Positions 1 through 64,000 of a DNA stretch of 64,000 nt are shown here, in pieces (within the stretch, counting starts at the first letter, position 1; each line of letters starts with the position of its first letter). The translations under genes were made by a program, and so were the position numbers. Source of the stretch: Jatrophihabitans cynanchi. Its GTDB lineage: Bacteria > Actinomycetota > Actinomycetes > Mycobacteriales > Jatrophihabitantaceae. The stretch is from positions 3,038,001 through 3,102,000 of the forward strand of contig NZ_CP097463.1 in the NCBI RefSeq assembly GCF_027247405.1, given 5' to 3'. The notes under the pieces were generated by a model that searched no databases, was not told the DNA's origin, and was given only the letters and a program-made list of their open reading frames with translations.

Positions 1-2
1 CG

Positions 3-86
3 GTCGCGGTACCCAGGTCGTCGGCGGCCCAACTGGCGTCCGCGTCCACCAGCGGCCTGGTCGCGCTCGTCAAGGTTGGGGGATAG
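3..86 (+). CDS. 3' end of an upstream gene (unidentified, possibly SAF/CpaB-like)
   Basis: An open frame enters from the left edge and ends with TAG at 84-86, two bases before the next ATG. Only 27 residues are visible, ending LVALVKVGG. In many actinobacterial tad loci a SAF-domain (CpaB/RcpC-like) protein precedes the CpaE-like ATPase, and such proteins often end in a short beta strand like this one. That identity is inferred from position only. Confidence 0.4.
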   Translation, partial: VAVPRSSAAQLASASTSGLVALVKVGG

Positions 87-88
87 CG

Positions 89-901
89 ATGCTCACGATC
101 TTCGGTGTCAAGGGCTCACCCGGCGCGACTACCTGCGCGCTGCTGACCGCTGCGCTGTGGCCGACCCAGGCGCTGCTCGTCGAGGCCGACCCCGCCGGCG
201 GCGACCTGGCGCTGCGCCTGTCCGGCCCCAGCGGTCAGGTGCTGCCGCGCAGCCCGAGTATCGCGGGGCTCGCCGTCGAACCGTCCGGGTCGCCGGGCTG
301 GGAGCGCGCCTGGCACCACGCGCTGCAGACCCGGGTCGGCGTGTCTGTGGTGTGCGGTCTTGTGGAGGCCGAGCCGATGGGAATCGCCGTCCGACAGCAC
401 GCCCAGGCGATGGCACGCAGGCTTGCCGGGACGGAGACGATCGTCGACGCCGGTCGCCTGCTGCCGCAGACGCCCACCTTCCCGTTCGCCGCCGCGGCCG
501 AAGCGATCGTGCTGGTCGTCGGTGACGGCGCCGAGCAGTTCTTTCACGCCCGTGATTTGCTAGGCGGGCTGCTGCCGGAGGTCAGCGCCGAGACAGGCAC
601 GCGGTCGTCGGTGCACGCGGTCGTGGTCGCCGGCCCTCGCCGTGGATCCGCAGCCGCGACCGAACTTGCGTCGGTGCTGGGGCAACGCGGACTGCCCGTC
701 GCCGTTGCCGGATGGATCGCCCACGACCGCAGCGGGTTGCAACGGTGGACGGCTGCGGAACGCGGCACGGGCCGCTCGATCCTGCTGCGCTCGGCGAGGC
801 CGGTCGTGACCGAGATCGCCGAGGCACACGCCCGGGCGATGCGCGCCCGCAGCGGCGACAGCGCTGAGGGTCAGGAACAGGTGAGCCTTCGTGCCAGGTA
901 G
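89..901 (+). CDS. CpaE-like MinD/ParA-family ATPase of a tad locus
   Basis: This 270-residue protein has a deviant Walker A, KGSPGATT at residues 8-15, and an EADPAGGD segment at 32-39, as in MinD/ParA/CpaE ATPases. CpaE-type proteins help localise or assemble tad/flp pili; the function here is inferred from family and position. It lacks an obvious N-terminal receiver domain, which is common in actinobacterial versions. It overlaps the GTG start of the TadA ATPase by 11 bp, so the two are probably translationally coupled. Confidence 0.75.
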   Translation: MLTIFGVKGSPGATTCALLTAALWPTQALLVEADPAGGDLALRLSGPSGQVLPRSPSIAGLAVEPSGSPGWERAWHHALQTRVGVSVVCGLVEAEPMGIAVRQHAQAMARRLAGTETIVDAGRLLPQTPTFPFAAAAEAIVLVVGDGAEQFFHARDLLGGLLPEVSAETGTRSSVHAVVVAGPRRGSAAATELASVLGQRGLPVAVAGWIAHDRSGLQRWTAAERGTGRSILLRSARPVVTEIAEAHARAMRARSGDSAEGQEQVSLRAR

Positions 902-2231
902 CCCGGTAGCGACCGCACCCCCGGACCTCGTGGCCGAACTGCGCCGCGAGGTCGGTGCCGCACTCGTCGAGCAGCGACGCCGCTACGCCAGCGCGGGAAC
1001 GTTCCTGAGCGGGCAGGACGAACGCCAACTGGCGAGTTCCTTGATCACTGAAGCGGTCCGCGGCTACGCCGCGCGGCAGCTGTCCGACCGGTCGCACATC
1101 GTGCCCGAAGGGGTGCAGCTTGACCTGTCCCGGGCGGTGTGGGCCGCGATGTTCCAGGCCGACCGGCTGCAGGCACTGCTCGACGACGCGGATGTGGAGA
1201 ACGTCAACCTCGTCGGCTGCGACGCGACGTTCGTGAAGTACGCCGACGGCCGCAAGGAACGCGGACCTGCCACCGCCGCGAGCGACGAGGAGTTGATCGA
1301 GTTGGTGCGCCGCCTGGGCACCTGGGTCGGGCTGAGCAGCAGGCCGTGGGACATCACCAACCCGTTCCTGCGGCTGCGGCTTCCCGACGGCTCACGGCTG
1401 GCGGCGATCGGCTGGGTGTGCGACCGGCCGACCGTCTCCATCCGCCGCAACCGCCACCCACGCGTCAGCCTGGACGACATGGTCGCGCTCGGCACCTGCA
1501 GCCCTCAGGTGGCGGCGTTCCTGGGCGCGTCGGTCCGGGCAGGGCTGACCAGCGCGATCGCCGGTGACCAGGGCGTCGGCAAGACCACCCTGCTGCGCGC
1601 CATGATCCGCGAGATACCGGCCGACGAGCGGATCTTCACCATCGAGGCGTCACTCGAACTGGACGTCGCGGCGATGGGCACCCACGACGACGTCGTCGCG
1701 CTGGAGGCGCGCCGCTCCTACGGCGACAAGTACGGCGAGGTCACCCTGACCGACTTGGTGCGCGAGACCCTCATCCAGGACGCCAGCCGGGTGATCGTCG
1801 GCGAGTGCCGCGGCCCGGAGATCATCGCGCTGCTGAACGCCACGCTCGGCGGCAGCGGCGGCAGCCTCACCACGATCCACGCCAAGACGGCGACCGGGGT
1901 GTTCAACCGGATCGCCAGCTTCGCGGTGCAGTCCGAGGAACGGCTCTCGGCCGAGACCGCGCACATGCTCACCGCCGACGCGCTCGAACTCGTCGTGTTC
2001 CTACGCAGCGTCCGCGACCCGCGGACCGGGGTGCGGCGGCGGGTGGTGCACGAGATTCGCCAGGTCGACGGCTTCGACCGCGTCGTCCAGTCCTCGGCGC
2101 TGTTCACGTTCGACCCGTCCACGATGCAGGCCGAACCCACCGACACCGAACTGATCTGCGCCGCGCAGCTGATCGATGTTGGCTACGACCACTACGCCTT
2201 CGGCGGTGCGGTGCGGGGGTGGGGACGATGA
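891..2231 (+). CDS. TadA/CpaF-family type II/IV secretion ATPase
   Basis: This 446-residue protein carries a Walker A GDQGVGKTT near residue 225, an acidic VGECRGPE box near 302 and a conserved TTIHAKTA segment, all typical of CpaF/TadA hexameric secretion ATPases that power tad pilus assembly. The N-terminal part matches the family's N-domain in length. The GTG at 891 overlaps the upstream gene, and the next gene starts inside its stop codon (ATGA at 2228). No sequence damage is visible, but the downstream partners are incomplete. Confidence 0.87.
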   Translation: MPGSPVATAPPDLVAELRREVGAALVEQRRRYASAGTFLSGQDERQLASSLITEAVRGYAARQLSDRSHIVPEGVQLDLSRAVWAAMFQADRLQALLDDADVENVNLVGCDATFVKYADGRKERGPATAASDEELIELVRRLGTWVGLSSRPWDITNPFLRLRLPDGSRLAAIGWVCDRPTVSIRRNRHPRVSLDDMVALGTCSPQVAAFLGASVRAGLTSAIAGDQGVGKTTLLRAMIREIPADERIFTIEASLELDVAAMGTHDDVVALEARRSYGDKYGEVTLTDLVRETLIQDASRVIVGECRGPEIIALLNATLGGSGGSLTTIHAKTATGVFNRIASFAVQSEERLSAETAHMLTADALELVVFLRSVRDPRTGVRRRVVHEIRQVDGFDRVVQSSALFTFDPSTMQAEPTDTELICAAQLIDVGYDHYAFGGAVRGWGR

Positions 2232-3022
2232 CCGATCCCACCGTCCTGCTTTTCGCTGCCGTCGCGGGCGTCGGCGCGGTCGGTGTCGTCCTGATCGTCG
2301 CCGGCGCCCGCGCGGGCACCTCGCCGCGCGCGGCTCGTCCTGCGCCACGTGCGCGGGCGGTGCTACAGGCAGCACGCGACCCCCTCGTCGGTGCCCGGCT
2401 GATCGGCGGGATCGTCCTGGCGACCGTCGTGCTAGTCACGACCCGCTGGCCGGTGGCGGCCGCCGCCGTCCTCGTGCTAATCCTGGGCTGGCCAGCTCTG
2501 TTCGGCGCGGGCGGCGCGGGGCGTGACCGTGTCGCCCAACTGGAGGCGCTGGCGATGTGGGTGGAGTCGCTCAAGGACCTCGTCTCCGGAGCTTCCGGGC
2601 TGCGCGAGGCGATCCCGGTCAGCGTGGAGACGGCGCCGCCGCTGCTGCAGCCGCCACTGACCCGGTTGCGTGGCCTGCTAGCGGCACGGGAGTCGTTGAC
2701 GACCGCACTGCCGGCACTCGCCGAGGACCTGGCCGACCCGAGCGCCGACCTGGTGATCGCGACCCTGATCCTCAACGCCCGCTCGCGCGGGCCGGGGCTC
2801 GCGAACGCGCTGCAACGGCTGGCCGAGTCGATCCGGGAGGAACTGGAACTGCGCCGCCGCATCGAGGCGGGTCGGCGCGGTGACCGGCGCAGCGCGCAGA
2901 TCATCGTCGGCATCACCCTCGCGATGGGCGCGGCGATGGCGTTCGTATTCCCTCCTCAGTTCACCCAGCCGTACCGCAGCCTCACCGGACAGGGCGTGCT
3001 GCCGCTGCAAGGGACTCGATGA
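2228..3022 (+). CDS. TadB-like type II secretion F-domain protein, C-terminally truncated
   Basis: The 264-residue product has two N-terminal hydrophobic helices (about residues 5-25 and 55-85), a cytoplasmic F-domain and a third helix near 235-250, as in TadB inner-membrane platform proteins. Family members normally continue after the PYRS.TGQ segment into a last membrane helix. Here the frame runs into GVLPLQGTR and stops, inside the 3' end of the convergent TetR gene. TadC, pilin and pseudopilin genes that usually follow are absent. I read this as the broken edge of a tad locus. The ATG at 2228 overlaps the TadA stop by 4 bp. Confidence 0.7.
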   Translation: MTDPTVLLFAAVAGVGAVGVVLIVAGARAGTSPRAARPAPRARAVLQAARDPLVGARLIGGIVLATVVLVTTRWPVAAAAVLVLILGWPALFGAGGAGRDRVAQLEALAMWVESLKDLVSGASGLREAIPVSVETAPPLLQPPLTRLRGLLAARESLTTALPALAEDLADPSADLVIATLILNARSRGPGLANALQRLAESIREELELRRRIEAGRRGDRRSAQIIVGITLAMGAAMAFVFPPQFTQPYRSLTGQGVLPLQGTR

Positions 3023-3578
3023 GTGAGTCGACCGCCCAGGCAACTGCCTGCTGGGCGTCGGCCTCGTCCAGTCCGCTCTCGTCCGCGATGATCACCCAGG
3101 ACGCGGCGCTGCACAGGTGCGTGATGACCGCGGTGGCCCATCGTGCGGTGTCGGCATCCAGGCCTTCGGTCGCCGGCTTCAGCGCGGTGCCGATCGCCTC
3201 GACCCGTTGCCCGCGTACTGCAGATCGGGTCGCGCGTCCGGCCGTCGTGCGCACCAGCGCGCGCGCGAGGTCCGGTCGCGTCGACAACCGCCGGGCGGCT
3301 TCCAGCAGGCTGGCGGAGATGTCCTGCGGACCGGCGATGTCGAACGGCACGCCCAGCGATCCGTAGAGGTGTTCGCCGGCCGCGCTCAGCAGCGCGGACC
3401 GGTCGGGGAAGTAGCGATACAGCGTGCGCAGCGAGATCCCCGCTGCCGCCGCGACGTCGGCCATCGACAGGTCGTCCACCGCGGTGCCTTCCAGTTCGGC
3501 GATCACCGCATCGAGCACCGTCGTACGGACGTGTTGCGCCTGGCGTGCACGCAGAGGTGTCCGGCCCGCTTCTTCCAT
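2982..3578 (-). CDS. TetR/AcrR-family transcriptional regulator
   Basis: This 198-residue protein has an N-terminal TetR helix-turn-helix: residues about 15-60, with ISLRTLYRYFPDRSALL as the recognition part. The ligand-binding C-terminal domain is divergent, as usual. Its last codons and stop lie within sequence that also encodes the truncated TadB on the other strand, so the natural 3' end may have been replaced at a rearrangement junction. The target is unknown; the nearest same-strand neighbour is the VOC-family gene upstream. Confidence 0.88.
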   Translation of the reverse strand: MEEAGRTPLRARQAQHVRTTVLDAVIAELEGTAVDDLSMADVAAAAGISLRTLYRYFPDRSALLSAAGEHLYGSLGVPFDIAGPQDISASLLEAARRLSTRPDLARALVRTTAGRATRSAVRGQRVEAIGTALKPATEGLDADTARWATAVITHLCSAASWVIIADESGLDEADAQQAVAWAVDSLIESLAAAARPVR

Positions 3579-3584
3579 GGCATA

Positions 3585-3613
3585 ACCGTGTCAGAGTGGC
3601 ATGGATGTGTCAA
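3585..3613 (-). promoter_or_regulatory. Putative promoter of the TetR gene (TTGACA, N17, CACGGT)
   Basis: Reading the minus strand, TTGACA (3613-3608) is followed after 17 bp by CACGGT (3590-3585), six bases before the ATG at 3578. The transcript would then start at or next to the start codon (leaderless). On the plus strand a GTGTCA direct repeat (3588 and 3607) overlaps both hexamers and could be an operator for autoregulation. This is inferred from sequence only. Confidence 0.35.
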
Positions 3614-3677
3614 GAGCGGCGTCAAGCAAGCTGTGCAGCAATCCTCCTGGCGCGCATTCGCCGAGTGTCAGGTCTGT

Positions 3678-3691
3678 CCGGGCAGGCCCGG
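3678..3691 (-). terminator. Small GC hairpin after the VOC gene
   Basis: CCGGG-CAGG-CCCGG forms a 5-bp stem about 10 bases beyond the stop codon of the minus-strand VOC gene. There is no U tract. It is at best a weak actinobacterial-type terminator. Confidence 0.25.
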
Positions 3692-3700
3692 TACGGCCGA

Positions 3701-4117
3701 TCAGCCCTTGGGGGCGAACAGCTCCAGCGCGATGTGGTCCGGGTCGCGGAACTCCAGGATGTGCGCTTCGCCGATGTCCTTGACCGGCTCGTGGGCGATG
3801 CCCAACTCGTCGAGCACCGCCGCGGCAGCGTCCAGATCGGCGCGTGATGCCACCGCGAAGCTGAGGTGGTCCAGGCCTACGCGGTTCTCGTCGAATCGGT
3901 CGGTTGCCACCGGCCGCAGCCCGAGCAACTGCTCGCCCACGTGGTACAGCACGCCGCCGAACAGGAAGGCGAACCGCTCGCGGGTGGCCTCGTCGGCATC
4001 GGGCGGCATCTCGAAGGCCACCGGCCAGCCGAAGACGCTCTCGTAGAACGCCCGGGAGCGGGTGATGTCGGTGACGGTCAGCCGAACGTGCGAGAAGGCA
4101 GCTGTGGTGGCAGGCAT
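3701..4117 (-). CDS. VOC-family (glyoxalase/bleomycin-resistance/dioxygenase fold) protein
   Basis: The 138-residue product shows the paired beta-alpha-beta-beta-beta modules of the vicinal-oxygen-chelate superfamily. Candidate metal ligands are His 9 (FSHVRLTV), the His of LDHLSFAV near residue 82 and the Glu of IALELF near 132. The ending FRDPDHIALELF is typical of single-domain lactoylglutathione-lyase-like proteins. Substrate cannot be predicted; it may act on a reactive aldehyde or antibiotic. It lies upstream of the TetR gene on the same strand, with a 122-bp gap. Confidence 0.82.
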   Translation of the reverse strand: MPATTAAFSHVRLTVTDITRSRAFYESVFGWPVAFEMPPDADEATRERFAFLFGGVLYHVGEQLLGLRPVATDRFDENRVGLDHLSFAVASRADLDAAAAVLDELGIAHEPVKDIGEAHILEFRDPDHIALELFAPKG

Positions 4118-4142
4118 ACCGCGATCATCCCACCGGCCGCCG

Positions 4143-4161
4143 GCCGGCCGCAGCGGCCGGC
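4143..4161 (-). terminator. Hairpin downstream of narI
   Basis: A perfect 8-bp stem (GCCGGCCG / CGGCCGGC) with a CAG loop lies about 105 bases beyond the narI stop and upstream of the VOC gene start at 4117. It has no U tract. It is the only strong dyad between the nar operon and the next gene, so it may end nar transcription. Confidence 0.35.
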
Positions 4162-4264
4162 TACTGCGCCGTCAGGCCGACTGTGCGCAAGCGCGCTGCT
4201 CCGACGCGGCGAGTTGCAGGTACGTGCCGCCCGCACCGTCACCCCGGCGCAGGCGTGGCGCCAC

Positions 4265-5011
4265 TCAGTAGGGGACGCCGATCTTGCGCCACTTGCGCCC
4301 ACCCGTGCCCGGCTCGCTGGGGCTGCTCGCGCGGCGCCGGCGGTACACGATGTACGGGCGCCAGAGGTACCACAGCGGGTAGCTCCACGCGTGCACCAGT
4401 CGGCTGAACGGCCACAGCGCCCAGATCGCCCAGGCCGCCGTCGCGTGGATCTGGTAGATGAGCGGCGCGTGAGCGATCGGTTGCACGTCCGGCGAACCCG
4501 AGAACAGGCCACGGAACCACGGTGCCACGGTGGTGCGGTAGTCGTAGCCGTGGCCGAACAGGTTGATTCCCACGGTCGGCGCGATGCCGGTGAGGATGAT
4601 GATCAGTAGCAGGATCAGCGTCACGTAGTCGGTCTTCGGGGTGGTCGCGCGCACCCGCGGGACGAACAGCCGGCGGGTGGCCAGCACGACGACGCCGCCG
4701 ATGACCAGAACGGCGGCCAGCGTGCCGGCGCCCGCCGAGAACCAGCGGTATGCCGATTCCGGGATGCCCACCGCCTTGGTCCAGCGTTCGGGGATGAGGA
4801 CGCCGATCACGTGTCCGGCGATCGCCGCGAACGTGCCGTAGTGGAACAGCGGGCTGCCCCACTTGAGCATCCGGCGTTCCTGCAACTGCGTTGAGCGGCT
4901 CGTCCAGCCGAACTGGTCGTAGCGCCACCGCCACACGTGGCCGACAACGAAGATCCCCAACGCCAGGTACGGCAGTGCCACCCACCAGAACAGCTGCGCG
5001 TTGGTCGTCAT
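4265..5011 (-). CDS. narI: Respiratory nitrate reductase gamma subunit (cytochrome b)
   Basis: NarI anchors the nitrate reductase complex and passes electrons from menaquinol to NarH through two b haems. The 248-residue protein has five predicted membrane helices. Paired histidines are visible: HYGTFAAIAGH (about residues 57 and 67) and IHATAAWAIWALWPFSRLVH (about 189 and 207), matching the four haem ligands of the Escherichia coli protein. The length is slightly above the usual 225-240 residues because of a basic C-terminal tail. Its ATG overlaps the narJ stop by 4 bp, and it is the last gene of narGHJI. Confidence 0.95.
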   Translation of the reverse strand: MTTNAQLFWWVALPYLALGIFVVGHVWRWRYDQFGWTSRSTQLQERRMLKWGSPLFHYGTFAAIAGHVIGVLIPERWTKAVGIPESAYRWFSAGAGTLAAVLVIGGVVVLATRRLFVPRVRATTPKTDYVTLILLLIIILTGIAPTVGINLFGHGYDYRTTVAPWFRGLFSGSPDVQPIAHAPLIYQIHATAAWAIWALWPFSRLVHAWSYPLWYLWRPYIVYRRRRASSPSEPGTGGRKWRKIGVPY

Positions 5012-5646
5012 CGCGGAACCGCCGCGCCGGCCGGGACGCTCGCGCCGTAGCCGCTCAGGTACTCAGGTGGCGCGAACGGCTCCAACCCGACCTCCTCCTC
5101 CGGCGGACCGGACTCCCACGCAGTGCGGACCTGGCTCAGCTCGCGGCGGCCGAGCCTGGGCAGCTGCGCGCTGACACCGGAGATGATCGACGCGTACGGT
5201 GTCCCGGCCTTCTCCAGCGCCCGGTGCAGCAGTGCCAGGTCGGCCCGGTGCGAATGCAGCAACCGCTCGCCGCGCGGGCACAGATCGGCGAACTCCAGCA
5301 CCATCGGCAGGTAGTCGGGCAGTTCGCTTTCGCACGGGACGAACCCGGCGTCGCGATAGGCCGTCTTGAAGATGACCATCGCCATGCCACGTTTGCGGGT
5401 GTCGCCGTAGCGGTAGTACGTCAGGTAGAGCGCGCACCGGCGGCGCAGGTCGAACGTCTCGACGTAGTGCTGGGCGACCTCGGTCGGCGAAGTCGTGCGC
5501 AGCCAGTGCAGGAACTGGCCGAAGGCCTCGCGCGCTGGTCGCGGCGAGGTGCCCGCGGCGAACGCGTCCAACTCGTCCAGGCCGTCGAACAGGGCGGCGC
5601 TCGGGTACTGCAACAGCACCGAGGCCAGCTTGAAGGAGCTGTTCAT
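5008..5646 (-). CDS. narJ: Nitrate reductase assembly chaperone (delta subunit)
   Basis: NarJ is a cytoplasmic TorD/NarJ-family chaperone needed for molybdenum cofactor and Fe-S insertion into NarG; it is not part of the mature enzyme. The 212-residue, largely alpha-helical protein carries LYLTYYRYGDTRKRG and the YLPMVLEFADL segment typical of NarJ/NarW. It overlaps narH and narI by 4 bp each, which suggests coupled translation in the order narG-narH-narJ-narI. Confidence 0.93.
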   Translation of the reverse strand: MNSSFKLASVLLQYPSAALFDGLDELDAFAAGTSPRPAREAFGQFLHWLRTTSPTEVAQHYVETFDLRRRCALYLTYYRYGDTRKRGMAMVIFKTAYRDAGFVPCESELPDYLPMVLEFADLCPRGERLLHSHRADLALLHRALEKAGTPYASIISGVSAQLPRLGRRELSQVRTAWESGPPEEEVGLEPFAPPEYLSGYGASVPAGAAVPR

Positions 5647-7298
5647 GCCGGGCCCCGCTCCGGGAACAGGTTCGGGGCGCCGCTCCTACCGTCCCATCCC
5701 AGCAGGTTGAAGTGGGTGCGCCCGTCGTCGGCCTGGAATGTGCCGACGTCGCCGGACGCCGCCGGCGCGGACGGTGCGGTGCCCGCCCGCTCGGGACGCC
5801 AGCTCGAGATGCCGTGGGGGCCGGTACCGCCCATGCCGGGTCCGCCTTCGGTGTCGAGGCTGCAGAACAACTGCTCGTGCTGGCCCATCAACGCCCCGGC
5901 CTCCTCGGCGTGCGCCTTCGGGATGACGTAGCGGTCCTCGTACTTGGCGATGGCCAGCAGCCGGTACAGCTCGTCCAGTTCCTCCAGGCCGGCGTCGACG
6001 GTAGCGGGCAGCTTCTCGTTCGGGGTGAGCCCGAGTTGGCCGGCCCGCTGGATCGCGCGGACCACGGCCAGCTTGCGCAGCACGCGTTGCACCGTGTCGA
6101 CCTTGCCCGCGGTGAACAGGTTGGCCAGGTACTCGACGGGGATCCGCAGCGCGTCGATGGTCGCGAACACCTGGTCCGGGTCGGCGTCGTCGTAGCCGGC
6201 GGCGTGCACGATGTCCGACACCGGCGACAGCGGCGGGATGTACCAGACCATCGGCAAGGTGCGGTACTCCGGGTGCAGCGGCAGGGCTACCCGGTGCCGG
6301 ACTGCCAACTGGTACGTCGGCGAACGGCGGGCCGCCTCCAGCCAGTCGGCCGGGATGCCCTGCGCGAGCGCGGCCGCCTGCACCTGCGGGTCCTCGGGGT
6401 CGAGGAACACCGACATCTGCGCCTCGTACAGGTCTTCGTCCTCCGGCGTCGTCGCCGCGTCCAGCACCTTGTCCGCGTCGTACAGGATCAGCCCGAGGTA
6501 GCGCAGCCGCCCGACGCAGGTCTCCGAGCAGATGGTGGGCTGGCCGGCCTCGATGCGCGGGAAGCAAAACGTGCACTTCTCCGCCTTGCCGGTGCGGTGA
6601 TTGAAGTAGACCTTCTTGTACGGGCAACCCGACACGCACATCCGCCAGCCGCGGCACTTGTCCTGATCGACCAGGACGATGCCGTCCTCCTCGCGCTTGT
6701 AGATCGCACCCGAGGGGCAGGACGCCACGCACGAGGGGTTCAAGCAGTGTTCGCAGATGCGTGGCAGGTAGAACATGAACACCTGCTCGAACTCCATCTT
6801 GACCTTCTCCTGCAGGTTCGCCAGGTTCGGGTCGGCCATCGCGTGCTCGGGCGCGCCCGCCAGGTCGTCGTCGAAGTTGCTGCCCCAGGCGATGTTCATG
6901 TCGGCGCCGGTCAGCGCGGAGATCGAGTGCGCGGTGGGGTTCGGCGTGCCCAACGGGGCTTGCAGCACGCGCTGGTAGTCGTAGGTCCACGGGTCGCCGT
7001 AGTCGTCGATGCTGGGCAGGTCCGGGTTGTAGAAGATGGTCAGCAGCTTGCGCAGCCGTCCACCGGCCTTGAGCTGTAACCGGCCCTTCTTGTCCAGGGC
7101 CCAGCCGCCGTGCCACTGCTCCTGGTCCTCGTAGCGCTTCGGGTAGCCGATCCCGGGCTTGGTCTCGACGTTGTTGAAGTACACGTACTCGGTACCCGGA
7201 CGGTTGGTCCACACCTGCTTGCAGGTCACCGTGCAGGTGTGGCAACCGATGCACTTGTCCAGGTTCATCACCATCGCCATCTGGGCCATGACTCTCAC
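5643..7298 (-). CDS. narH: Respiratory nitrate reductase beta subunit (Fe-S protein)
   Basis: NarH carries three [4Fe-4S] clusters and one [3Fe-4S] cluster that wire NarI to NarG. All four cysteine groups are visible: CIGCHTCTVTC, CEHCLNPSCVASC, CRGWRMCVSGC (the Trp in place of Cys marks the 3Fe cluster) and CTFCFPRIEAGQPTICSETC. The 551-residue length is slightly above average, with a Pro/Ala-rich C-terminal tail. The GTG at 7298 overlaps the narG stop by 4 bp; an in-frame ATG three codons later (7289) is the alternative start. Confidence 0.95.
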   Translation of the reverse strand: MRVMAQMAMVMNLDKCIGCHTCTVTCKQVWTNRPGTEYVYFNNVETKPGIGYPKRYEDQEQWHGGWALDKKGRLQLKAGGRLRKLLTIFYNPDLPSIDDYGDPWTYDYQRVLQAPLGTPNPTAHSISALTGADMNIAWGSNFDDDLAGAPEHAMADPNLANLQEKVKMEFEQVFMFYLPRICEHCLNPSCVASCPSGAIYKREEDGIVLVDQDKCRGWRMCVSGCPYKKVYFNHRTGKAEKCTFCFPRIEAGQPTICSETCVGRLRYLGLILYDADKVLDAATTPEDEDLYEAQMSVFLDPEDPQVQAAALAQGIPADWLEAARRSPTYQLAVRHRVALPLHPEYRTLPMVWYIPPLSPVSDIVHAAGYDDADPDQVFATIDALRIPVEYLANLFTAGKVDTVQRVLRKLAVVRAIQRAGQLGLTPNEKLPATVDAGLEELDELYRLLAIAKYEDRYVIPKAHAEEAGALMGQHEQLFCSLDTEGGPGMGGTGPHGISSWRPERAGTAPSAPAASGDVGTFQADDGRTHFNLLGWDGRSGAPNLFPERGPA

Positions 7299-10200
7299 CG
7301 GTACTCGACCTCCTGGGCGCGGCGGCGGATCACGGTGATCTCGTCACGTTGATTGCCGGTGGGACCGTAGTAGTTGAACCCGTAGGACAGCTGCGCGTAA
7401 CCGCCGATCATGTGTGTCGGCTTGACCACCAGGCGGGTGAGCGAGTTGTCGCCGCCGCCGTGCCAGCCGGACACCTCGGACTTCGGTGTCATCAGGTGCC
7501 GGTCCTTCGCGTGGTACATGAACACGGTTCCTTCCGGCATGCGATGGGTGACCACTGCCCGGCAGGCCACCACGCCGTTGCGGTTGTAGGCCTCTATCCA
7601 GTCGTTGTCCGCGACTGCGATCTTCGCCGCGTCGAGCGGGCTCATCCAGATCACGGGTCCGCCGCGGAACAGCCGCAGCATGTGCAGGTTGTCCTGATAC
7701 TCCGAGTGGATCGACCACTTCGAGTGCGGCGTCAGGTAGCGCACCGTGATCTCCGGCCGTCCGGCGTCGCGCAGGCCCTGCTCACCGAAATGTCGCACGT
7801 AGTCCAGCGGTGGCCGGTAGGTCGGCAAGCTCTCGCCGTATTCCATGATCCAGTCGTGGTCGAGGAAGAAGTGCATGCGTCCGGTGAGGGTGTGCCACGG
7901 CTTCTTGCGCTCCACGTTGACCACGAACGGTGAGTAGCGCCGGCCGCCGGTCTCGCTGCCGGACCACTCCGGCGAGGTGATCACTGCGCGCGGCTGGATC
8001 TGCGTGTCCGCGAAGCTGATGCGCTCGCCCGAGCGTTCCTCGGCGAGATCGGCCAGCTTGACGCCGGTGCGCTCCTCCAGGTCATGCCAACCCTGAACGG
8101 CCACCTGCCCGTTCGTGGTGCCCGACAGCGCGAGGATCGCCTCCGCCAGGTGGATGTCCCTGGTGAGCCGCGGCCGCCCGTCCGCGACCCCGCCGCGCAC
8201 CCGGCCGTTGACCCGGCCGAGCAGGTCGACGGCGGCGGCCGGCTTCCAGCTCACGCCCTTGACCGCGGTGCCCACGCCTTCGACGAGCGGACCGAGCGCC
8301 GCCATCTTCTCGGCCACGGCGGCGTAGTCACGCTCGACGGTGACCAGCCGCGGCATCGTCACGCCCGGGATCGGCTCGCACTCGCCACGCTTCCAGTCCC
8401 GCACCACGCCGCCGGGCTGGGCCTGCTCGTCGGCGGTGTCGTGCAGCAGCGGGGCCGCGATGACGTCGTGGCGGGTGCCCAGGTGCGTCGCGGCGAGTTG
8501 CGAGAACGACTCGCCGATGGTCTTGAACACCTCGAAGTCGGTGCGGGTCTCCCACGGCGGTGCGATCGCCGGGTTGAACGAGTGCACGAACGGATGCATG
8601 TCGGTCGTCGAGATGTCGTGCTTCTCGTACCAGGTCGCGGCCGGCAGCACGATGTCGGAGTAGGTGCAGGTGCTGGTCATCCGGAAGTCGACCGTGGTGA
8701 CCAGGTCAAGCTTGGCCCGTGGTGCCGGGTCGCGCCACCGCACCTCGCTCGGGCGCAGCCGCTCGGGGGACTCCTCAGCGCGCACGGCGTCATCGACACC
8801 GAGCAGGTGCCGCATGAAGTACTCCATCCCCTTGCCCGAGGAACCGAGCAGGTTGGCGCGCCACACCGTCATCACGCGCGGGAAGTTCACCGGGTTGTCG
8901 GGGTCCTCGCCGGCGAAGTGCAACCGGTCGGCCTGGAGCTCACCGGTGACGTACTCGTTCACGTTCTTGCCGGCCGCCGCGGCCTCGTCCGCCAGATCGA
9001 GCGGATTGCGGTCGAAGGCCGGGTGCGAGGGCGTCCAGCCCATCCGCGACGCCTGGGCGAGCGTGTCCGCGAAAGCCTTCCCCCGGAACAGGCCCCTGCC
9101 TAGCGGGCTGGCCAGTTCCTCGGCACCGAAACTCTCGTAGCGCCACTGGTCGGTGTGCAGGTAGAAGAAGGACGTCCCGGTCATGTGCCGGGTGGGCCGC
9201 TGCCAGTCCAGCGCGAAGGCGACCTGCTGGAAACCGGTGAGCGGACGCACCTTCTCCTGCCCGACGTAGTGCGCCCAGCCGCCGCCGTTCACCCCCTGGC
9301 AGCCGCACAGCATCGTCAGCGTGAAGAACGTGCGATAGATCTGGTCGGAGTGGAACCAGTGGTTCGTGCCCGCGCCCATGGCGATCATCGATCGGCCCTT
9401 GGACAGTTCGGCATTGCGCGCGAACTCGCGTGCGACGCGGGTCATCGCTGCCGCCGGGACGGACGTGATGACCTCCTGCCAGGCCGGCGTGTACGGCTGC
9501 GGGTCGTCATAGCCCGTGGGCCAGTCGCCGGGCAGCCCGTCGCGCGAGACCGCGTACTGAGCCATCAGCAGGTCGAACACCGTCGTGACCAGTCGCCCGC
9601 CGAGGCGGCGGACCGGGACGCCGCGGCGGATCGCGCTGCCGCCCTCGGTCGCACCCACGTCGAAGCGAGGCAGGTCGACGGCGACCGCGTCCTCACGCGT
9701 GCCGTACAGGCTGAGCACAGGGTCGATGCCGCCGAGTTCCAGGTTCCACTTGCCCTTGCCGGCCTCGGCGAAGTGGGTGGCCAGCGTGCCGTTGGGGTAG
9801 AACGGCGCTCCCGTCGCGGAGTCCAGCAGGACGGTCTGGTGCGCCGAGCCGTCGGCGTCCAGGTCCGCCGCGGTGAGGAACCGGTCCGGCACATAGCCGT
9901 CGCCGTGTTCGCGCAGCGTCACCAGGAACGGCAGGTCGGTGAAGGACTTCACGTAATCGGTGAAGTACGGCACCTGGCGGTCCCGGAAGAACTCGGTGAG
10001 GATCACGTGTCCCATCGCCATCGCCAGCGCACCGTCGGTGCCCGGCGCGCACGGCAGCCAGTCGTCGGCGAACTTGGTGTGATCGGAGTAGTCCGGACTG
10101 ACCACGACGACCTTCTGGCCGCGGTAGCGTGCCTCGGTCATGAAGTGCGCGTCCGGAGTACGCGTGATCGGCAGGTTGGTGCCCCAGATCATCAGGTACG

Positions 10201-11047
10201 AGGAGTTCCACCAGTCGCCCGACTCCGGCACGTCGGTCTGGTCGCCGAACACCTGCGGCGAGGCGATGGGCATGTCCGCGTACCAGTCGTAGAAGGACAG
10301 GATCGTGCCGCCGATCATCGACAGGAACCGGGTGCCTGCCGAGTAGGAGACCTGGGACATCGCCGGGATGGGTGAGAAGCCGACCACCCGGTCGGGGCCG
10401 TACTCCTTGACCGTGTGCACGTGCGCGGCGGCGATGAGTTCGGTGACCTCCGGCCAGCTCGCGCGCACGAAGCCGCCCATGCCGCGGGCCCGCTTGTAGC
10501 GGGCGGTGCGCTCCGGGTCGCCGGTGATCTCCGCCCAGGCGAGCACCGGGTCGCCGAGGCGTGCGCGGGCCTCGCGCCAGATCTCCAGCAGCGGCCCGCG
10601 CACGTACGGGTAGCGCACCCGGGCCGGGGAGTAGGTGTACCAGGAGAACGACGCCCCGCGCGGGCAGCCGCGTGGCTCGTACTCCGGACTGTCCGGCCCG
10701 ACGGACGGGTAGTCGGTCTGCTGCGTCTCCCAGGTGATGATCCCGTCCTTGACGTAGATCTTCCAGGAGCACGAACCGGTGCAGTTGACGCCGTGCGTCG
10801 AGCGCACCTCTTTGTCGTGGCGCCAGCGTTCGCGGTAGAACGCCTCGGCGTCACGGCCGCCCACGCGAAGAAGTTCGCGATGGTCCGGCGTCGGGGTGCC
10901 GGGCTGAAGGAACTGCGCCTTCCGTAACAACGATTCGATCGGCTCGCCGCCCGGTAGCAGCGGGGCCAGTCGCTCCGGCGATCGGCGTCCTGGATCGGCC
11001 GCGCTCGGATCGGCTCCCGCTCGCTGGGTATTGCGTGTCCGCGTCAT
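7295..11047 (-). CDS. narG: Respiratory nitrate reductase alpha subunit (molybdopterin)
   Basis: NarG reduces nitrate to nitrite at a bis-MGD molybdenum centre on the cytoplasmic face. The N-terminal [4Fe-4S] motif with its unusual His ligand is present (HGVNCTGSCSW, then EPRGCPRG). YDWYADMPIASP contains the predicted Mo-binding Asp, and GDQTDVPESGDWWNSSY is a family signature. The full length of 1250 residues is normal. I chose the ATG at 11047 because it has GAGG seven bases upstream; the open frame continues 71 codons further without family character. This is the first gene of narGHJI, and no nitrate transporter is adjacent. Confidence 0.96.
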   Translation of the reverse strand: MTRTRNTQRAGADPSAADPGRRSPERLAPLLPGGEPIESLLRKAQFLQPGTPTPDHRELLRVGGRDAEAFYRERWRHDKEVRSTHGVNCTGSCSWKIYVKDGIITWETQQTDYPSVGPDSPEYEPRGCPRGASFSWYTYSPARVRYPYVRGPLLEIWREARARLGDPVLAWAEITGDPERTARYKRARGMGGFVRASWPEVTELIAAAHVHTVKEYGPDRVVGFSPIPAMSQVSYSAGTRFLSMIGGTILSFYDWYADMPIASPQVFGDQTDVPESGDWWNSSYLMIWGTNLPITRTPDAHFMTEARYRGQKVVVVSPDYSDHTKFADDWLPCAPGTDGALAMAMGHVILTEFFRDRQVPYFTDYVKSFTDLPFLVTLREHGDGYVPDRFLTAADLDADGSAHQTVLLDSATGAPFYPNGTLATHFAEAGKGKWNLELGGIDPVLSLYGTREDAVAVDLPRFDVGATEGGSAIRRGVPVRRLGGRLVTTVFDLLMAQYAVSRDGLPGDWPTGYDDPQPYTPAWQEVITSVPAAAMTRVAREFARNAELSKGRSMIAMGAGTNHWFHSDQIYRTFFTLTMLCGCQGVNGGGWAHYVGQEKVRPLTGFQQVAFALDWQRPTRHMTGTSFFYLHTDQWRYESFGAEELASPLGRGLFRGKAFADTLAQASRMGWTPSHPAFDRNPLDLADEAAAAGKNVNEYVTGELQADRLHFAGEDPDNPVNFPRVMTVWRANLLGSSGKGMEYFMRHLLGVDDAVRAEESPERLRPSEVRWRDPAPRAKLDLVTTVDFRMTSTCTYSDIVLPAATWYEKHDISTTDMHPFVHSFNPAIAPPWETRTDFEVFKTIGESFSQLAATHLGTRHDVIAAPLLHDTADEQAQPGGVVRDWKRGECEPIPGVTMPRLVTVERDYAAVAEKMAALGPLVEGVGTAVKGVSWKPAAAVDLLGRVNGRVRGGVADGRPRLTRDIHLAEAILALSGTTNGQVAVQGWHDLEERTGVKLADLAEERSGERISFADTQIQPRAVITSPEWSGSETGGRRYSPFVVNVERKKPWHTLTGRMHFFLDHDWIMEYGESLPTYRPPLDYVRHFGEQGLRDAGRPEITVRYLTPHSKWSIHSEYQDNLHMLRLFRGGPVIWMSPLDAAKIAVADNDWIEAYNRNGVVACRAVVTHRMPEGTVFMYHAKDRHLMTPKSEVSGWHGGGDNSLTRLVVKPTHMIGGYAQLSYGFNYYGPTGNQRDEITVIRRRAQEVEYR

Positions 11048-11206
11048 GCCTGCGCCTCGGTTCTCTCGGCAGGAACGGGTGACCAGCAGTCGTCCCGACC
11101 ATAACGGCTCACTCGCGCGAAAGGACAGCCTCATTGTTCTGACGATCACGCTGTGAAAACATGGGTGCATGGGACGGCGTGAGCCGGACGACCCGGCGGT
11201 ACGGTC
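11048..11206. promoter_or_regulatory. Divergent control region between narG and the CBS-domain gene
   Basis: These 159 bp must hold the promoters for narGHJI (minus) and the CBS gene (plus). On the narG side a TTATGGT element is a possible -10. A short dyad TCAC-GCT-GTGA (11146-11156) is present, but neither a clean FNR/CRP-type site nor a complete DosR box is visible. The oxygen or nitrate control of this operon cannot be assigned from sequence. Confidence 0.35.
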
Positions 11207-11677
11207 GTGACCACTGCGGGCGAGATCATGAGCGCGCCGGTGATCACGGTGCACCTGCATGCCTCACGCGCGCACATCGCCGACACCTTGACCGCGCATC
11301 GCATCAGCGCCGCGCCGGTGGTCAACGACGCGGGCGCCGTGGTGGGTCTGGTGAGCGAGTACGACCTGCTGGCCAAGCCCGGTGGCGACGCGTCGGCCCT
11401 GATGACGACCGCGGTGATCAGCGTGAGCGCCGACTGCCCGGTCAGCGACATCGGGCACCTGCTCGTGGAGCGGCACATCCGGCGCGTCCCGGTGCTGCAG
11501 GACGGCGAGCTGATCGGCGTGGTGAGCCGACGGGACGTGATCGCCACGATGGCCACCGAGTGGGTGTGCCGGGTCTGCGGCGAGCCGGTGCGCGGGGAGC
11601 AGCCGCCGCAGGCATGTCCGAAGTGTCACGCGGCGCGCGAGGAGTTCGCGCTGCAGGAACAGCCGCCCGGGCCCTGA
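11207..11677 (+). CDS. CBS-domain protein with C-terminal zinc-ribbon
   Basis: Two CBS motifs (about residues 1-58 and 62-118; GEIMSAPVITV and LVERHIRRVPVL are typical) form a Bateman module that usually binds adenine nucleotides. A C-terminal tail CRVCGEPVRGEQPP...CPKC (about 120-140) is a rubredoxin-like or zinc-ribbon knuckle with four cysteines. It is divergent from narG. Short CBS proteins are common in hypoxia responses of actinobacteria, so a redox- or energy-sensing role is plausible, but that is inference. The GTG start has no strong Shine-Dalgarno sequence; it gives the expected CBS N terminus. Confidence 0.85.
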   Translation: MTTAGEIMSAPVITVHLHASRAHIADTLTAHRISAAPVVNDAGAVVGLVSEYDLLAKPGGDASALMTTAVISVSADCPVSDIGHLLVERHIRRVPVLQDGELIGVVSRRDVIATMATEWVCRVCGEPVRGEQPPQACPKCHAAREEFALQEQPPGP

Positions 11678-11728
11678 GCGACGGAGCACGGCGACACAGC
11701 CAGTACAGCGAGCACAGCAAGGAGAACC

Positions 11729-12811
11729 ATGGCAGCCCCGGGCGGCGCGCATGCGCAGGCCGACACCGGTTCACCGCCTGCCGGTGAATCGCTGCTCGAG
11801 TACTACCGGCAGATGGCGCTGATCCGCGCCTTCGAACTCCGGGCCGCGCAGATGTACCGGATGGCAAAGATCGGCGGCTACTGTCACCTCAACCTCGGCG
11901 AGGAGGCCACTGTCGTCGGGCTGATGGCCGCGCTGCAGCAGCGGGACTACCTGTTCACGACCTATCGCGATCACGGCTATGCCCTCGCCCGCGGGTTGGA
12001 GCCCGGCCGCGTCATGGCCGAGCTGTTCGGCAAGAGCACCGGCGTGTCCGGCGGTCGCGGCGGCTCGATGCACCTGTTCGACCAGAAGGCCCGGCTGCTC
12101 GGCGGGTACGGGATCGTCGGCGGCCAGATCCCGCCCGCAACCGGTGCCGCCCTCGCCCTGACCTACCGTGGCGAACCCGGCCCGGACGCCGAGGCGGTGA
12201 TGTGCCTGATGGGCGACGGCACCACGAACATCGGCGCGTTCCACGAGTCGCTGAACCTGGCCGCGCTGTGGCAGCTGCCGATCGTCTACGTGATCATCAA
12301 CAATGGGCTGGGGATGGGCACCACCGTCGAGAACGCCTCGGCCGAGCCGGAGCTGTACCGCCGCGGCTGCTCCTACCGCATCGAGGGCGAGCGGGTCGAC
12401 GGCGACGACGTGCTGGCGGTGCGTGACGCGGCGCGCGCGATGTTGACCCGCGCCCGGACGCAACGGCAGCCCGGACTGCTCGAGGCCGTCAGTCATCGGC
12501 TGCGCGGCCATTCGGTGGTGGACCCGGCGCGCTACCGGTCCAAGGAGGAGACCGAGCGGCTGCGCGAACTCGACCCGCTGCCCGCGCTGCGCGCCCGGCT
12601 GATCGACGACGGCACCCTTACCGACGAGTCCGCGCGGCGGATCGACGAGCAGGCCGAGCAGCAGGTCGACGCCGCGGTCGCCTTCGCCGACGCGAGCGCG
12701 GACCCGCAGGTGAGCGAACTGTTCGAGCATGCGTACGCGACTCCGGTGCCGAACGCCCCGCATCAGCTGCCCGGCGACCCGCTGCTCACGCTTGCGCACG
12801 CGTCGTCATGA
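11729..12811 (+). CDS. pdhA: Pyruvate (or 2-oxo acid) dehydrogenase E1 alpha subunit
   Basis: E1 alpha binds thiamine diphosphate and, with E1 beta, decarboxylates pyruvate or a branched-chain 2-oxo acid. The 360-residue protein shows the TPP motif GDGTTNIGAFHESLNLA ending in IINN (about residues 161-192), the substrate-side GGRGGSMH segment and the phosphorylation-loop-like HRLRGHS. An AGGAG Shine-Dalgarno sequence precedes the ATG. It begins a tight operon with E1 beta and E2. Sequence alone does not separate PDH from branched-chain or acetoin dehydrogenase. Confidence 0.87.
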   Translation: MAAPGGAHAQADTGSPPAGESLLEYYRQMALIRAFELRAAQMYRMAKIGGYCHLNLGEEATVVGLMAALQQRDYLFTTYRDHGYALARGLEPGRVMAELFGKSTGVSGGRGGSMHLFDQKARLLGGYGIVGGQIPPATGAALALTYRGEPGPDAEAVMCLMGDGTTNIGAFHESLNLAALWQLPIVYVIINNGLGMGTTVENASAEPELYRRGCSYRIEGERVDGDDVLAVRDAARAMLTRARTQRQPGLLEAVSHRLRGHSVVDPARYRSKEETERLRELDPLPALRARLIDDGTLTDESARRIDEQAEQQVDAAVAFADASADPQVSELFEHAYATPVPNAPHQLPGDPLLTLAHASS

Positions 12812-13800
12812 CGGTGCTCAGTTACCGGCAGGCGCTGCACGACACGCTGCGGACCGAGTTGCAGCGGGACGAGTCGGTGATCCTGCTCGGCGAGGAGATC
12901 GGCGTCTTCGAGGGCTCGTACAAGATCACCGCCGGGCTGCTGGCCGAGTTCGGGCCGGCCCGGGTGCGCGACACGCCCATCTGCGAGGAAGGCTTCGTCG
13001 GTGCCGCGGTCGGCGCTGCCATGCTGGGTATGCGGCCGGTCGTGGAGATCATGACGATCAACTTCAGCCTGCTGGCGATCGACCAGATCGTCAATCACGC
13101 CGCCAAGATGCACGCGATGTTCGGCGGGCAGGTGTCGGTGCCGATGGTGATCCGGACGCCCGGTGGCGGTGGGCAGCAGCTGGCGGCGACCCATTCGCAG
13201 AACCTCGAGGTCTGGTACGCACACGTTCCCGGTCTGAAGGTCGTCGCCCCGGCGACGCCGGCCGATGCCAAGGCGCTGCTCACCGCGGCGATCCGCGACG
13301 ACGATCCGGTGCTGTTCCTGGAGAACCTCGCGCTGTACAACACCAAGGGCGAGGTTCCGGACGGCGAGCAGGTCGCCGAGATCGGGACCGCGTCGGTGGC
13401 CAAGGTCGGCAGCGACCTGACCGTGGTCAGCTACTCCCGGTCGACCGTGGTCGCGCTGGAGGTTGCCCGCCAGCTCGAGGCGGACGGGGTGTCGGTCGAG
13501 GTGGTTGACCTGCGCAGCCTGCGCCCGCTCGATCGCGAGACGATCTGCGCGTCGGTGCGCAAGACGAGCCGCGCGGTGGTGCTGGAGGACGACTGGCTCA
13601 CCTACGGCGTCGGTGCGGAGATCGCCGCCAGCATCTGCGAGGGCGCGTTCGACTACCTGGACGCCCCGGTGCGCCGGGTCGCCGCCGCCGAGGTGCCGTT
13701 GCCGTACGCGAAGGCGCTGGAGCTCGCAGCGTTGCCGGACGCCGACGACCTGACCAAGGTGATCGGCGAAGTGCTCGACGCGACCCGGTTCACGCGCTAA
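12808..13800 (+). CDS. pdhB: Pyruvate (or 2-oxo acid) dehydrogenase E1 beta subunit
   Basis: The 330-residue protein has the transketolase pyrimidine-binding domain (ILLGEEIGVFEGSYKITAGL, then CEEGFVGAAVGAAMLGMRPV) and the C-terminal transketolase domain (VEVVDLRSLRPLD, VVLEDDWLTYGVGAEIAA). It forms the alpha2-beta2 E1 with PdhA. Its ATG overlaps the pdhA stop by 4 bp. The E2 gene follows after 10 bp. No E3 (lipoamide dehydrogenase) gene is present nearby, so E3 must be shared from elsewhere. Confidence 0.9.
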   Translation: MTVLSYRQALHDTLRTELQRDESVILLGEEIGVFEGSYKITAGLLAEFGPARVRDTPICEEGFVGAAVGAAMLGMRPVVEIMTINFSLLAIDQIVNHAAKMHAMFGGQVSVPMVIRTPGGGGQQLAATHSQNLEVWYAHVPGLKVVAPATPADAKALLTAAIRDDDPVLFLENLALYNTKGEVPDGEQVAEIGTASVAKVGSDLTVVSYSRSTVVALEVARQLEADGVSVEVVDLRSLRPLDRETICASVRKTSRAVVLEDDWLTYGVGAEIAASICEGAFDYLDAPVRRVAAAEVPLPYAKALELAALPDADDLTKVIGEVLDATRFTR

Positions 13801-13810
13801 GGAGGCGGCC

Positions 13811-15019
13811 TTGCCCGACGTCCGCATGCCCCGGCTGTCCGACACGATGACCGAGGGCATCTTGTCCCAGTGGCTCAAGCACGAGGGCGAGCAGGTCAGC
13901 CGCGGTGACGTGCTCGCGGAGATCGAGACCGACAAGGCCACCATGGAGCTGGAGGCAGACGACAGCGGCGTGCTGACCCGGATCCTGGTCGAGCCCGGCA
14001 CCACCGTGCCGATCGGTCAGCCGATCGCGGTGATCGGCGAGCCGGACGCAACAGCACCGCAGGCAGCCGCAGCACCGGCAGCAGCAGCACCGGCAGCAGC
14101 AGCACCGCAGCCGACCCGCCCACCTGCCGCCGCTCCGGCCGCGCCGCGTTCGGTCGAGGTCCGCACCTCGCCACTGGCCCGCGCCATCGCGCGCGAGCAC
14201 GGGCTCGACATCGCTACGATCACCGGCACCGGGCCGGGCGGGCGGATCGTGCGCGCCGACGTGCAGGACGCCGTCGCCGCGCGTGACCGGGCCACGACAC
14301 CGCCGGCCGGCTCTGCCGCGCCCGGTTCGGGAGATACCGAGGTCCGGCTGAACTCCATCCGGCGCATCACCGCGCAGCGGCTGACCGAGAGCGCCGCCGC
14401 GCCGCACTTCTACCTCACCTCGGTCGTCGACGCACAACCGCTCCTGGCGCTGCGCAGTGAGCTGAACACCCAGCTCGCCGGTGCAACCGGCGCACCGCGG
14501 ATCAGCGTCACCGACCTGCTGGTGTGCGCCTGCGCGATCGCGCTGCGCGCGCATCCGGGCGTCAACTCCTCCTGGGCGGGAGATCACCTCGTCCAGCGCG
14601 GTCAGGTGAACATCGGGCTCGCCGTGGCGCTGCCGGACGGGCTGATCGTGCCGGTGATCCGCGATGCCGACCGAAAAGGGGTCCGCGCGATCGCGAGCGA
14701 GGCACACGCGCTGTCCGATCGGGCCCGCGCCGGCAAACTCACGCTGGAGGAGTTCAGCGGCGGCACGTTCACGATCAGCAATCTGGGCATGTACGGCGTC
14801 GATCACTTCACCGCCGTGATCAATCCGCCGGAGGCAGCCATTCTCGCCGTCGGCGCCGCGCGCGACGAGCCGGTCGTGCGCGACGGCGAGCTGGTCGCCG
14901 GTACCACGATGAAGCTGACGCTCACGATCGATCACCGGGTTCTCGACGGTGCGGCCGCCGCCGCGTTCCTGCGTGATCTGGTCGGCCTGCTCGAGCAGCC
15001 ACTGCGGATCCTGGCATGA
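13811..15019 (+). CDS. pdhC: 2-oxo acid dehydrogenase E2 (dihydrolipoyl acyltransferase)
   Basis: The 402-residue protein contains one N-terminal lipoyl domain (lipoyl Lys about 41 in ETDKATMEL), an Ala/Pro-rich flexible linker, a peripheral-subunit-binding domain (TSPLARAIAREHGL...GPGGRIVRADV, about 118-155) and the catalytic domain with the DHRVLDG acyltransferase motif (His about 375). The linker is encoded by an 18-bp near-tandem repeat (about 14062-14110). The TTG start has a strong GGAGG Shine-Dalgarno five bases upstream (13801-13805), and its stop overlaps the following gene. Confidence 0.93.
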   Translation: MPDVRMPRLSDTMTEGILSQWLKHEGEQVSRGDVLAEIETDKATMELEADDSGVLTRILVEPGTTVPIGQPIAVIGEPDATAPQAAAAPAAAAPAAAAPQPTRPPAAAPAAPRSVEVRTSPLARAIAREHGLDIATITGTGPGGRIVRADVQDAVAARDRATTPPAGSAAPGSGDTEVRLNSIRRITAQRLTESAAAPHFYLTSVVDAQPLLALRSELNTQLAGATGAPRISVTDLLVCACAIALRAHPGVNSSWAGDHLVQRGQVNIGLAVALPDGLIVPVIRDADRKGVRAIASEAHALSDRARAGKLTLEEFSGGTFTISNLGMYGVDHFTAVINPPEAAILAVGAARDEPVVRDGELVAGTTMKLTLTIDHRVLDGAAAAAFLRDLVGLLEQPLRILA

Positions 15020-15927
15020 ACCGCCGGCAGGTCGAGCACGGCACCGTCCTCGACGCGATCGGGAACACCCCGCTGATCCGCGTCGACGGGATCTGGGTCA
15101 AGCTGGAGTTCCTGAACCCGTCCGGCTCGATCAAGGCGCGCATCGCGAAGTACATGATCGAGCGGGCCGAGGCCGAAGGCCTGCTCAAGCCCGGCGACAC
15201 GATCGTCGAGGCGTCCAGCGGCAACACCGGCAACGCGCTCTCGATGGTCGCCGCGGTTAAGGGCTACCGGATGCTCGTCGTCATGCCGAACGGGATGAGC
15301 CCGGAACGCGCAGCCATCTCGCGTGCGTTCGGCGCCCAGGTGATGACGCTGGGCGACTTCCAGGTCAACGATGCGCTGGCGAAGGCGCGTGAACTGGGCG
15401 CACAGGACGGCTACTTCGCCCCGCAACAGTTCGACAGCGAGTGGAACGTCGAGGAGAACCGCACCTGGCTCGGGCCGGAGGTGCTGCGGCAGCTGCCGGA
15501 CGGCGTGCTGCCGGACGCGGTGGTCGGTGGCGTCGGCACGGGCGGGACGATCGTCGGTGTCGGCCAGGCGTTCCGCGCGGTCAACCCGTCCTGCCGGGTC
15601 GTCGCGGTCGAGCCGAACGAGTCGTGCACCCTCATGTGCGGCGAGGTCGGCCGGCACCTGATCGAGGGGATCGCCGACGGCTTCGTACCCGGCATCATCG
15701 CCCGGCACCGCGGCGAGGTCGACGAGATGGTCGCGGTCGACAGCGAACAGGCGATCGCCGAGATGCGGAGGTTGGCGCGCGAGTTCGGCCTGTTCGTCGG
15801 GCCGAGCTCCGGCGCCCACCTGATCGCCGCGCGAGAGTTGCGCGAGCGCTACCCCGACGCGGAGAACGTCGTCACGTTCTTCTGCGACGAGGGCGAGAAG
15901 TACCTCGCGGAGTACTACCTGGACTGA
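15016..15927 (+). CDS. PLP-dependent cysteine-synthase-family protein
   Basis: The 303-residue fold-type II enzyme has NPSGSIKAR with the predicted PLP-binding Lys 40, the SSGNTGNAL substrate loop and a GGVGTGGTIVG phosphate-binding loop. These are characters of O-acetylserine sulfhydrylase, cystathionine beta-synthase or related beta-replacement enzymes. It lacks a C-terminal CBS domain. It overlaps the E2 stop by 4 bp, so it is translated with the PDH genes. Why a cysteine-synthase-like enzyme is tied to PDH is unclear; supply of sulfur for lipoate or CoA is one possibility (inference). Confidence 0.86.
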   Translation: MNRRQVEHGTVLDAIGNTPLIRVDGIWVKLEFLNPSGSIKARIAKYMIERAEAEGLLKPGDTIVEASSGNTGNALSMVAAVKGYRMLVVMPNGMSPERAAISRAFGAQVMTLGDFQVNDALAKARELGAQDGYFAPQQFDSEWNVEENRTWLGPEVLRQLPDGVLPDAVVGGVGTGGTIVGVGQAFRAVNPSCRVVAVEPNESCTLMCGEVGRHLIEGIADGFVPGIIARHRGEVDEMVAVDSEQAIAEMRRLAREFGLFVGPSSGAHLIAARELRERYPDAENVVTFFCDEGEKYLAEYYLD

Positions 15928-15957
15928 TCGCCGACGGCGGCCGGCTGCCGAATCGGA

Positions 15958-16419
15958 CTACGGCTGCGTGGACTCGGGCAACTGCTGGTGCGTGGCGACC
16001 GCGAGCCGGTTCCAGACGTTGATCGTCGCCACGGCCATCAGCAGCGCGACGATGCCGGCCTCGTCGAAGCTCTTCGCGACGTCCGCCCAGATCGCGTCGG
16101 GCACGCCCGCCTCACCGATCCGGGTGACCGACTCGGTGAACGCGAGTGCCGCCCGCTCCTGCTCGGTGAACAGCTCGGGTGCCTCGCGCCAGGCGGACAG
16201 CACGTCCAGCCGGCGCTGGTCCTCGCCCTTCGCGCGGGCGTCCCGGTTGTGCATGTCCAGGCAGAACGCGCAGCCGTTGAGCTGCGAGGCACGGATCTTG
16301 ACCAGCTCGTACAGCTGCGGATCCAGGCTGCTCTCGCGCACGTAGCGCTCGAGCGCGAACACGGCCTGCTGCGCCTTGGGGTCCACGCTGTGGATGTCCA
16401 GACGCTGATGAGTGCTCAT
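15958..16419 (-). CDS. AhpD-like carboxymuconolactone decarboxylase family protein
   Basis: The 153-residue all-helical protein contains the AhpD-type redox motif NGCAFCLDMHN (CXXC followed by His, around residue 55), and the length is typical of single-domain alkylhydroperoxidase AhpD-like proteins. The family reduces peroxides with thiol donors or acts as small disulfide reductases. I chose the ATG at 16419 because it overlaps the upstream gene's stop by 4 bp and gives a family-typical N terminus. It ends 30 bp from the convergent cysteine-synthase-like gene. Confidence 0.86.
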   Translation of the reverse strand: MSTHQRLDIHSVDPKAQQAVFALERYVRESSLDPQLYELVKIRASQLNGCAFCLDMHNRDARAKGEDQRRLDVLSAWREAPELFTEQERAALAFTESVTRIGEAGVPDAIWADVAKSFDEAGIVALLMAVATINVWNRLAVATHQQLPESTQP

Positions 16420-16748
16420 GACAACTCGGCAAGGGTGTCCAGCGCGATGGTGGAGTGCGCGTAGGCACCTCCGGCGCGCATCTCCGCGGCGACCCAGATC
16501 GCTTCCATGATCTGCTCGTCGGTGGCGCCCTTGCGATGGGCCAGCTTGGTGTGGCCCTGGATGCAGTACGGGCACTGGGTGGTGTGCGCGACGGCGACAG
16601 CGATCAGCTGCTTGGTCTGCTCCGGGAGTGCCCCGTCGGCGAACACCGCACGGCTGAAGGCTTCGAAGGCCTCGTGCGTGTGCGGCGCCAATTGCTTGCG
16701 CCTGGCGGCGGTCTCGGCGGTGCTCTGGTGGTACAGCGAGTCGGACAT
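16416..16748 (-). CDS. Second AhpD/carboxymuconolactone decarboxylase-like protein
   Basis: This 110-residue protein carries TTQCPYCIQGHTKLA, the CXXC-XXXH signature of AhpD and CMD proteins, around residues 58-66. An AGGAGG ribosome-binding site precedes the ATG. It is directly upstream of, and overlapping with, another AhpD-like gene, so the two may form a hetero-oligomer or act in sequence against peroxides. A 23-bp inverted repeat in the short gap behind aconitase suggests separate control. Confidence 0.85.
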   Translation of the reverse strand: MSDSLYHQSTAETAARRKQLAPHTHEAFEAFSRAVFADGALPEQTKQLIAVAVAHTTQCPYCIQGHTKLAHRKGATDEQIMEAIWVAAEMRAGGAYAHSTIALDTLAELS

Positions 16749-16766
16749 CTTCTCTTCTCCTCCTTC

Positions 16767-16789
16767 TTTTACCTACCGTACTCGTAAAA
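16767..16789. promoter_or_regulatory. Inverted repeat TTTTAC-N11-GTAAAA upstream of the AhpD pair
   Basis: Within the 53 bp between the aconitase stop and the AhpD-pair start lies a perfect 6-bp inverted repeat with an 11-bp spacer containing CTACCGTACTCG. The stretch is AT-rich against a very GC-rich background. Its position 19 bp upstream of the ATG suits a repressor or redox-regulator operator. The regulator is unknown. Confidence 0.5.
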
Positions 16790-16801
16790 AAGGAGCGAGC
16801 C

Positions 16802-19621
<2,820 letters not shown>

Positions 19622-19647
19622 TCACTGCCACCCTAGGCCGAGACGCG

Positions 19648-20016
19648 TCAGCCGCGCAGGGCAAGCCGCCGTCCGGTGCCCCGGCGCGATCCGGCAGGTG
19701 CGTAGGCGAGGTCGTAGTGCGCGAACAGCGCAGGTTCGACCTCGGCGGGCAACGCGTGGCCGGGCCGCACGGACGGGCAGCGGCGCGCGAGTTCCTTGCC
19801 GCACTTGACGGTGACCGACGACGGGGCAACGGTTGCGTCGGCGAGTGGGACGAACACCAGTCGCCGACGGCAGCGGCGCAACATGGCCACGCCGGCGAAG
19901 GACACCATGCCGGTGTCGGTGTCCAGATAGAGGCTGGCGAGTTGACCGATGCGCTCGCCGCGCGCGTCGAGGACCTTACGTCCCACGATGTCGGTGGTGA
20001 ACTCCGATGGGCTCAC
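19648..20016 (-). CDS. PRC-barrel domain protein
   Basis: The 122-residue product begins with FTTDIVGRKVLDARGERIGQLASLYLDTDTGMVSFA, a clear PRC-barrel beta-barrel segment related to the RimM and photosynthetic reaction centre H-subunit barrel. The C-terminal half is basic and has no recognised domain. Such proteins are common in actinobacteria and poorly characterised; some are stress-induced. The GTG at 20016 has a GGGAG site. It lies 53 bp upstream of acnA on the same strand and may be co-transcribed. Confidence 0.78.
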   Translation of the reverse strand: MSPSEFTTDIVGRKVLDARGERIGQLASLYLDTDTGMVSFAGVAMLRRCRRRLVFVPLADATVAPSSVTVKCGKELARRCPSVRPGHALPAEVEPALFAHYDLAYAPAGSRRGTGRRLALRG

Positions 20017-20049
20017 GGGTACTCCCTTCCGGCGTTGATACCGCCGGGC

Positions 20050-20087
20050 GGTCCTGACCGGGCGGGATGCCCGCCACGGCCAGGACC
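20050..20087 (-). terminator. Branched hairpin between cspA and the PRC-barrel gene
   Basis: An outer 7-bp stem GGTCCTG / CAGGACC encloses an inner GGGC/GCCC stem. It starts about 17 bases past the cold-shock gene stop. It lacks a U tract, as actinobacterial terminators often do, so a terminator role is plausible. Confidence 0.45.
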
Positions 20088-20103
20088 AGTTGTCCTGCGT
20101 GCG

Positions 20104-20307
20104 TCAGATGACGCGGACGTTGTCGGCCTGCGGGCCCTTCTGGCCGGCGACCGTGTCGAACTCGACGCGCTGGTTGTCGTCCAGGCTCTTGTACCCGTCG
20201 CCCGCCAGGCTCGAGTAGTGCACGAAGACGTCCTTGGTGCCGTCGTCGGGTGCGATGAAGCCGAAGCCCTTCTCGCTGTTGAACCACTTCACAGTTCCCT
20301 GCGCCAT
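20104..20307 (-). CDS. cspA: Cold shock protein (CspA family)
   Basis: The 67-residue OB-fold protein contains RNP1 (KGFGFI) and RNP2 (DVFVHYS) and is full length for the family. It binds single-stranded RNA or DNA and acts as an RNA chaperone. A strong AAAGGAAA ribosome-binding site precedes the ATG. It sits between a fatty acid desaturase and a PRC-barrel gene and close to a DEAD-box helicase, an arrangement consistent with cold acclimation. Confidence 0.96.
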
Positions 20308-20488
20308 GGTGATTTCCTTTCGGTGAGTTGTGCCGAGCCGCACCGTGTGTGCGGGCCGCGGTCGTGACGTCCGACGCCGTAACTCGATCCGAGAGGATGA
20401 GGACTTCGTCGCGCGCTGCAGAAATCCCGCGCGCCGTGACGTGAAGGAGAAATGCCTAACCAAGGACTACGGTAACACCGTTTGCGGC
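20308..20488 (-). promoter_or_regulatory. Long upstream region and probable 5' leader of cspA
   Basis: There are 181 bp between the desaturase stop and the cspA start. Part of it is AT-richer than its surroundings (20440-20480). Long structured leaders are usual in cold-shock genes and control their translation. A TAGGCA hexamer on the minus strand near 20453 is one possible -10, but no convincing -35 is seen. Confidence 0.35.
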
Positions 20489-21577
20489 TCAACCGGCCGT
20501 CGCGGCCGTCGAGCGCAGCGGAGCGCCCAGCGCATGCAGGTGCCGCAGCACGATCGCGTACGAGCCGAACAACGAGGTCTCGGTGTACGGAATTGCGTAC
20601 GCGGCGCAGTGGGCCCGCACGACTGCCTGTGCCTTGCGCAGGTTGGCGCGCGGCATGCTCGGGAACAGGTGGTGCTCGACCTGGTAGTTCAGCCCGCCGA
20701 GCAGCAGGTCGGTGAACCAGCCGCCGCGCACGTTGCGCGAGGTCAGCACCTGGCGCCGCAGGTAATCGATCTTGCTGCCGGCCTTGATGGTGGGCATTCC
20801 CTTGTGGTTCGGGGCGAACGAGCATCCCATGTACAGCCCGAACACGGCCTGGTGCACGCCGAAGAAGGCCACCGCCTGAGCGGGCGTCAGCACCAGGACG
20901 AGCGCCGCGAGGTACGCGACGGCGTGCAGTGCGAGCAGCACGATCTCCACGGTCCGGTAGCGCCCGGAGCGCCCGACCGGCGCGGCCGTGAGGTGGCGGG
21001 CGCTGGACACGTGCAGGTTCAGGCCCTCGAGCAGCAGCAGCGGGAAGAACAACGCCGCCTGGTGGCGACCGATGAACCGGCCCAGCCGGCGGTGACGTGC
21101 GGCGATCTGGTCGGTGGTGAAGGCCAGCACGCCGTCGCCGATGTCCGGATCCTGCCCCTCGTGGTTCGGGTGCGAGTGGTGCCGGTTGTGCTTGTCGACC
21201 CACCAGGCGAAGCTCAGCCCGACCAGCAGGTTGCCGGCCACGATGGTGAGCAGGTCGTTCGCGCGGCGGCTGTGCCAGACCTGCTGGTGGCCGCCGTCGT
21301 GGCCCAGGAACGCGACCTGGGTGAACAGCACGCCGAGCGCGGCGGCCACGATCAACTGCAGCCACGATTGGCCGAGCCAGACGAAGGTCGCCCACGCACC
21401 GGCGAACGCGGCCAGCGTCACCGCGATGCGCAGCAGGTAGCTGCCGTAACGGCGATCGAGCAGCTTCGCCTGCCGGATCTGACGTGACAAGATGGCGAAC
21501 TCGCTGCCGCGGCGCACGTCCGCCGGACGGGTCTCAACGGTGAGGGTCAAGAGGGGAACCTTCGTCGGCGCCGACAT
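20489..21577 (-). CDS. Membrane fatty acid desaturase (acyl-lipid type)
   Basis: The 362-residue membrane protein has the three histidine boxes of the fatty-acid desaturase superfamily: HDGGHQ (about 91), HNRHHSHPNH (about 129) and QVEHHLFP (about 300). The QVEHH form is typical of front-end or delta-6/linoleoyl-type acyl-lipid desaturases. No cytochrome b5 domain is fused. I chose the ATG at 21577; in-frame ATGs further up (21583, 21625) are possible and no start has a clear ribosome-binding site. It is divergent from a DEAD-box helicase and upstream of cspA, suggesting membrane adaptation to cold. Confidence 0.88.
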   Translation of the reverse strand: MSAPTKVPLLTLTVETRPADVRRGSEFAILSRQIRQAKLLDRRYGSYLLRIAVTLAAFAGAWATFVWLGQSWLQLIVAAALGVLFTQVAFLGHDGGHQQVWHSRRANDLLTIVAGNLLVGLSFAWWVDKHNRHHSHPNHEGQDPDIGDGVLAFTTDQIAARHRRLGRFIGRHQAALFFPLLLLEGLNLHVSSARHLTAAPVGRSGRYRTVEIVLLALHAVAYLAALVLVLTPAQAVAFFGVHQAVFGLYMGCSFAPNHKGMPTIKAGSKIDYLRRQVLTSRNVRGGWFTDLLLGGLNYQVEHHLFPSMPRANLRKAQAVVRAHCAAYAIPYTETSLFGSYAIVLRHLHALGAPLRSTAATAG

Positions 21578-21712
21578 GCTCGTGTGCCGCCGGATCTCTG
21601 CCCAGCATGACGCCTGGATCATGATCACGCCAGGTGCACTCGGACCCCGCACAAGTGGAGGGCCCGTCCGGTCGTGCCGTTCGGTCCGGGCGCGGCTGGT
21701 AGGCTGGCTGAA

Positions 21713-21753
21713 GCGGCATTTTCCGCCGCGCCTCTTGCGGGCGAGCCTCCCGC
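21713..21753 (+). promoter_or_regulatory. Two small hairpins in the presumed leader of the DEAD-box helicase gene
   Basis: GCGGC (21713) pairs with GCCGC (21725), and GCGGG (21737) pairs with CCCGC (21749). They follow a TAGGCT hexamer at 21700-21705 that could be a -10. If so, the helicase mRNA has a leader of about 120 bases. This is weak evidence, but long leaders are common for cold-induced helicases. Confidence 0.3.
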
Positions 21754-21831
21754 CACGGTTCTGCTGATCGCCAGCCTCCGCTACCTGCGAGGTTGTTGCC
21801 GATCGCGAGCCACTCGTTCTTTGGAATACAC

Positions 21832-23202
21832 GTGAGTTCATCTCGTTCCCCCCTGCCTGCAGCGACGTCTGCAGCCGCGCCGGCCGGTCGCCGGTCGCGC
21901 CGCGGTCGGCGTCCCGGCGCAGGTCACCAGCCGGTGCCGGCCCCGGCCGGCGCACGCACCGCGGCGCACCGGCCCGCGCCCAGCTCGAAGCGCCCGGCGC
22001 TCGTGCGCCCGGCCGTTGCGCCCGTGCCGAGCGCAACGACGCCCGGCCGCAGCTTCGCCGAACTCGGGCTGCCTGCCGTGCTGGTCGAGGCGCTCGCCGC
22101 GGCGAACCTGACGCAGCCCACCGCCATCCAGGACGCGGCCCTGCCCGACGCCCTGGCCGGCCGCGATGTTCTCGGCCGCGCCCGGACCGGATCGGGCAAG
22201 ACGCTCGCCTTCGGACTGCCGCTGCTCACCCGGCTCGCCGCCGGGTCCGGGACGTCACGGCCGACCCGCCCGCGCGCCGTCGTGCTGCTGCCCACCCGCG
22301 AGTTGGCGCAGCAGGTCGAGGCCGCACTGCGCCCGCTCGCCGACCAGGTGCACCTGCGCATGCTGGTCGTGGTCGGCGGGATGCCGATCAACAAGCAGAT
22401 CGCCGAGCTGCGGCGCGGGGTCGACGTGCTCGTCGCGACCCCCGGCCGGCTGGTGGATCTGATCGAGCGCAAGGCCGCGGTGCTCGACTCGGTGTCGATC
22501 GCGGTGCTGGACGAGGCGGACCATATGGCCGACCTCGGCTTCATGCCGGCCGTGACCCGCATCCTGAACGCCATGCCGCCCACGCGGCAGTGCCTGCTGT
22601 TCTCGGCAACTCTGGACCGCGACGTCGATCGGCTCGTGGCGCGCTACCTGTCCGATCCGGTGGTGCACCGGGTGGACACCGGCGAGGTGCCGGCCGCGGC
22701 GATGGATCACCAGGTCTTCCGGCTGGCTCACGAGGACAAGGTCGCCGTCGCCGCCGAGATCGCCGCGCGCGAGCCGCGCACGCTGTTCTTCGTCCGCACC
22801 AAGCACGGCGCCGACCGGCTGGCGCGGCAGTTCCGCACCCGCGGGATCGACGCCGCCGCGCTGCACGGGAACCTGAACCAGAACCAGCGCCGCCGCGCGC
22901 TCGACGGGTTCACCTCCGGCCAGAACCGCGTGCTCGTCGCGACCGACGTGGCCGCGCGCGGGATCCACGTCGACGACCTCGACCTGGTGGTGCACTACGA
23001 CCCGCCGGCGGATCCGAAGGTGTACGCGCACCGCTCCGGCCGCACGGCACGCGCCGGCGCGAGCGGCACCGTACTCACCCTGGTCGCCCCGCAGCAGCAG
23101 GACGACATGGCGCGCATCCACGCGGCAACCTCGATCCGGGCCCGCTTCACCGCGGTCCGCCCCGGCCACCCGGCGATCGCCGAACTCGCAGCACCCGCCT
23201 GA
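21832..23202 (+). CDS. DEAD-box ATP-dependent RNA helicase
   Basis: The 456-residue protein has all core helicase motifs: Q motif (LTQPTAIQ), I (ARTGSGKT, about 117), II (DEAD, about 226), III (SAT), V (ATDVAARGIH) and VI (HRSGRTAR). A basic Ala/Pro/Arg-rich N-terminal extension of about 60 residues precedes the core. It resembles RhlE/CshA proteins that remodel RNA in ribosome assembly and cold stress. The GTG at 21832 is preferred because the preceding codons have poor G/C third positions; a TTG at 21793 is the alternative. Confidence 0.92.
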   Translation: MSSSRSPLPAATSAAAPAGRRSRRGRRPGAGHQPVPAPAGARTAAHRPAPSSKRPALVRPAVAPVPSATTPGRSFAELGLPAVLVEALAAANLTQPTAIQDAALPDALAGRDVLGRARTGSGKTLAFGLPLLTRLAAGSGTSRPTRPRAVVLLPTRELAQQVEAALRPLADQVHLRMLVVVGGMPINKQIAELRRGVDVLVATPGRLVDLIERKAAVLDSVSIAVLDEADHMADLGFMPAVTRILNAMPPTRQCLLFSATLDRDVDRLVARYLSDPVVHRVDTGEVPAAAMDHQVFRLAHEDKVAVAAEIAAREPRTLFFVRTKHGADRLARQFRTRGIDAAALHGNLNQNQRRRALDGFTSGQNRVLVATDVAARGIHVDDLDLVVHYDPPADPKVYAHRSGRTARAGASGTVLTLVAPQQQDDMARIHAATSIRARFTAVRPGHPAIAELAAPA

Positions 23203-23206
23203 GCTG

Positions 23207-23662
23207 TCAGTCCGGCGGCCGGCCGCGCCAGGAGCCGAGCACGATCAGTGACTTCGTCCCGATGACCGCCCCGCCGCGGCGCAACCGGTCGACGACCTGC
23301 TGCAGGTGCTGCACGTCGTTGACCCGGATGCGCACCAGCGCGTCCGGGTCGCCCGCGATGGTGCACAGCTCGATGACCTCGGGCGCGGCGACCACGGCGG
23401 CACGGATCTCCTCGACGGCGGTGCTGCCGCTGAAGCGCAGCTCGACGAACGCCTCGAACCCCGTGCCGAGCCGGCTCGGGTCGATGATCGCGCTGTAACC
23501 GCTGATCACGCCGAGCCGTTCCAGCCGGTCGATCCGCCGCTTGACGGGGGCGGGTGAGAGGTTCACCCGGGCGGCGATGTCGGTGACGGTGCGCCGGCCG
23601 TCGGCGACGAGCAGGTCGAGGATCGCGCGGTCGATGGCGTCGACGTCGACGGGGGTGGCCAT
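23207..23662 (-). CDS. Lrp/AsnC-family transcriptional regulator
   Basis: The 151-residue protein has an N-terminal winged helix-turn-helix (DRAILDLLVADGRRTVTDIA, SPAPVKRRIDRLERLGVI) followed by an AsnC ligand-binding RAM domain (about residues 70-145). Such regulators sense amino acids. It is divergent from a large indolepyruvate:ferredoxin oxidoreductase gene, which strongly suggests that it controls that gene in response to an aromatic or other amino acid. The ligand is inferred, not visible. Confidence 0.9.
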   Translation of the reverse strand: MATPVDVDAIDRAILDLLVADGRRTVTDIAARVNLSPAPVKRRIDRLERLGVISGYSAIIDPSRLGTGFEAFVELRFSGSTAVEEIRAAVVAAPEVIELCTIAGDPDALVRIRVNDVQHLQQVVDRLRRGGAVIGTKSLIVLGSWRGRPPD

Positions 23663-23784
23663 GCCGGCAGTGTAGGCGCAACATTCCGGCGACAGATGCT
23701 GGCCTGCCGTAGCAAAAGATGCGTAGGGCGCCGAGATCCTGCCAGTTCATTGCGTGCCGATCCCCGCGCCGTTGCACTGTCCGG
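23663..23784. promoter_or_regulatory. Divergent control region of the Lrp gene and the indolepyruvate oxidoreductase
   Basis: This 122-bp gap holds both promoters. Around 23709-23724 an imperfect dyad TAGCA-AAAG-ATGCGTA sits in a locally AT-rich patch and may be the Lrp-type site. The match is too short to be certain. Confidence 0.35.
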
Positions 23785-26700
23785 ATGACCGACATCGGGC
23801 CGGGCCGGCCTGCCGTCACGCTTGCGGACAAGTACGCGCTGGAGCACGGCCGGGTGCTCATCTCCGGGGTCCAGGCGCTGGTGCGGCTCACCCTCGAGCA
23901 ACGCCGCCTCGACCGGGCGCGCGGCCTGGACACCGCGGTGTTCGTCAGCGGCTACCAGGGCTCGCCGCTTGGCGGGCTGGATCTGGAGCTGCAGCGCGCG
24001 TCGGCGTTGCTCGATCCGGCAGGCGTCGTCTTCCGTCCCGGCGTCAACGAGGAACTCGCCGCCACCGCGGTGGCCGGTACCCAGCTGCTCGCGCACACGC
24101 CGGGCCGCCGGCACGAGGGCGTCACCGGCTTCTGGTACGGCAAGAACCCCGGCCTCGATCGTGCGGCCGACGCCATCCGGCACGGCAACCTGGCCGGCAC
24201 CGCCCCGCTCGGCGGCGCCGTCGCCTGGATCGGCGACGACCCGGACTGCAAGTCCTCGACCGTGCCCAGCCGCTGCGAGCTGATCTGCCAGAGCCTGGCG
24301 ATGCCGCTGTTCGCGCCGTCCACGGTGGGCGAGATCGTCGAGCTCGGCCTGCACGCGGTGGCGCTCTCGCGCGCGAGCGGCCTGTGGACCGGCCTGAAGA
24401 TCGTCGCCGACATCGCCGACGCGAGCGCCACCGTCGAACTGGACGACGTGCGCAACGGCATCCCGGAGCCGGACCGCACGCCGCGTCAGCCGGTGGCCGC
24501 GCTGGTCGGCCCTGCCGCGCTGGACGCCGAGCACGACCAGCTCACCCGCCGGCTCGACCTGGCTCGCGCGTATGCGCGTACCCACCAGCTGAACACGATC
24601 ACCTTCAATACGCGCACCGCCACGCTCGGCGTGCTCGCGTCCGGGCTCACCTACGCGGTGGTGCTGCGCGCGCTCGCCGACCTCGGCCTGGACGAGGCGG
24701 ACCTGCAGTCGCTGGGCATCCGGCTGATCAAGCTCGCGATGCCGTTCCCGCTCGACGCGGACGCGCTCGCCGAGCTCACCGACGGGCTGGCCGAGGTGCT
24801 GGTCGTAGAGGACAAGACGCCGTTCCTGCAGGACACGCTCAAGCAGGCGCTGTACGAGCGCGAGGACCGGCCGCGCGTCGTCGGCCGCTTCGACGAGAAC
24901 GGCCGGCCGCTGCTCACCGCTCGGGGCGCCCTCGACGCGCAGGCGGTCGCCCTCGCGCTGGCCGCACGGATCGGCGCGGACCGGCTGCCTGCCGCCGCGG
25001 TCGCGCGACTGCAGGCGATGCGGGCGCCCCGTCCGCGTCCGCGCACCGCCCTGAACACCCTCGCGGCGCGCGTCCCGTACTTCTGCTCCGGCTGCCCGCA
25101 CAACACCTCGACGCGGGCCGACCAGGACACGCTGGTCGGGGTCGGGATCGGCTGTCACGCGATGATCGCGCTGGACGGGCACGGCCGCGGCCATCAGGTC
25201 GGGCTGACCCAGATGGGCGGTGAGGGCGCGCAGTGGATCGGCCTCGCCCCCTTCACCGGCGACCGCCACTTCGTTCAGAACCTCGGCGACGGCACGTTCC
25301 ACCACTCCGGCTCGCTCGCCGTCCGCGCCGCGGTCGCCGCCGGCGTCACGATGACCTACAAGCTGCTGTACAACGACGCGGTGGCGATGACCGGCGGTCA
25401 GCGGGCCGAGGGCAGGTTGGACGTACCGGCGATCACGCGGCTGCTCGCGATCGAGGGCGTGCGGCGCATCGTGATCACCACGCCGGAACCGAGCAGCTAC
25501 CGTCGCGTAGCGCTCGACCCGATCGCGTCCGTCCGGCATCGCGACGAGTTCGCCGAGGTCGAACGTGAGCTGGCGGGCGTCGACGGCGTCACCGTGCTGA
25601 TCCACGACGACCAGTGCGCAGCCGAGCAACGCCGGATGCGCAAGCGCGGCACGCTGACGACAGCCGCCGAGCGCATCGTGATCAACCGGCGCGTCTGCGA
25701 GGGCTGCGGCGACTGCGGCGACAAGTCCAGCTGCCTGTCGGTGCAGCCGGTCGCGACCGAGTTCGGCCGCAAGACGCAGATCCACCAGGCGTCCTGCAAC
25801 TTCGACGTGAGCTGCACGAAGGGCGACTGCCCGGCGTTCCTGCTGGTGCGCCCGGGTGGCAAGGCGCGCCGGGCGGTCCCGGAGCCGCCCGCGAACCTGC
25901 CCGCGCCGCAGCGTGCCTTCGGGCCGGCCGGCGTGCTGGTGCGCATGCCGGGCATCGGCGGCACCGGCGTGGTGACCGTGTCCCAGATCCTGCAGATGGC
26001 CGCGCACCTGGACGGGCTGCATGCCGCGGGGCTGGAACAGACCGGGCTGGCGCAAAAGGGCGGCCCGGTGGTCAGCGACGTGCGGATCGGCAAGGAGCCG
26101 ATCAGCGGCGCGCTGCGTGCGTCACGCTCCAGCGCCGACGTGCTGATCGGCTTCGATCTGCTGGGTGCCGCCGCGGACTCCAACCTGGCTGTCGCCGATC
26201 CGGCGCGCACCGTGGCCATCGTCAACACCGCGCTCGTGCCGACCGCGCAGATGGTGACCAACCGGGTGGTGCTGCCGGGCTCGCCCGCCGAGGCCCTCGA
26301 GCGCATCGCGGCCGCCACCTGCGAGATCGTGTCCCTCGACGCGCAGCGGCTCGCCGAGGAGCTTTTCGACGACCACATGCCGGCGAACATGCTGCTGGTC
26401 GGTGCCGCGTACCAGCGCGGCTGCCTGCCGATCAGCGCCGAGTCGATCGAGCAGGCCATCCGGCTCAACGGCGCCGCGGTCGACGTCACGCTCGCCGCGT
26501 TCGCCTGGGGCCGAGCCGCGGTGGCCGACCCGGCCGCGCTCGAGGCGGCGCGGGCGACGCCGGAGCTGCCCGTGGTGGCGGTGGACGCGGCGGCGCGCGC
26601 GATGGCCGCGACGACCGGGCTGTCCGGCGCGCTCGGCGACGCGGTGGCACTTCGGGTCGCCGACCTGATCGGTTACCAGCACGAGGCGTACGCGCGGCGC

Positions 26701-27255
26701 TACGCCGACGACGTGCGCGAGTTCGCGCGTGCCGCGGCGTCACGGGTCGCGGCGGCCTCCGACGGGCTCGTCCGCGCGTACGCCGAGAACCTGCACAAGC
26801 TGATGGCGTACAAGGACGAATACGAGGTGGCCCGGCTGCACCTGGACGGGGTGGAGCGGGCGCGGCTCAGCGCCGAGTTCGGCCCGGACGCGACCGCGAC
26901 GGTGCTGCTGCACCCGCCGGTGCTGCGTGCGCTCGGCATGAACCGCAAGCTGCGGCTGGGCCGGACGGCCACCCCGCTGTTCGCCCTGCTGCGGGCTGCG
27001 CGGCGGCTGCGCGGCACCCGCTTGGACCTCTTCGCCTACAGCGCGATGCGCCGCACCGAGCGCGAGCTGGTGGCCGAGTACCGCGAGCTGGCGGCGCAGG
27101 GGCTCGCGCACGTGGACGCCGGCAACCTCGCCGAGGTGATCGCGCTGTTGCGGCTGCCCGAGGCGATCCGCGGTTACGAGCAGCTCAAGCTGGCCCGGGT
27201 TGCCGAGTTCCGCGCCGCGTCCGCAGCGGCGCTGCGCCGAATCGCCGCGGGCTGA
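23785..27255 (+). CDS. Fused indolepyruvate:ferredoxin oxidoreductase (IorA-IorB type)
   Basis: The 1156-residue protein joins the alpha and beta parts of a 2-oxoacid:ferredoxin oxidoreductase. It has an N-terminal pyruvate-ferredoxin oxidoreductase-like domain, a TPP-binding domain (FCSGCPHN near residue 433; IGCHAMI), a cysteine-rich Fe-S segment (CEGCGDCGDKSSC near 638; CNFDVSCTKGDC) and a C-terminal gamma domain (GIGGTGVVTV near 737). These enzymes oxidatively decarboxylate arylpyruvates or other 2-oxo acids to acyl-CoA with ferredoxin as acceptor. The ATG at 23785 gives the family start; the open frame continues 22 codons upstream. It is probably controlled by the divergent Lrp protein. 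Confidence 0.92.
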   Translation: MTDIGPGRPAVTLADKYALEHGRVLISGVQALVRLTLEQRRLDRARGLDTAVFVSGYQGSPLGGLDLELQRASALLDPAGVVFRPGVNEELAATAVAGTQLLAHTPGRRHEGVTGFWYGKNPGLDRAADAIRHGNLAGTAPLGGAVAWIGDDPDCKSSTVPSRCELICQSLAMPLFAPSTVGEIVELGLHAVALSRASGLWTGLKIVADIADASATVELDDVRNGIPEPDRTPRQPVAALVGPAALDAEHDQLTRRLDLARAYARTHQLNTITFNTRTATLGVLASGLTYAVVLRALADLGLDEADLQSLGIRLIKLAMPFPLDADALAELTDGLAEVLVVEDKTPFLQDTLKQALYEREDRPRVVGRFDENGRPLLTARGALDAQAVALALAARIGADRLPAAAVARLQAMRAPRPRPRTALNTLAARVPYFCSGCPHNTSTRADQDTLVGVGIGCHAMIALDGHGRGHQVGLTQMGGEGAQWIGLAPFTGDRHFVQNLGDGTFHHSGSLAVRAAVAAGVTMTYKLLYNDAVAMTGGQRAEGRLDVPAITRLLAIEGVRRIVITTPEPSSYRRVALDPIASVRHRDEFAEVERELAGVDGVTVLIHDDQCAAEQRRMRKRGTLTTAAERIVINRRVCEGCGDCGDKSSCLSVQPVATEFGRKTQIHQASCNFDVSCTKGDCPAFLLVRPGGKARRAVPEPPANLPAPQRAFGPAGVLVRMPGIGGTGVVTVSQILQMAAHLDGLHAAGLEQTGLAQKGGPVVSDVRIGKEPISGALRASRSSADVLIGFDLLGAAADSNLAVADPARTVAIVNTALVPTAQMVTNRVVLPGSPAEALERIAAATCEIVSLDAQRLAEELFDDHMPANMLLVGAAYQRGCLPISAESIEQAIRLNGAAVDVTLAAFAWGRAAVADPAALEAARATPELPVVAVDAAARAMAATTGLSGALGDAVALRVADLIGYQHEAYARRYADDVREFARAAASRVAAASDGLVRAYAENLHKLMAYKDEYEVARLHLDGVERARLSAEFGPDATATVLLHPPVLRALGMNRKLRLGRTATPLFALLRAARRLRGTRLDLFAYSAMRRTERELVAEYRELAAQGLAHVDAGNLAEVIALLRLPEAIRGYEQLKLARVAEFRAASAAALRRIAAG

Positions 27256-27290
27256 CCGCTCAAGCGGCTGACCGCTGCCGGCTGACCGCT
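27250..27290. repeat. Three copies of GGCTGACCGCT between convergent genes
   Basis: Copies at 27250, 27266 and 27280 are identical and span the gap between the oxidoreductase stop and the convergent DsbA-family gene. CCGC-TCAA-GCGG and CCGC-TCAG-GCGG dyads within them could terminate transcription from both sides. Confidence 0.5.
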
Positions 27291-27928
27291 CAGGCGGCGC
27301 TGTCCGACCAGGCCCGCTCGAGGGCGGTCGCCAGGAGCTCGACCGGCTGCGCGCCGGAAACGCCGTAGCGGCCGTCGAGCACGAAGAACGGGACGCCGGT
27401 GATGCCGAGCGCGCGGGCCTCGGCGAGGTCGTGGTCGACCTCCGTGGCGAAGGCGTCCGAATCCAGCACGGTGGCGGCCGCCTGCGGGTCCAGGCCCGCC
27501 TCCGCAGCCAGGGCGAGCAGCGACTCGCGGTCGAACACCGAGCGGTGCTCGGTGAAGTAGGCGGCGAACAGCCGCTCCGCGAGCTCATCCTGGCGGCCCT
27601 GCTCTCGGGCGAACTGCAGCAGCCGGTGCGCGTCACGCGTGTTGCCGCTGCGCTGCCCGGCCAGGTCGTAATGCAGCCCGTCGCCCGCGGCGCGCTGCTC
27701 CATCTGCCGCTGCGCCTGCTCGGCCTGCTCGATGCTCATCCCGTACTTGCTCGACAGCATCTGCACGGTGGGGCCGGCGTCGGCGGGAGCGGACGGGTCC
27801 AGCTGGAAGGAGCGGTGCACGACGGTGACCTCGTCGCGGTGCTCGAACTGCGCCAGCGCCTGCTCGAAGCGGCGCTTGCCGAGGTAGCACCACGGGCACA
27901 CGACATCGGAGAAGATCTCGACCTGCAT
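27290..27928 (-). CDS. DsbA-family oxidoreductase (FrnE-like)
   Basis: The 212-residue thioredoxin-fold protein has CPWC at residues 11-14 (SDVVCPWCYLGKRRFE) and the cis-Pro segment ITGVPFFVLDGRYGVSGAQP, as in FrnE/DsbA-family and 2-hydroxychromene-2-carboxylate isomerase-related proteins. No signal peptide is present, so it acts in the cytoplasm, probably in thiol-disulfide exchange. The ATG at 27928 begins the first beta strand directly; the upstream open frame has no family similarity. Confidence 0.88.
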   Translation of the reverse strand: MQVEIFSDVVCPWCYLGKRRFEQALAQFEHRDEVTVVHRSFQLDPSAPADAGPTVQMLSSKYGMSIEQAEQAQRQMEQRAAGDGLHYDLAGQRSGNTRDAHRLLQFAREQGRQDELAERLFAAYFTEHRSVFDRESLLALAAEAGLDPQAAATVLDSDAFATEVDHDLAEARALGITGVPFFVLDGRYGVSGAQPVELLATALERAWSDSAA

Positions 27929-28111
27929 GTCGACTACAACCGCGGCGCCCGGCGAACGCTTCCCGTCAGGTTGCCGAGCCCGGTGTCTGTAGTCGGCACT
28001 TCGTCCCGAGGTCGACCGCGAGACTGCTGAGACGTCATGCAGCTCCAGCCGGGCGAGCAGACGCCGCACTGTACGGCCACGTACATGGCTGTACAGATCT
28101 GCTCGCGTGAC

Positions 28112-30253
28112 TCACGAGGCGATGCCGAGCACGAAGGGGAACACCCCACTCGCGCCTGCCTCGCGCAGCAGCCGGGCGATGACGGTCAGCGTCCAGCCGG
28201 TATCGGTGTAGTCGTCCACGAGCAGCACGTCGCGCCCATCGACCGCGGCCGCCAGCACGTCGCCGAGGACGTAGCTGCCCCAGACCTCGCGCAACCGCAG
28301 TGCGCTGTTCGAGCGCGCGCGGGCGGACCGGCCGACGTGCGTGACCGCCCCCAGGTGCGGCAGCCGGCCGACCTCGCCGAGCCGGGCCGCCAGGTCGCCG
28401 ACCAGCGCGGGCCGCCGGAGCGAGCCGACGTGTACCACGGCCTCGGGACGCCGCGTCCAGTCCCACTCGGCCAGCACGCGGACGCAGGCGCGCAGCACCT
28501 CGGTCGGGACCGGGCCGTCCGGCGCGTCCCCGGTGAGCAGCGTGCGCAGCTGTGCGCCGAAGCCCAGGTCGGTGTAGCGCGCCAGCGCCCGGCCGCGCTC
28601 GGCCAGCTCGCCGGGCCCGAGCTTGCCGCGCACGTCCACGCCGAGGTTGGGCATCGCCGAGGGCCACATCCGGCGTGGGTCGAACGGCACGCCCGGCCGG
28701 TGCAGCGTCGCCGTCGCCGCACTCACCGCGGTGTCTGACGCGCTGGTGGACAGGTGCAGGCCGCCGCAGTTGTCGCAGCGGCCGCAGTCCTCGTCCTCCG
28801 CGTCGTCGAGCTGTTCGCGCAGGAACCGCAGCCGGCAACGGGCGGTGCCCAGGTAGTCGCGCATCGCCTGCTGTTCGTCGCGGCGCACCTGGGCGACTCT
28901 GGCGTACCGGTCGGTGTCGTAGTGCCACGGCTCGCCCGTCGCGACCCAGCCTCCCTTGACCCGAGTGACTGCGCCGTCGACGTCCAGCACCTTGAGCATC
29001 GCCTCGAGCCGCGAGCGGGACAGTTCGACCCGGGTCTCCAGCGCGGCCAGGCTCAGCGGCCCCCCGGAGCCGGCCAGGACCCCCAGGGCCGTGCGCACTT
29101 GCTGCTCGGCGGGGAAACCGACCGAGGTGAAGTACGACCAGATCGCCTCGTCCTCACTGCCGGGTAAGAGCACCACCTCGGCGCGCTCGACGCCGCGGCC
29201 GGCGCGGCCGACCTGCTGGTAGTACGCGATCGGTGAGGACGGCGCGCCGAAGTGCACCACGAAGGCCAGGTCCGGCTTGTCGAAACCCATGCCCAACGCC
29301 GACGTCGCGACAAGCGCCTTGACCCGGTTGTGGATCAGGTCGTCCTCGGCGGCGAGCCGCTCGGTCTGCTCGGTCTGCCCCGAGTACGCCGCGACGGGCA
29401 GGCCGCGTTCGCGCAGGTAGCCGGCGACCTCCTGCGAGGCGGCGACCGTCAGCGTGTAGACGATGCCCGAGCCCGGCAGCGCGGCCAGGTGCTCGGCCAG
29501 CCAGGCCAGCCGGTGCGCGGTGTCCGGCAGGTGCACGACGCCGAGATGAAGCGATTCGCGATCCAGGCTGCCGCGCAGCACCAGCACGTCGTCGTCGGAC
29601 GCGCCCAGCCCGAGAACGTCCGCGACATCCTGCACGACGCGGCTGTTCGCCGTAGCCGTGGTGGCCAGCACCGGGATCCCGGACGGCAGCTGCGGTAGCA
29701 GCGTGCGCAGCCGGCGGAAGTCGGGCCGGAAGTCGTGCCCCCAGTCACTGATGCAGTGCGCCTCGTCGACGACCAGCAGGCCGCAGGACGCCGCCAGTCG
29801 CGGCATCACGTTGTCGCGGAACTCCGGGTTGTTCAGCCGTTCCGGCGAGAGCAGCAGGACGTCGACGTCTCCGCGCGCGACCGCGTCGTAGGTGTGCTGC
29901 CAATCCTCGACGTTGGTCGAGTTGATCGTGACGGCGTGAATGCCGGCCCGCTCGGCAGCCGCGATCTGGTTGCGCATCAAGGCGAGCAGTGGCGAGACGA
30001 TCACGGTCGGCCCGGCTCCGCCGGCCCGGAGCAGTGCGGTGGCCACGAAGTAGACGGCCGACTTGCCCCAGCCGGTGCGCTGCACCACCAAGGCCCGGCG
30101 CCGATCGGCGACCAGCGCCTCGATCGCCGTCCACTGATCTGTTCGCAGCGCCGCGTCCGGACCGGCGAGCGCGCGCAGGTGCTCCTCGGCCCGGTCGCGC
30201 AATGCCGTGTGCTCCAGTGCGGCGCCGTTCAGTTGCCGGGTAGGGGTGGCCAT
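28112..30253 (-). CDS. recQ: RecQ-family ATP-dependent DNA helicase fused to a phosphoribosyltransferase-like domain
   Basis: The 713-residue protein has superfamily 2 RecQ motifs: Walker A TGWGKS (about 60-65), DEAH in VVDEAHCISDWGHDFRP (about 163), and QVGRAGRG in motif VI. A RecQ zinc site CGRCDNCGG (about 487) follows. In place of an HRDC domain, the C-terminal 130 residues contain VLLVDDYTDTGWT (about 671-683), a PRPP-binding signature of type I phosphoribosyltransferases, followed by LTVIARLLREAGA. The fold is clear at motif level. Whether the domain is catalytic or a nucleotide sensor is unknown. The ATG at 30253 has GGA nearby. Confidence 0.88.
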   Translation of the reverse strand: MATPTRQLNGAALEHTALRDRAEEHLRALAGPDAALRTDQWTAIEALVADRRRALVVQRTGWGKSAVYFVATALLRAGGAGPTVIVSPLLALMRNQIAAAERAGIHAVTINSTNVEDWQHTYDAVARGDVDVLLLSPERLNNPEFRDNVMPRLAASCGLLVVDEAHCISDWGHDFRPDFRRLRTLLPQLPSGIPVLATTATANSRVVQDVADVLGLGASDDDVLVLRGSLDRESLHLGVVHLPDTAHRLAWLAEHLAALPGSGIVYTLTVAASQEVAGYLRERGLPVAAYSGQTEQTERLAAEDDLIHNRVKALVATSALGMGFDKPDLAFVVHFGAPSSPIAYYQQVGRAGRGVERAEVVLLPGSEDEAIWSYFTSVGFPAEQQVRTALGVLAGSGGPLSLAALETRVELSRSRLEAMLKVLDVDGAVTRVKGGWVATGEPWHYDTDRYARVAQVRRDEQQAMRDYLGTARCRLRFLREQLDDAEDEDCGRCDNCGGLHLSTSASDTAVSAATATLHRPGVPFDPRRMWPSAMPNLGVDVRGKLGPGELAERGRALARYTDLGFGAQLRTLLTGDAPDGPVPTEVLRACVRVLAEWDWTRRPEAVVHVGSLRRPALVGDLAARLGEVGRLPHLGAVTHVGRSARARSNSALRLREVWGSYVLGDVLAAAVDGRDVLLVDDYTDTGWTLTVIARLLREAGASGVFPFVLGIAS

Positions 30254-30846
30254 CCGTCCTGTCTAACAGTCCGTGCTGACGGATCGCCCGTTGTCCACAG
30301 CGAGGCAGCGAAGCGCGCCGCGTCTTTGCGACTCCTCGCCTGCTCGGGTGTCGCCTGCTGGGGGCGATACTGCGCTTCGGTTCTGCGTCGAAGGGCGCAC
30401 CGGCCTGGAGCTGGGTGCTCGGCCGGGTGTGTTGCCAGGTCGCCGTTCGCTCGGGCGGCACTGCGTCGACGGGCGCTGCGACGGGGGACCCGCTGTTGGT
30501 CGAGCCTGCGCTGCTGGGTCGCTGCTGGTCTCGGTTGCGGTCCGTCGAAGTGCGCACCGACGAGGAGCTGGGTGCTTGGTCGGTTCGCCGCTGCCGAGTC
30601 GCCTCTCGCTTGCGTTGCTCTGCGTCGAACGGGACCGGCTCTCAGAACCGGCTCTCGTCGGTTGCCGCTGTCGAGTTGCCGACCGCTCGTGGTTGCTCTC
30701 CGTCGAAGTGCGCACCGACGAGGAGCTGGGTGCCGGCTTGGCTTGCGTTGCTGGGCCGCCTCTCGCTGGTGGTTTGCATCCGCTACGGACGTGCTCCTTC
30801 TGTCGGAATCTGCTTGCAAAATATGGCGAAAGTCGGTCCCAAAGCA
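30254..30846. repeat. Degenerate tandem repeat with a period of about 157 bp, non-coding
   Basis: The gap between recQ and the DUF222 gene has no credible gene. A 32-bp core beginning GTCGAAG and ending GAGCTGGGTGC occurs at 30387-30418, 30544-30575 and 30702-30733. The last two copies are identical and the first matches 28 of 32. Spacings are 157 and 158 bp, and sequence between the cores is also alignable (for example GTCGCC...CTGCGTCGA), so the whole unit is repeated; a worn copy may precede the first. The spacing is not a multiple of three, so the copies lie in different frames. Confidence 0.75.
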
Positions 30847-30874
30847 TTGACATGTCGGGGCGATGGCGTAGAAT
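30847..30874 (+). promoter_or_regulatory. Strong promoter of the DUF222/HNH gene, probably leaderless
   Basis: TTGACA (30847-30852) and TAGAAT (30869-30874) are separated by 16 bp and preceded by AT-rich sequence (around 30815-30840). The ATG at 30882 is seven bases after the -10, so transcription should begin at the start codon itself. No Shine-Dalgarno sequence is present, which agrees with a leaderless mRNA. Confidence 0.7.
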
Positions 30875-30881
30875 CAGACGC

Positions 30882-31352
30882 ATGGGCGAATCCGATCAGA
30901 TCATCGTCGACGGGATCACCGTCGACCTGGTCGACCCCGCCCAGTGCACCCCACTACCTACCGCGTCGGACGTGCTGCACCGACCGGACCAGGTCGCCTG
31001 CGCGGCGACCGTGCTGACGCCCTCGGGTGCGGTGTTGACCGCGGTGGAGTCGCTGCTGCCGGGCCGGCTCTCGGACACCGGCCTGATCGACGCCCTGCAG
31101 GCCTGTGACCGGCTGCGGGCCCTGGTCGATGCCAAACAGAGTGAGCTGCTGACCGAGCTCGCCCGCCGTGACCCGGACGGCGAGGCGTTCCTGCGCGACG
31201 AGGCCGCGCTGGCGTTGCACCTGGCGCCGGCCACCACCCAGGACCGCCTCGACACCGCCAGCGAACTCACCGGGCGGTTGTGGGACACGTTCGACCTGCT
31301 CCGCTCGGGGTACCTGTCCGCGGTGCACGAGCCTGTCAAGTCTTCTGTGTAA
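30882..31352 (+). pseudogene. DUF222/HNH (13E12-type) protein, N-terminal part cut by an insertion sequence
   Basis: The frame encodes a typical DUF222 N-terminal helical region up to YLSAVH at 31328. It then enters the insertion sequence, adds EPVKSSV and stops after 156 residues. The rest of the gene continues at 32927 in the same frame. Removing the element and one copy of its 8-bp target gives ...YLSAVHARILATATIELP, exactly the family consensus, and an intact 479-residue protein. The interruption therefore looks recent. A truncated DUF222 fragment could still be made from the leaderless promoter. Confidence 0.9.
31321..31328 (+). repeat. Target site duplication, left copy (CGGTGCAC)
   Basis: This octamer is repeated exactly at 32919-32926 on the other side of the element. 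Eight-base duplications are usual for IS256-family transposition. Confidence 0.92.
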
Positions 31353-31356
31353 GTGG
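31329..31356 (+). repeat. Left terminal inverted repeat of the IS256-family element
   Basis: The repeat starts GAGCCTGTCA next to the target duplication. It matches the reverse complement of 32891-32918 in 20 of 28 positions, including TGTCA and TCTGTGT. Confidence 0.85.
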
Positions 31357-31370
31357 TCAAGATCGTTGGG

Positions 31371-32828
31371 TTAGAGGCCGGCGGGGAGCCGGCCGGGGTA
31401 GGCCAGGTCGAGGGCGTTGATGGCGGCGCGCCAGCCGGTGGTGGTGGCGCCTTCGATCAGGCGGGGCGGGGCGGTGCGCTTGTTCGCCGGCTTGCCTTTG
31501 TCCTTCTCTCGCAGAGCGGCGCGCTTGTCTTCGATGTCGAGGATGGCCAGCCAGATGAGCTTGATGATGGCGTCGTCATTGGGGAACTGGCCACGGTTCT
31601 TGATGATCTTGCGGAGCTGGTAGTTCAACGACTCGATCGAGTTGGTGGTGTAGATGACCTTGCGAACCTCCAGTGGGAAGGCCAGGAACGGCACGAACCG
31701 GTCCCAGGCTCGTTCCCACGCTGCGACGGTGGCGCCGTACTTCTTGCCGAGTTCGGAGTCGGCGAACGTGGTGAGCTCGTCGAAGGCGGCGTCGGCGTTG
31801 ACCGCGGTGTAGATCGGCTTGAGCGCCGCAGCGACGGCCTTGCGGTCGTTGTAGGACACGTAACGCAGCGAGGCGCGAATCAGGTGGACCACGCAGGTCT
31901 GCACCACTGTCTGCGGCCAGGTCGACTCGACCGCCTCTGGCAGCCCGACCAGGCCGTCGCAGCAGGCGATCAGCACGTCGCGCACTCCGCGGTTGCGCAG
32001 CTCGCCGAGCACCTGGTTCCAGAACCGAGCGCCTTCTTGCTGCTGAACCCACAAGCCCAGCACGTGCTTCACGCCGTCGGTATCGACGCCGATCACCACG
32101 TGACAGGCCTTGTTGCGCACTACGTTCTGGTCGCGGACCTTCACCACCAGGGCGTCGATGAAGATCACCGGATAGACCGCGTCCAGGGGACGGGTCTGCC
32201 AGGCCTTGACCTCTTCGAGGACCTCGTCGGTGATCTTGGAGATCGTGTCATGGGACAGCTCGGTGCCATAGACCCGCTGCAGGTGGTGGCCGATGTCGCG
32301 CACCGTCATCCCACCGGCATAGAGGCTGATGATCATGTCCGACAGGCCGCCGAGGCGGCGGGTCCCCTTCGGTACCAGCCGGGGCGTGAAGCTGCCGACC
32401 CGATCCCGCGGCGTGTCCAGATCGACCGGCCCGACCTCGGTCAACAACGTCTTCGGCGTCGACCCGTTACGGGAGTTGCCAGACCCGGCCCCGGCCGGGT
32501 CACCACGCTCGTAGCCCAAGTGATCGGTGAGCTCGGCCTCGAGTCCACGCTCGAGCACCGCCTTGATCATCTCCGGCAGGAACCCGCCGTCGCCGGTCAA
32601 CGCGACACCGTCGTCACCGACCTTCGACATCAGATCGTCCAGCCAGCCCTGCCCGGCCATCTCGGCCACCAGCTTGCGCGCCGCCACCCGCGCCGGTGGC
32701 ACCGGCTCGTCCTTGCGGCTGCGCTTGGCCATGTCCTCCAGTGTCGCCGACACCAGCTGATCGGCCACCGCCGACGGCACCTCGTTCACCGCAGCGGCCC
32801 GGCCGCCCGGCATCATCGTGATCGTCAT
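31371..32828 (-). CDS. IS256-family (mutator-type) transposase
   Basis: The 485-residue protein has the features of mutator-type DDE transposases: VIFIDALVVKVRD (first Asp), the signature LIACCDGLVGLPEAV (second Asp), the CVVHLIRASLRYVSY motif and TTNSIESLNYQLRKIIKNRG (catalytic Glu). The N-terminal DNA-binding part (LDDLMSKVGDDGVALTGDGGFLPEMIKAVLERGLEAEL) is present. The frame is uninterrupted. It starts 90 bp inside the right end and stops 42 bp inside the left end of the element. Confidence 0.96.
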   Translation of the reverse strand: MTITMMPGGRAAAVNEVPSAVADQLVSATLEDMAKRSRKDEPVPPARVAARKLVAEMAGQGWLDDLMSKVGDDGVALTGDGGFLPEMIKAVLERGLEAELTDHLGYERGDPAGAGSGNSRNGSTPKTLLTEVGPVDLDTPRDRVGSFTPRLVPKGTRRLGGLSDMIISLYAGGMTVRDIGHHLQRVYGTELSHDTISKITDEVLEEVKAWQTRPLDAVYPVIFIDALVVKVRDQNVVRNKACHVVIGVDTDGVKHVLGLWVQQQEGARFWNQVLGELRNRGVRDVLIACCDGLVGLPEAVESTWPQTVVQTCVVHLIRASLRYVSYNDRKAVAAALKPIYTAVNADAAFDELTTFADSELGKKYGATVAAWERAWDRFVPFLAFPLEVRKVIYTTNSIESLNYQLRKIIKNRGQFPNDDAIIKLIWLAILDIEDKRAALREKDKGKPANKRTAPPRLIEGATTTGWRAAINALDLAYPGRLPAGL

Positions 32829-32890
32829 GATCGTGTTCTCCGATCTGTGCGACAGCTCCCGCAGGAGCCTCCCGCACGGGGTTAGCTCAA

Positions 32891-32918
32891 CCCCTCACAC
32901 AGACCATCTGACACGCCC
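32891..32918 (-). repeat. Right terminal inverted repeat of the IS256-family element
   Basis: The sequence ends TGACACGCCC directly before the right copy of the target duplication. Its reverse complement pairs with 31329-31356. Confidence 0.85.
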
Positions 32919-32926
32919 CGGTGCAC
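32919..32926 (+). repeat. Target site duplication, right copy (CGGTGCAC)
   Basis: This copy is identical to 31321-31328. After it, the interrupted DUF222/HNH reading frame resumes at 32927. Confidence 0.92.
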
Positions 32927-33919
32927 GCCCGCATCCTGGCCACCGCCACCATCGAGCTGCCCGATGCGGTGGTCGCGAAAGTCCAGGCACAAGTCCTGAA
33001 GCGGGCGCCCGGTCAGACACCCGGTGAGTTCCGCGCCGCCGTCCGCCGCGCCATCGCCAGGCACGACGCCAAGACCCAGAACGAGAAACACCGCCAGGCG
33101 GCTGGCCAACGCCACGTGCGTAAGGAACACGTGGAAGACGGCATGGGCTGGTTGACCCTGTTCGCCCCCGCCGACGGCATCGAAACCGTCTGGACCGCCG
33201 TCACCACGTGGGGCACGAGAACCAGCCGCGAAGACCAGCGCACCGCCGACCAACGCCGCGCCGACGCACTCGTGGAGATCTGCACGGCCGCCCTGGCCAT
33301 GCCCGGACTACCCGCCCAGCACGGACTCAGGCCGACGGTGAACGTCACCCTCGCCGCCAGCACCCTCACCGGTGCCGACGACCAACCCGGCTACCTGAAC
33401 GGCGAACCCGTCCCCGCCGACATCGCCCGGCGCGTCGCCACCCAACCCGGCGCCAAGCGGTTCTACTGGCCCGTCGATCAGACCGGGCGGCTCCTCGACA
33501 CGGCCTGCCCGCACGCGTCCGCAGCATCCACAGTGCCGGCCGGGCCGGTGATCGACAGCAGCCTGACCACCGACCAGTACCAGCCCACCGTCACGATCGC
33601 CCGACACGTCATCACCCGCGACCAACACTGCATCATGCCCGGCTGCCGACGCCGCGCCCACACCTGCGAACTCGATCACCGGCTCCCATGGCCCGACGGT
33701 GCGACCAGCGCCGCGAACCTCGAACCGTTATGCAAACGGCACCATGACCTGAAGCATCACGCCGGCTGGACCCTCACCCGAACCCCCGACGGCACCTACC
33801 ACTGGACCAGCGCCACCAGACACCACTACCAGTACCGGCCACCCGAACTCCCCGTCCCTGTCCCCGAACCACCGAAACAGACCGGACCCGACCCCAACGA
33901 CGAACCACCGCCCTACTGA
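32921..33919 (+). pseudogene. DUF222/HNH (13E12-type) protein, C-terminal part after the insertion sequence
   Basis: The downstream fragment continues the DUF222 domain (HARILATATIELP...GEFRAAVRRAIARHD) and ends with a full HNH nuclease motif: CIMPGC.RRAHTCELDHRLPW, then NLEPLCKRHHDLKHH. A GTG inside the target duplication (32921) could allow internal initiation, but no ribosome-binding site is visible. The Pro-rich C-terminal tail is normal for these proteins. 13E12-type genes are abundant repeats in actinobacteria, and their biological role is unclear. Confidence 0.9.
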
Positions 33920-33948
33920 GCCGCGCGCCGCCCGGCAGGTCCGCGCGC

Positions 33949-35475
33949 TCAGTTGACCTGGCGGTCGTGTCCGGCCCAGTAAGGCTCGCGCAGCTTGAAC
34001 TTTTGCAGCTTCCCCGTCGCAGTCCGCGGCAACGTCTGCACGAACTCGATCCGCTTCGGGCACTTGTAGCCGGCCAGGCGCTCACGGCAGTGCGCGATCA
34101 GTTCCTCCGCCGTCACGGGCTCGGAGCTGACCACGAGCCCGGTCACCAGTTCGCCCCACTTGTCGTCCGGGATTCCGATCACCGCGACCTCGCGCACCGC
34201 CGGGTGGGAGGTGAGCGCGTCCTCGACCTCGATCGAGGACACGTTCTCGCCACCGGTGATGATCACGTCCTTCTTCCGGTCCGAGATCACCAGGTAGCCC
34301 TCGTCGTCCAGGTAGCCACCGTCGCCGGTGTGGAACCAGTCGCCCGCCTGCGCCTTCGCGGTCTCCTCCGGCTGTTGCCAGTACCCGTCCAGGTTGTGGT
34401 TCGAGGCAGTGATCACCTCGGAATCGACGTCGATCTCGACGCGAACGCCGAGAGCCGGCGCGCCGGCGCGCATCAGCTTGCGGGCCTGCTCGCTCGTCGG
34501 CAGCGACTCCCACTCGGCGCGCATCCGGTTGACCGTGACGATCGGCGACGTCTCGGTCAGGCCGTAGATCTGGCAGAACTCCCAGCCCAACTCGGTCATC
34601 ACCCGCTCGATCGTGCGGGACGGGGGAGGCGCTCCGGCACACACGATGCGCACCCGATCGCGGCCGGGGATCTCGCCGTCCCACGACGCCGCCGCGTCCA
34701 GCGCGGCGTTCACGACCGCCGGGGCCGCGCACATCAGCGTGACGCCGTACCGCTGCACGCGGCGCAGGATCTCGGTGCCGTCGACCTGCCGCAGCACGAC
34801 GTGTTTGCCGCCCACGCCGGTGATCCCGTACGGCATGCCCCACCCGTTCGCGTGGAACATCGGCAGCGTGTGCAGGTAGACGTCGCGGTCGCTGATGGTG
34901 GTGTGCAGGCCGAACACGGTCGCGTTCAACCACAGGTTGCGATGCGTGAGCTGCACACCCTTGGGACGTGCCGTGGTGCCCGATGTGTAGTTGATCGTTG
35001 CGGTCGCGCCCTCGTCCGGCTCAGCCCACGGGCGTGGCTCGGTCTCACGCAGGTACAGCGCGTCGTCCTCGCCCAGCACGAACCGGTGCGGCGCGTCGAT
35101 CTTGTCGAGAACGTCCTTCAGCGACGGATCGGCGAACACCACCTCGGCGCCGCTGTGGCCGACGATGTAGTCGATCTCCGGCTGCGCCAGCCGGAAGTTG
35201 ATCGGCACCAGCACGCGTCCCCATCCGGAGACGCCGAAGAACGAGGTGAGCAGGCGGGCCGAGTTCTGCGAGATCACCGCCACTCGCGCCCCCGTGGCGA
35301 TCCCGAGTTGGTCCAGCCGGGCAGCCTGCGCCCGTGCGTTGGCCGCCAGTTCGCGGTAGGTCAGCTCGCCCAGGCTCGGGGCCGGCTGATCGGGCTCGTC
35401 GACCACCGCGATCCGGTCCGGGTACACATGCTCGGCCCGATCGAGGAAGTCGCGGACGGTCAACGGGTAGTACAC
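33949..35475 (-). CDS. Fatty-acid/acyl-CoA ligase (AMP-binding, ANL superfamily)
   Basis: The 508-residue protein activates a carboxylic acid as acyl-AMP and then acyl-CoA. ANL motifs are visible: P-loop YTSGTTARPKG (about 161), YGLTET (about 303), HTGDGGYLD, the hinge RKKDVIITGGENVSS and the catalytic Lys in PRTATGKLQK near residue 496. It is closest in pattern to medium/long-chain acyl-CoA synthetases of the FadD/AlkK group. It is the last gene of a possible minus-strand set after the PMT and DoxX-like genes, with a 57-bp gap. Confidence 0.9.
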   Translation of the reverse strand: MYYPLTVRDFLDRAEHVYPDRIAVVDEPDQPAPSLGELTYRELAANARAQAARLDQLGIATGARVAVISQNSARLLTSFFGVSGWGRVLVPINFRLAQPEIDYIVGHSGAEVVFADPSLKDVLDKIDAPHRFVLGEDDALYLRETEPRPWAEPDEGATATINYTSGTTARPKGVQLTHRNLWLNATVFGLHTTISDRDVYLHTLPMFHANGWGMPYGITGVGGKHVVLRQVDGTEILRRVQRYGVTLMCAAPAVVNAALDAAASWDGEIPGRDRVRIVCAGAPPPSRTIERVMTELGWEFCQIYGLTETSPIVTVNRMRAEWESLPTSEQARKLMRAGAPALGVRVEIDVDSEVITASNHNLDGYWQQPEETAKAQAGDWFHTGDGGYLDDEGYLVISDRKKDVIITGGENVSSIEVEDALTSHPAVREVAVIGIPDDKWGELVTGLVVSSEPVTAEELIAHCRERLAGYKCPKRIEFVQTLPRTATGKLQKFKLREPYWAGHDRQVN

Positions 35476-35532
35476 GGGGCACCTCCGGCGGCGGGATCGT
35501 CACCTGATTACACCGCGCGGGACACCAGCTTG

Positions 35533-36570
35533 TCAGGCGCCGACCCTCTCCTTGATCGTCCGGACCGAATCGGACGCGGTGTGCGCAGCCGATTCGGCCG
35601 CCTCACGGGTGGACTCGGCGGCACTGCGAGCCACGTCGCGGGTGGACTCTGCTGCACTGCGCGCCGCTTCGCGGCCCGACTCTGCTGCACTGCGAGCAAC
35701 GTCGCGGCCCGACTCTGCTGCACTGCGAGCAACGTCGCGGCCCGACTCTGCTGCACTGCGAGCAACGTCGCGGCCCGACTCTGCTGCACTGCGCGCCGCT
35801 TCGGCGGCCGACTTGCGCAACGAACGCGTCGTCTTGCCGGCGGCCTTGGACGCGCCCAGCGCCACACCGCCCAGGAAGTGGCCGGCCTCGCTGGTGGAGT
35901 CGCTGAGGGTGCGTGCGGCCTCCTTCGCGCCGGCGCGCGCCGCGGCGGCCTGCTCCACGGCGATGCCACGCGTCGCCTTGGCCTGCTTCTTCGCCACTGC
36001 CCGAGCCGCCTTGATCTGCGCCTTCGTCTGTGCCTTGGCCTCGGCCTTGAGCTGCTTGCGCTTTTCCTTGCCGGCGAACTTGGCCTCCAGCTTGGCGGCT
36101 CGACGGTCGGCCTTGGCGGCTTCGCGGTTCGCGCGCCGCACGGCCCGGGACTCGCCGGCATCACTCACCACCGAGTCGATCATCAGGCTGGTGCCGATGC
36201 CGAGCAGCCACGAGTCCTTCGCGATCGCGGTGCCCTGCTGGGTGGGGCGGATCCCGTCGTGCATGCCCGGCGTGCGCCACCACATCGTCAGCAGGCCGCC
36301 GGAGAATCCGCTCAGCGCCGCGCCGGCCAGCCGGCTCGGGACGAACGGCAGCAGCAGCGCGCTGCCCAGGGTGGTCTCGCCGATCGCGAGCGCGCGCAGG
36401 AACGTCTTCGGCGGCACGCTCTGGAGCATCGGGTAGGCCCCGGACGCCGTGCCGTGCAGTGCCTTGGCGGTGTCCTCGTCGGCCTTCAACTTCGTCAGCC
36501 CGGTGTTCAGGACGAAAGCACCGGCGACGATCCGTAGCGGGGCGCGGCGGAGCGTGGTGGCAAGAGTCAT
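35533..36570 (-). CDS. DoxX-like membrane protein with a C-terminal LEA-like 11-residue repeat domain
   Basis: Residues 1-130 form a DoxX-like four-helix membrane region (LRIVAGAFVLNTGLTKL; IGETTLGSALLLPFVPSRLAGAALSGFSGG). Residues 140-230 are a highly charged Lys/Ala helix. Residues about 255-335 consist of six or seven copies of an 11-residue unit, consensus ARSAAESGRDV, a periodicity like group 3 LEA proteins or other amphipathic 11-mer helices. The 345-residue architecture is unusual. The ATG at 36570 is 16 bp after the PMT stop, so co-transcription with the mannosyltransferase is likely. Confidence 0.75.
   Translation of the reverse strand: MTLATTLRRAPLRIVAGAFVLNTGLTKLKADEDTAKALHGTASGAYPMLQSVPPKTFLRALAIGETTLGSALLLPFVPSRLAGAALSGFSGGLLTMWWRTPGMHDGIRPTQQGTAIAKDSWLLGIGTSLMIDSVVSDAGESRAVRRANREAAKADRRAAKLEAKFAGKEKRKQLKAEAKAQTKAQIKAARAVAKKQAKATRGIAVEQAAAARAGAKEAARTLSDSTSEAGHFLGGVALGASKAAGKTTRSLRKSAAEAARSAAESGRDVARSAAESGRDVARSAAESGRDVARSAAESGREAARSAAESTRDVARSAAESTREAAESAAHTASDSVRTIKERVGA
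35691..35789 (-). repeat. Tandem 33-bp repeat, three exact copies, within the DoxX-like gene
   Basis: Exact copies begin at 35691, 35724 and 35757, with diverged copies on both sides (about 35609-35807). Each unit encodes 11 residues, so unit gain or loss keeps the frame. It is not a CRISPR: there are no spacers. Confidence 0.9.
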
Positions 36571-36586
36571 ACCCGATGACTTCCCC

Positions 36587-38194
36587 TCAGACCCAGGACG
36601 GTAACCACATGTGTGCGTGCCACTGGTCGTAGGTGAGCAGCCCGCCGGTGAAGATCGGCCACATCCAGGCGAAGTCCGCGACCACCAGGCCGAGGTACAC
36701 CGACACCCCGATGACCCCCCAGCGCCTGCGGCGCAGCGCCGCCGCCAGGCGGGACTCGTCACCGGTCTGCCGCACGGCCGGGCCGAGCATGACGCCGAGC
36801 GCGAGGCTCAGCCCGATGATGAGGAACGGGACGAGCGGGGCCATGTAGAACAGGAACATCGTCCGCTTCAGGTCCTGGAACCAGACGGCCCAGCCGGCCA
36901 GGAACGCGACCCACACCGCGCCCGCCCGCCAGTCCCGCGTCGTCACCCAGTGCCAGGCGAGCCAGAGCAGCATCGGCAGGAACGCCCACCACAACAACGG
37001 CGTGCCGATCAGCAGGATCTCCCGCGAACAACTGCTCGCCCCGCAGGCCTTGGAGCCGCCGTCGTAGTAGAAGTCCACCGGGCGCCCGATCACCAGCCAG
37101 CTCCACGGGCTGGACTGGTAGGTGTGCCCGCTGGTCAGCCCCTCGTGGAACCGGTAGGCGTCCAGCGTGTAGGCGCCGAGCGAGCGGATCGGGTCGGGCA
37201 CCCAGGCCCAGCTGAACGGGACGCGGATCCCGAGCAGGTGCAGGTGCGTGGACGGTCCGTGCGTGTCGGCCCAGTGCCGTCCCCAGCCGTTCTCGCCGGT
37301 GAACCAGCCCAGGTAGGTGAGCAGGTACACACCGATCGGGGTGGCGATCAGCGAGCCCAGCCCGGGCACCGCCGAGCGCCACAGCATGCCGAGGGTCGGA
37401 CGCCTGACGCCGGCCGCGCGCAGCGCCGCGCGGTCCCAGACCAGGCTGAGCAGGACGAACGCCACGAAGAACGACAGCGCACTCCACTTGATCGCGCAGG
37501 CCGCGCCGAGCATCACCCCGGCGAGCAGCCGCCAAGGACGCGGGCCGAGTGACGGGCAGCCGCCGGACAGGTCGGCGCCCGCCGCGTACAGCCGGCCCAG
37601 CCGGGCGCGCATCCGGTCCCGGTCGATCACCAGGGCGCCGAAGCCGGCGAGGACGAACGTCTGCAAGAAGATGTCCAGGATCGCCGTGCGCGAGAGCACC
37701 AGCGACAGACCCTCCATCGTCAGCAACAGCCCGGCGATGACTCCGAACAGGGTGGACCGCAGCATCCGCTGCACGATGCGGATGATCAGCACCACCGCGA
37801 CCACCCCGGCGATCGCCGGAGCCACCCGCCAGCCCAGCGAGTCGTTGCCCCAGATGTGCGAGGTCAGGCCGATCAGCCACTTGCCGAGCGGCGGATGGAC
37901 GATGAACATGTAGCCGCGGTCGTCCTCGTAGCCGTACCGCAGCAGCTCCTGCGCCTCGGTCGCGTAGTAGACCTCGTCGAAGATCTTGCCCGACGGGAAG
38001 CCGAGCGCCCAGAACCGGGTGAAGCCGGCCAGCACCGCAACCAGCAGCGTGCACAGCCATCCCCACCACGGATGCGGGTCGCGCCACGGGACCAGTGCTG
38101 CGGGGATCGGCCGCGGCACCTCGGGCCGGTTGGCACTGTCCCGGTCGGCGTCGGGCGGCGGTGCGTCCAGCACGGCCGAGGGCGTCGACGTCAC
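36587..38194 (-). CDS. pmt: Protein O-mannosyltransferase (PMT/GT39 family)
   Basis: This polytopic membrane enzyme transfers mannose from polyprenyl-phosphate mannose to secreted proteins. The 535-residue protein has about ten or eleven hydrophobic helices. The first extracytoplasmic loop holds the family's acidic pair in FDEVYYATEAQELL (about 70), followed by HPPLGKWLIG. The rsmI-pmt divergent pair is conserved in mycobacteria. The GTG at 38194 is preferred because upstream codons would overlap the divergent rsmI gene. Secreted proteins of the window, such as the Rpf proteins, are possible substrates (inference). Confidence 0.92.
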   Translation of the reverse strand: MTSTPSAVLDAPPPDADRDSANRPEVPRPIPAALVPWRDPHPWWGWLCTLLVAVLAGFTRFWALGFPSGKIFDEVYYATEAQELLRYGYEDDRGYMFIVHPPLGKWLIGLTSHIWGNDSLGWRVAPAIAGVVAVVLIIRIVQRMLRSTLFGVIAGLLLTMEGLSLVLSRTAILDIFLQTFVLAGFGALVIDRDRMRARLGRLYAAGADLSGGCPSLGPRPWRLLAGVMLGAACAIKWSALSFFVAFVLLSLVWDRAALRAAGVRRPTLGMLWRSAVPGLGSLIATPIGVYLLTYLGWFTGENGWGRHWADTHGPSTHLHLLGIRVPFSWAWVPDPIRSLGAYTLDAYRFHEGLTSGHTYQSSPWSWLVIGRPVDFYYDGGSKACGASSCSREILLIGTPLLWWAFLPMLLWLAWHWVTTRDWRAGAVWVAFLAGWAVWFQDLKRTMFLFYMAPLVPFLIIGLSLALGVMLGPAVRQTGDESRLAAALRRRRWGVIGVSVYLGLVVADFAWMWPIFTGGLLTYDQWHAHMWLPSWV

Positions 38195-38248
38195 GCCGCC
38201 GATCCTATGCGGACGACTCGAGCCCCGGCTTGCTCCCGTTGCGACCGC

Positions 38249-38254
38249 TAGCGT
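38249..38254 (+). promoter_or_regulatory. TAGCGT -10-like element of rsmI (leaderless)
   Basis: TAGCGT lies seven bases upstream of the GTG at 38262, the spacing expected when transcription starts at the start codon. No good -35 is seen, and there is no clear Shine-Dalgarno sequence for this start. Confidence 0.4.
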
Positions 38255-38261
38255 GTGCGAG

Positions 38262-39116
38262 GTGGGGCGGGACGCGGATGCGCGAGGACGGGTGATCCTG
38301 GCCGGCGCGCCCCTCGGCAACGCGGCCGACGCCTCGCAACGGCTGCGGGACGCGCTCGCCGCGGCGCCGGTGATCGCGGCCGAGGACACCCGCCGGCTGC
38401 ACCGGCTGTGCCGCGACCTGGCGCTCACGCCCGCCGGCCGGACGGTGTCCTTCTTCGAGGGCAACGAAACGGCTCGGGTACCGCTGCTGCTGGACGCGCT
38501 GCGCGGCGGCGAGGACGTGCTGGTGGTGACCGACGCAGGGATGCCCTCGGTATCCGATCCCGGCTACCGACTGGTCGCGGCCGCCGTCGCCGAGGGCATC
38601 GTGGTCACCACGCTGCCCGGCCCGTCCGCGGTGACGAGCGCGCTCGCGGTGTCCGGCCTGCCGGTCGACCGGTTCTGCTTCGAGGGGTTCCTGCCGCGCA
38701 AGCCGGGCGAGCGGCGCCACCTGCTCGCCGACCTGGCCGGCGAGCGCCGCACCCTGGTCTTCTTCGAGGCGCCGCACCGGCTGGCCGGGTCGCTAGCCGA
38801 CCTGGCCGACGCCTTCGGTGCCGACCGGCCCGCGGCCGTGTGCCGGGAGCTGACCAAGACGTACGAAGAGGTGATCCGCGGCCCGCTGGGTGAGCTGGCC
38901 GGCTGGGCGGCCGGCGGCGTCCGGGGCGAGCTCACCCTCGTCGTAGCCGGAGCCGCGCCGCCGAGCGGGGACGCGACACCGCAGGCGCTCGCCGCCGAGG
39001 TCGCCGCGCGCGTGGAAGCCGGCCAGGCACGCAAGGACGCCATCGCCGAGGTCGCGCGCACCAACGGCGTCCCCAAGCGGGCCGTGTTCGACGCAGTGGT
39101 CGCCGCCAAAGACTGA
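38262..39116 (+). CDS. rsmI: 16S rRNA (cytidine-2'-O)-methyltransferase
   Basis: RsmI methylates C1402 of 16S rRNA using S-adenosylmethionine. The 284-residue tetrapyrrole-methylase-fold protein shows GRVILAGAPLGN, AAEDTRR, VTDAGMPSVSDPGYRLV, LPGPSAVTSAL and the GFLPRK signature. The start is uncertain: GTGs at 38253, 38262 and 38292 are all in frame, and 38262 is chosen for the upstream TAGCGT element. It is divergent from pmt and 40 bp upstream of metG, as in mycobacteria. Confidence 0.93.
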   Translation: MGRDADARGRVILAGAPLGNAADASQRLRDALAAAPVIAAEDTRRLHRLCRDLALTPAGRTVSFFEGNETARVPLLLDALRGGEDVLVVTDAGMPSVSDPGYRLVAAAVAEGIVVTTLPGPSAVTSALAVSGLPVDRFCFEGFLPRKPGERRHLLADLAGERRTLVFFEAPHRLAGSLADLADAFGADRPAAVCRELTKTYEEVIRGPLGELAGWAAGGVRGELTLVVAGAAPPSGDATPQALAAEVAARVEAGQARKDAIAEVARTNGVPKRAVFDAVVAAKD

Positions 39117-39144
39117 CGCGGCGGGCCCGATTCGCGCAGCCCAC

Positions 39145-39150
39145 TAACCT
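39145..39150 (+). promoter_or_regulatory. TAACCT -10-like element of metG (leaderless)
   Basis: TAACCT lies six bases before the GTG start at 39157. As for rsmI, this spacing points to a leaderless mRNA. No -35 consensus is seen. Confidence 0.4.
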
Positions 39151-39156
39151 TGCTAC

Positions 39157-40950
39157 GTGAGTGAGCGCATCCTGACCGCTGTAGCCTGGCCGTACGCCAA
39201 CGGCCCGCGGCACATTGGCCACGTCGCCGGCTTCGGCGTCCCGTCGGACGTCTTCGCCCGGTACCAGCGGATGGCGGGCAACCAGGTGCTCATGGTCAGC
39301 GGCACCGACGAGCACGGCACCCCGATCCAGGTGCAGGCCGACAAGGAGGGTGTCAGCGCGCGCGAGCTCGCCGACCGCAACGCGCTGGTGATCGCGAAGG
39401 ATCTGCAGAACCTGGGCCTCTCGTACGACCTGTTCACCCGGACGACGACCAAGAACCACTATGCGATCGCCCAGGAGATCTTCCTCGGCCTGCTGAAGAA
39501 CGGGTACGTGTTCGCGCAGAAGCAGCTCGGCGCGATCAGCCCGTCGACCGGCCGCACCCTGCCGGACCGCTATATAGAAGGTACGTGCCCGATCTGCGGG
39601 TACCCGTCCGCGCGTGGCGACCAGTGCGACAACTGCGGCAACCAGCTGGACCCGATCGACCTGATCAACCCGCGCAGCCGGATCAACGGCGAGACGCCCA
39701 AGTTCGTCGAGACCGAGCAGATGATGCTCGACCTGCCGGCCTTCGCCGACGTCCTCGCCGCGTGGCTGAAGAAGCAGAACCACTGGCGGCCGAACGTGCA
39801 GAAGTTCGCGCTCAACCTGCTCGACGACCTCAAGCCGCGCTCCTACACACGCGACCTGGAGTGGGGCATCCCGGTGCCGCTCGACGGCTGGCGCGACCGC
39901 CCGGACAAGTCGATCTACGTCTGGTTCGACGCCGTGGTCGGGTACCTCTCCGCGTCCATCGAATGGGCGGCGCGCGCCGGCGACCCGGACGCCTGGCGCG
40001 CGTGGTGGCAGGACGAGAACGCCCGGCACTACTACTTCATGGGCAAGGACAACATCGTCTTCCACGCCGAGATCTGGCCGGCGATGCTGATGGGCTACTC
40101 GGGCATCGGCAGCAAGGGCGGCACCCCCGGCTCGCTCGGCGCGCTGCAACTGCCGTACGAGGTCGTCTCGAGCGAGTTCCTGACCATGGAGGGGCGCAAG
40201 TTCTCCTCCTCGCGCAACGTCGTCATCTACGTCGGCGACCTGCTGAGCCGCTACGACGCCGACGCGCTGCGCTACTACCTCGCGGTCGCCGGGCCGGAGA
40301 ACCAGGACACCGACTTCACCTGGTCGGAGTTCGTGCGCCGCAACAACGAGGAGCTGGTGGCGACCTGGGGCAACCTGGTCAACCGCACCGTGTCCATGAC
40401 GGCCAAGAACCTGGGCGCCATTCCGGCCGCAGGAGCGCTGACCGACGCCGACCACGCGCTGCTGGCCGCATCCCGCGAGGCGTTCGGGACGGTCGGCGAC
40501 CTGCTGGCCCGGTCGCGGCAGAAGGCGGCGATCGGCGCCGCGATGGACGTGGTGGGCGCCGCGAACAAGTATCTGTCCGACATGGAGCCGTGGAAGCTGA
40601 AGAACAGCGACCCGGACCGGATGGCGTCGGTGCTGCACGTGGCGTTGCAGGTGGTGTCCGACGCGAAGACGCTGCTCACCCCGTTCCTGCCCGCGTCGTC
40701 GGCGAAGGTGCACACGCTGCTCGGCGGCGAGGGGGACTGGGCCCGGATGCCCGACCTGGTCGAGGTCGACGAGCAGACCGCGGCCGGCTCGCCGGGCTAC
40801 TCGGTGCTCACCGGCGACTACGACACCGGGGCGCGCTGGGAGTCGACGCCGGTCCCGGTGGGACATCCGATGGCGCCGCCGACCCCGATCTTCACCAAGC
40901 TCGACCCGTCGGTCGTGGACGAGGAACTCGCCCGCCTTGCTGACGGCTGA
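39157..40950 (+). CDS. metG: Methionyl-tRNA synthetase
   Basis: This class I synthetase charges tRNA-Met. The 597-residue protein has HIGH at 19-22, a zinc knuckle with four cysteines (CPICG...CDNCG, about 143-162), [12 protein letters not shown] and a KFSSS version of the KMSKS loop near 347. The C-terminal tRNA-binding EMAP domain is absent, as in many actinobacteria. The end of the gene overlaps the tatD start by 14 bp. Confidence 0.97.
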
Positions 40951-41755
40951 ACCGCTGACCGCGCCCGTCTTCGACGCGCACACGCACCTGGACGCGATCG
41001 CGCGGCGCGCGGGCGTGGAGCCGAGCGACGCCTTAGTGGCCGAGGTCATGGGCGAGGCGCGCACGGCCGGAGTGGTCCGGGCGATCACGGTCGGTGACAC
41101 GGTGGCCTCGTCCCGCTGGTGCGTCGAGGCAGCGCGCGCCCACCCGGACGTGTACGCGGCGGTGGCGGTCCACCCGACCGAGGTCAGCGGCCTCACCGAC
41201 GAGCACTACGCGGAGCTGGAACGGCTGGCCGAGGATCCGCGCGTGGTCGCCGTGGGCGAGACCGGCCTGGACTACTACTGGGACCGCACCACGCCGGCCG
41301 AGCAGCAGGAGCATTTCCGCCGCCACATCGCGCTGGCCAAGCGGGTCGGCAAGGCGCTGATGATCCACGACCGGGACGCGCACGCCGACGTGCTGCGCAT
41401 CCTGCGCGAGGAAGGCGCCCCCGATCAGGTGGTGTTCCACGCCTTCTCCGGCGACGCCGCGATGGCGCGCGAGTGCGTCGCGGCGGGTTACGTGCTGTCG
41501 TTCCCGGGCGTGATCACGTTCAAGAACGCCCCGGCACTGCGTGCGGCCGCGGCCGTCGTCCCGCTCGAGCAGGTGCTGGTCGAGACGGACGCGCCGTTCC
41601 TCACGCCGCATCCGCACCGGGGCCGGCCGAACGCACCGCGGCTGCTGCCGTTGACGGTTCGCGCCCTGGCGGCGGCCGGCGGGCACGAGGAGCAGGTGCT
41701 CTGCGCGGCGCTCACCGCGACCGGCGCACGCGTCTTCGGCCTGCCGCCCGAGTAG
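40937..41755 (+). CDS. tatD: TatD-family metal-dependent DNase
   Basis: This TIM-barrel hydrolase has the metal-binding set [33 protein letters not shown] and [10 protein letters not shown]. At 272 residues it is complete. TatD enzymes are 3'-5' DNases or RNases involved in repair and quality control. A TTG start within metG gives the best N terminus. The metG-tatD-rpf-ksgA order is conserved in related actinobacteria. Confidence 0.95.
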
Positions 41756-43219
<1,464 letters not shown>

Positions 43220-43230
43220 TACGCACCCGC

Positions 43231-43267
43231 GAAGCCCGGCTGCGGCTCCGGCCGTCAGCCGGGCTTC
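43231..43267 (+). terminator. Strong hairpin after the first rpf gene
   Basis: An 11-bp perfect stem GAAGCCCGGCT / AGCCGGGCTTC with a 15-base loop begins 11 bases after the stop codon. It lacks a U tract but is a convincing actinobacterial-type terminator. Confidence 0.75.
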
Positions 43268-43303
43268 GTGCTGTCACTGCGCGGACATTTCAGACCCGGG
43301 GTG

Positions 43304-43339
43304 TTCGCGCCGATGGTTCATCCGTTACAGTTCCGTGAC
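43304..43339 (+). promoter_or_regulatory. Promoter and MtrA-like direct repeat of the second rpf gene
   Basis: TTCGCG (43304) and TACAGT (43326) are 16 bp apart. GTTACAGTTCCGTGAC (43324-43339) differs by one base from the block before the first rpf gene. The reverse strand shows GTCAC-N6-GTAAC. The TTG start lies 60 bases downstream of the block's start. Confidence 0.6.
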
Positions 43340-43383
43340 CCACCAGGTCGCACCGGGACGCCACCTGCAAGGAGTTAGCCCTT

Positions 43384-44535
43384 TTGCTGCGCAGCGTGAA
43401 GTACGGCCTCTACGGCGCCGTACTGGCCGGACTGGTCGGCGGCACCGTCGCCTGGACCAACGTCGACAAGACCGTCCAGCTCGTCGTCGACGGACAGCGC
43501 ACCAGCGTGCACACCACCGCCAGCAGCGTGCGGGACGTCCTGAGCGCGGCCGGCTACCGCCCGGGGCCGCACGACATCCTGGCCCCCTCGGCCGACGCGA
43601 CGGTGCACGACGGCAGCACCGTAGTGTTCAAGCGCGGGCGGCTGCTGCGCCTGAACGTCGACGGCAGCGTGCGCGACGTCTGGACGACCGCACCCACCGT
43701 CGCCGATGCGCTCAACCAGCTGGGCTACTCGACCCAGGACTTCACCTCGGTGTCCCGCTCGCGCCGGCTGCCGCTCGGCCCCACGGACATCGCGGTGCGC
43801 ACCCCGAAGCTGATCACGGTCGTCCACGACGGGCGCACCGAGCAGGTGAGCACGACCGACGCCACCGTCGGGGAGCTGCTCGGCCAGCTGAGCGTGCCGG
43901 TCGGCGCCGACGACCTCGTCGTACCGGCGACCTCCGCCGCGCTCACCGAGAACGCCCGGATCGTCGTCAAACGCGTCGTCAGGCGCACCGTCACCCAGAG
44001 CCAGCCCCTGCCCTTCGCGACCGAGTCGACCAAGGACCCGAACCGGACCGCCGGCGACACGACGGTGGTAGTGCCGGGCAGGGACGGCCTCGCGCGGATC
44101 ACCTACGCGGTGGTCTTCGTCGACGGCAAGCTGGCCGGGCGCACCAAGATCAAGGCCGTCGTCGTCCGGCCGCCCACGACCAAGGTCGTCAAGGTCGGCA
44201 CCAAGGCGCCGCCGCGCGCACCGCACGTCGCCGCCGTCTCGCCCGGGTCGGCCCAGGCGATCGCCCAGAAGCTGGTCAAGGCCCGCGGCTGGAGCAGCAC
44301 CCAGTTCGACTGCCTCGTCACGCTGTGGAACCACGAGAGCGGCTGGCGGGTGCACGCCGGCAACCCCTCCAGCGGCGCGTACGGCATCCCGCAGGCACTG
44401 CCCGGCTCGAAGATGGGGCCCGGCTGGCAGGACGACGCCACCGTCCAGATCACCTGGGGGCTGGGCTACATCGCGAACCGCTACGGCACCCCGTGCGGCG
44501 CCTGGTCGGTGTGGCAGGGCCAGGGCTGGTACTGA
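43384..44535 (+). CDS. Rpf-like protein: DUF348/G5 region with a different (SLT-like) muralidase domain
   Basis: The 383-residue protein is a paralogue of the upstream RpfB: it shares the N-terminal anchor ([18 protein letters not shown]), the DUF348 repeats and a G5 region. The C-terminal domain is not the Rpf domain. It reads LWNHESGWRVHAGNPSSGAYGIPQALPGSKM, the pattern of SLT/lysozyme-like transglycosylases, with probable catalytic Glu about 318. A TTG start with GGAG upstream is used. The pair therefore looks like a duplication followed by swapping of the catalytic domain. Confidence 0.88.
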   Translation: MLRSVKYGLYGAVLAGLVGGTVAWTNVDKTVQLVVDGQRTSVHTTASSVRDVLSAAGYRPGPHDILAPSADATVHDGSTVVFKRGRLLRLNVDGSVRDVWTTAPTVADALNQLGYSTQDFTSVSRSRRLPLGPTDIAVRTPKLITVVHDGRTEQVSTTDATVGELLGQLSVPVGADDLVVPATSAALTENARIVVKRVVRRTVTQSQPLPFATESTKDPNRTAGDTTVVVPGRDGLARITYAVVFVDGKLAGRTKIKAVVVRPPTTKVVKVGTKAPPRAPHVAAVSPGSAQAIAQKLVKARGWSSTQFDCLVTLWNHESGWRVHAGNPSSGAYGIPQALPGSKMGPGWQDDATVQITWGLGYIANRYGTPCGAWSVWQGQGWY

Positions 44536-44557
44536 CCCCTGCTGACAGACTGACGGC

Positions 44558-45394
44558 GTGAACTCGGCGCTGCTCGGTCCCGCGGACATCCGCGAGCTCG
44601 CCGCCGCGCTCGGGGTGCGGCCCACCAAGACGCTGGGGCAGAACTTCCTGCACGACGCGAACACGATCCGCCGCATCGTCCGCACCGCGGCCCTCGAACC
44701 GGCCGAGCCGGTGCTGGAGGTCGGCCCGGGGCTCGGGTCGCTGACGCTCGGCCTGCTCGAGGCGGGTCATCCGGTGACGGCGGTCGAGATCGACCCGGTG
44801 CTGGCCACCGCGCTGCCGGCGACAGTGGCGGCCCGGCTACCCGATGCGCCGCTGGCGGTGCTGACGGCCGATGCACTGCGGCTGCGCGACCTGCCCGGGC
44901 CGGCGCCCACCGCGCTGGTGGCGAACCTGCCGTACAACGTGGCGGTGCCGGTCGTGTTGCACCTGCTGGAGCGCGTACCGACGCTGCGGGCGGCGCTGGT
45001 GCTGGTGCAGGCCGAGGTCGCCGACCGGCTGGCCGCGCCACCCGGCTCGAAGGTCTACGGCGTGCCGAGCGTCAAGGCCGCCTGGTACGCCGCCGCGACC
45101 CGGGCCGGGGCGGTGTCGCGGACCGTCTTCTGGCCGGTGCCGAACGTGGACTCGGGGCTGGTGCGGCTGGTGCGGCGCCGCCCGCCGCAGACCACGGCGT
45201 CGCGGGCGCAGGTGTTCGCCGTGATCGACGCCGCGTTCGCGCAGCGCCGCAAGATGCTGCGCTCGGCGCTGGCGCCCTGGGCCGGCACGGCAGCCGCCGC
45301 CGAGACGATCCTGCGTGCGGCCGGCGTCGACCCCACGGCGCGCGGCGAGACCCTCGACGTCGCGGCCTTCGCCCGCGTCGCCGAGTTCGGCTAG
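44558..45394 (+). CDS. rsmA: 16S rRNA dimethyladenosine transferase
   Basis: RsmA (KsgA) dimethylates A1518 and A1519 of 16S rRNA. The 278-residue Rossmann-fold protein shows TLGQNFLHD, the SAM motif [17 protein letters not shown] and the catalytic [10 protein letters not shown]. The GTG at 44558 is 22 bases past the second rpf gene. In mycobacteria and streptomycetes ispE usually follows ksgA; here the convergent prs gene follows directly with a 4-bp overlap. Confidence 0.96.
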
Positions 45395-46371
45395 CTTCGC
45401 CCGGCGAACAGGCTGGTGACGCTGCCGTCCTCGAAGACGGCCTTGATGGCCTGCGCGAGCAGCGGGGCGATGGACAGCACGGTCAGCTTGTCGAAGGTCT
45501 GCTCGGGGCGGATCGGCAGCGTATTCGTGACGATCACCTCGCTCACCGTGCTGTTCTTGAGCTCATCGGTCGCGGGCGGCGAGAACACGCCGTGCGTGGC
45601 CGCGATGACCACGTCGGTGGCGCCCTCGGCGAACAGCAGGTCGCCGGCCTTCTTGATCGAGCCGCCGGTGTCGATCATGTCGTCGATCAGCAGGCAGCAG
45701 CGGCCGGCGACCTCGCCCACGACCCGGTTCGCGACCACCTCGTTGGCCTTGTCGAAGCTGCGGCTCTTGTGCACGAAGGCGATGTCGCGCCCGCCCAGCG
45801 CGTCGGCCCACTGCTCGGCCATCCGGACCCGTCCGGTGTCCGGCGAGACGACCACGAGATCCTGCTCGCCGTACTTGCGCCGCACGTGCCCGGCCAGCAG
45901 CGGCAGCGCGAACAGGTGGTCGACCGGTCCGTCGAAGAAGCCCTGGATCTGCGCCGTGTGCAGGTCCACCGACATCAGCCGGTCGGCACCGGCGGTCTTG
46001 AACAGATCGGCGACCAGGCGCGCGGAGATCGGCTCGCGGCCGCGGTGCTTCTTGTCCTGCCGCGCGTACGGGTAGAACGGGGCGACCACGGTGATCCGCT
46101 TGGCCGACGCGCGCTTGAGCGAGTCGATCAGGATCAGCGTCTCCATCATCCACTGGTTGATGGGCGTGGTGAACGACTGGATCACGAACGAGTCCGAGCC
46201 GCGCACCGACTCGTCGGACTTGATGAACGTCTCGCCGTTCGCGAAGTCGCGTGCGGTCGTGGCGGTCACCGTGACGCCGATGTGCTCGGCGATCTCGTCG
46301 GCCAGCTGCGGGTACGCGCGGCCGGAGAAGAGCATCAGGCTCTTGCTGCCGGCAACCTGAAGCGTGCTCAT
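45391..46371 (-). CDS. prs: Ribose-phosphate pyrophosphokinase (PRPP synthetase)
   Basis: This enzyme makes PRPP from ribose 5-phosphate and ATP for nucleotide, histidine and tryptophan synthesis. The 326-residue class I enzyme has the flexible loop [16 protein letters not shown], the metal site [22 protein letters not shown] and the PRPP motif [14 protein letters not shown]. Its ATG overlaps the glmU stop by 4 bp; glmU-prs is a conserved actinobacterial pair. Confidence 0.97.
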
Positions 46372-47846
46372 TCGGTGGTCTCCTCAGGCTGGTCGTCGGC
46401 GTGCAGGGCCCGTTCGGCGGCCGCGGCGGACGGCGAGCCGGGACGCTTGCGCAGCACCCAGCCTGCCACGTTGCGTTGAGTGCCCCGCGCCACACCCATC
46501 GCCCCGGGCGGGACGTCCTGCGTGATGACCGAACCGGCCGCGGTGTACGCGCCGTCGCCGATCTCCCGAGGGGCGATGATCATCGTGTCCGAGCCGATCC
46601 GCACGTGGTCGCCGACGATGCTGCGGTGCTTGGCCACCCCGTCGTAGTTCACGAACACGGTCGCCGCGCCGACGTTGCTGTGCTCGCCGATCGTGGCGTC
46701 GCCGACGTAGGACAGGTGCGGCACCTTGCTACCGGTACCGATCTGGCTTCCCTTGACCTCGACGTAGGTGCCGATGTGCACGCCGTCGGCGAGCACCGTG
46801 CCCGGCCGCAGGTACGCGAAGGGTCCGGCGGTCACGTCCGCGCCGATCTGCGCGCCGATCGCGACGGTTCGGTCCAACCGGGTACCGGTGCCGACCCGCG
46901 TGTCGGTCAGGCTGGTCTGCGGGCCGATCACCGCGCCGGCGCCGACGTGGGTGCTGCCGTGCAGGTCCACCGAGGGCAACAGCGTCGCGTCGGCGTCCAG
47001 GGTCACGGTGGCGTCGACCCAGGTGGTGGCCGGGTCGACCACGCTCACGCCGGCGCGCATGTGCTGCTCGAGCAGCCGGTCGTTGTAGGTGCGATGCGCC
47101 GCGGCGAGCTGGACCCGGTCGTTCACCCCCGCGGTCTCGGCCGCGTCGGCGGTGACGGCGGCGACCCGGCGTCCGTCCGCCACGGCGATGCCGATGACGT
47201 CGGGCAGGTACTCCTCGCCCTGGGCGTTGTCGCTCGACAGCCGGCCCACCGCGTCGCGCAACAGCGTGTGATCGAACGCGTAGACGCCGGAGGCGATCTC
47301 GCCGACCGCGCGCTCGGCCTCGCTCGCGTCCTTGTGCTCGACGACCCGCTCGACCTCGCCTCCCGCGCCGCGCAGCACGCGCCCGTACCCGGACGGGTCG
47401 GCGAGCACGCTGGTCAGCATCGTGGCCGCGGCGCCGGCGCGGGCGTGCTCGGTCACCAGCCGGGTCAGCGTGCCGGAAGTGAGCAGCGGGGTGTCGCCGG
47501 GCAGCACGACCACGGTGCCCGCGGCCCCGGCCGGCACGGCCGCGAGCGCCAGGCGCACCGCGTGGCCGGTGCCGTTCTGGGCTTGCTGCACGACCACGAC
47601 GGCGGCCGGCGCGATCTCGCCCAGGTGGGCGGTGACCTCCTCGCGCCGGTGACCGACGACGACCACGGTGTGCGCCGGGTCGAGCGGCCGCGCGGCCGCG
47701 ATCACGTGCCCGAGCAGCGATCGCCCGGCGAACCCGTGCAGCACCTTGGGCCGTTCGGCGGACCTCATCCTGGTGCCCTCGCCGGCGGCGAGGACGATCA
47801 CGGCGAGAACCTGTTCTGCGGCGTTCGTGGCGGGCGATTCGCTCAC
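46368..47846 (-). CDS. glmU: Bifunctional N-acetylglucosamine-1-phosphate uridyltransferase / glucosamine-1-phosphate acetyltransferase
   Basis: GlmU makes UDP-GlcNAc for peptidoglycan. The N-terminal pyrophosphorylase domain has [24 protein letters not shown] and the [10 protein letters not shown] segment. The C-terminal left-handed beta-helix acetyltransferase has repeated hexapeptides ([37 protein letters not shown]). The length is 492 residues from the GTG at 47846; the open frame extends upstream across a tRNA gene and cannot be coding there. The extra N-terminal residues [11 protein letters not shown] are a normal variation. Confidence 0.96.
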
Positions 47847-47890
47847 GCGGGCGGGCACCTTCCTGCGGCTGGGAATGCGGGACGTCAGGC

Positions 47891-47966
47891 TGGCTGGGGG
47901 ACTCGGACTCGAACCGAGACTGCAAGGCTCCAAAGGCCTGCGGGCTGCCGATTACCCCATCCCCCA
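47891..47966 (-). tRNA. tRNA-Gln (anticodon UUG), CCA encoded
   Basis: The minus strand folds as a 76-base tRNA: acceptor TGGGGGA/TCCCCCA with a U1-A72 pair typical of tRNA-Gln, D arm GGG...CCC, anticodon loop CTTTGGA with UUG at 34-36, T arm CTCGG-TTCGAGT-CCGAG, discriminator G and encoded CCA (47891-47893). The anticodon stem has a C27-U43 mismatch, leaving four pairs. It lies just upstream of glmU on the same strand. Confidence 0.95.
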
Positions 47967-48043
47967 AGGAAGTGGAGTGCCCGGCCAGCCTACCGGCGTC
48001 AGCGCGCGCGTCACGTCGCGGCTTGGCGGTTACCTCACCGTAA

Positions 48044-48059
48044 GTTACGCTCGCGTAAC
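48044..48059. promoter_or_regulatory. Operator-like inverted repeat GTTACG-CTCG-CGTAAC before the delta-9 desaturase
   Basis: A perfect 6-bp inverted repeat with a 4-bp spacer lies 27 bp upstream of the desaturase ATG. It is preceded by a related TTAC-N6-GTAA dyad (48030-48043). Desaturase genes in actinobacteria and pseudomonads are often repressed by TetR-type acyl-CoA sensors binding such sites. No regulator gene is adjacent. Confidence 0.6.
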
Positions 48060-48085
48060 CCGCGCTGAGGAGGCTGACGCCCGCC

Positions 48086-49018
48086 ATGACCCTGCTCGAC
48101 GACCGTCCCCCCGCCGCACCGAAACCGGTGTTCGAGGGGACCAAGAAGCGCGGCGAGCAGACCGCGCTGTACCTGTTCGTCATCGTGCCGTTCCTGGCCT
48201 TCCTCGCCGCGATCCCGGTCGCGTGGGGCTGGGGTCTGGGCTGGACGGACGTCGCGCTCTTCGTCGCCTTCTACGTCGTCAGCGGGCTGGGCATCACCGT
48301 CGGGTACCACCGGCTCTTCACGCACGGGTCGTTCAAGGCGAACCGGTCGCTGCGCATCGCGCTGGCGATCGCGGGCTCGCTGGCGATCGAGGGCCCGGTG
48401 ATCCGCTGGGTCGCCGACCACCGCCGGCACCACGCCTACAGCGACCGCGAAGGCGACCCGCACTCGCCCTGGCGCTACGGCGAGACGCTACCTGCCCTGC
48501 TGAAGGGCCTCGGCTACGCGCACATCGGCTGGATGTTCGACGAGCTGCACACCAACCGCGAGAAGTACACGCCCGACCTGCTGGCCGACCGCGACATCGC
48601 CCGGGTGGACCGGCTGTTCCCGCTGTGGTTGGCGGGCTCGCTGCTCGGGCCGGTGCTGCTGGGCGGGCTGATCAGCTGGTCGTGGACCGGTGCGCTCTCG
48701 GCGTTCTTCTGGGCGTCACTGGTGCGGATCTTCCTGCTGCACCACGTCACGTGGTCGATCAACTCGATCTGCCACGCGATCGGGCAGCGGCCGTTCAACG
48801 CCCGCGACAAGAGCACCAACTTCTGGCCGCTCGCGATCCTGAGCTTCGGTGAGAGCTGGCACAACATGCACCACGCCGACCCGACTGCCGCCCGGCACGG
48901 GGTGCTGCGCGGGCAGCTGGACGAGTCGGCGCGGGTGATCTGGCTGTTCGAGAAGCTCGGCTGGGCGACGGACGTGCGCTGGCCCAAGCCCGAACGCCTG
49001 GCCAAGCTGAAGGCCTGA
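48086..49018 (+). CDS. Acyl-CoA delta-9 desaturase (DesA3/stearoyl-CoA type)
   Basis: The 310-residue membrane di-iron enzyme has the delta-9 histidine boxes HRLFTH (about 75), HRRHH in DHRRHHAYSDREGDPHSPW (about 112) and HNMHH in ESWHNMHHADPTAARHG (about 257). It inserts a double bond into saturated acyl-CoA to give oleate-type chains, with an external electron donor. GAGGAGG precedes the ATG. A DUF1028 gene follows after 7 bp, so the two may be co-transcribed. Confidence 0.94.
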   Translation: MTLLDDRPPAAPKPVFEGTKKRGEQTALYLFVIVPFLAFLAAIPVAWGWGLGWTDVALFVAFYVVSGLGITVGYHRLFTHGSFKANRSLRIALAIAGSLAIEGPVIRWVADHRRHHAYSDREGDPHSPWRYGETLPALLKGLGYAHIGWMFDELHTNREKYTPDLLADRDIARVDRLFPLWLAGSLLGPVLLGGLISWSWTGALSAFFWASLVRIFLLHHVTWSINSICHAIGQRPFNARDKSTNFWPLAILSFGESWHNMHHADPTAARHGVLRGQLDESARVIWLFEKLGWATDVRWPKPERLAKLKA

Positions 49019-49025
49019 CCGGCTC

Positions 49026-49754
49026 GTGACCTGGTCGATCGTCGCGCTGGACGCGGACACCGGCGCGTTCGGCGCGGTCGTGGCGACCCGGTTCCTGGCC
49101 GCTGCCGGCCTGTGCCTCGCTGTCGAGTCCGGCGTGGGTGCCGTGGCCACGCAGGCCACGATCAACCCGACGTACGGCCCGCGCGGGCTGCGGCTGCTGC
49201 GCGAGGGCCGCGCGCCGGACGAGGCGCTCGCCGAGCTCATCGCGCCCGACGGCGGTCGGGACCACCGGCAGGTCCAGCTGGTCGGGGTCGGGGGCCGGAC
49301 CGCGGCCCACACCGGCCCGGCGTGCCACGACTGGTCGGGCCACCGTGCGGGCCAGGGTGTCGGCGTCGCGGGGAACCTGCTGGCCGGCCCGGAGGTCGTG
49401 CGCGCCACGCTCGCTGCGTACGAGAGCGCGGCGACGCAGCCGTTCGCGGACCGGCTGCTGGCGGCGATGCGTGCCGGGCAGCAGGCGGGCGGCGACGCGC
49501 GTGGGCAGCAGTCGGCGGGGATCGTGATCTACGGGACCGAGGACTATCCGGACCTGTCGCTGCGCGTCGACGACCATCCGGCGCCGCTCGAGGAACTGCG
49601 CCGCCTCTACGACCTGTGGCTGGTCGAGTTCGCCGCCGCGCGCAAGTACATGGCCACGCGCAGCGACCCGACCGGCGGGTACGACGACGCCGTCATCGAA
49701 GCCGAGGTGCAGCGCCGCATCGCCGATCCCCGCGCGCGAGTGTTCCCGGTCTGA
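49026..49754 (+). CDS. DUF1028 family protein (Ntn-hydrolase-like)
   Basis: The 242-residue protein matches the DUF1028 pattern: TWSIVALDADTGAFGAVVATRF, AVESGVGAVATQATINPTYGPRGLRLL and GVGVAGNLLAG, with RGQQSAGIVIYG. The family has an Ntn-hydrolase-like fold with unproven activity and often sits beside amidohydrolase, RidA and peptide-transport genes. That fits the following region. The GTG at 49026 follows the desaturase by 7 bp. Confidence 0.85.
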   Translation: MTWSIVALDADTGAFGAVVATRFLAAAGLCLAVESGVGAVATQATINPTYGPRGLRLLREGRAPDEALAELIAPDGGRDHRQVQLVGVGGRTAAHTGPACHDWSGHRAGQGVGVAGNLLAGPEVVRATLAAYESAATQPFADRLLAAMRAGQQAGGDARGQQSAGIVIYGTEDYPDLSLRVDDHPAPLEELRRLYDLWLVEFAAARKYMATRSDPTGGYDDAVIEAEVQRRIADPRARVFPV

Positions 49755-49767
49755 CGACCTGGGCCGG

Positions 49768-50892
49768 CTACCGGTCGAGCACGGCTGTGGCCGCCTCGAC
49801 CGTGCGCTGCCAGATGCGGCTGCCAGGGTCGATGACGGTGAAGTGATCGCCGTCGTCCTCGATCAGTTCCACCTCGTCGCCGCCGGCCGCCGCGGCGCGC
49901 ACGTAGCGCCGGCTCATCTCGCGCAGGTCGGGGCTGTCCGAGCGGCCGATCACGACCAGTTGCGGCACGCCGATGGGCACCCGCTCGATCGGTGACGCGG
50001 CGGCGTAGCGCTGCGGCAGCTGCTCCGGCGTGCCGCCGAGTGCCGCAGGCACGGCGCCGTTGCCCAGGTCACGGCGGTGCGTCTCGAGCAGGTCGACGAG
50101 GCCGGCCAGCTGCACCACCAGCGTCGGCCGCACGGCTCCGCCGTCCGCGGCGACCTGCACGGCCAGCTGGCCGCCGGCCGAGTGGCCGACGAGAGCGACC
50201 CGGTCGGCGTCGACCCCGAACCGTGCCGACAGCTCGCGCACGTGATCGAGCGCGGCCCGCACGTCGGTCAAGGTGGCGTCCCAACCGTGCCGGTCCGGCG
50301 GCCGGTACTCGACGTTCCAGCCGGCCATGCCTCGTTCGGCGACGTCGGCGGCCAGGGCGTCCATCAGGTCAAGCTGCCAGCGTGAGCGCCAGAACCCGCC
50401 GTGCAGCAGGACGACGATGCCGGCGGCGGACGGGCGGTCGGGCAGCCACAGGTCACCGAACTGATCCGGGCCGGGGCCGTAGCGCACCCGCTCGATCGGC
50501 CGGCGCGCGCGGTGGCAGATCGTCCGGAGCGCCCAGCGCACCCCGTCGATGCCGCGACCCTGGATGTGGGCCAGCAGGCCGGGCGAGGCGTCCGGCTCGC
50601 ACAGCGTCAGATCCACGCGCAGCGTCCAGGGCACGACCTCGCGGGGCAGTGCGGCCAGGTGCGCAGTGTCCGGCGCGGTGACCACGATGAGCGGCACGCC
50701 GTCCTCGCGTGCGGCCCGCGCCGCATCGAGCACGCCGTCCGGGACGGAACCCCACCGCACCTCGACGGTCGTGCCCAACGCGCGTGCCTCGTCGGCGGCG
50801 AACTCCTCGAACAGTGCCTCATCGACCGGCTGCCGCTGGGCCAGGATCCGCACGTGCCTCACCGGCGATCCGGCCGGGGACGGCGCGGTCAA
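49768..50892 (-). CDS. Alpha/beta hydrolase with an N-terminal AroQ-like domain
   Basis: The C-terminal 240 residues are an alpha/beta hydrolase: oxyanion LLHGGFWR, nucleophile GHSAGG, acid near IGRSDSPD and His in DDGDHFTVID; the HGGFW form is like kynurenine formamidases and BAAT-type esterases. The first 125 residues follow the order of type II dehydroquinate dehydratase (AroQ): RILAQRQPVDE, TVEVRWGS, LIVVTAPDTAHLAAL, WTLRVDLT and GRGIDGVRWALRTI. The AroQ catalytic Tyr, Asn and His positions are not conserved. The TTG at 50892 overlaps the amidohydrolase stop by 4 bp. Confidence 0.72.
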   Translation of the reverse strand: MTAPSPAGSPVRHVRILAQRQPVDEALFEEFAADEARALGTTVEVRWGSVPDGVLDAARAAREDGVPLIVVTAPDTAHLAALPREVVPWTLRVDLTLCEPDASPGLLAHIQGRGIDGVRWALRTICHRARRPIERVRYGPGPDQFGDLWLPDRPSAAGIVVLLHGGFWRSRWQLDLMDALAADVAERGMAGWNVEYRPPDRHGWDATLTDVRAALDHVRELSARFGVDADRVALVGHSAGGQLAVQVAADGGAVRPTLVVQLAGLVDLLETHRRDLGNGAVPAALGGTPEQLPQRYAAASPIERVPIGVPQLVVIGRSDSPDLREMSRRYVRAAAAGGDEVELIEDDGDHFTVIDPGSRIWQRTVEAATAVLDR

Positions 50893-52121
50893 GCGCGCAG
50901 GCCGGTGCGGTCGTCGCGGACGACCTCGCCGCCCTTCATCACCCAGCGCAGTGACCGGAGCGCCGACACGTCCTGCGTCGGATCGGTGTCCATCGCGATC
51001 AGGTCGGCGTACTTGCCCGGTTCGACGGTGCCGAGCTGCTCGTCGGCGCCGAGCCAGCGGGCCGGCACGATCGTCGCCGCGCGCAACGCCTCGACCGGAG
51101 CCAGCCCGAACGCTGCCATGTGCTCGAGTTCGCGCACCGTGGCCGTGGTGCCTTCGGTCGGCTGGAACGGCGGCATGTCGCTGCCCAGCATCAGCTCGAC
51201 GCCGGCGGCAAGCGCCAGTCGGTAGCTCTCGACGTGCCGCTCGCCCGCGCCGAGCGAGCGCTGCTGCATCCACTCCGGGACGCCGAGCGAGTCGAAGAAG
51301 TCCTTGCAGCGCGTGACGATCAGGGTCGGGACGAGGCTGGTGCCGTTCTCGGCCATCAGCTTCACGACCGGCTCGGTCAGCTGGTAGCCGTGCTCGACGC
51401 AGTCCAGGCCGAGCCGCACCGCCTGCTCGATGATCGGTGCCGGCCCGGCGTGCGCGGTGACCTTGCGGCCCCAGGCGTGCGCGGTCTCGATGACCGCGGC
51501 GATCTCGTCACCGGTGAGCTGCGGGGTGTCGATCGCCTCGTGCTCGCCGGCGATACCGCCGGAGATCATCACCTTGATCAGGTCGGCGCCCGCGCTGATC
51601 TGGGCACGCGTGCCGCGGCGGAACGCGTCGGCGCCGTCGCACTCGAGCGTGTCGCTGCCCTCGTGCCCGTGGCCGCCGGTGCAGACCAGCGCGCGGCCGG
51701 CGGTGAAGATGCGCGGCCCGCTCGTCCAGCCGGCGTCGATGGCCGCCCGGAGGGCGAACTCGGCGTGGGCCTTCTCGGCGACGCAGCGCACCGTGGTGAC
51801 GCCCGAATGCAGCGTGCGGCGCGCCCCGGAGGCCATGTACAGCGCGAGCGAGTGGGGCGACATCCGGCTGACCGCATCGCCGCCGGGCCCGGGCAGCGAC
51901 AACGACAGGTGCGTGTGCATGTTCAGCAGCCCGGCCATCACGTAGCCGCCGCCGAGGTCGACCTCGCGCGCGCTGTCCGGCGCCGCCGCCCGCACGCCGG
52001 CCTCCGGCCCGACGGCGAGGATCCGCCCGTCGCGCACCGCGACGGCGCCCGCGTACGGCCGGTCCTGCACGCCGTCGAAGACGTGGCAGTTGCGCACGAT
52101 GGTGGTTGCCGATCCGGTCAC
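50889..52121 (-). CDS. Metal-dependent amidohydrolase (imidazolonepropionase/prolidase-like)
   Basis: The 410-residue TIM-barrel amidohydrolase has the metal motif HTHLSLS (about 69), carbamate-Lys region LIKVMISGG (about 184), KVTAHAG and VEHGYQL histidines, and the Asp in LMLGSDMPPFQP (about 319). This set is shared by imidazolonepropionase-like enzymes and Xaa-Pro/Xaa-Arg dipeptidases. An AGGAG site precedes the GTG. It overlaps the alpha/beta hydrolase gene and is divergent from the MDMPI/DUF885 genes across an AT-rich control region. Confidence 0.88.
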   Translation of the reverse strand: MTGSATTIVRNCHVFDGVQDRPYAGAVAVRDGRILAVGPEAGVRAAAPDSAREVDLGGGYVMAGLLNMHTHLSLSLPGPGGDAVSRMSPHSLALYMASGARRTLHSGVTTVRCVAEKAHAEFALRAAIDAGWTSGPRIFTAGRALVCTGGHGHEGSDTLECDGADAFRRGTRAQISAGADLIKVMISGGIAGEHEAIDTPQLTGDEIAAVIETAHAWGRKVTAHAGPAPIIEQAVRLGLDCVEHGYQLTEPVVKLMAENGTSLVPTLIVTRCKDFFDSLGVPEWMQQRSLGAGERHVESYRLALAAGVELMLGSDMPPFQPTEGTTATVRELEHMAAFGLAPVEALRAATIVPARWLGADEQLGTVEPGKYADLIAMDTDPTQDVSALRSLRWVMKGGEVVRDDRTGLRA

Positions 52122-52265
52122 GCTCGCTCCTGGCGGTCGATGGTCGGGGGTGTTCAGCGCTGTTCAATATAGACGAACGCTGTTCACCATAGCTATATTG
52201 ACGGCGGATGGACCGTGCCGCCCAGTGTGCCGCGGTCGCGAGGCACGGACGAGGAGTACCGACGC
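52122..52265. promoter_or_regulatory. Divergent control region with direct and inverted repeats
   Basis: The region holds CAATATAG (52165) and CTATATTG (52193), perfect 8-bp inverted arms 20 bp apart. It also holds a direct repeat CGCTGTTCA-NN-ATAG at 52158 and 52178, exactly 20 bp apart, and a third TGTTCA at 52151. The core CGAAC-GCT-GTTC (52174-52185) matches the palindrome in the ABC-operon promoter at 54682. This points to co-regulation of the amidohydrolase side and the transport side. TATATT elements on both strands are possible -10 boxes. Confidence 0.65.
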
Positions 52266-53027
52266 GTGAGCGCAGCAGCCGACATGCTCGAGGTGGACGC
52301 GTTCTTGCAGACCCTGGACCAGACGCCGCCGAACGCGGTCACCGCCTGCCGGGGCTGGACGACGCACGAGTTGATCGCCCACCTTGCCTCCGGAGCCGAC
52401 GCCTTCGCCGCCCAGGTCGAGGCGCATCTCGAGGGCCGCACCGTGCCGGAGTTCGGCGCGTGGGACGTCCGCGAACCGCCGTACCGCGCGATGGACGACG
52501 CGGTGCTGCGCCGCCGGCTGCAGGCCGGCGAGCGGCGGATGACGGCGGCGTTCGAGGCGATGCTCGCCGCCGACCCGCAGGTGGCCGTGCCCGAGGTGGG
52601 CTGGGGGCTGCCGGTGGCCGAACTGGTCACCCACATGCGGCAGGAGTTCGCGATCCACCGCTGGGACCTGGTCGGCGACGACGAGCTGGGGCTGGAACTG
52701 CTCGGCCGCCAGTACCTGACGGAGCACTCGGTGCGGCTGCTCGGCGATTCGCTGCTGGGCGGGCTGCGGCAGGACCCGGCGCCGAACGAGCCGTTGCGGG
52801 TGCGGATCCGGTGCGCGAGCCTGGCCGACCTCGTCGTCCGGGTCGGCGAGGGGACCGGTGCGTTGACGATGGAACCGCAGGACGAGTCGGCACACGTGGT
52901 GGAGACCGATCCGGCCGCGCGCCTGCTGCTGCTCTGGGGCCGCCGCCCGACCGATGCCGGCCGCGTCCGCAGCTCCCTCGCGCCCGAACAGCTGGCTCGG
53001 CTGCAGACCGTGCTGACCGGATACTGA
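52266..53027 (+). CDS. MDMPI/DinB-like (TIGR03083-type) protein
   Basis: The 253-residue protein has an N-terminal DinB-like four-helix bundle (VDAFLQTLDQTPPNAVTACRGW, ELIAHLASGADAFAAQVEAHL) with candidate metal ligands His 36-37 region and EFAIHRWDL, then a C-terminal SCP2-like beta domain. The family includes mycothiol-dependent maleylpyruvate isomerase and other mycothiol transferases. The GTG at 52266 has a GAGGAG site nine bases upstream; another GTG at 52215 is in frame. A DUF885 gene follows after 5 bp. Confidence 0.82.
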   Translation: MSAAADMLEVDAFLQTLDQTPPNAVTACRGWTTHELIAHLASGADAFAAQVEAHLEGRTVPEFGAWDVREPPYRAMDDAVLRRRLQAGERRMTAAFEAMLAADPQVAVPEVGWGLPVAELVTHMRQEFAIHRWDLVGDDELGLELLGRQYLTEHSVRLLGDSLLGGLRQDPAPNEPLRVRIRCASLADLVVRVGEGTGALTMEPQDESAHVVETDPAARLLLLWGRRPTDAGRVRSSLAPEQLARLQTVLTGY

Positions 53028-53032
53028 GCGCG

Positions 53033-54652
53033 GTGAGCGACGCGCTGCACCCGTACGTCGAGTTCGTCTTCGACGCCGACCCGATCCTCGCCTCCGGGCA
53101 GGGTGACACGCGCGGCCGCACCCGGCTCGGCGACATCGAGCCGGAAGCCTTCGCGGCGCAGGACGAGACCCGCGCGCGGCTGCTCGCCGAGGCCGAGGCG
53201 GCCGCGCCCGCCGAGGCGGGCACCGTCGAGCGGCTCGAGCAGCAGGTGCTGCTGACCGAGTTGCGCACGACGTGTCACCGCAGTGAGACCGAGGCCACCT
53301 GGCGGCGCGCACCCTACTGGTACGCCGAGCGGCTCGGTGCGGCGATCGGCGCGCTGATGAGCTCGGACGGCGACCCGGACGCTGCCGAGGCGCTGCTCGC
53401 CCGGCTGCGCGCGATCCCGGGCTACTGCGCGCAGGCGCAACGCAACCTGTCGACCGACACGCCGCAGCTGTGGGCCGAACTGGGGCTCAGCAGTGCGCGC
53501 GGGCTGGAGCAGTTCCTCGGCCGCGCCGTGGCGGGATACGCGCAAACGCGGCCCGGCACGCTCGGTGACGAGATCGCCGCTGCCGCCACTGCCGCGGCAC
53601 AGGCCGCAGCGGACTTCGCCGTGTTCGTCGCGGAACTCGCCGGCCGGGCCGCCGGGTCGTGGGCGTGCGGCCGCGAGCAGTTCGACTTCCTGCTTCGCAC
53701 CTACCACCACCTGGATCTGGACGCCGCCGGGCTGGCCGAACTCGGTCGCGAACTGGTCGAGCGCGAACGCGCCGCACTGCAGCGGCTGGCCGCCGAGATC
53801 GACCCGGGCACCAGCTGGCAGGCGCAGATCGACCGGATCAAGGACTGGCATCCGCAGCCGCCGCAGTTCCTGCGGACGTACGAGGACGCGATGCGCCGAG
53901 CGCGCGAGCACACCCGCGAGCACGACCTGATCACGCTGCCCGAGGGCGAGGTGTGCGAGCTCGACTGGGTGCCGGAGTTCCGGCGCGACGGTTTGCCACT
54001 GGGCGAGATGTCGCCGAGCCCGCCGTTCGCCCCCGGTCTGCGCAGCGGTTTCCTGATCACGCCCGGCGACGACGGCGAGGACGCCGCACGGCGGCGTGAA
54101 CACATGCGGGACAACTGCTTCGTGTTCGCGACCTCGATCGCGGGACACGAGACCTACCCCGGTCATCACGTGCAGTACGTGCACCACAAGCTCGGGACGC
54201 CGCGCGGGTCGATCCGGCGGTACTTCAGCACCCCGCAGTTCGTCGAGGGCTGGGGCCTGTACGTCGAGGACGTGCTCGAGCAGACCGGCTTCATGGCCGA
54301 CGACCGGGTGCGGCTGTTCAAGCAGCGCAATGCCCTGTGGCGGGCGCTGCGCGTGGTCGTCGACGTCGGCCTGCACACCGGCACGACCAGCCTGCCGGCG
54401 GCCACCGAACTGATGCAGCGCGAGGCGGGCATGGATCCGCACCTGGCCGCCGGCGAGGTGCGCCGGTATGCCCGGCACGACAACCCGACGTACCCGTCCT
54501 CGTACGCGCTCGGCCGCGACCTGATCCACCGGCTCCGGGCAGAGCACGAACGGGCGCGGGGCAGCGCGTTCACGTTGCGCACCTTCCACGACTGGCTGCT
54601 GTCCTTCGGCTCGCCGCCCGTCCCGCTGCTCGCGCAGCTGCATCTCGGTTGA
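53033..54652 (+). CDS. DUF885 metallopeptidase-like protein (first copy)
   Basis: The 539-residue, mostly helical protein has the DUF885 zinc motif HETYPGHHVQYVH (about residues 370-382) and TPQFVEGWGLYVEDVLEQTGFM after it, the HExxxGHH..E arrangement expected of a gluzincin-like carboxypeptidase. The start is a GTG 5 bp after the MDMPI-like stop. Family members are poorly characterised; peptidase activity on small or modified peptides is inferred. The stop codon overlaps the -35 of the ABC operon promoter. Confidence 0.88.
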   Translation: MSDALHPYVEFVFDADPILASGQGDTRGRTRLGDIEPEAFAAQDETRARLLAEAEAAAPAEAGTVERLEQQVLLTELRTTCHRSETEATWRRAPYWYAERLGAAIGALMSSDGDPDAAEALLARLRAIPGYCAQAQRNLSTDTPQLWAELGLSSARGLEQFLGRAVAGYAQTRPGTLGDEIAAAATAAAQAAADFAVFVAELAGRAAGSWACGREQFDFLLRTYHHLDLDAAGLAELGRELVERERAALQRLAAEIDPGTSWQAQIDRIKDWHPQPPQFLRTYEDAMRRAREHTREHDLITLPEGEVCELDWVPEFRRDGLPLGEMSPSPPFAPGLRSGFLITPGDDGEDAARRREHMRDNCFVFATSIAGHETYPGHHVQYVHHKLGTPRGSIRRYFSTPQFVEGWGLYVEDVLEQTGFMADDRVRLFKQRNALWRALRVVVDVGLHTGTTSLPAATELMQREAGMDPHLAAGEVRRYARHDNPTYPSSYALGRDLIHRLRAEHERARGSAFTLRTFHDWLLSFGSPPVPLLAQLHLG

Positions 54653-54678
54653 CGCGGCCCGCTCGCTGCGTTTAGTGT
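54649..54678 (+). promoter_or_regulatory. Promoter of the ABC transporter operon (TTGACG, N18, TAGTGT)
   Basis: TTGACG (54649-54654) and TAGTGT (54673-54678) are 18 bp apart. The -10 lies inside a symmetric operator, so a bound protein would block transcription start. An AAGGAG ribosome-binding site (54731) precedes the ATG at 54741. Confidence 0.6.
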
Positions 54679-54702
54679 CACCGAACGTTGTTCGTCAACA
54701 CT
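54674..54702. promoter_or_regulatory. 29-bp symmetric operator AGTGT-N3-CGAAC-GTT-GTTCG-N3-ACACT
   Basis: Both pairs of arms (AGTGT/ACACT and CGAAC/GTTCG) are perfect and share the centre at 54688. The site covers the -10 and the expected transcription start of the ABC operon. Its core CGAAC-GYT-GTTC recurs at 52174-52185. The XRE-cupin protein encoded in the operon is a natural candidate for the repressor. Confidence 0.65.
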
Positions 54703-54740
54703 GAATCTGCGGCCAGCCCGCATTGGCCCGAAGGAGCACC

Positions 54741-56336
54741 ATGACCGGTCGGTTGATCCGGCGCGTCACCGTCGCAGCTGTGGCAGCTCTCGGCGTCGCA
54801 GCGCTCGCCGCCTGCAGCAGTGAGGACTCCGGCGGCAACGGCGGCAGCTCGACGCTGACGGTCGACACGTCGTTCGTGGTCAAGAGCCTGGACCCGGGCG
54901 CGGTCTACGAGCCCACCGGCAACGTCATCGTCCACGCGCTCTACGACACCCTGGTCACCTTCGACGGCTCGGACATCTCCAAGCCGGTCCCTGACCTGGC
55001 CAAGTCGTACACAGCCGCACCGGACGGCAAGAGCTTCACCTTCGTGCTGCGTGACGACGCCGTCTTCAACGACGGCTCCAAGGTCACTGCCGCGGACGTG
55101 GTGTTCAGCCTCAACCGGCTCAAGAACCTCAAGGGCAGTGCCGCCGCGATCGTCAAGGACCTGAGCGCGAGTGCGACGGACGAGCACACCGTCGTCGTGA
55201 CCAGCGCGGTGCTGAACCCGAACGTGCCCACGATCCTGGCCGAACCGTACGCCGGCATCCTCAGTGCCAAGCTGGCCAAGCAGCACGGCGGCGAGGACGG
55301 CCCCGACGCGAGCAAGACCGACAAGCTCGGCAGCTACCTGAACACCGCGACGGTCGGCAGCGGGCCGTACCGGATCGAGTCCTTCGACGCCGCCTCGCGG
55401 ATCGTGCTGACGGCGAACGACAAGTACTGGGGCAACAAGCCGGCGTTCAAGCGCGTCGTGTTCCAGAACATGGACGTCCAGAACCAGAAGCTGACGATGT
55501 CCAAGCAGCCCAAGTCCGAGATCGCGCTCGACCTCGCAGGCGACTCGCTGTCCGGCCTGCCGGGCGCGCTGCAGCAGTCCGGCAGCGCGGACTCCTACTA
55601 CCAGCTGCGGTTGCACGCCGACCCGGCCGTCAGCGAGGTGACGTCCAACCGCGACTGGGTGAACGCCCTGCAGGCCGCGCTGGACTACAAGGGACTGGCC
55701 GCGCTGTTCGGCTCCTCCGGCGTCCCGGCTGCCGGGATCGTGCCGACCGCCTACGCCGGCGCGCTGCCCGAGTCCGAGGCGCAGACGCAGGACCTGGCCA
55801 AGGCCAAGTCGCTCGCCGAGCAGTCCGGTGTCGCATCCAAGTCGGTGAAGCTGCTGTACCCGGCGATCACGTTCGGCGGGGTGGACCTCGGCACCATCGC
55901 GGCGAAGGTGCAGAGCGACGCGGCCAAGGCCGGGTTGAAGATCGAGCTCGACCCGGCGCCGATCGCGTCCTTCCTGGACCAGCGGCGCGGCGGCAAGGTG
56001 GCGTTCAGCTTCAGCCCGCAGCTGCTGGACTACCCGGTGGCAGCCTCCGTCGTCGCCGACCTGATGCCCGGCGGTGGGACGGCCCAAGCTGCCGGGTGGA
56101 CCGCGGACCGCGCCGATCCCGCCACGGTCGCCGCCGCGAACAAGGTGCTGACCGCGCTCGACGCCAAGGAGCAGGTCGCCGCGCTGCAGGACTGGCAGCG
56201 GCTGATGATCAACCACTCGCCGTACATCACCCTCGTCTACAACTCCGGCACCGTCGTCGCGAGCGCCGATCTCAAGGGCGCGGTGTACACCGCCGCCGGC
56301 TGGGTCGTCGACATCGCGGACATCAGCAGCCGTTGA
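54741..56336 (+). CDS. Peptide/nickel-type ABC transporter substrate-binding lipoprotein (family 5)
   Basis: The 531-residue lipoprotein has a signal peptide with lipobox LAAC (mature Cys about 25), then TLTVDTSFVVKSLDPGAVYEPTGNVIVHALYDTL and KVTAADVVFSLNRL, characteristic of SBP_bac_5 (DppA/OppA-type) proteins. It captures a peptide-like or other small ligand outside the membrane. The ATG has an AAGGAG site. The gene is first in an ABC operon and overlaps the permease gene by 4 bp. Ligand identity cannot be read from sequence. Confidence 0.93.
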   Translation: MTGRLIRRVTVAAVAALGVAALAACSSEDSGGNGGSSTLTVDTSFVVKSLDPGAVYEPTGNVIVHALYDTLVTFDGSDISKPVPDLAKSYTAAPDGKSFTFVLRDDAVFNDGSKVTAADVVFSLNRLKNLKGSAAAIVKDLSASATDEHTVVVTSAVLNPNVPTILAEPYAGILSAKLAKQHGGEDGPDASKTDKLGSYLNTATVGSGPYRIESFDAASRIVLTANDKYWGNKPAFKRVVFQNMDVQNQKLTMSKQPKSEIALDLAGDSLSGLPGALQQSGSADSYYQLRLHADPAVSEVTSNRDWVNALQAALDYKGLAALFGSSGVPAAGIVPTAYAGALPESEAQTQDLAKAKSLAEQSGVASKSVKLLYPAITFGGVDLGTIAAKVQSDAAKAGLKIELDPAPIASFLDQRRGGKVAFSFSPQLLDYPVAASVVADLMPGGGTAQAAGWTADRADPATVAAANKVLTALDAKEQVAALQDWQRLMINHSPYITLVYNSGTVVASADLKGAVYTAAGWVVDIADISSR

Positions 56337-57448
56337 CCGAGCCGCACCTGCCGGACGGCGGCGCCGCAATCGCCACCGCCGACCCCGACCAGCAGGTTCC
56401 GGGCCGCTCCGAACCCCCCGGCCCGTCCCGGAACCTGCTGCGGTTCGTCGGCAAGAAGGTGGCGATCACCGCCGGGCTGCTGCTCGGCGTCACGATCCTG
56501 ACGTTCCTGCTGGTGCAGGCGGTGCCCGGCGATCCGACCACGACGAACCTGTCCGAGACCGCGCAGAAGGACCCGTCCGTGGTCGCGGCGTACCGCGCCA
56601 AATGGGGCCTGGACAAGTCGCTGCCGGTGCAGTACTTCACCTACCTGAACCACCTGCTGCACGGCGACCTGGGCACATCGCAGAGCACCGGCAACCCGGT
56701 GGCGTCCGATCTGGGCAAGTACGTGCCCGCGACGCTCGAACTCGCGATCCCGGCGATGATCCTCGCACTCGCGATCAGCGTCGGCCTCGGGCTGTGGGCC
56801 GCGGTGCGCAAGGACAAGCCCGCCGACCACGCGATCCGCGGAGTGGCCCTGGTCGGCCTGTCGACGCCGTCGTTCTGGCTGGCGATCGTCGTGCTGTACA
56901 TCTTCTTCTACAAGCTGGGCTGGGCACCGAACGGGGGCCGGCTCAGCGCGCGGTACACCCCGCCCGAGCACGTCACCGGCATGTACACGGTGGACGCGCT
57001 GCTGCAGGGCCGGCCGATCGCGTTCCAGGACGCGCTCTGGCACCTGATGCTGCCGGTGCTCGTGCTCACCGCGCTGACCGTGTCGGTGCTGATCAGGTTC
57101 GTCCGCTCGGCGATGCTCGAAGTCCTGGACCAGGACTACATCAAGGCCGCGTACGCCAAGGGCCTGTCGCGGCGCACGGTGCTGCGCAGGCACGTGCTGC
57201 GCGCCGGGCTGGTGCAGGTGGTCACCGTCGCCGGACTGGCGTTCGCCTCGCTGCTGTCCGGAACGGTGCTGATCGAGCAGATCTACAGCTGGCCCGGCCT
57301 CGGCCAGTACGCGTACCGCTCCGCGCTCAACCTGGACCTGCCCGCCATCATGGGTGTCGGGCTGTTCGTCGCGCTGGTGTACACCCTGGTGAACCTGATC
57401 ATCGACATCCTGTACGGCGTCATCGACCCGCGGATCAGGCTGTCATGA
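56333..57448 (+). CDS. ABC transporter permease (DppB/OppB type)
   Basis: The 371-residue protein has six membrane helices, the first in VAITAGLLLGVTILTFLLVQ, the family signature DPTTTNL after it, and the ABC-interacting EAA-like loop YIKAAYAKGLSRRTVLRRHVLR. It has a hydrophilic N-terminal extension of about 40 residues. The TTG start overlaps the stop of the binding-protein gene, and its own stop overlaps the next permease gene, showing strict coupling. Confidence 0.93.
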   Translation: MTEPHLPDGGAAIATADPDQQVPGRSEPPGPSRNLLRFVGKKVAITAGLLLGVTILTFLLVQAVPGDPTTTNLSETAQKDPSVVAAYRAKWGLDKSLPVQYFTYLNHLLHGDLGTSQSTGNPVASDLGKYVPATLELAIPAMILALAISVGLGLWAAVRKDKPADHAIRGVALVGLSTPSFWLAIVVLYIFFYKLGWAPNGGRLSARYTPPEHVTGMYTVDALLQGRPIAFQDALWHLMLPVLVLTALTVSVLIRFVRSAMLEVLDQDYIKAAYAKGLSRRTVLRRHVLRAGLVQVVTVAGLAFASLLSGTVLIEQIYSWPGLGQYAYRSALNLDLPAIMGVGLFVALVYTLVNLIIDILYGVIDPRIRLS

Positions 57449-58368
57449 CCGGCGTCCCGTCCACGCTCGCCGCCGATTCCGCTCCGCCGGCCCTGCCCGC
57501 CCGCCGCTGGTTCGGGTTGCGCCCGGGTGCCCCACGCGCCGAACGTGTCGCGCGTCGACGGCACAGTCGTGGCCTGACCGTCGCCGCGTGCGTGATCCTC
57601 GCCGCCTGGGCACTCGTCGCGGTGTTCGCTCCGCTGCTCGCCCCGCACGATCCGCTCGCCCAGTCCGGCCCGTACTACGCGTCGCCGTCGGCCGCGCACT
57701 GGTTCGGCACCGACCAGCTCGGCCGCGACATCCTCAGCCGCATCCTCTACGGGGCAAGGCTGTCCCTGCCGCTGGCGGTCGTCATCGTCGCACTAGCGCT
57801 GCTCATCGGCGGCGGCCTGGGCCTGATCGCCGGCTACATCGGACGCTGGGTCGACGAGTCGCTGATGCGCCTCACCGACCTGGTGTTCGCGTTCCCGCCG
57901 ATCATCCTGGCGATGGTGGTGACGGCCGCGTTCGGGCCGAGCGCACGCAACGCGGTACTCGCGCTGGTGCTGGTGTCCTGGCCGACGTACGCGCGGGTCG
58001 TGCGCAGCGCGGTGCTCTCGATCCGCAGCTCGGACTTCCTGCACGCGTCGCGGCTGCTCGGCGTCGGGCCGTGGCAGGCGCTGCGCCGGGACGTGGTACC
58101 CAACAGCGTCGGCCCGTCCGTCGTGCTCGCCAGCCTGGAACTCGGCAACGCGGTGCTGATGCTCGCCTCGCTCTCGTTCCTCGGACTGGGCCCGCGCCCG
58201 CCGGCGCCGGAGTGGGGCGCGATGATCGCGGCCGGCTCGAACGACCTGTCCAAGTGGTGGGTGAGCATCATCCCCGGCATCGCTATCCTCACCGCGGTGC
58301 TCGCGTTCAACCTGCTCGGTGACGCGGTGCGCGACTGGCTCGACCCGCGCGCCCGGAACGCGCGATGA
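57445..58368 (+). CDS. ABC transporter permease (DppC/OppC type)
   Basis: The 307-residue protein begins with a basic cytoplasmic tail, then a first helix near residue 47 and HWFGTDQLGRDILSRILYGAR, the hallmark of DppC-type permeases. The EAA-like loop SSDFLHASRLLGVGPWQALRRDVVPN is present. It forms the channel with the DppB-type partner. Start and stop overlap neighbours by 4 bp. Confidence 0.95.
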   Translation: MTGVPSTLAADSAPPALPARRWFGLRPGAPRAERVARRRHSRGLTVAACVILAAWALVAVFAPLLAPHDPLAQSGPYYASPSAAHWFGTDQLGRDILSRILYGARLSLPLAVVIVALALLIGGGLGLIAGYIGRWVDESLMRLTDLVFAFPPIILAMVVTAAFGPSARNAVLALVLVSWPTYARVVRSAVLSIRSSDFLHASRLLGVGPWQALRRDVVPNSVGPSVVLASLELGNAVLMLASLSFLGLGPRPPAPEWGAMIAAGSNDLSKWWVSIIPGIAILTAVLAFNLLGDAVRDWLDPRARNAR

Positions 58369-59357
58369 GCGCCGTGAACGGGCCGCTGCTGCAGGTCAGC
58401 GGGCTGTCGGTCACGCTGCGCGGTTCGGACGGGCCACTGCCGGTGATCAAGGATCTCGACCTGCAGGTGAACCCCGGCGAGATCGTCGGCATCGCCGGTG
58501 AGAGCGGATCGGGCAAGAGCCTGACGGCACTCACCCTGCTCAACCTGCTGCCACCGGGTGCCACCGTGACCGGGTCGATGCGCTTCGCCGGCACCGAGCT
58601 GACCGGCCTCGACCGGCGCGGGTGGCAGCGGACGCGTGGCTCGGGCATCGCGATGGTCTTCCAGGACGCCAGCGCGGCGCTGCACCCGATGCTCACCGTC
58701 GGCGTCCAGCTGACCGAGCACATGCGCTCCGGGCTGGGTCTGAGCCGGGCGGCGGCTCGCGCGCGGGCGATCGAACTGCTCGAGCAGGTGCGGATCCCGC
58801 AGCCGGAGCGGGCGCTGCGCTCGTACCCGCACCAGTTCTCCGGCGGCATGCGGCAGCGGGTTGCGATCGCCATCGCGCTGGCCTGCCGCCCGCAGCTGCT
58901 CATCGCGGACGAGCCCACGACGGCCCTGGACGTCACCGTGCAGGCCGGCATCCTCGCGCTGCTCGACGAACTGCGCCGCGACAACGACCTCGCCGTGCTG
59001 TTCATCACGCACGATCTCGGCGTGCTGTCCTCGCTCACCCGGCGGGCGTACGTCTTCTACGCCGGCCGGGTGATGGAGAGCGGCAGCACCGTGCAGGTGC
59101 TCACCGACCCGGCGCACCCCTACACGGCCGCGCTGCTCGCCGCACGCCCGCACGGGCTCAGTGCCACCCGCACGCTGCGCGCGATCCCGGGCGCACCGGT
59201 GCTGCCCGGCCAGGAGCCGCCCGGCTGCCCGTTCGAGCCGCGCTGCACGTTCGCGCTCGACGCGTGCCGTGCCGGGGTACCGCCGCACGAGCCGATCGCG
59301 CACGGCCGCACCCTGGCCTGTGTGATCTCGCCCGACCTGAGCGGGGCGGACCGGTGA
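58365..59357 (+). CDS. ABC transporter ATPase (DppD/OppD type)
   Basis: The 330-residue ATPase has Walker A GESGSGKS (about 45-52), a signature motif FSGGMRQRV, Walker B LLIADEPTTALD and the H-loop ITHDLG. The C-terminal oligopeptide-transporter extension with cysteines (CPFEPRCTFALDAC) likely binds an Fe-S cluster or metal, as in OppD/DppD. It pairs with the following ATPase, and both gene junctions overlap by 4 bp. Confidence 0.95.
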   Translation: MSAVNGPLLQVSGLSVTLRGSDGPLPVIKDLDLQVNPGEIVGIAGESGSGKSLTALTLLNLLPPGATVTGSMRFAGTELTGLDRRGWQRTRGSGIAMVFQDASAALHPMLTVGVQLTEHMRSGLGLSRAAARARAIELLEQVRIPQPERALRSYPHQFSGGMRQRVAIAIALACRPQLLIADEPTTALDVTVQAGILALLDELRRDNDLAVLFITHDLGVLSSLTRRAYVFYAGRVMESGSTVQVLTDPAHPYTAALLAARPHGLSATRTLRAIPGAPVLPGQEPPGCPFEPRCTFALDACRAGVPPHEPIAHGRTLACVISPDLSGADR

Positions 59358-60334
59358 GCGATCTTCTCACCGTCGAGGACCTGCGGGTCGAGTACCGGCC
59401 GCGCGGGCGTGGCGTCGTGCGCGCCGTCACCGGCGTCGACCTGGCCGTCGCTGCCGGCGAAGTGGTCGGGTTGGTCGGCGAGTCCGGCTGCGGGAAGTCC
59501 TCGCTGGCCCGCGTGGTCGCCGGGTTGGCCGCGCCGAGCGGCGGCCGGGTGCTGTTCGCCGGTGAGCCCGTGGTGCCGCTGGCCTGGCGTAAGCGGCCGG
59601 CCGCCCAGACCCGGCTGCAGATGATCTTCCAGGACCCGGGTGGGTCGCTGAACCCGCGGCGCACCGTCGGCGCGCAACTGCTCGACGGTGTTCCCGCCGG
59701 CGTCACCGGCTCGGACCGCCGGGCACGGGTTGCCGAACTGCTCGAGCGCGTAGGCATGTCCGCCGCAGCGGGCGAGCGCTTCCCGCACGAGTTCTCCGGC
59801 GGCCAGCGGCAGCGGTTGGCCATCGCCAGGGCCCTCGCCGCTGAGCCCGAGCTGATCATCGCCGACGAGCCGGTGACCGCCCTGGACGCCTCGGCGCAGG
59901 CGCAGGTGGTCTCGCTGCTGCTGTCCCTCGTGCGCGAGCTCGACATGGGGCTGCTGTTCATCTCGCACGACCTCGCGCTGGTGCACGAGATCGCCGACCG
60001 CACCGCGGTGATGTACCTCGGCACGATCGTCGAGACCGGCCCGACCCGCCGGCTGATGGCCGAGCCGCGCCACCCGTACACCCAGGCGCTCGTCGGCGCG
60101 ATCCCGCAGGTCTCGGCCGAGCCCCGGCTGCCGTCCGTGCTGCGTGGCGAGGTTCCGGACCCGTCACACATCCCGTCCGGCTGCCGGTTCCGGCCGCGCT
60201 GCCCGTATGCCGTCGAGATCTGCCGCACCGAACCGGTGCTGCGTGCGGCGGCCGGCTCGCTCGTCGCGTGTCACCGCGCCGAAGAACTCGCCGCCGTACC
60301 GGCGGACGTCACCCAGAACGGAGAGTCCCGATGA
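59354..60334 (+). CDS. ABC transporter ATPase (DppF/OppF type)
   Basis: The 326-residue ATPase has Walker A GESGCGKS, the signature FSGGQRQRL, Walker B LIIADEPVTALD and H-loop ISHDLA. The C terminus has the CRFRPRCPYAVEIC cysteine motif of the oligopeptide family. With the DppD-type subunit it powers the importer. The GTG start overlaps the upstream stop, and the NTF2-like gene starts within its stop codon. Confidence 0.95.
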   Translation: MSDLLTVEDLRVEYRPRGRGVVRAVTGVDLAVAAGEVVGLVGESGCGKSSLARVVAGLAAPSGGRVLFAGEPVVPLAWRKRPAAQTRLQMIFQDPGGSLNPRRTVGAQLLDGVPAGVTGSDRRARVAELLERVGMSAAAGERFPHEFSGGQRQRLAIARALAAEPELIIADEPVTALDASAQAQVVSLLLSLVRELDMGLLFISHDLALVHEIADRTAVMYLGTIVETGPTRRLMAEPRHPYTQALVGAIPQVSAEPRLPSVLRGEVPDPSHIPSGCRFRPRCPYAVEICRTEPVLRAAAGSLVACHRAEELAAVPADVTQNGESR

Positions 60335-60759
60335 GCGCCCGCACCCGCGAGAACGACGGGCCGGTGGCAGCGGCGGTGCGCGCGATGTACGCGGCCTACC
60401 CCGACCCGGCCGGCTTCGATGTTCACCTGCACCCGCAGATCACCATCTGGGAGAGCGATCAGCCTGGACCGCTCATCGGCCTGGACGAGCTGACCGCGCT
60501 GCGCGATCGCCGCTCCCCGGACGAGGCGGCACCGCGCCCGACGCTGTCGGTCGAGGACCTGCTCGTCGACCGCTGGGGCGAGACGGCCGCGGTCGCCCGG
60601 TACGTGCTGCGCGCGAGCGCACCCGACGGCGAGCTGACGTTCCGGGTGAGCGACGTCTGGGACGGCGCCGGCGACCGATGGCAGATCGTGCACCACCACG
60701 CCGAACAACTTGCAGGCGCCATCGGGACCCCGGTCCCGATGGCCGACACTGGTCAGTGA
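60331..60759 (+). CDS. NTF2/SnoaL-like protein
   Basis: The 142-residue protein has the cone-shaped NTF2-like pattern: an initial helix (AAAVRAMYAAYPDPAGF), then FDVHLHPQITIWESDQPGPLIGLDEL, and a final beta sheet ending WQIVHHHAEQL. SnoaL-like proteins act as small isomerases, hydrolases or binding proteins. The His pair near the C terminus and Asp near residue 30 could be active-site residues. Its start overlaps the ABC ATPase stop, so it belongs to the import operon. Confidence 0.7.
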   Translation: MSARTRENDGPVAAAVRAMYAAYPDPAGFDVHLHPQITIWESDQPGPLIGLDELTALRDRRSPDEAAPRPTLSVEDLLVDRWGETAAVARYVLRASAPDGELTFRVSDVWDGAGDRWQIVHHHAEQLAGAIGTPVPMADTGQ

Positions 60760-60787
60760 TCGGCACGCTCGGAGGGGATGGCATCAC

Positions 60788-61324
60788 ATGTTGGGCGAAC
60801 GACTTCGCGAACTGCGCCTGCGTCACGGACTGACGCTGCGCGAGCTGGCGATCGAGGCAGAGGTATCTCCGGCCCTGCTGAGCCAGTTGGAGAACGGGGT
60901 CACCGATCCGAGCCTGTCCACGCTGCGCAAGCTGGCCACGGTGTTCAAGGCCGAGGTGTCCACCCTCTTCAGCGAACCCAATGCGCCGATGGTGCACCTG
61001 TCCCGGCCGGGCGAGCGGATGCATCTGACCGCGCCCCTCGGCGAGATCAGTTACGAACGGCTGACTCCCGGCCGCGGCGACCTCGAGGTGCTCTCCGCGA
61101 CGATGAAGCCGGGCGATGTCAGCTCCTCGGAACGGCGTGGTCACGAATCGACCGAGTGCCTCGTGGTCCTCGAAGGCGAGGTGGTCGTGGAGATCGAGAC
61201 CGAACGGCACGTGGTGCAGGCCCGCGAAGCGCTCACCTTCGACTCACGGCTCGCGCACCGGTTCTGCAACGAGAGCCTGGAGCCGGCCGTGTTCCTGCTC
61301 GCCGTCACCCCGCCGGTCCCGTGA
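60788..61324 (+). CDS. XRE-family regulator with C-terminal cupin domain
   Basis: The 178-residue protein has an N-terminal HTH_3 domain (LRELRLRHGLTLRELAIEAEVSPALLSQLENG, residues about 6-40) and a C-terminal cupin (HESTECLVVLEGEVVVEIE, about 118-136; LAHRFCNES). This design is typical of sensors of small catabolites such as those controlling amino-acid or polyamine use. It lies within the import/degradation operon, with a GGAGGGG site before the ATG. It probably binds the shared CGAAC-GYT-GTTC operator (inference). Confidence 0.9.
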   Translation: MLGERLRELRLRHGLTLRELAIEAEVSPALLSQLENGVTDPSLSTLRKLATVFKAEVSTLFSEPNAPMVHLSRPGERMHLTAPLGEISYERLTPGRGDLEVLSATMKPGDVSSSERRGHESTECLVVLEGEVVVEIETERHVVQAREALTFDSRLAHRFCNESLEPAVFLLAVTPPVP

Positions 61325-62319
61325 CCGGCCAGGTGACGCTCGGTGTCCAGTCCGACAAGTCGGCAGCCGAGTACGCCCGGCTCGGCGTGCTGGCCGAATC
61401 GCTCGGTTTCGACGGCGTGTCGGTGTTCCACGACCTGGGCTTTCAGCCCTCGCTCTTCCCGCTCCTGGAGATGGCCCGCGTCACCGAGCGGATCAAGCTC
61501 GGCGCCGCGTGCTTGAACCCGTTCCTGCTGCACCCGGTCGAGATCGCCGGCCAGGCCGCCGCGCTCGATCTGGCGTCCGACGGCCGGGCGTACGTCGGGC
61601 TGACCCGCGGTGCCTGGCTGGACCGGCTCGGGGTGCGGACCGAGCGCCCGCTCCGCGCGATCAGCGAGACCGTCGAGGTCGTGCAGCGGCTGCTGCGGGG
61701 TGACGAGAGTGCTTACGCCGGCGCGGTGTTCCCGCTCGCGGCGGGGACGCGGTTGGGCTACCCGCGCTGCCGCGAACGCATCGAGGTGCTCATCGGCACC
61801 TGGGGCCCGCGCGGGCTGGCGATGGCCGGCCGGATCGCGGACGAGGTCAAGCTCGGCGGCTGCGCGAACCCGGACATGGTGCGGCACGCGCGCAGCTTGC
61901 TGGACGCGGCGAGCGGTGCCGCCGGTCGTGCGCCGCTCGGGCTGGTGGCCGGAGCGGTGACGGTCGTCGACGCGGACGGCCCGGCCGCGCGAGCGCGTGC
62001 TCGCACCGAGGTCGCGATGTACCTCGACGTGGTGGCCGCGCTCGACGTCACCGTGCAGGTGCCCGACGACGTGCTCGTCCCGCTGCGGGCGGCGCTCGCC
62101 TCGGGCGATGCCGAGGCGGCCGGCCGGCTCATCCCGGACGACGTGCTCGACCGGTTCGCGTTCGCGGGCACTCCCGAGCAGGTCGCCACCCACGCCGCGG
62201 CGCTCGTCGACGCGGGCGCCAGCCGCATCGAGTTCGGTACCCCGCACGGGCTCACCGACGCCGAAGGCGTCGAACTGCTCGGCAAGCGCGTCCTGCCCGC
62301 GCTGAGGGAGGTTCGATGA
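61321..62319 (+). CDS. LLM-class flavin-dependent oxidoreductase (luciferase-like)
   Basis: The 332-residue TIM-barrel protein has the luciferase-like monooxygenase pattern: YARLGVLAESLGFDGVSVFHDL, LEMARVTERIKLGAACLNPFLLHPVEIAGQAAALD and YVGLTRGAWLDRLG. Members use FMN or coenzyme F420; the cofactor cannot be fixed from sequence, though F420-using methylene-H4MPT-reductase-like members are common in actinobacteria. Its GTG overlaps the regulator stop. It may oxidise or reduce the imported compound. Confidence 0.88.
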   Translation: MTGQVTLGVQSDKSAAEYARLGVLAESLGFDGVSVFHDLGFQPSLFPLLEMARVTERIKLGAACLNPFLLHPVEIAGQAAALDLASDGRAYVGLTRGAWLDRLGVRTERPLRAISETVEVVQRLLRGDESAYAGAVFPLAAGTRLGYPRCRERIEVLIGTWGPRGLAMAGRIADEVKLGGCANPDMVRHARSLLDAASGAAGRAPLGLVAGAVTVVDADGPAARARARTEVAMYLDVVAALDVTVQVPDDVLVPLRAALASGDAEAAGRLIPDDVLDRFAFAGTPEQVATHAAALVDAGASRIEFGTPHGLTDAEGVELLGKRVLPALREVR

Positions 62320-63929
62320 ACGCGGCCGAGATCGCCGACCGGTTGCTGGCGGACCTGGCACCCATCGACACCGACGCCGCCGAGGCGCTCGGTACCGAAC
62401 CGGTCTCGTTGATGCCGGCACTCGCGCCGGCCGACTTCGCCGCGCGGCACGAGGCGTACCTGCGTGCCGAACGCGCGCTCGCCCAACCGGATGACGACCC
62501 GACCGCGGGCGTGCTTGCCGCAGCGCTGCGCGAGCGGGTGGGCAGCGAACTCGCGCTCGACGAGGCCGGGTTCACCACTGCGCTGCTGGCCCCGCTGGCG
62601 ACGCCGGTCCACGCGGTCCGCGAGGTCTTCGACAAGCTGCCGCGGGAAAGCGCCGGCGACTGGGAGCGCGTCGCCGCGCACCTCGCGCAGGTTCCGCCGG
62701 CGCTGCAGGCCTATGCGGCGACGCTGCGCGAGAGTGCGGGCCGCGGGCACGTCGTGGCCGCCCGCCAGGTGCTCGGCGCCGCCGCTCAGTGCGAGCGCTG
62801 GATCGGCCCGGACGACTTCTACGGCCGGCTCGCCAGGTCCGGCCCGGACGATCCGCGCCTGGCCGCCGGCGCCGCGGCGGCTACCCGGGCGACCGCGGAG
62901 TTCGCCCGGTTCCTGCGCGAGGAACTGCTGCCGCTGGCGCCGGAACGCGACGCCGCCGGGCGCGAGCTGTACACGGTGACGGCCCGCGCGTTCCTCGGCG
63001 ACGGTGTCGATCTGGACGAGACGTACGCGTTCGGCTGGGACGAGCTGGCCCGGCTAACCGCGGAGATGAACGCCGTCGCGCGCGAACTCGGCGCGACGTC
63101 CGTCGAGGAGGCGGCGGCCGCGCTGGACGCCGACCCGGCGCGCAGGTTGCACACCCCGGACGAACTGCTGGGCTGGCTGCAGCAGCGGGTGGACGAAACG
63201 GTCGAGGCGATCGACGGGGTGCACTTCGACCTGCCCGCGGTCTCACGCGCGCCGCAGTGCCGGATCTCCGACGCGTCGGCCGGTGTCATGTACTACTCGC
63301 AACCGGACCCGGCGTTCACCCGCCCGGGCCGGATCGTGTGGGCGCCGGCCGAGACCTCGCACACCTGGCGCGAGGTCACCACGCTGCACCACGAGGGGGT
63401 TCCGGGCCACCACCTGCAGATCGTCACCGCCCTCGCCGAACCGGGACTGCACCCGTGGCAGCGCTCGATGGCGCACGTGCACGGCTACGTCGAGGGGTGG
63501 GCGCACTACGCCGAGCGGCTGTGCGGCGAACTCGGCCTGCTGCGCGATCCGGGCGAGCGGCTCGGCATGTTGTACGGCCAGCGCTGGCGGGCGGCCCGCA
63601 TCGTGATCGACATGGGGCTGCACCTGGACCTGCCGATCCCGCCCGGGAACGGCTTCACCGAGCAGACCCACTGGACGCCAGAGCTCGGCGTCGCCGTGCT
63701 GCGGGCGGCGTCCGGCGCCGAGGAGCAGGCGGCCCGGTTCGAGGTCGACCGCTACTTCGGCTGGCCCGGGCAGGCGCTGTCGTTCCGGATCGGCGCGCGG
63801 CTGTGGCAACAGATCCGTGAGGCGGCCGCGCGGCGTCCCGGCTTCGACCTGCGCGCGTTCCACACGTCGGCGCTGCGGCTGGGACCGCTCGGCCTCGGCC
63901 CGCTGCGAAAGGTGATGCTCGATGCCTGA
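62316..63929 (+). CDS. DUF885 metallopeptidase-like protein (second copy)
   Basis: The 537-residue protein has the DUF885 motif HHEGVPGHHLQIV (about residues 359-371) and VHGYVEGWAHYAERLCGELG with the second-shell Glu. It is only distantly similar to the first DUF885 gene 8 kb upstream, which suggests different substrates and not a recent duplication. The ATG overlaps the LLM stop by 4 bp, and the next gene starts 8 bp before its stop. Confidence 0.88.
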   Translation: MNAAEIADRLLADLAPIDTDAAEALGTEPVSLMPALAPADFAARHEAYLRAERALAQPDDDPTAGVLAAALRERVGSELALDEAGFTTALLAPLATPVHAVREVFDKLPRESAGDWERVAAHLAQVPPALQAYAATLRESAGRGHVVAARQVLGAAAQCERWIGPDDFYGRLARSGPDDPRLAAGAAAATRATAEFARFLREELLPLAPERDAAGRELYTVTARAFLGDGVDLDETYAFGWDELARLTAEMNAVARELGATSVEEAAAALDADPARRLHTPDELLGWLQQRVDETVEAIDGVHFDLPAVSRAPQCRISDASAGVMYYSQPDPAFTRPGRIVWAPAETSHTWREVTTLHHEGVPGHHLQIVTALAEPGLHPWQRSMAHVHGYVEGWAHYAERLCGELGLLRDPGERLGMLYGQRWRAARIVIDMGLHLDLPIPPGNGFTEQTHWTPELGVAVLRAASGAEEQAARFEVDRYFGWPGQALSFRIGARLWQQIREAAARRPGFDLRAFHTSALRLGPLGLGPLRKVMLDA

Positions 63930-64000
63930 CATGGAGCTGTTCGACCTGCGGGTCACCGTCGAGCGGATCGAAGGCCGGTCGGTGTGCGGGCTGCAGGTGG
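63922..64000 (+). CDS. TIGR04076-like protein (5' end only)
   Basis: The frame starts ATG at 63922 and runs off the window. The 26 visible residues, MPDMELFDLRV then TVERIEGRSVCGL, match the start of small TIGR04076-family proteins, whose function is unknown. It overlaps the DUF885 stop by 8 bp and so continues the operon beyond the window. Confidence 0.55.
   Translation, partial: MPDMELFDLRVTVERIEGRSVCGLQV

Follow-up and report, generated by a model that had tools for sequence, protein, structure and literature searches.

Do the transporter operon and the divergent amidohydrolase and MDMPI-like genes of this Jatrophihabitans cynanchi cluster answer to one operator, and if so, what is its unit and which protein would bind it? 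Within the window, the whole 64-kb stretch of DNA that was analysed, the cluster runs from left to right through genes for a DUF1028 protein, an alpha/beta hydrolase and an amidohydrolase (minus strand), a divergent region (52122-52265), and genes for an MDMPI-like and a DUF885 protein. After the transporter promoter follow the substrate-binding protein, two permeases, two ATPases, a SnoaL-like protein, an XRE-cupin protein, an LLM oxidoreductase and a further DUF885 protein (Table 1). Downstream of the transporter most genes overlap or almost abut, which probably places the XRE-cupin gene within the transporter operon. The candidate transporter promoter was not called by the consensus scanner. 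Our reading, to which we give a probability of about 0.85, is that both promoters carry two-unit operators for the XRE-cupin protein, which would block transcription until a ligand binds.

Table 1. Genes, candidate promoters and operator units of the cluster (window positions).
Feature	Position	Strand	Remarks
Amidohydrolase, COG1228 type	50889..52121	-	related to Cc2672 and prolidases
Possible third weak unit, GTTCAGCGCTGTTCAAT	52152..52168		one good half; 19-bp match 52151-52169, window rank 6, 7.6 bits
Unit A', divergent amidohydrolase/MDMPI promoters, GTTCAATATAGACGAAC	52162..52178		window rank 2; kept in G118 and G165
Candidate rightward promoter, TAGACG-18-TATATT	52170..52199	+	over A' and B'; consensus scan
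Unit B', GTTCACCATAGCTATAT	52182..52198		20 bp from A'; 19-bp match 52181-52199, window rank 4, 9.2 bits
MDMPI-N family protein	52266..53027	+	
DUF885 protein	53033..54652	+	
Candidate transporter promoter, TTGACG (54649-54654), 18 bp, TAGTGT (54673-54678)	54649..54678	+	read by eye
Unit A, transporter promoter, GTTTAGTGTCACCGAAC	54670..54686		GTTYRG-n5-CYRAAC; best window site
29-bp dyad of the sequence-only reading	54674..54702		spans the right half of A, a 3-bp gap and the left half of B
Unit B, transporter promoter, GTTCGTCAACACTGAAT	54690..54706		20 bp from A; 19-bp match 54689-54707, window rank 9
SBP_bac_5 ABC transporter substrate-binding protein	54741..56336	+	transporter operon gene 1
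Two permease and two ATPase transporter genes	56390..60334	+	starts approximate; ORFs, matching genes in relatives
SnoaL-like protein	60331..60759	+	
XRE-cupin regulator, 178 aa	60788..61324	+	proposed repressor; Pfam HTH_31/HTH_3, Cupin_2
LLM oxidoreductase and second DUF885 protein	61321..63929	+	overlapping genes after the regulator

Operator units at the two promoters

The sequence-only reading had drawn the shared operator as a perfectly symmetric 29-bp dyad at the transporter promoter, whose core recurs in the divergent amidohydrolase/MDMPI control region. Both sequences are present (AGTGTCACCGAACGTTGTTCGTCAACACT at 54674-54702 and CGAACGCTGTTCA at 52174-52186) and the 29-mer does contain a dyad, AGTGT-n3-CGAAC-n3-GTTCG-n3-ACACT, but the symmetry is imperfect and extends to 10 of 14 position pairs. 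The full 29-mer occurs once in the genome, even with up to three mismatches. The 13-bp core alone was set aside as weak, non-specific evidence, being expected 3.5 times per 64 kb with one mismatch allowed, and CGAAC-n3-GTTCG has nine exact copies in the 4.5-Mb genome.

A motif was derived blind, by palindromic expectation-maximisation, from the DNA between the XRE-cupin and transporter genes of relatives whose XRE-cupin orthologue stands divergent beside the transporter operon, with the J. cynanchi genome and two relatives (G118 and G165) left out. The motif obtained, TGTTTAGCnnnGCTAAACA (consensus TGTTTAG-n5-CTAAACA), reached a likelihood of 199 in the one-per-cluster run vs 43 +/- 6 in dinucleotide shuffles. 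Its best site in the window fell on the transporter promoter (54669-54687, 16.3 bits) and its second best on the amidohydrolase/MDMPI promoter (52161-52179, 13.3 bits), with a weaker second copy exactly 20 bp after the best site at each promoter. The operator is therefore redrawn, on this motif, as two putative tandem pairs, A with B and A' with B' (Table 1). At each promoter two 17-19-bp units stand 20 bp apart, and the earlier GAAC-n3-GTTC corresponds to the right half of the first unit, a 3-bp gap and the left half of the second; the dyad centred at 54688 reads as the junction of two tandem 17-bp units, and the operator appears to have been drawn 10 bp out of phase.

Unit B is weak in J. 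cynanchi (4.3 bits), and its equivalent scores highest of the sites in G118 and G165. When the three genomes are aligned, unit B' keeps GTTCAyCrTrGCTATA and the possible third unit shows no visible conservation. The units overlie the candidate transporter -10 and the candidate rightward -10 (TATATT) of the divergent region, and probably its leftward -10 as well.

Specificity was assessed by pattern searches over the 4.5-Mb genome and by motif scoring on a 400-kb sample. The tandem pattern GTTYA-n7-YRAAC-n3-GTTY, derived from the J. cynanchi sites and hence informative through the absence of others, has exact genome matches solely at the two cluster promoters; once relaxed at one base, a change made to admit the G118 transporter site, it yields exact matches in G118 and G165 solely at their two equivalent promoters. 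No single site in the 400-kb sample exceeded 11.0 bits with the blind motif, and no 20-bp pair exceeded 6.5 bits, vs 20.6 and 22.4 at the two promoters. Single units are less specific: a loose palindrome has 73 matches genome-wide, and unit A' is eighth by 17-column score among the 50 single-unit matches listed. A loose 19-bp palindrome with two mismatches proved too permissive (993 matches), and the strongest stray single site examined, at 3021949 within a MoeA-like coding sequence, was taken as chance. Genome-wide, it is the tandem pattern and not the core that singles out the two promoters, and the targets predicted by this search are confined to nearby uptake and catabolic genes.

Conservation of the sites and linkage to the XRE-cupin gene

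The same cluster is present in G118 and G165 (transporter proteins 77-79% identical to those of J. cynanchi; XRE-cupin proteins 88.8% and 85.4% identical), with no MDMPI-like match and a relocated LLM gene in the latter. All three genomes share TTGAC and TTTAGT at the transporter promoter, and the operator comes after them in the same place; the divergent promoter reads GTTCAATATAGACGAACGCTGTTCACCATAGCTATATT, GTTTACCATAGACGAACTAAGTTCATCGTGGCTATATT and GTTCAATCTAGACGAACAAAGTTCATCATGGCTATAGT in J. cynanchi, G118 and G165, respectively. Such conservation at both promoters is stronger evidence than the recurrence of the core. The LLM gene of G165 lies on the opposite side of the cluster, and the stretch 3' of its XRE-cupin gene resembles the remnant of a former LLM copy (L071, about 18740-18950 and 7555-8535).

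The transporter gene has an XRE-cupin orthologue as its divergent neighbour in Micromonospora, Actinocrispum, Prauserella, Rhodococcus, G243 and G328, and in several genera these orthologues are 49-66% identical with the motif lying between the two genes. Motifs trained with one clade left out recover the Prauserella/G243, Actinocrispum and Rhodococcus sites; in G328 the XRE-cupin gene is present, the motif is poor and the leave-one-clade-out motif does not find the site. A second tandem operator is located just 5' of the amidohydrolase operon in Rhodococcus (L083, 5829-5868), Prauserella (L081, 6056-6094) and G243 (L077, 5616-5654), so the two-promoter design recurs. A YtcJ-like amidohydrolase gene, of which none was seen in the window's cluster, precedes the COG1228 amidohydrolase gene, with the second operator, in L083 (5887-7494) and L081 (6152-7759).

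The XRE-cupin protein combines an N-terminal XRE-type HTH with a C-terminal cupin (HTH_31, HTH_3 and Cupin_2 above cut-off), its orthologues are 49-89% identical in the clusters compared, and no regulator besides it was found in the conserved cluster. In relatives, the palindromic arm-N5-arm site TGTTTAG-n5-CTAAACA lies beside its gene, and in 39 transporter loci without an XRE-cupin gene the blind motif reaches at most 10.2 bits, a comparison in which four of the XRE-bearing loci belonged to the motif training set (the leave-one-clade-out results are given above). Synteny and the XRE-less loci thus favour the protein at 60788 as candidate regulator, as the sequence-only reading had proposed. 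The shared operator is strongly upheld at both promoters by blind motif discovery, genome-wide tandem specificity and conservation in several genera, with 17-19-bp units at 20-bp spacing in place of the 29-bp dyad. The J. cynanchi genome also encodes, at 1953863-1954393, another XRE-cupin-like protein with about 35% identity, and the motif is absent from the close neighbourhood of its gene.

Proposed mechanism, known systems and alternatives

We infer that one XRE dimer contacts one unit, a 17-19-bp palindrome (T)GTTYRG-N5-CYRAAC(A), and that two units 20 bp apart, being two helical turns apart on the same face, would leave room for two dimers side by side, possibly binding cooperatively. When no inducer is present, the dimers at 54670-54706 and 52162-52198 would lie over the -10 regions and obstruct RNA polymerase, shutting off the transporter operon and the divergent amidohydrolase and MDMPI-DUF885 genes, and a small ligand at the cupin domain would release them. 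The XRE-cupin protein would also control itself, because its gene probably belongs to the transporter operon in J. cynanchi and is divergent from that operon elsewhere. The ligand is probably a peptide-like or N-acyl amino-acid transporter substrate, or its product. A peptide-like substrate is plausible by analogy, given how close the amidohydrolase is to Cc2672 and to prolidases. The solved structures nearest to it include Cc2672 and further COG1228 enzymes (L-Arg carboxypeptidase, Xaa-Pro dipeptidase). Its score as a Xaa-Pro dipeptidase is below the cut-off (264.8 vs 500).

Operator control of this type is already known, and its standing as ordinary local gene regulation is well supported. 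PsdR of Pseudomonas aeruginosa is an XRE-cupin repressor of dppA3 and mdpA, involved in dipeptide uptake (PMC10965056, PMC7901475), and recognises TTAAG-n5-CTTAA in two dipeptide-gene promoters (PMC10965056). Both systems share the XRE HTH and cupin, a palindromic site with a 5-bp spacer, and local control, from two promoters, of an enzyme of peptidase type and the binding protein of a peptide transporter; they differ in the half-site (TTAAG vs GTTTAG here), in the tandem 20-bp units found here and in the enzymes. PuuR and PauR, XRE-cupin regulators of polyamine genes, have the same domain layout, and PuuR is the best NCBIfam model, but no polyamine genes were seen in the present cluster, and PuuR identity was rejected at 65.5 bits vs an equivalog cut-off of 211.

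That the functional unit is instead the 29-bp dyad centred at 54688, holding one dimer or a side-by-side tetramer, is unlikely. At the transporter promoter the symmetry of this middle dyad extends further than that of either unit, and G118 retains a similar dyad, but its own centre scores -11.7 bits with the blind motif (rank 3920 in the window scan) and its counterpart at the amidohydrolase/MDMPI promoter -8.2 (rank 1642), and its 3-bp core disagrees with the PsdR spacer, with which the re-phased unit agrees. Furthermore, the spacing between units is 20-23, 30-31 or 42 bp in Micromonospora, Actinocrispum, Prauserella and Rhodococcus, and the middle dyad is therefore mostly broken while the 17-19-bp units are kept. 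The case illustrates that a dyad spotted by eye may mark where the units of a tandem operator meet, here corrected via relatives. The expected frequency of the core would by itself allow the match between the two promoters to be accidental, a reading left with negligible probability by the conservation of both promoters in two relatives, the restriction of the tandem pattern to these promoters across the genome and the blind rediscovery of the motif.

Another regulator encoded elsewhere, e.g. of the TetR family, might bind both promoters, and GAAC/GTTC inverted repeats are common among TetR operators. This is very unlikely given that the motif tracks the XRE-cupin gene, staying below 10.3 bits in all of the XRE-less transporter loci scanned, and that the conserved cluster yielded no other regulator. 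Activation of one or both promoters by the XRE-cupin protein has a precedent in XRE regulators such as NceR and is quite unlikely here: the sites overlap candidate -10 regions, and in Pseudomonas those XRE-cupin proteins that were tested act as local inhibitors (PMC7901475), which are also the grounds on which we favour repression.

Repression by the XRE-cupin protein from tandem operators would supply an operator, a regulator and a regulon for a conserved cluster that comprises a transporter, an amidohydrolase, two DUF885 proteins, an LLM oxidoreductase and a DUF1028 protein, and the inducer of the regulator would point to the substrate of the cluster. The open-access literature searched yielded no account of this operator from actinobacteria, and we consider it probable that the sites define a new XRE-cupin regulon in several actinobacterial genera, in which 17-19-bp palindromes arrayed on one face of the helix, at intervals of about 20-23 or 30 bp, let one regulator control both the transporter and the amidohydrolase genes of a pathway for peptide-like compounds.

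The transporter of Herbidospora and Acrocarpospora is merely 37-39% identical and the motif is different. Their XRE-transporter intergenic regions carry dyads of the form GTGCAG-n5-CTGCAC with the same 6-5-6 geometry (L099, 9653-9671; L119, 9689-9707), and the recognition helix is changed from Ala to Thr before LLSQ; together, dyad and helix change may represent a natural specificity switch. Herbidospora also has a strong motif site (L099, 20035-20053, 20.4 bits) 5' of a second, distant transporter gene.
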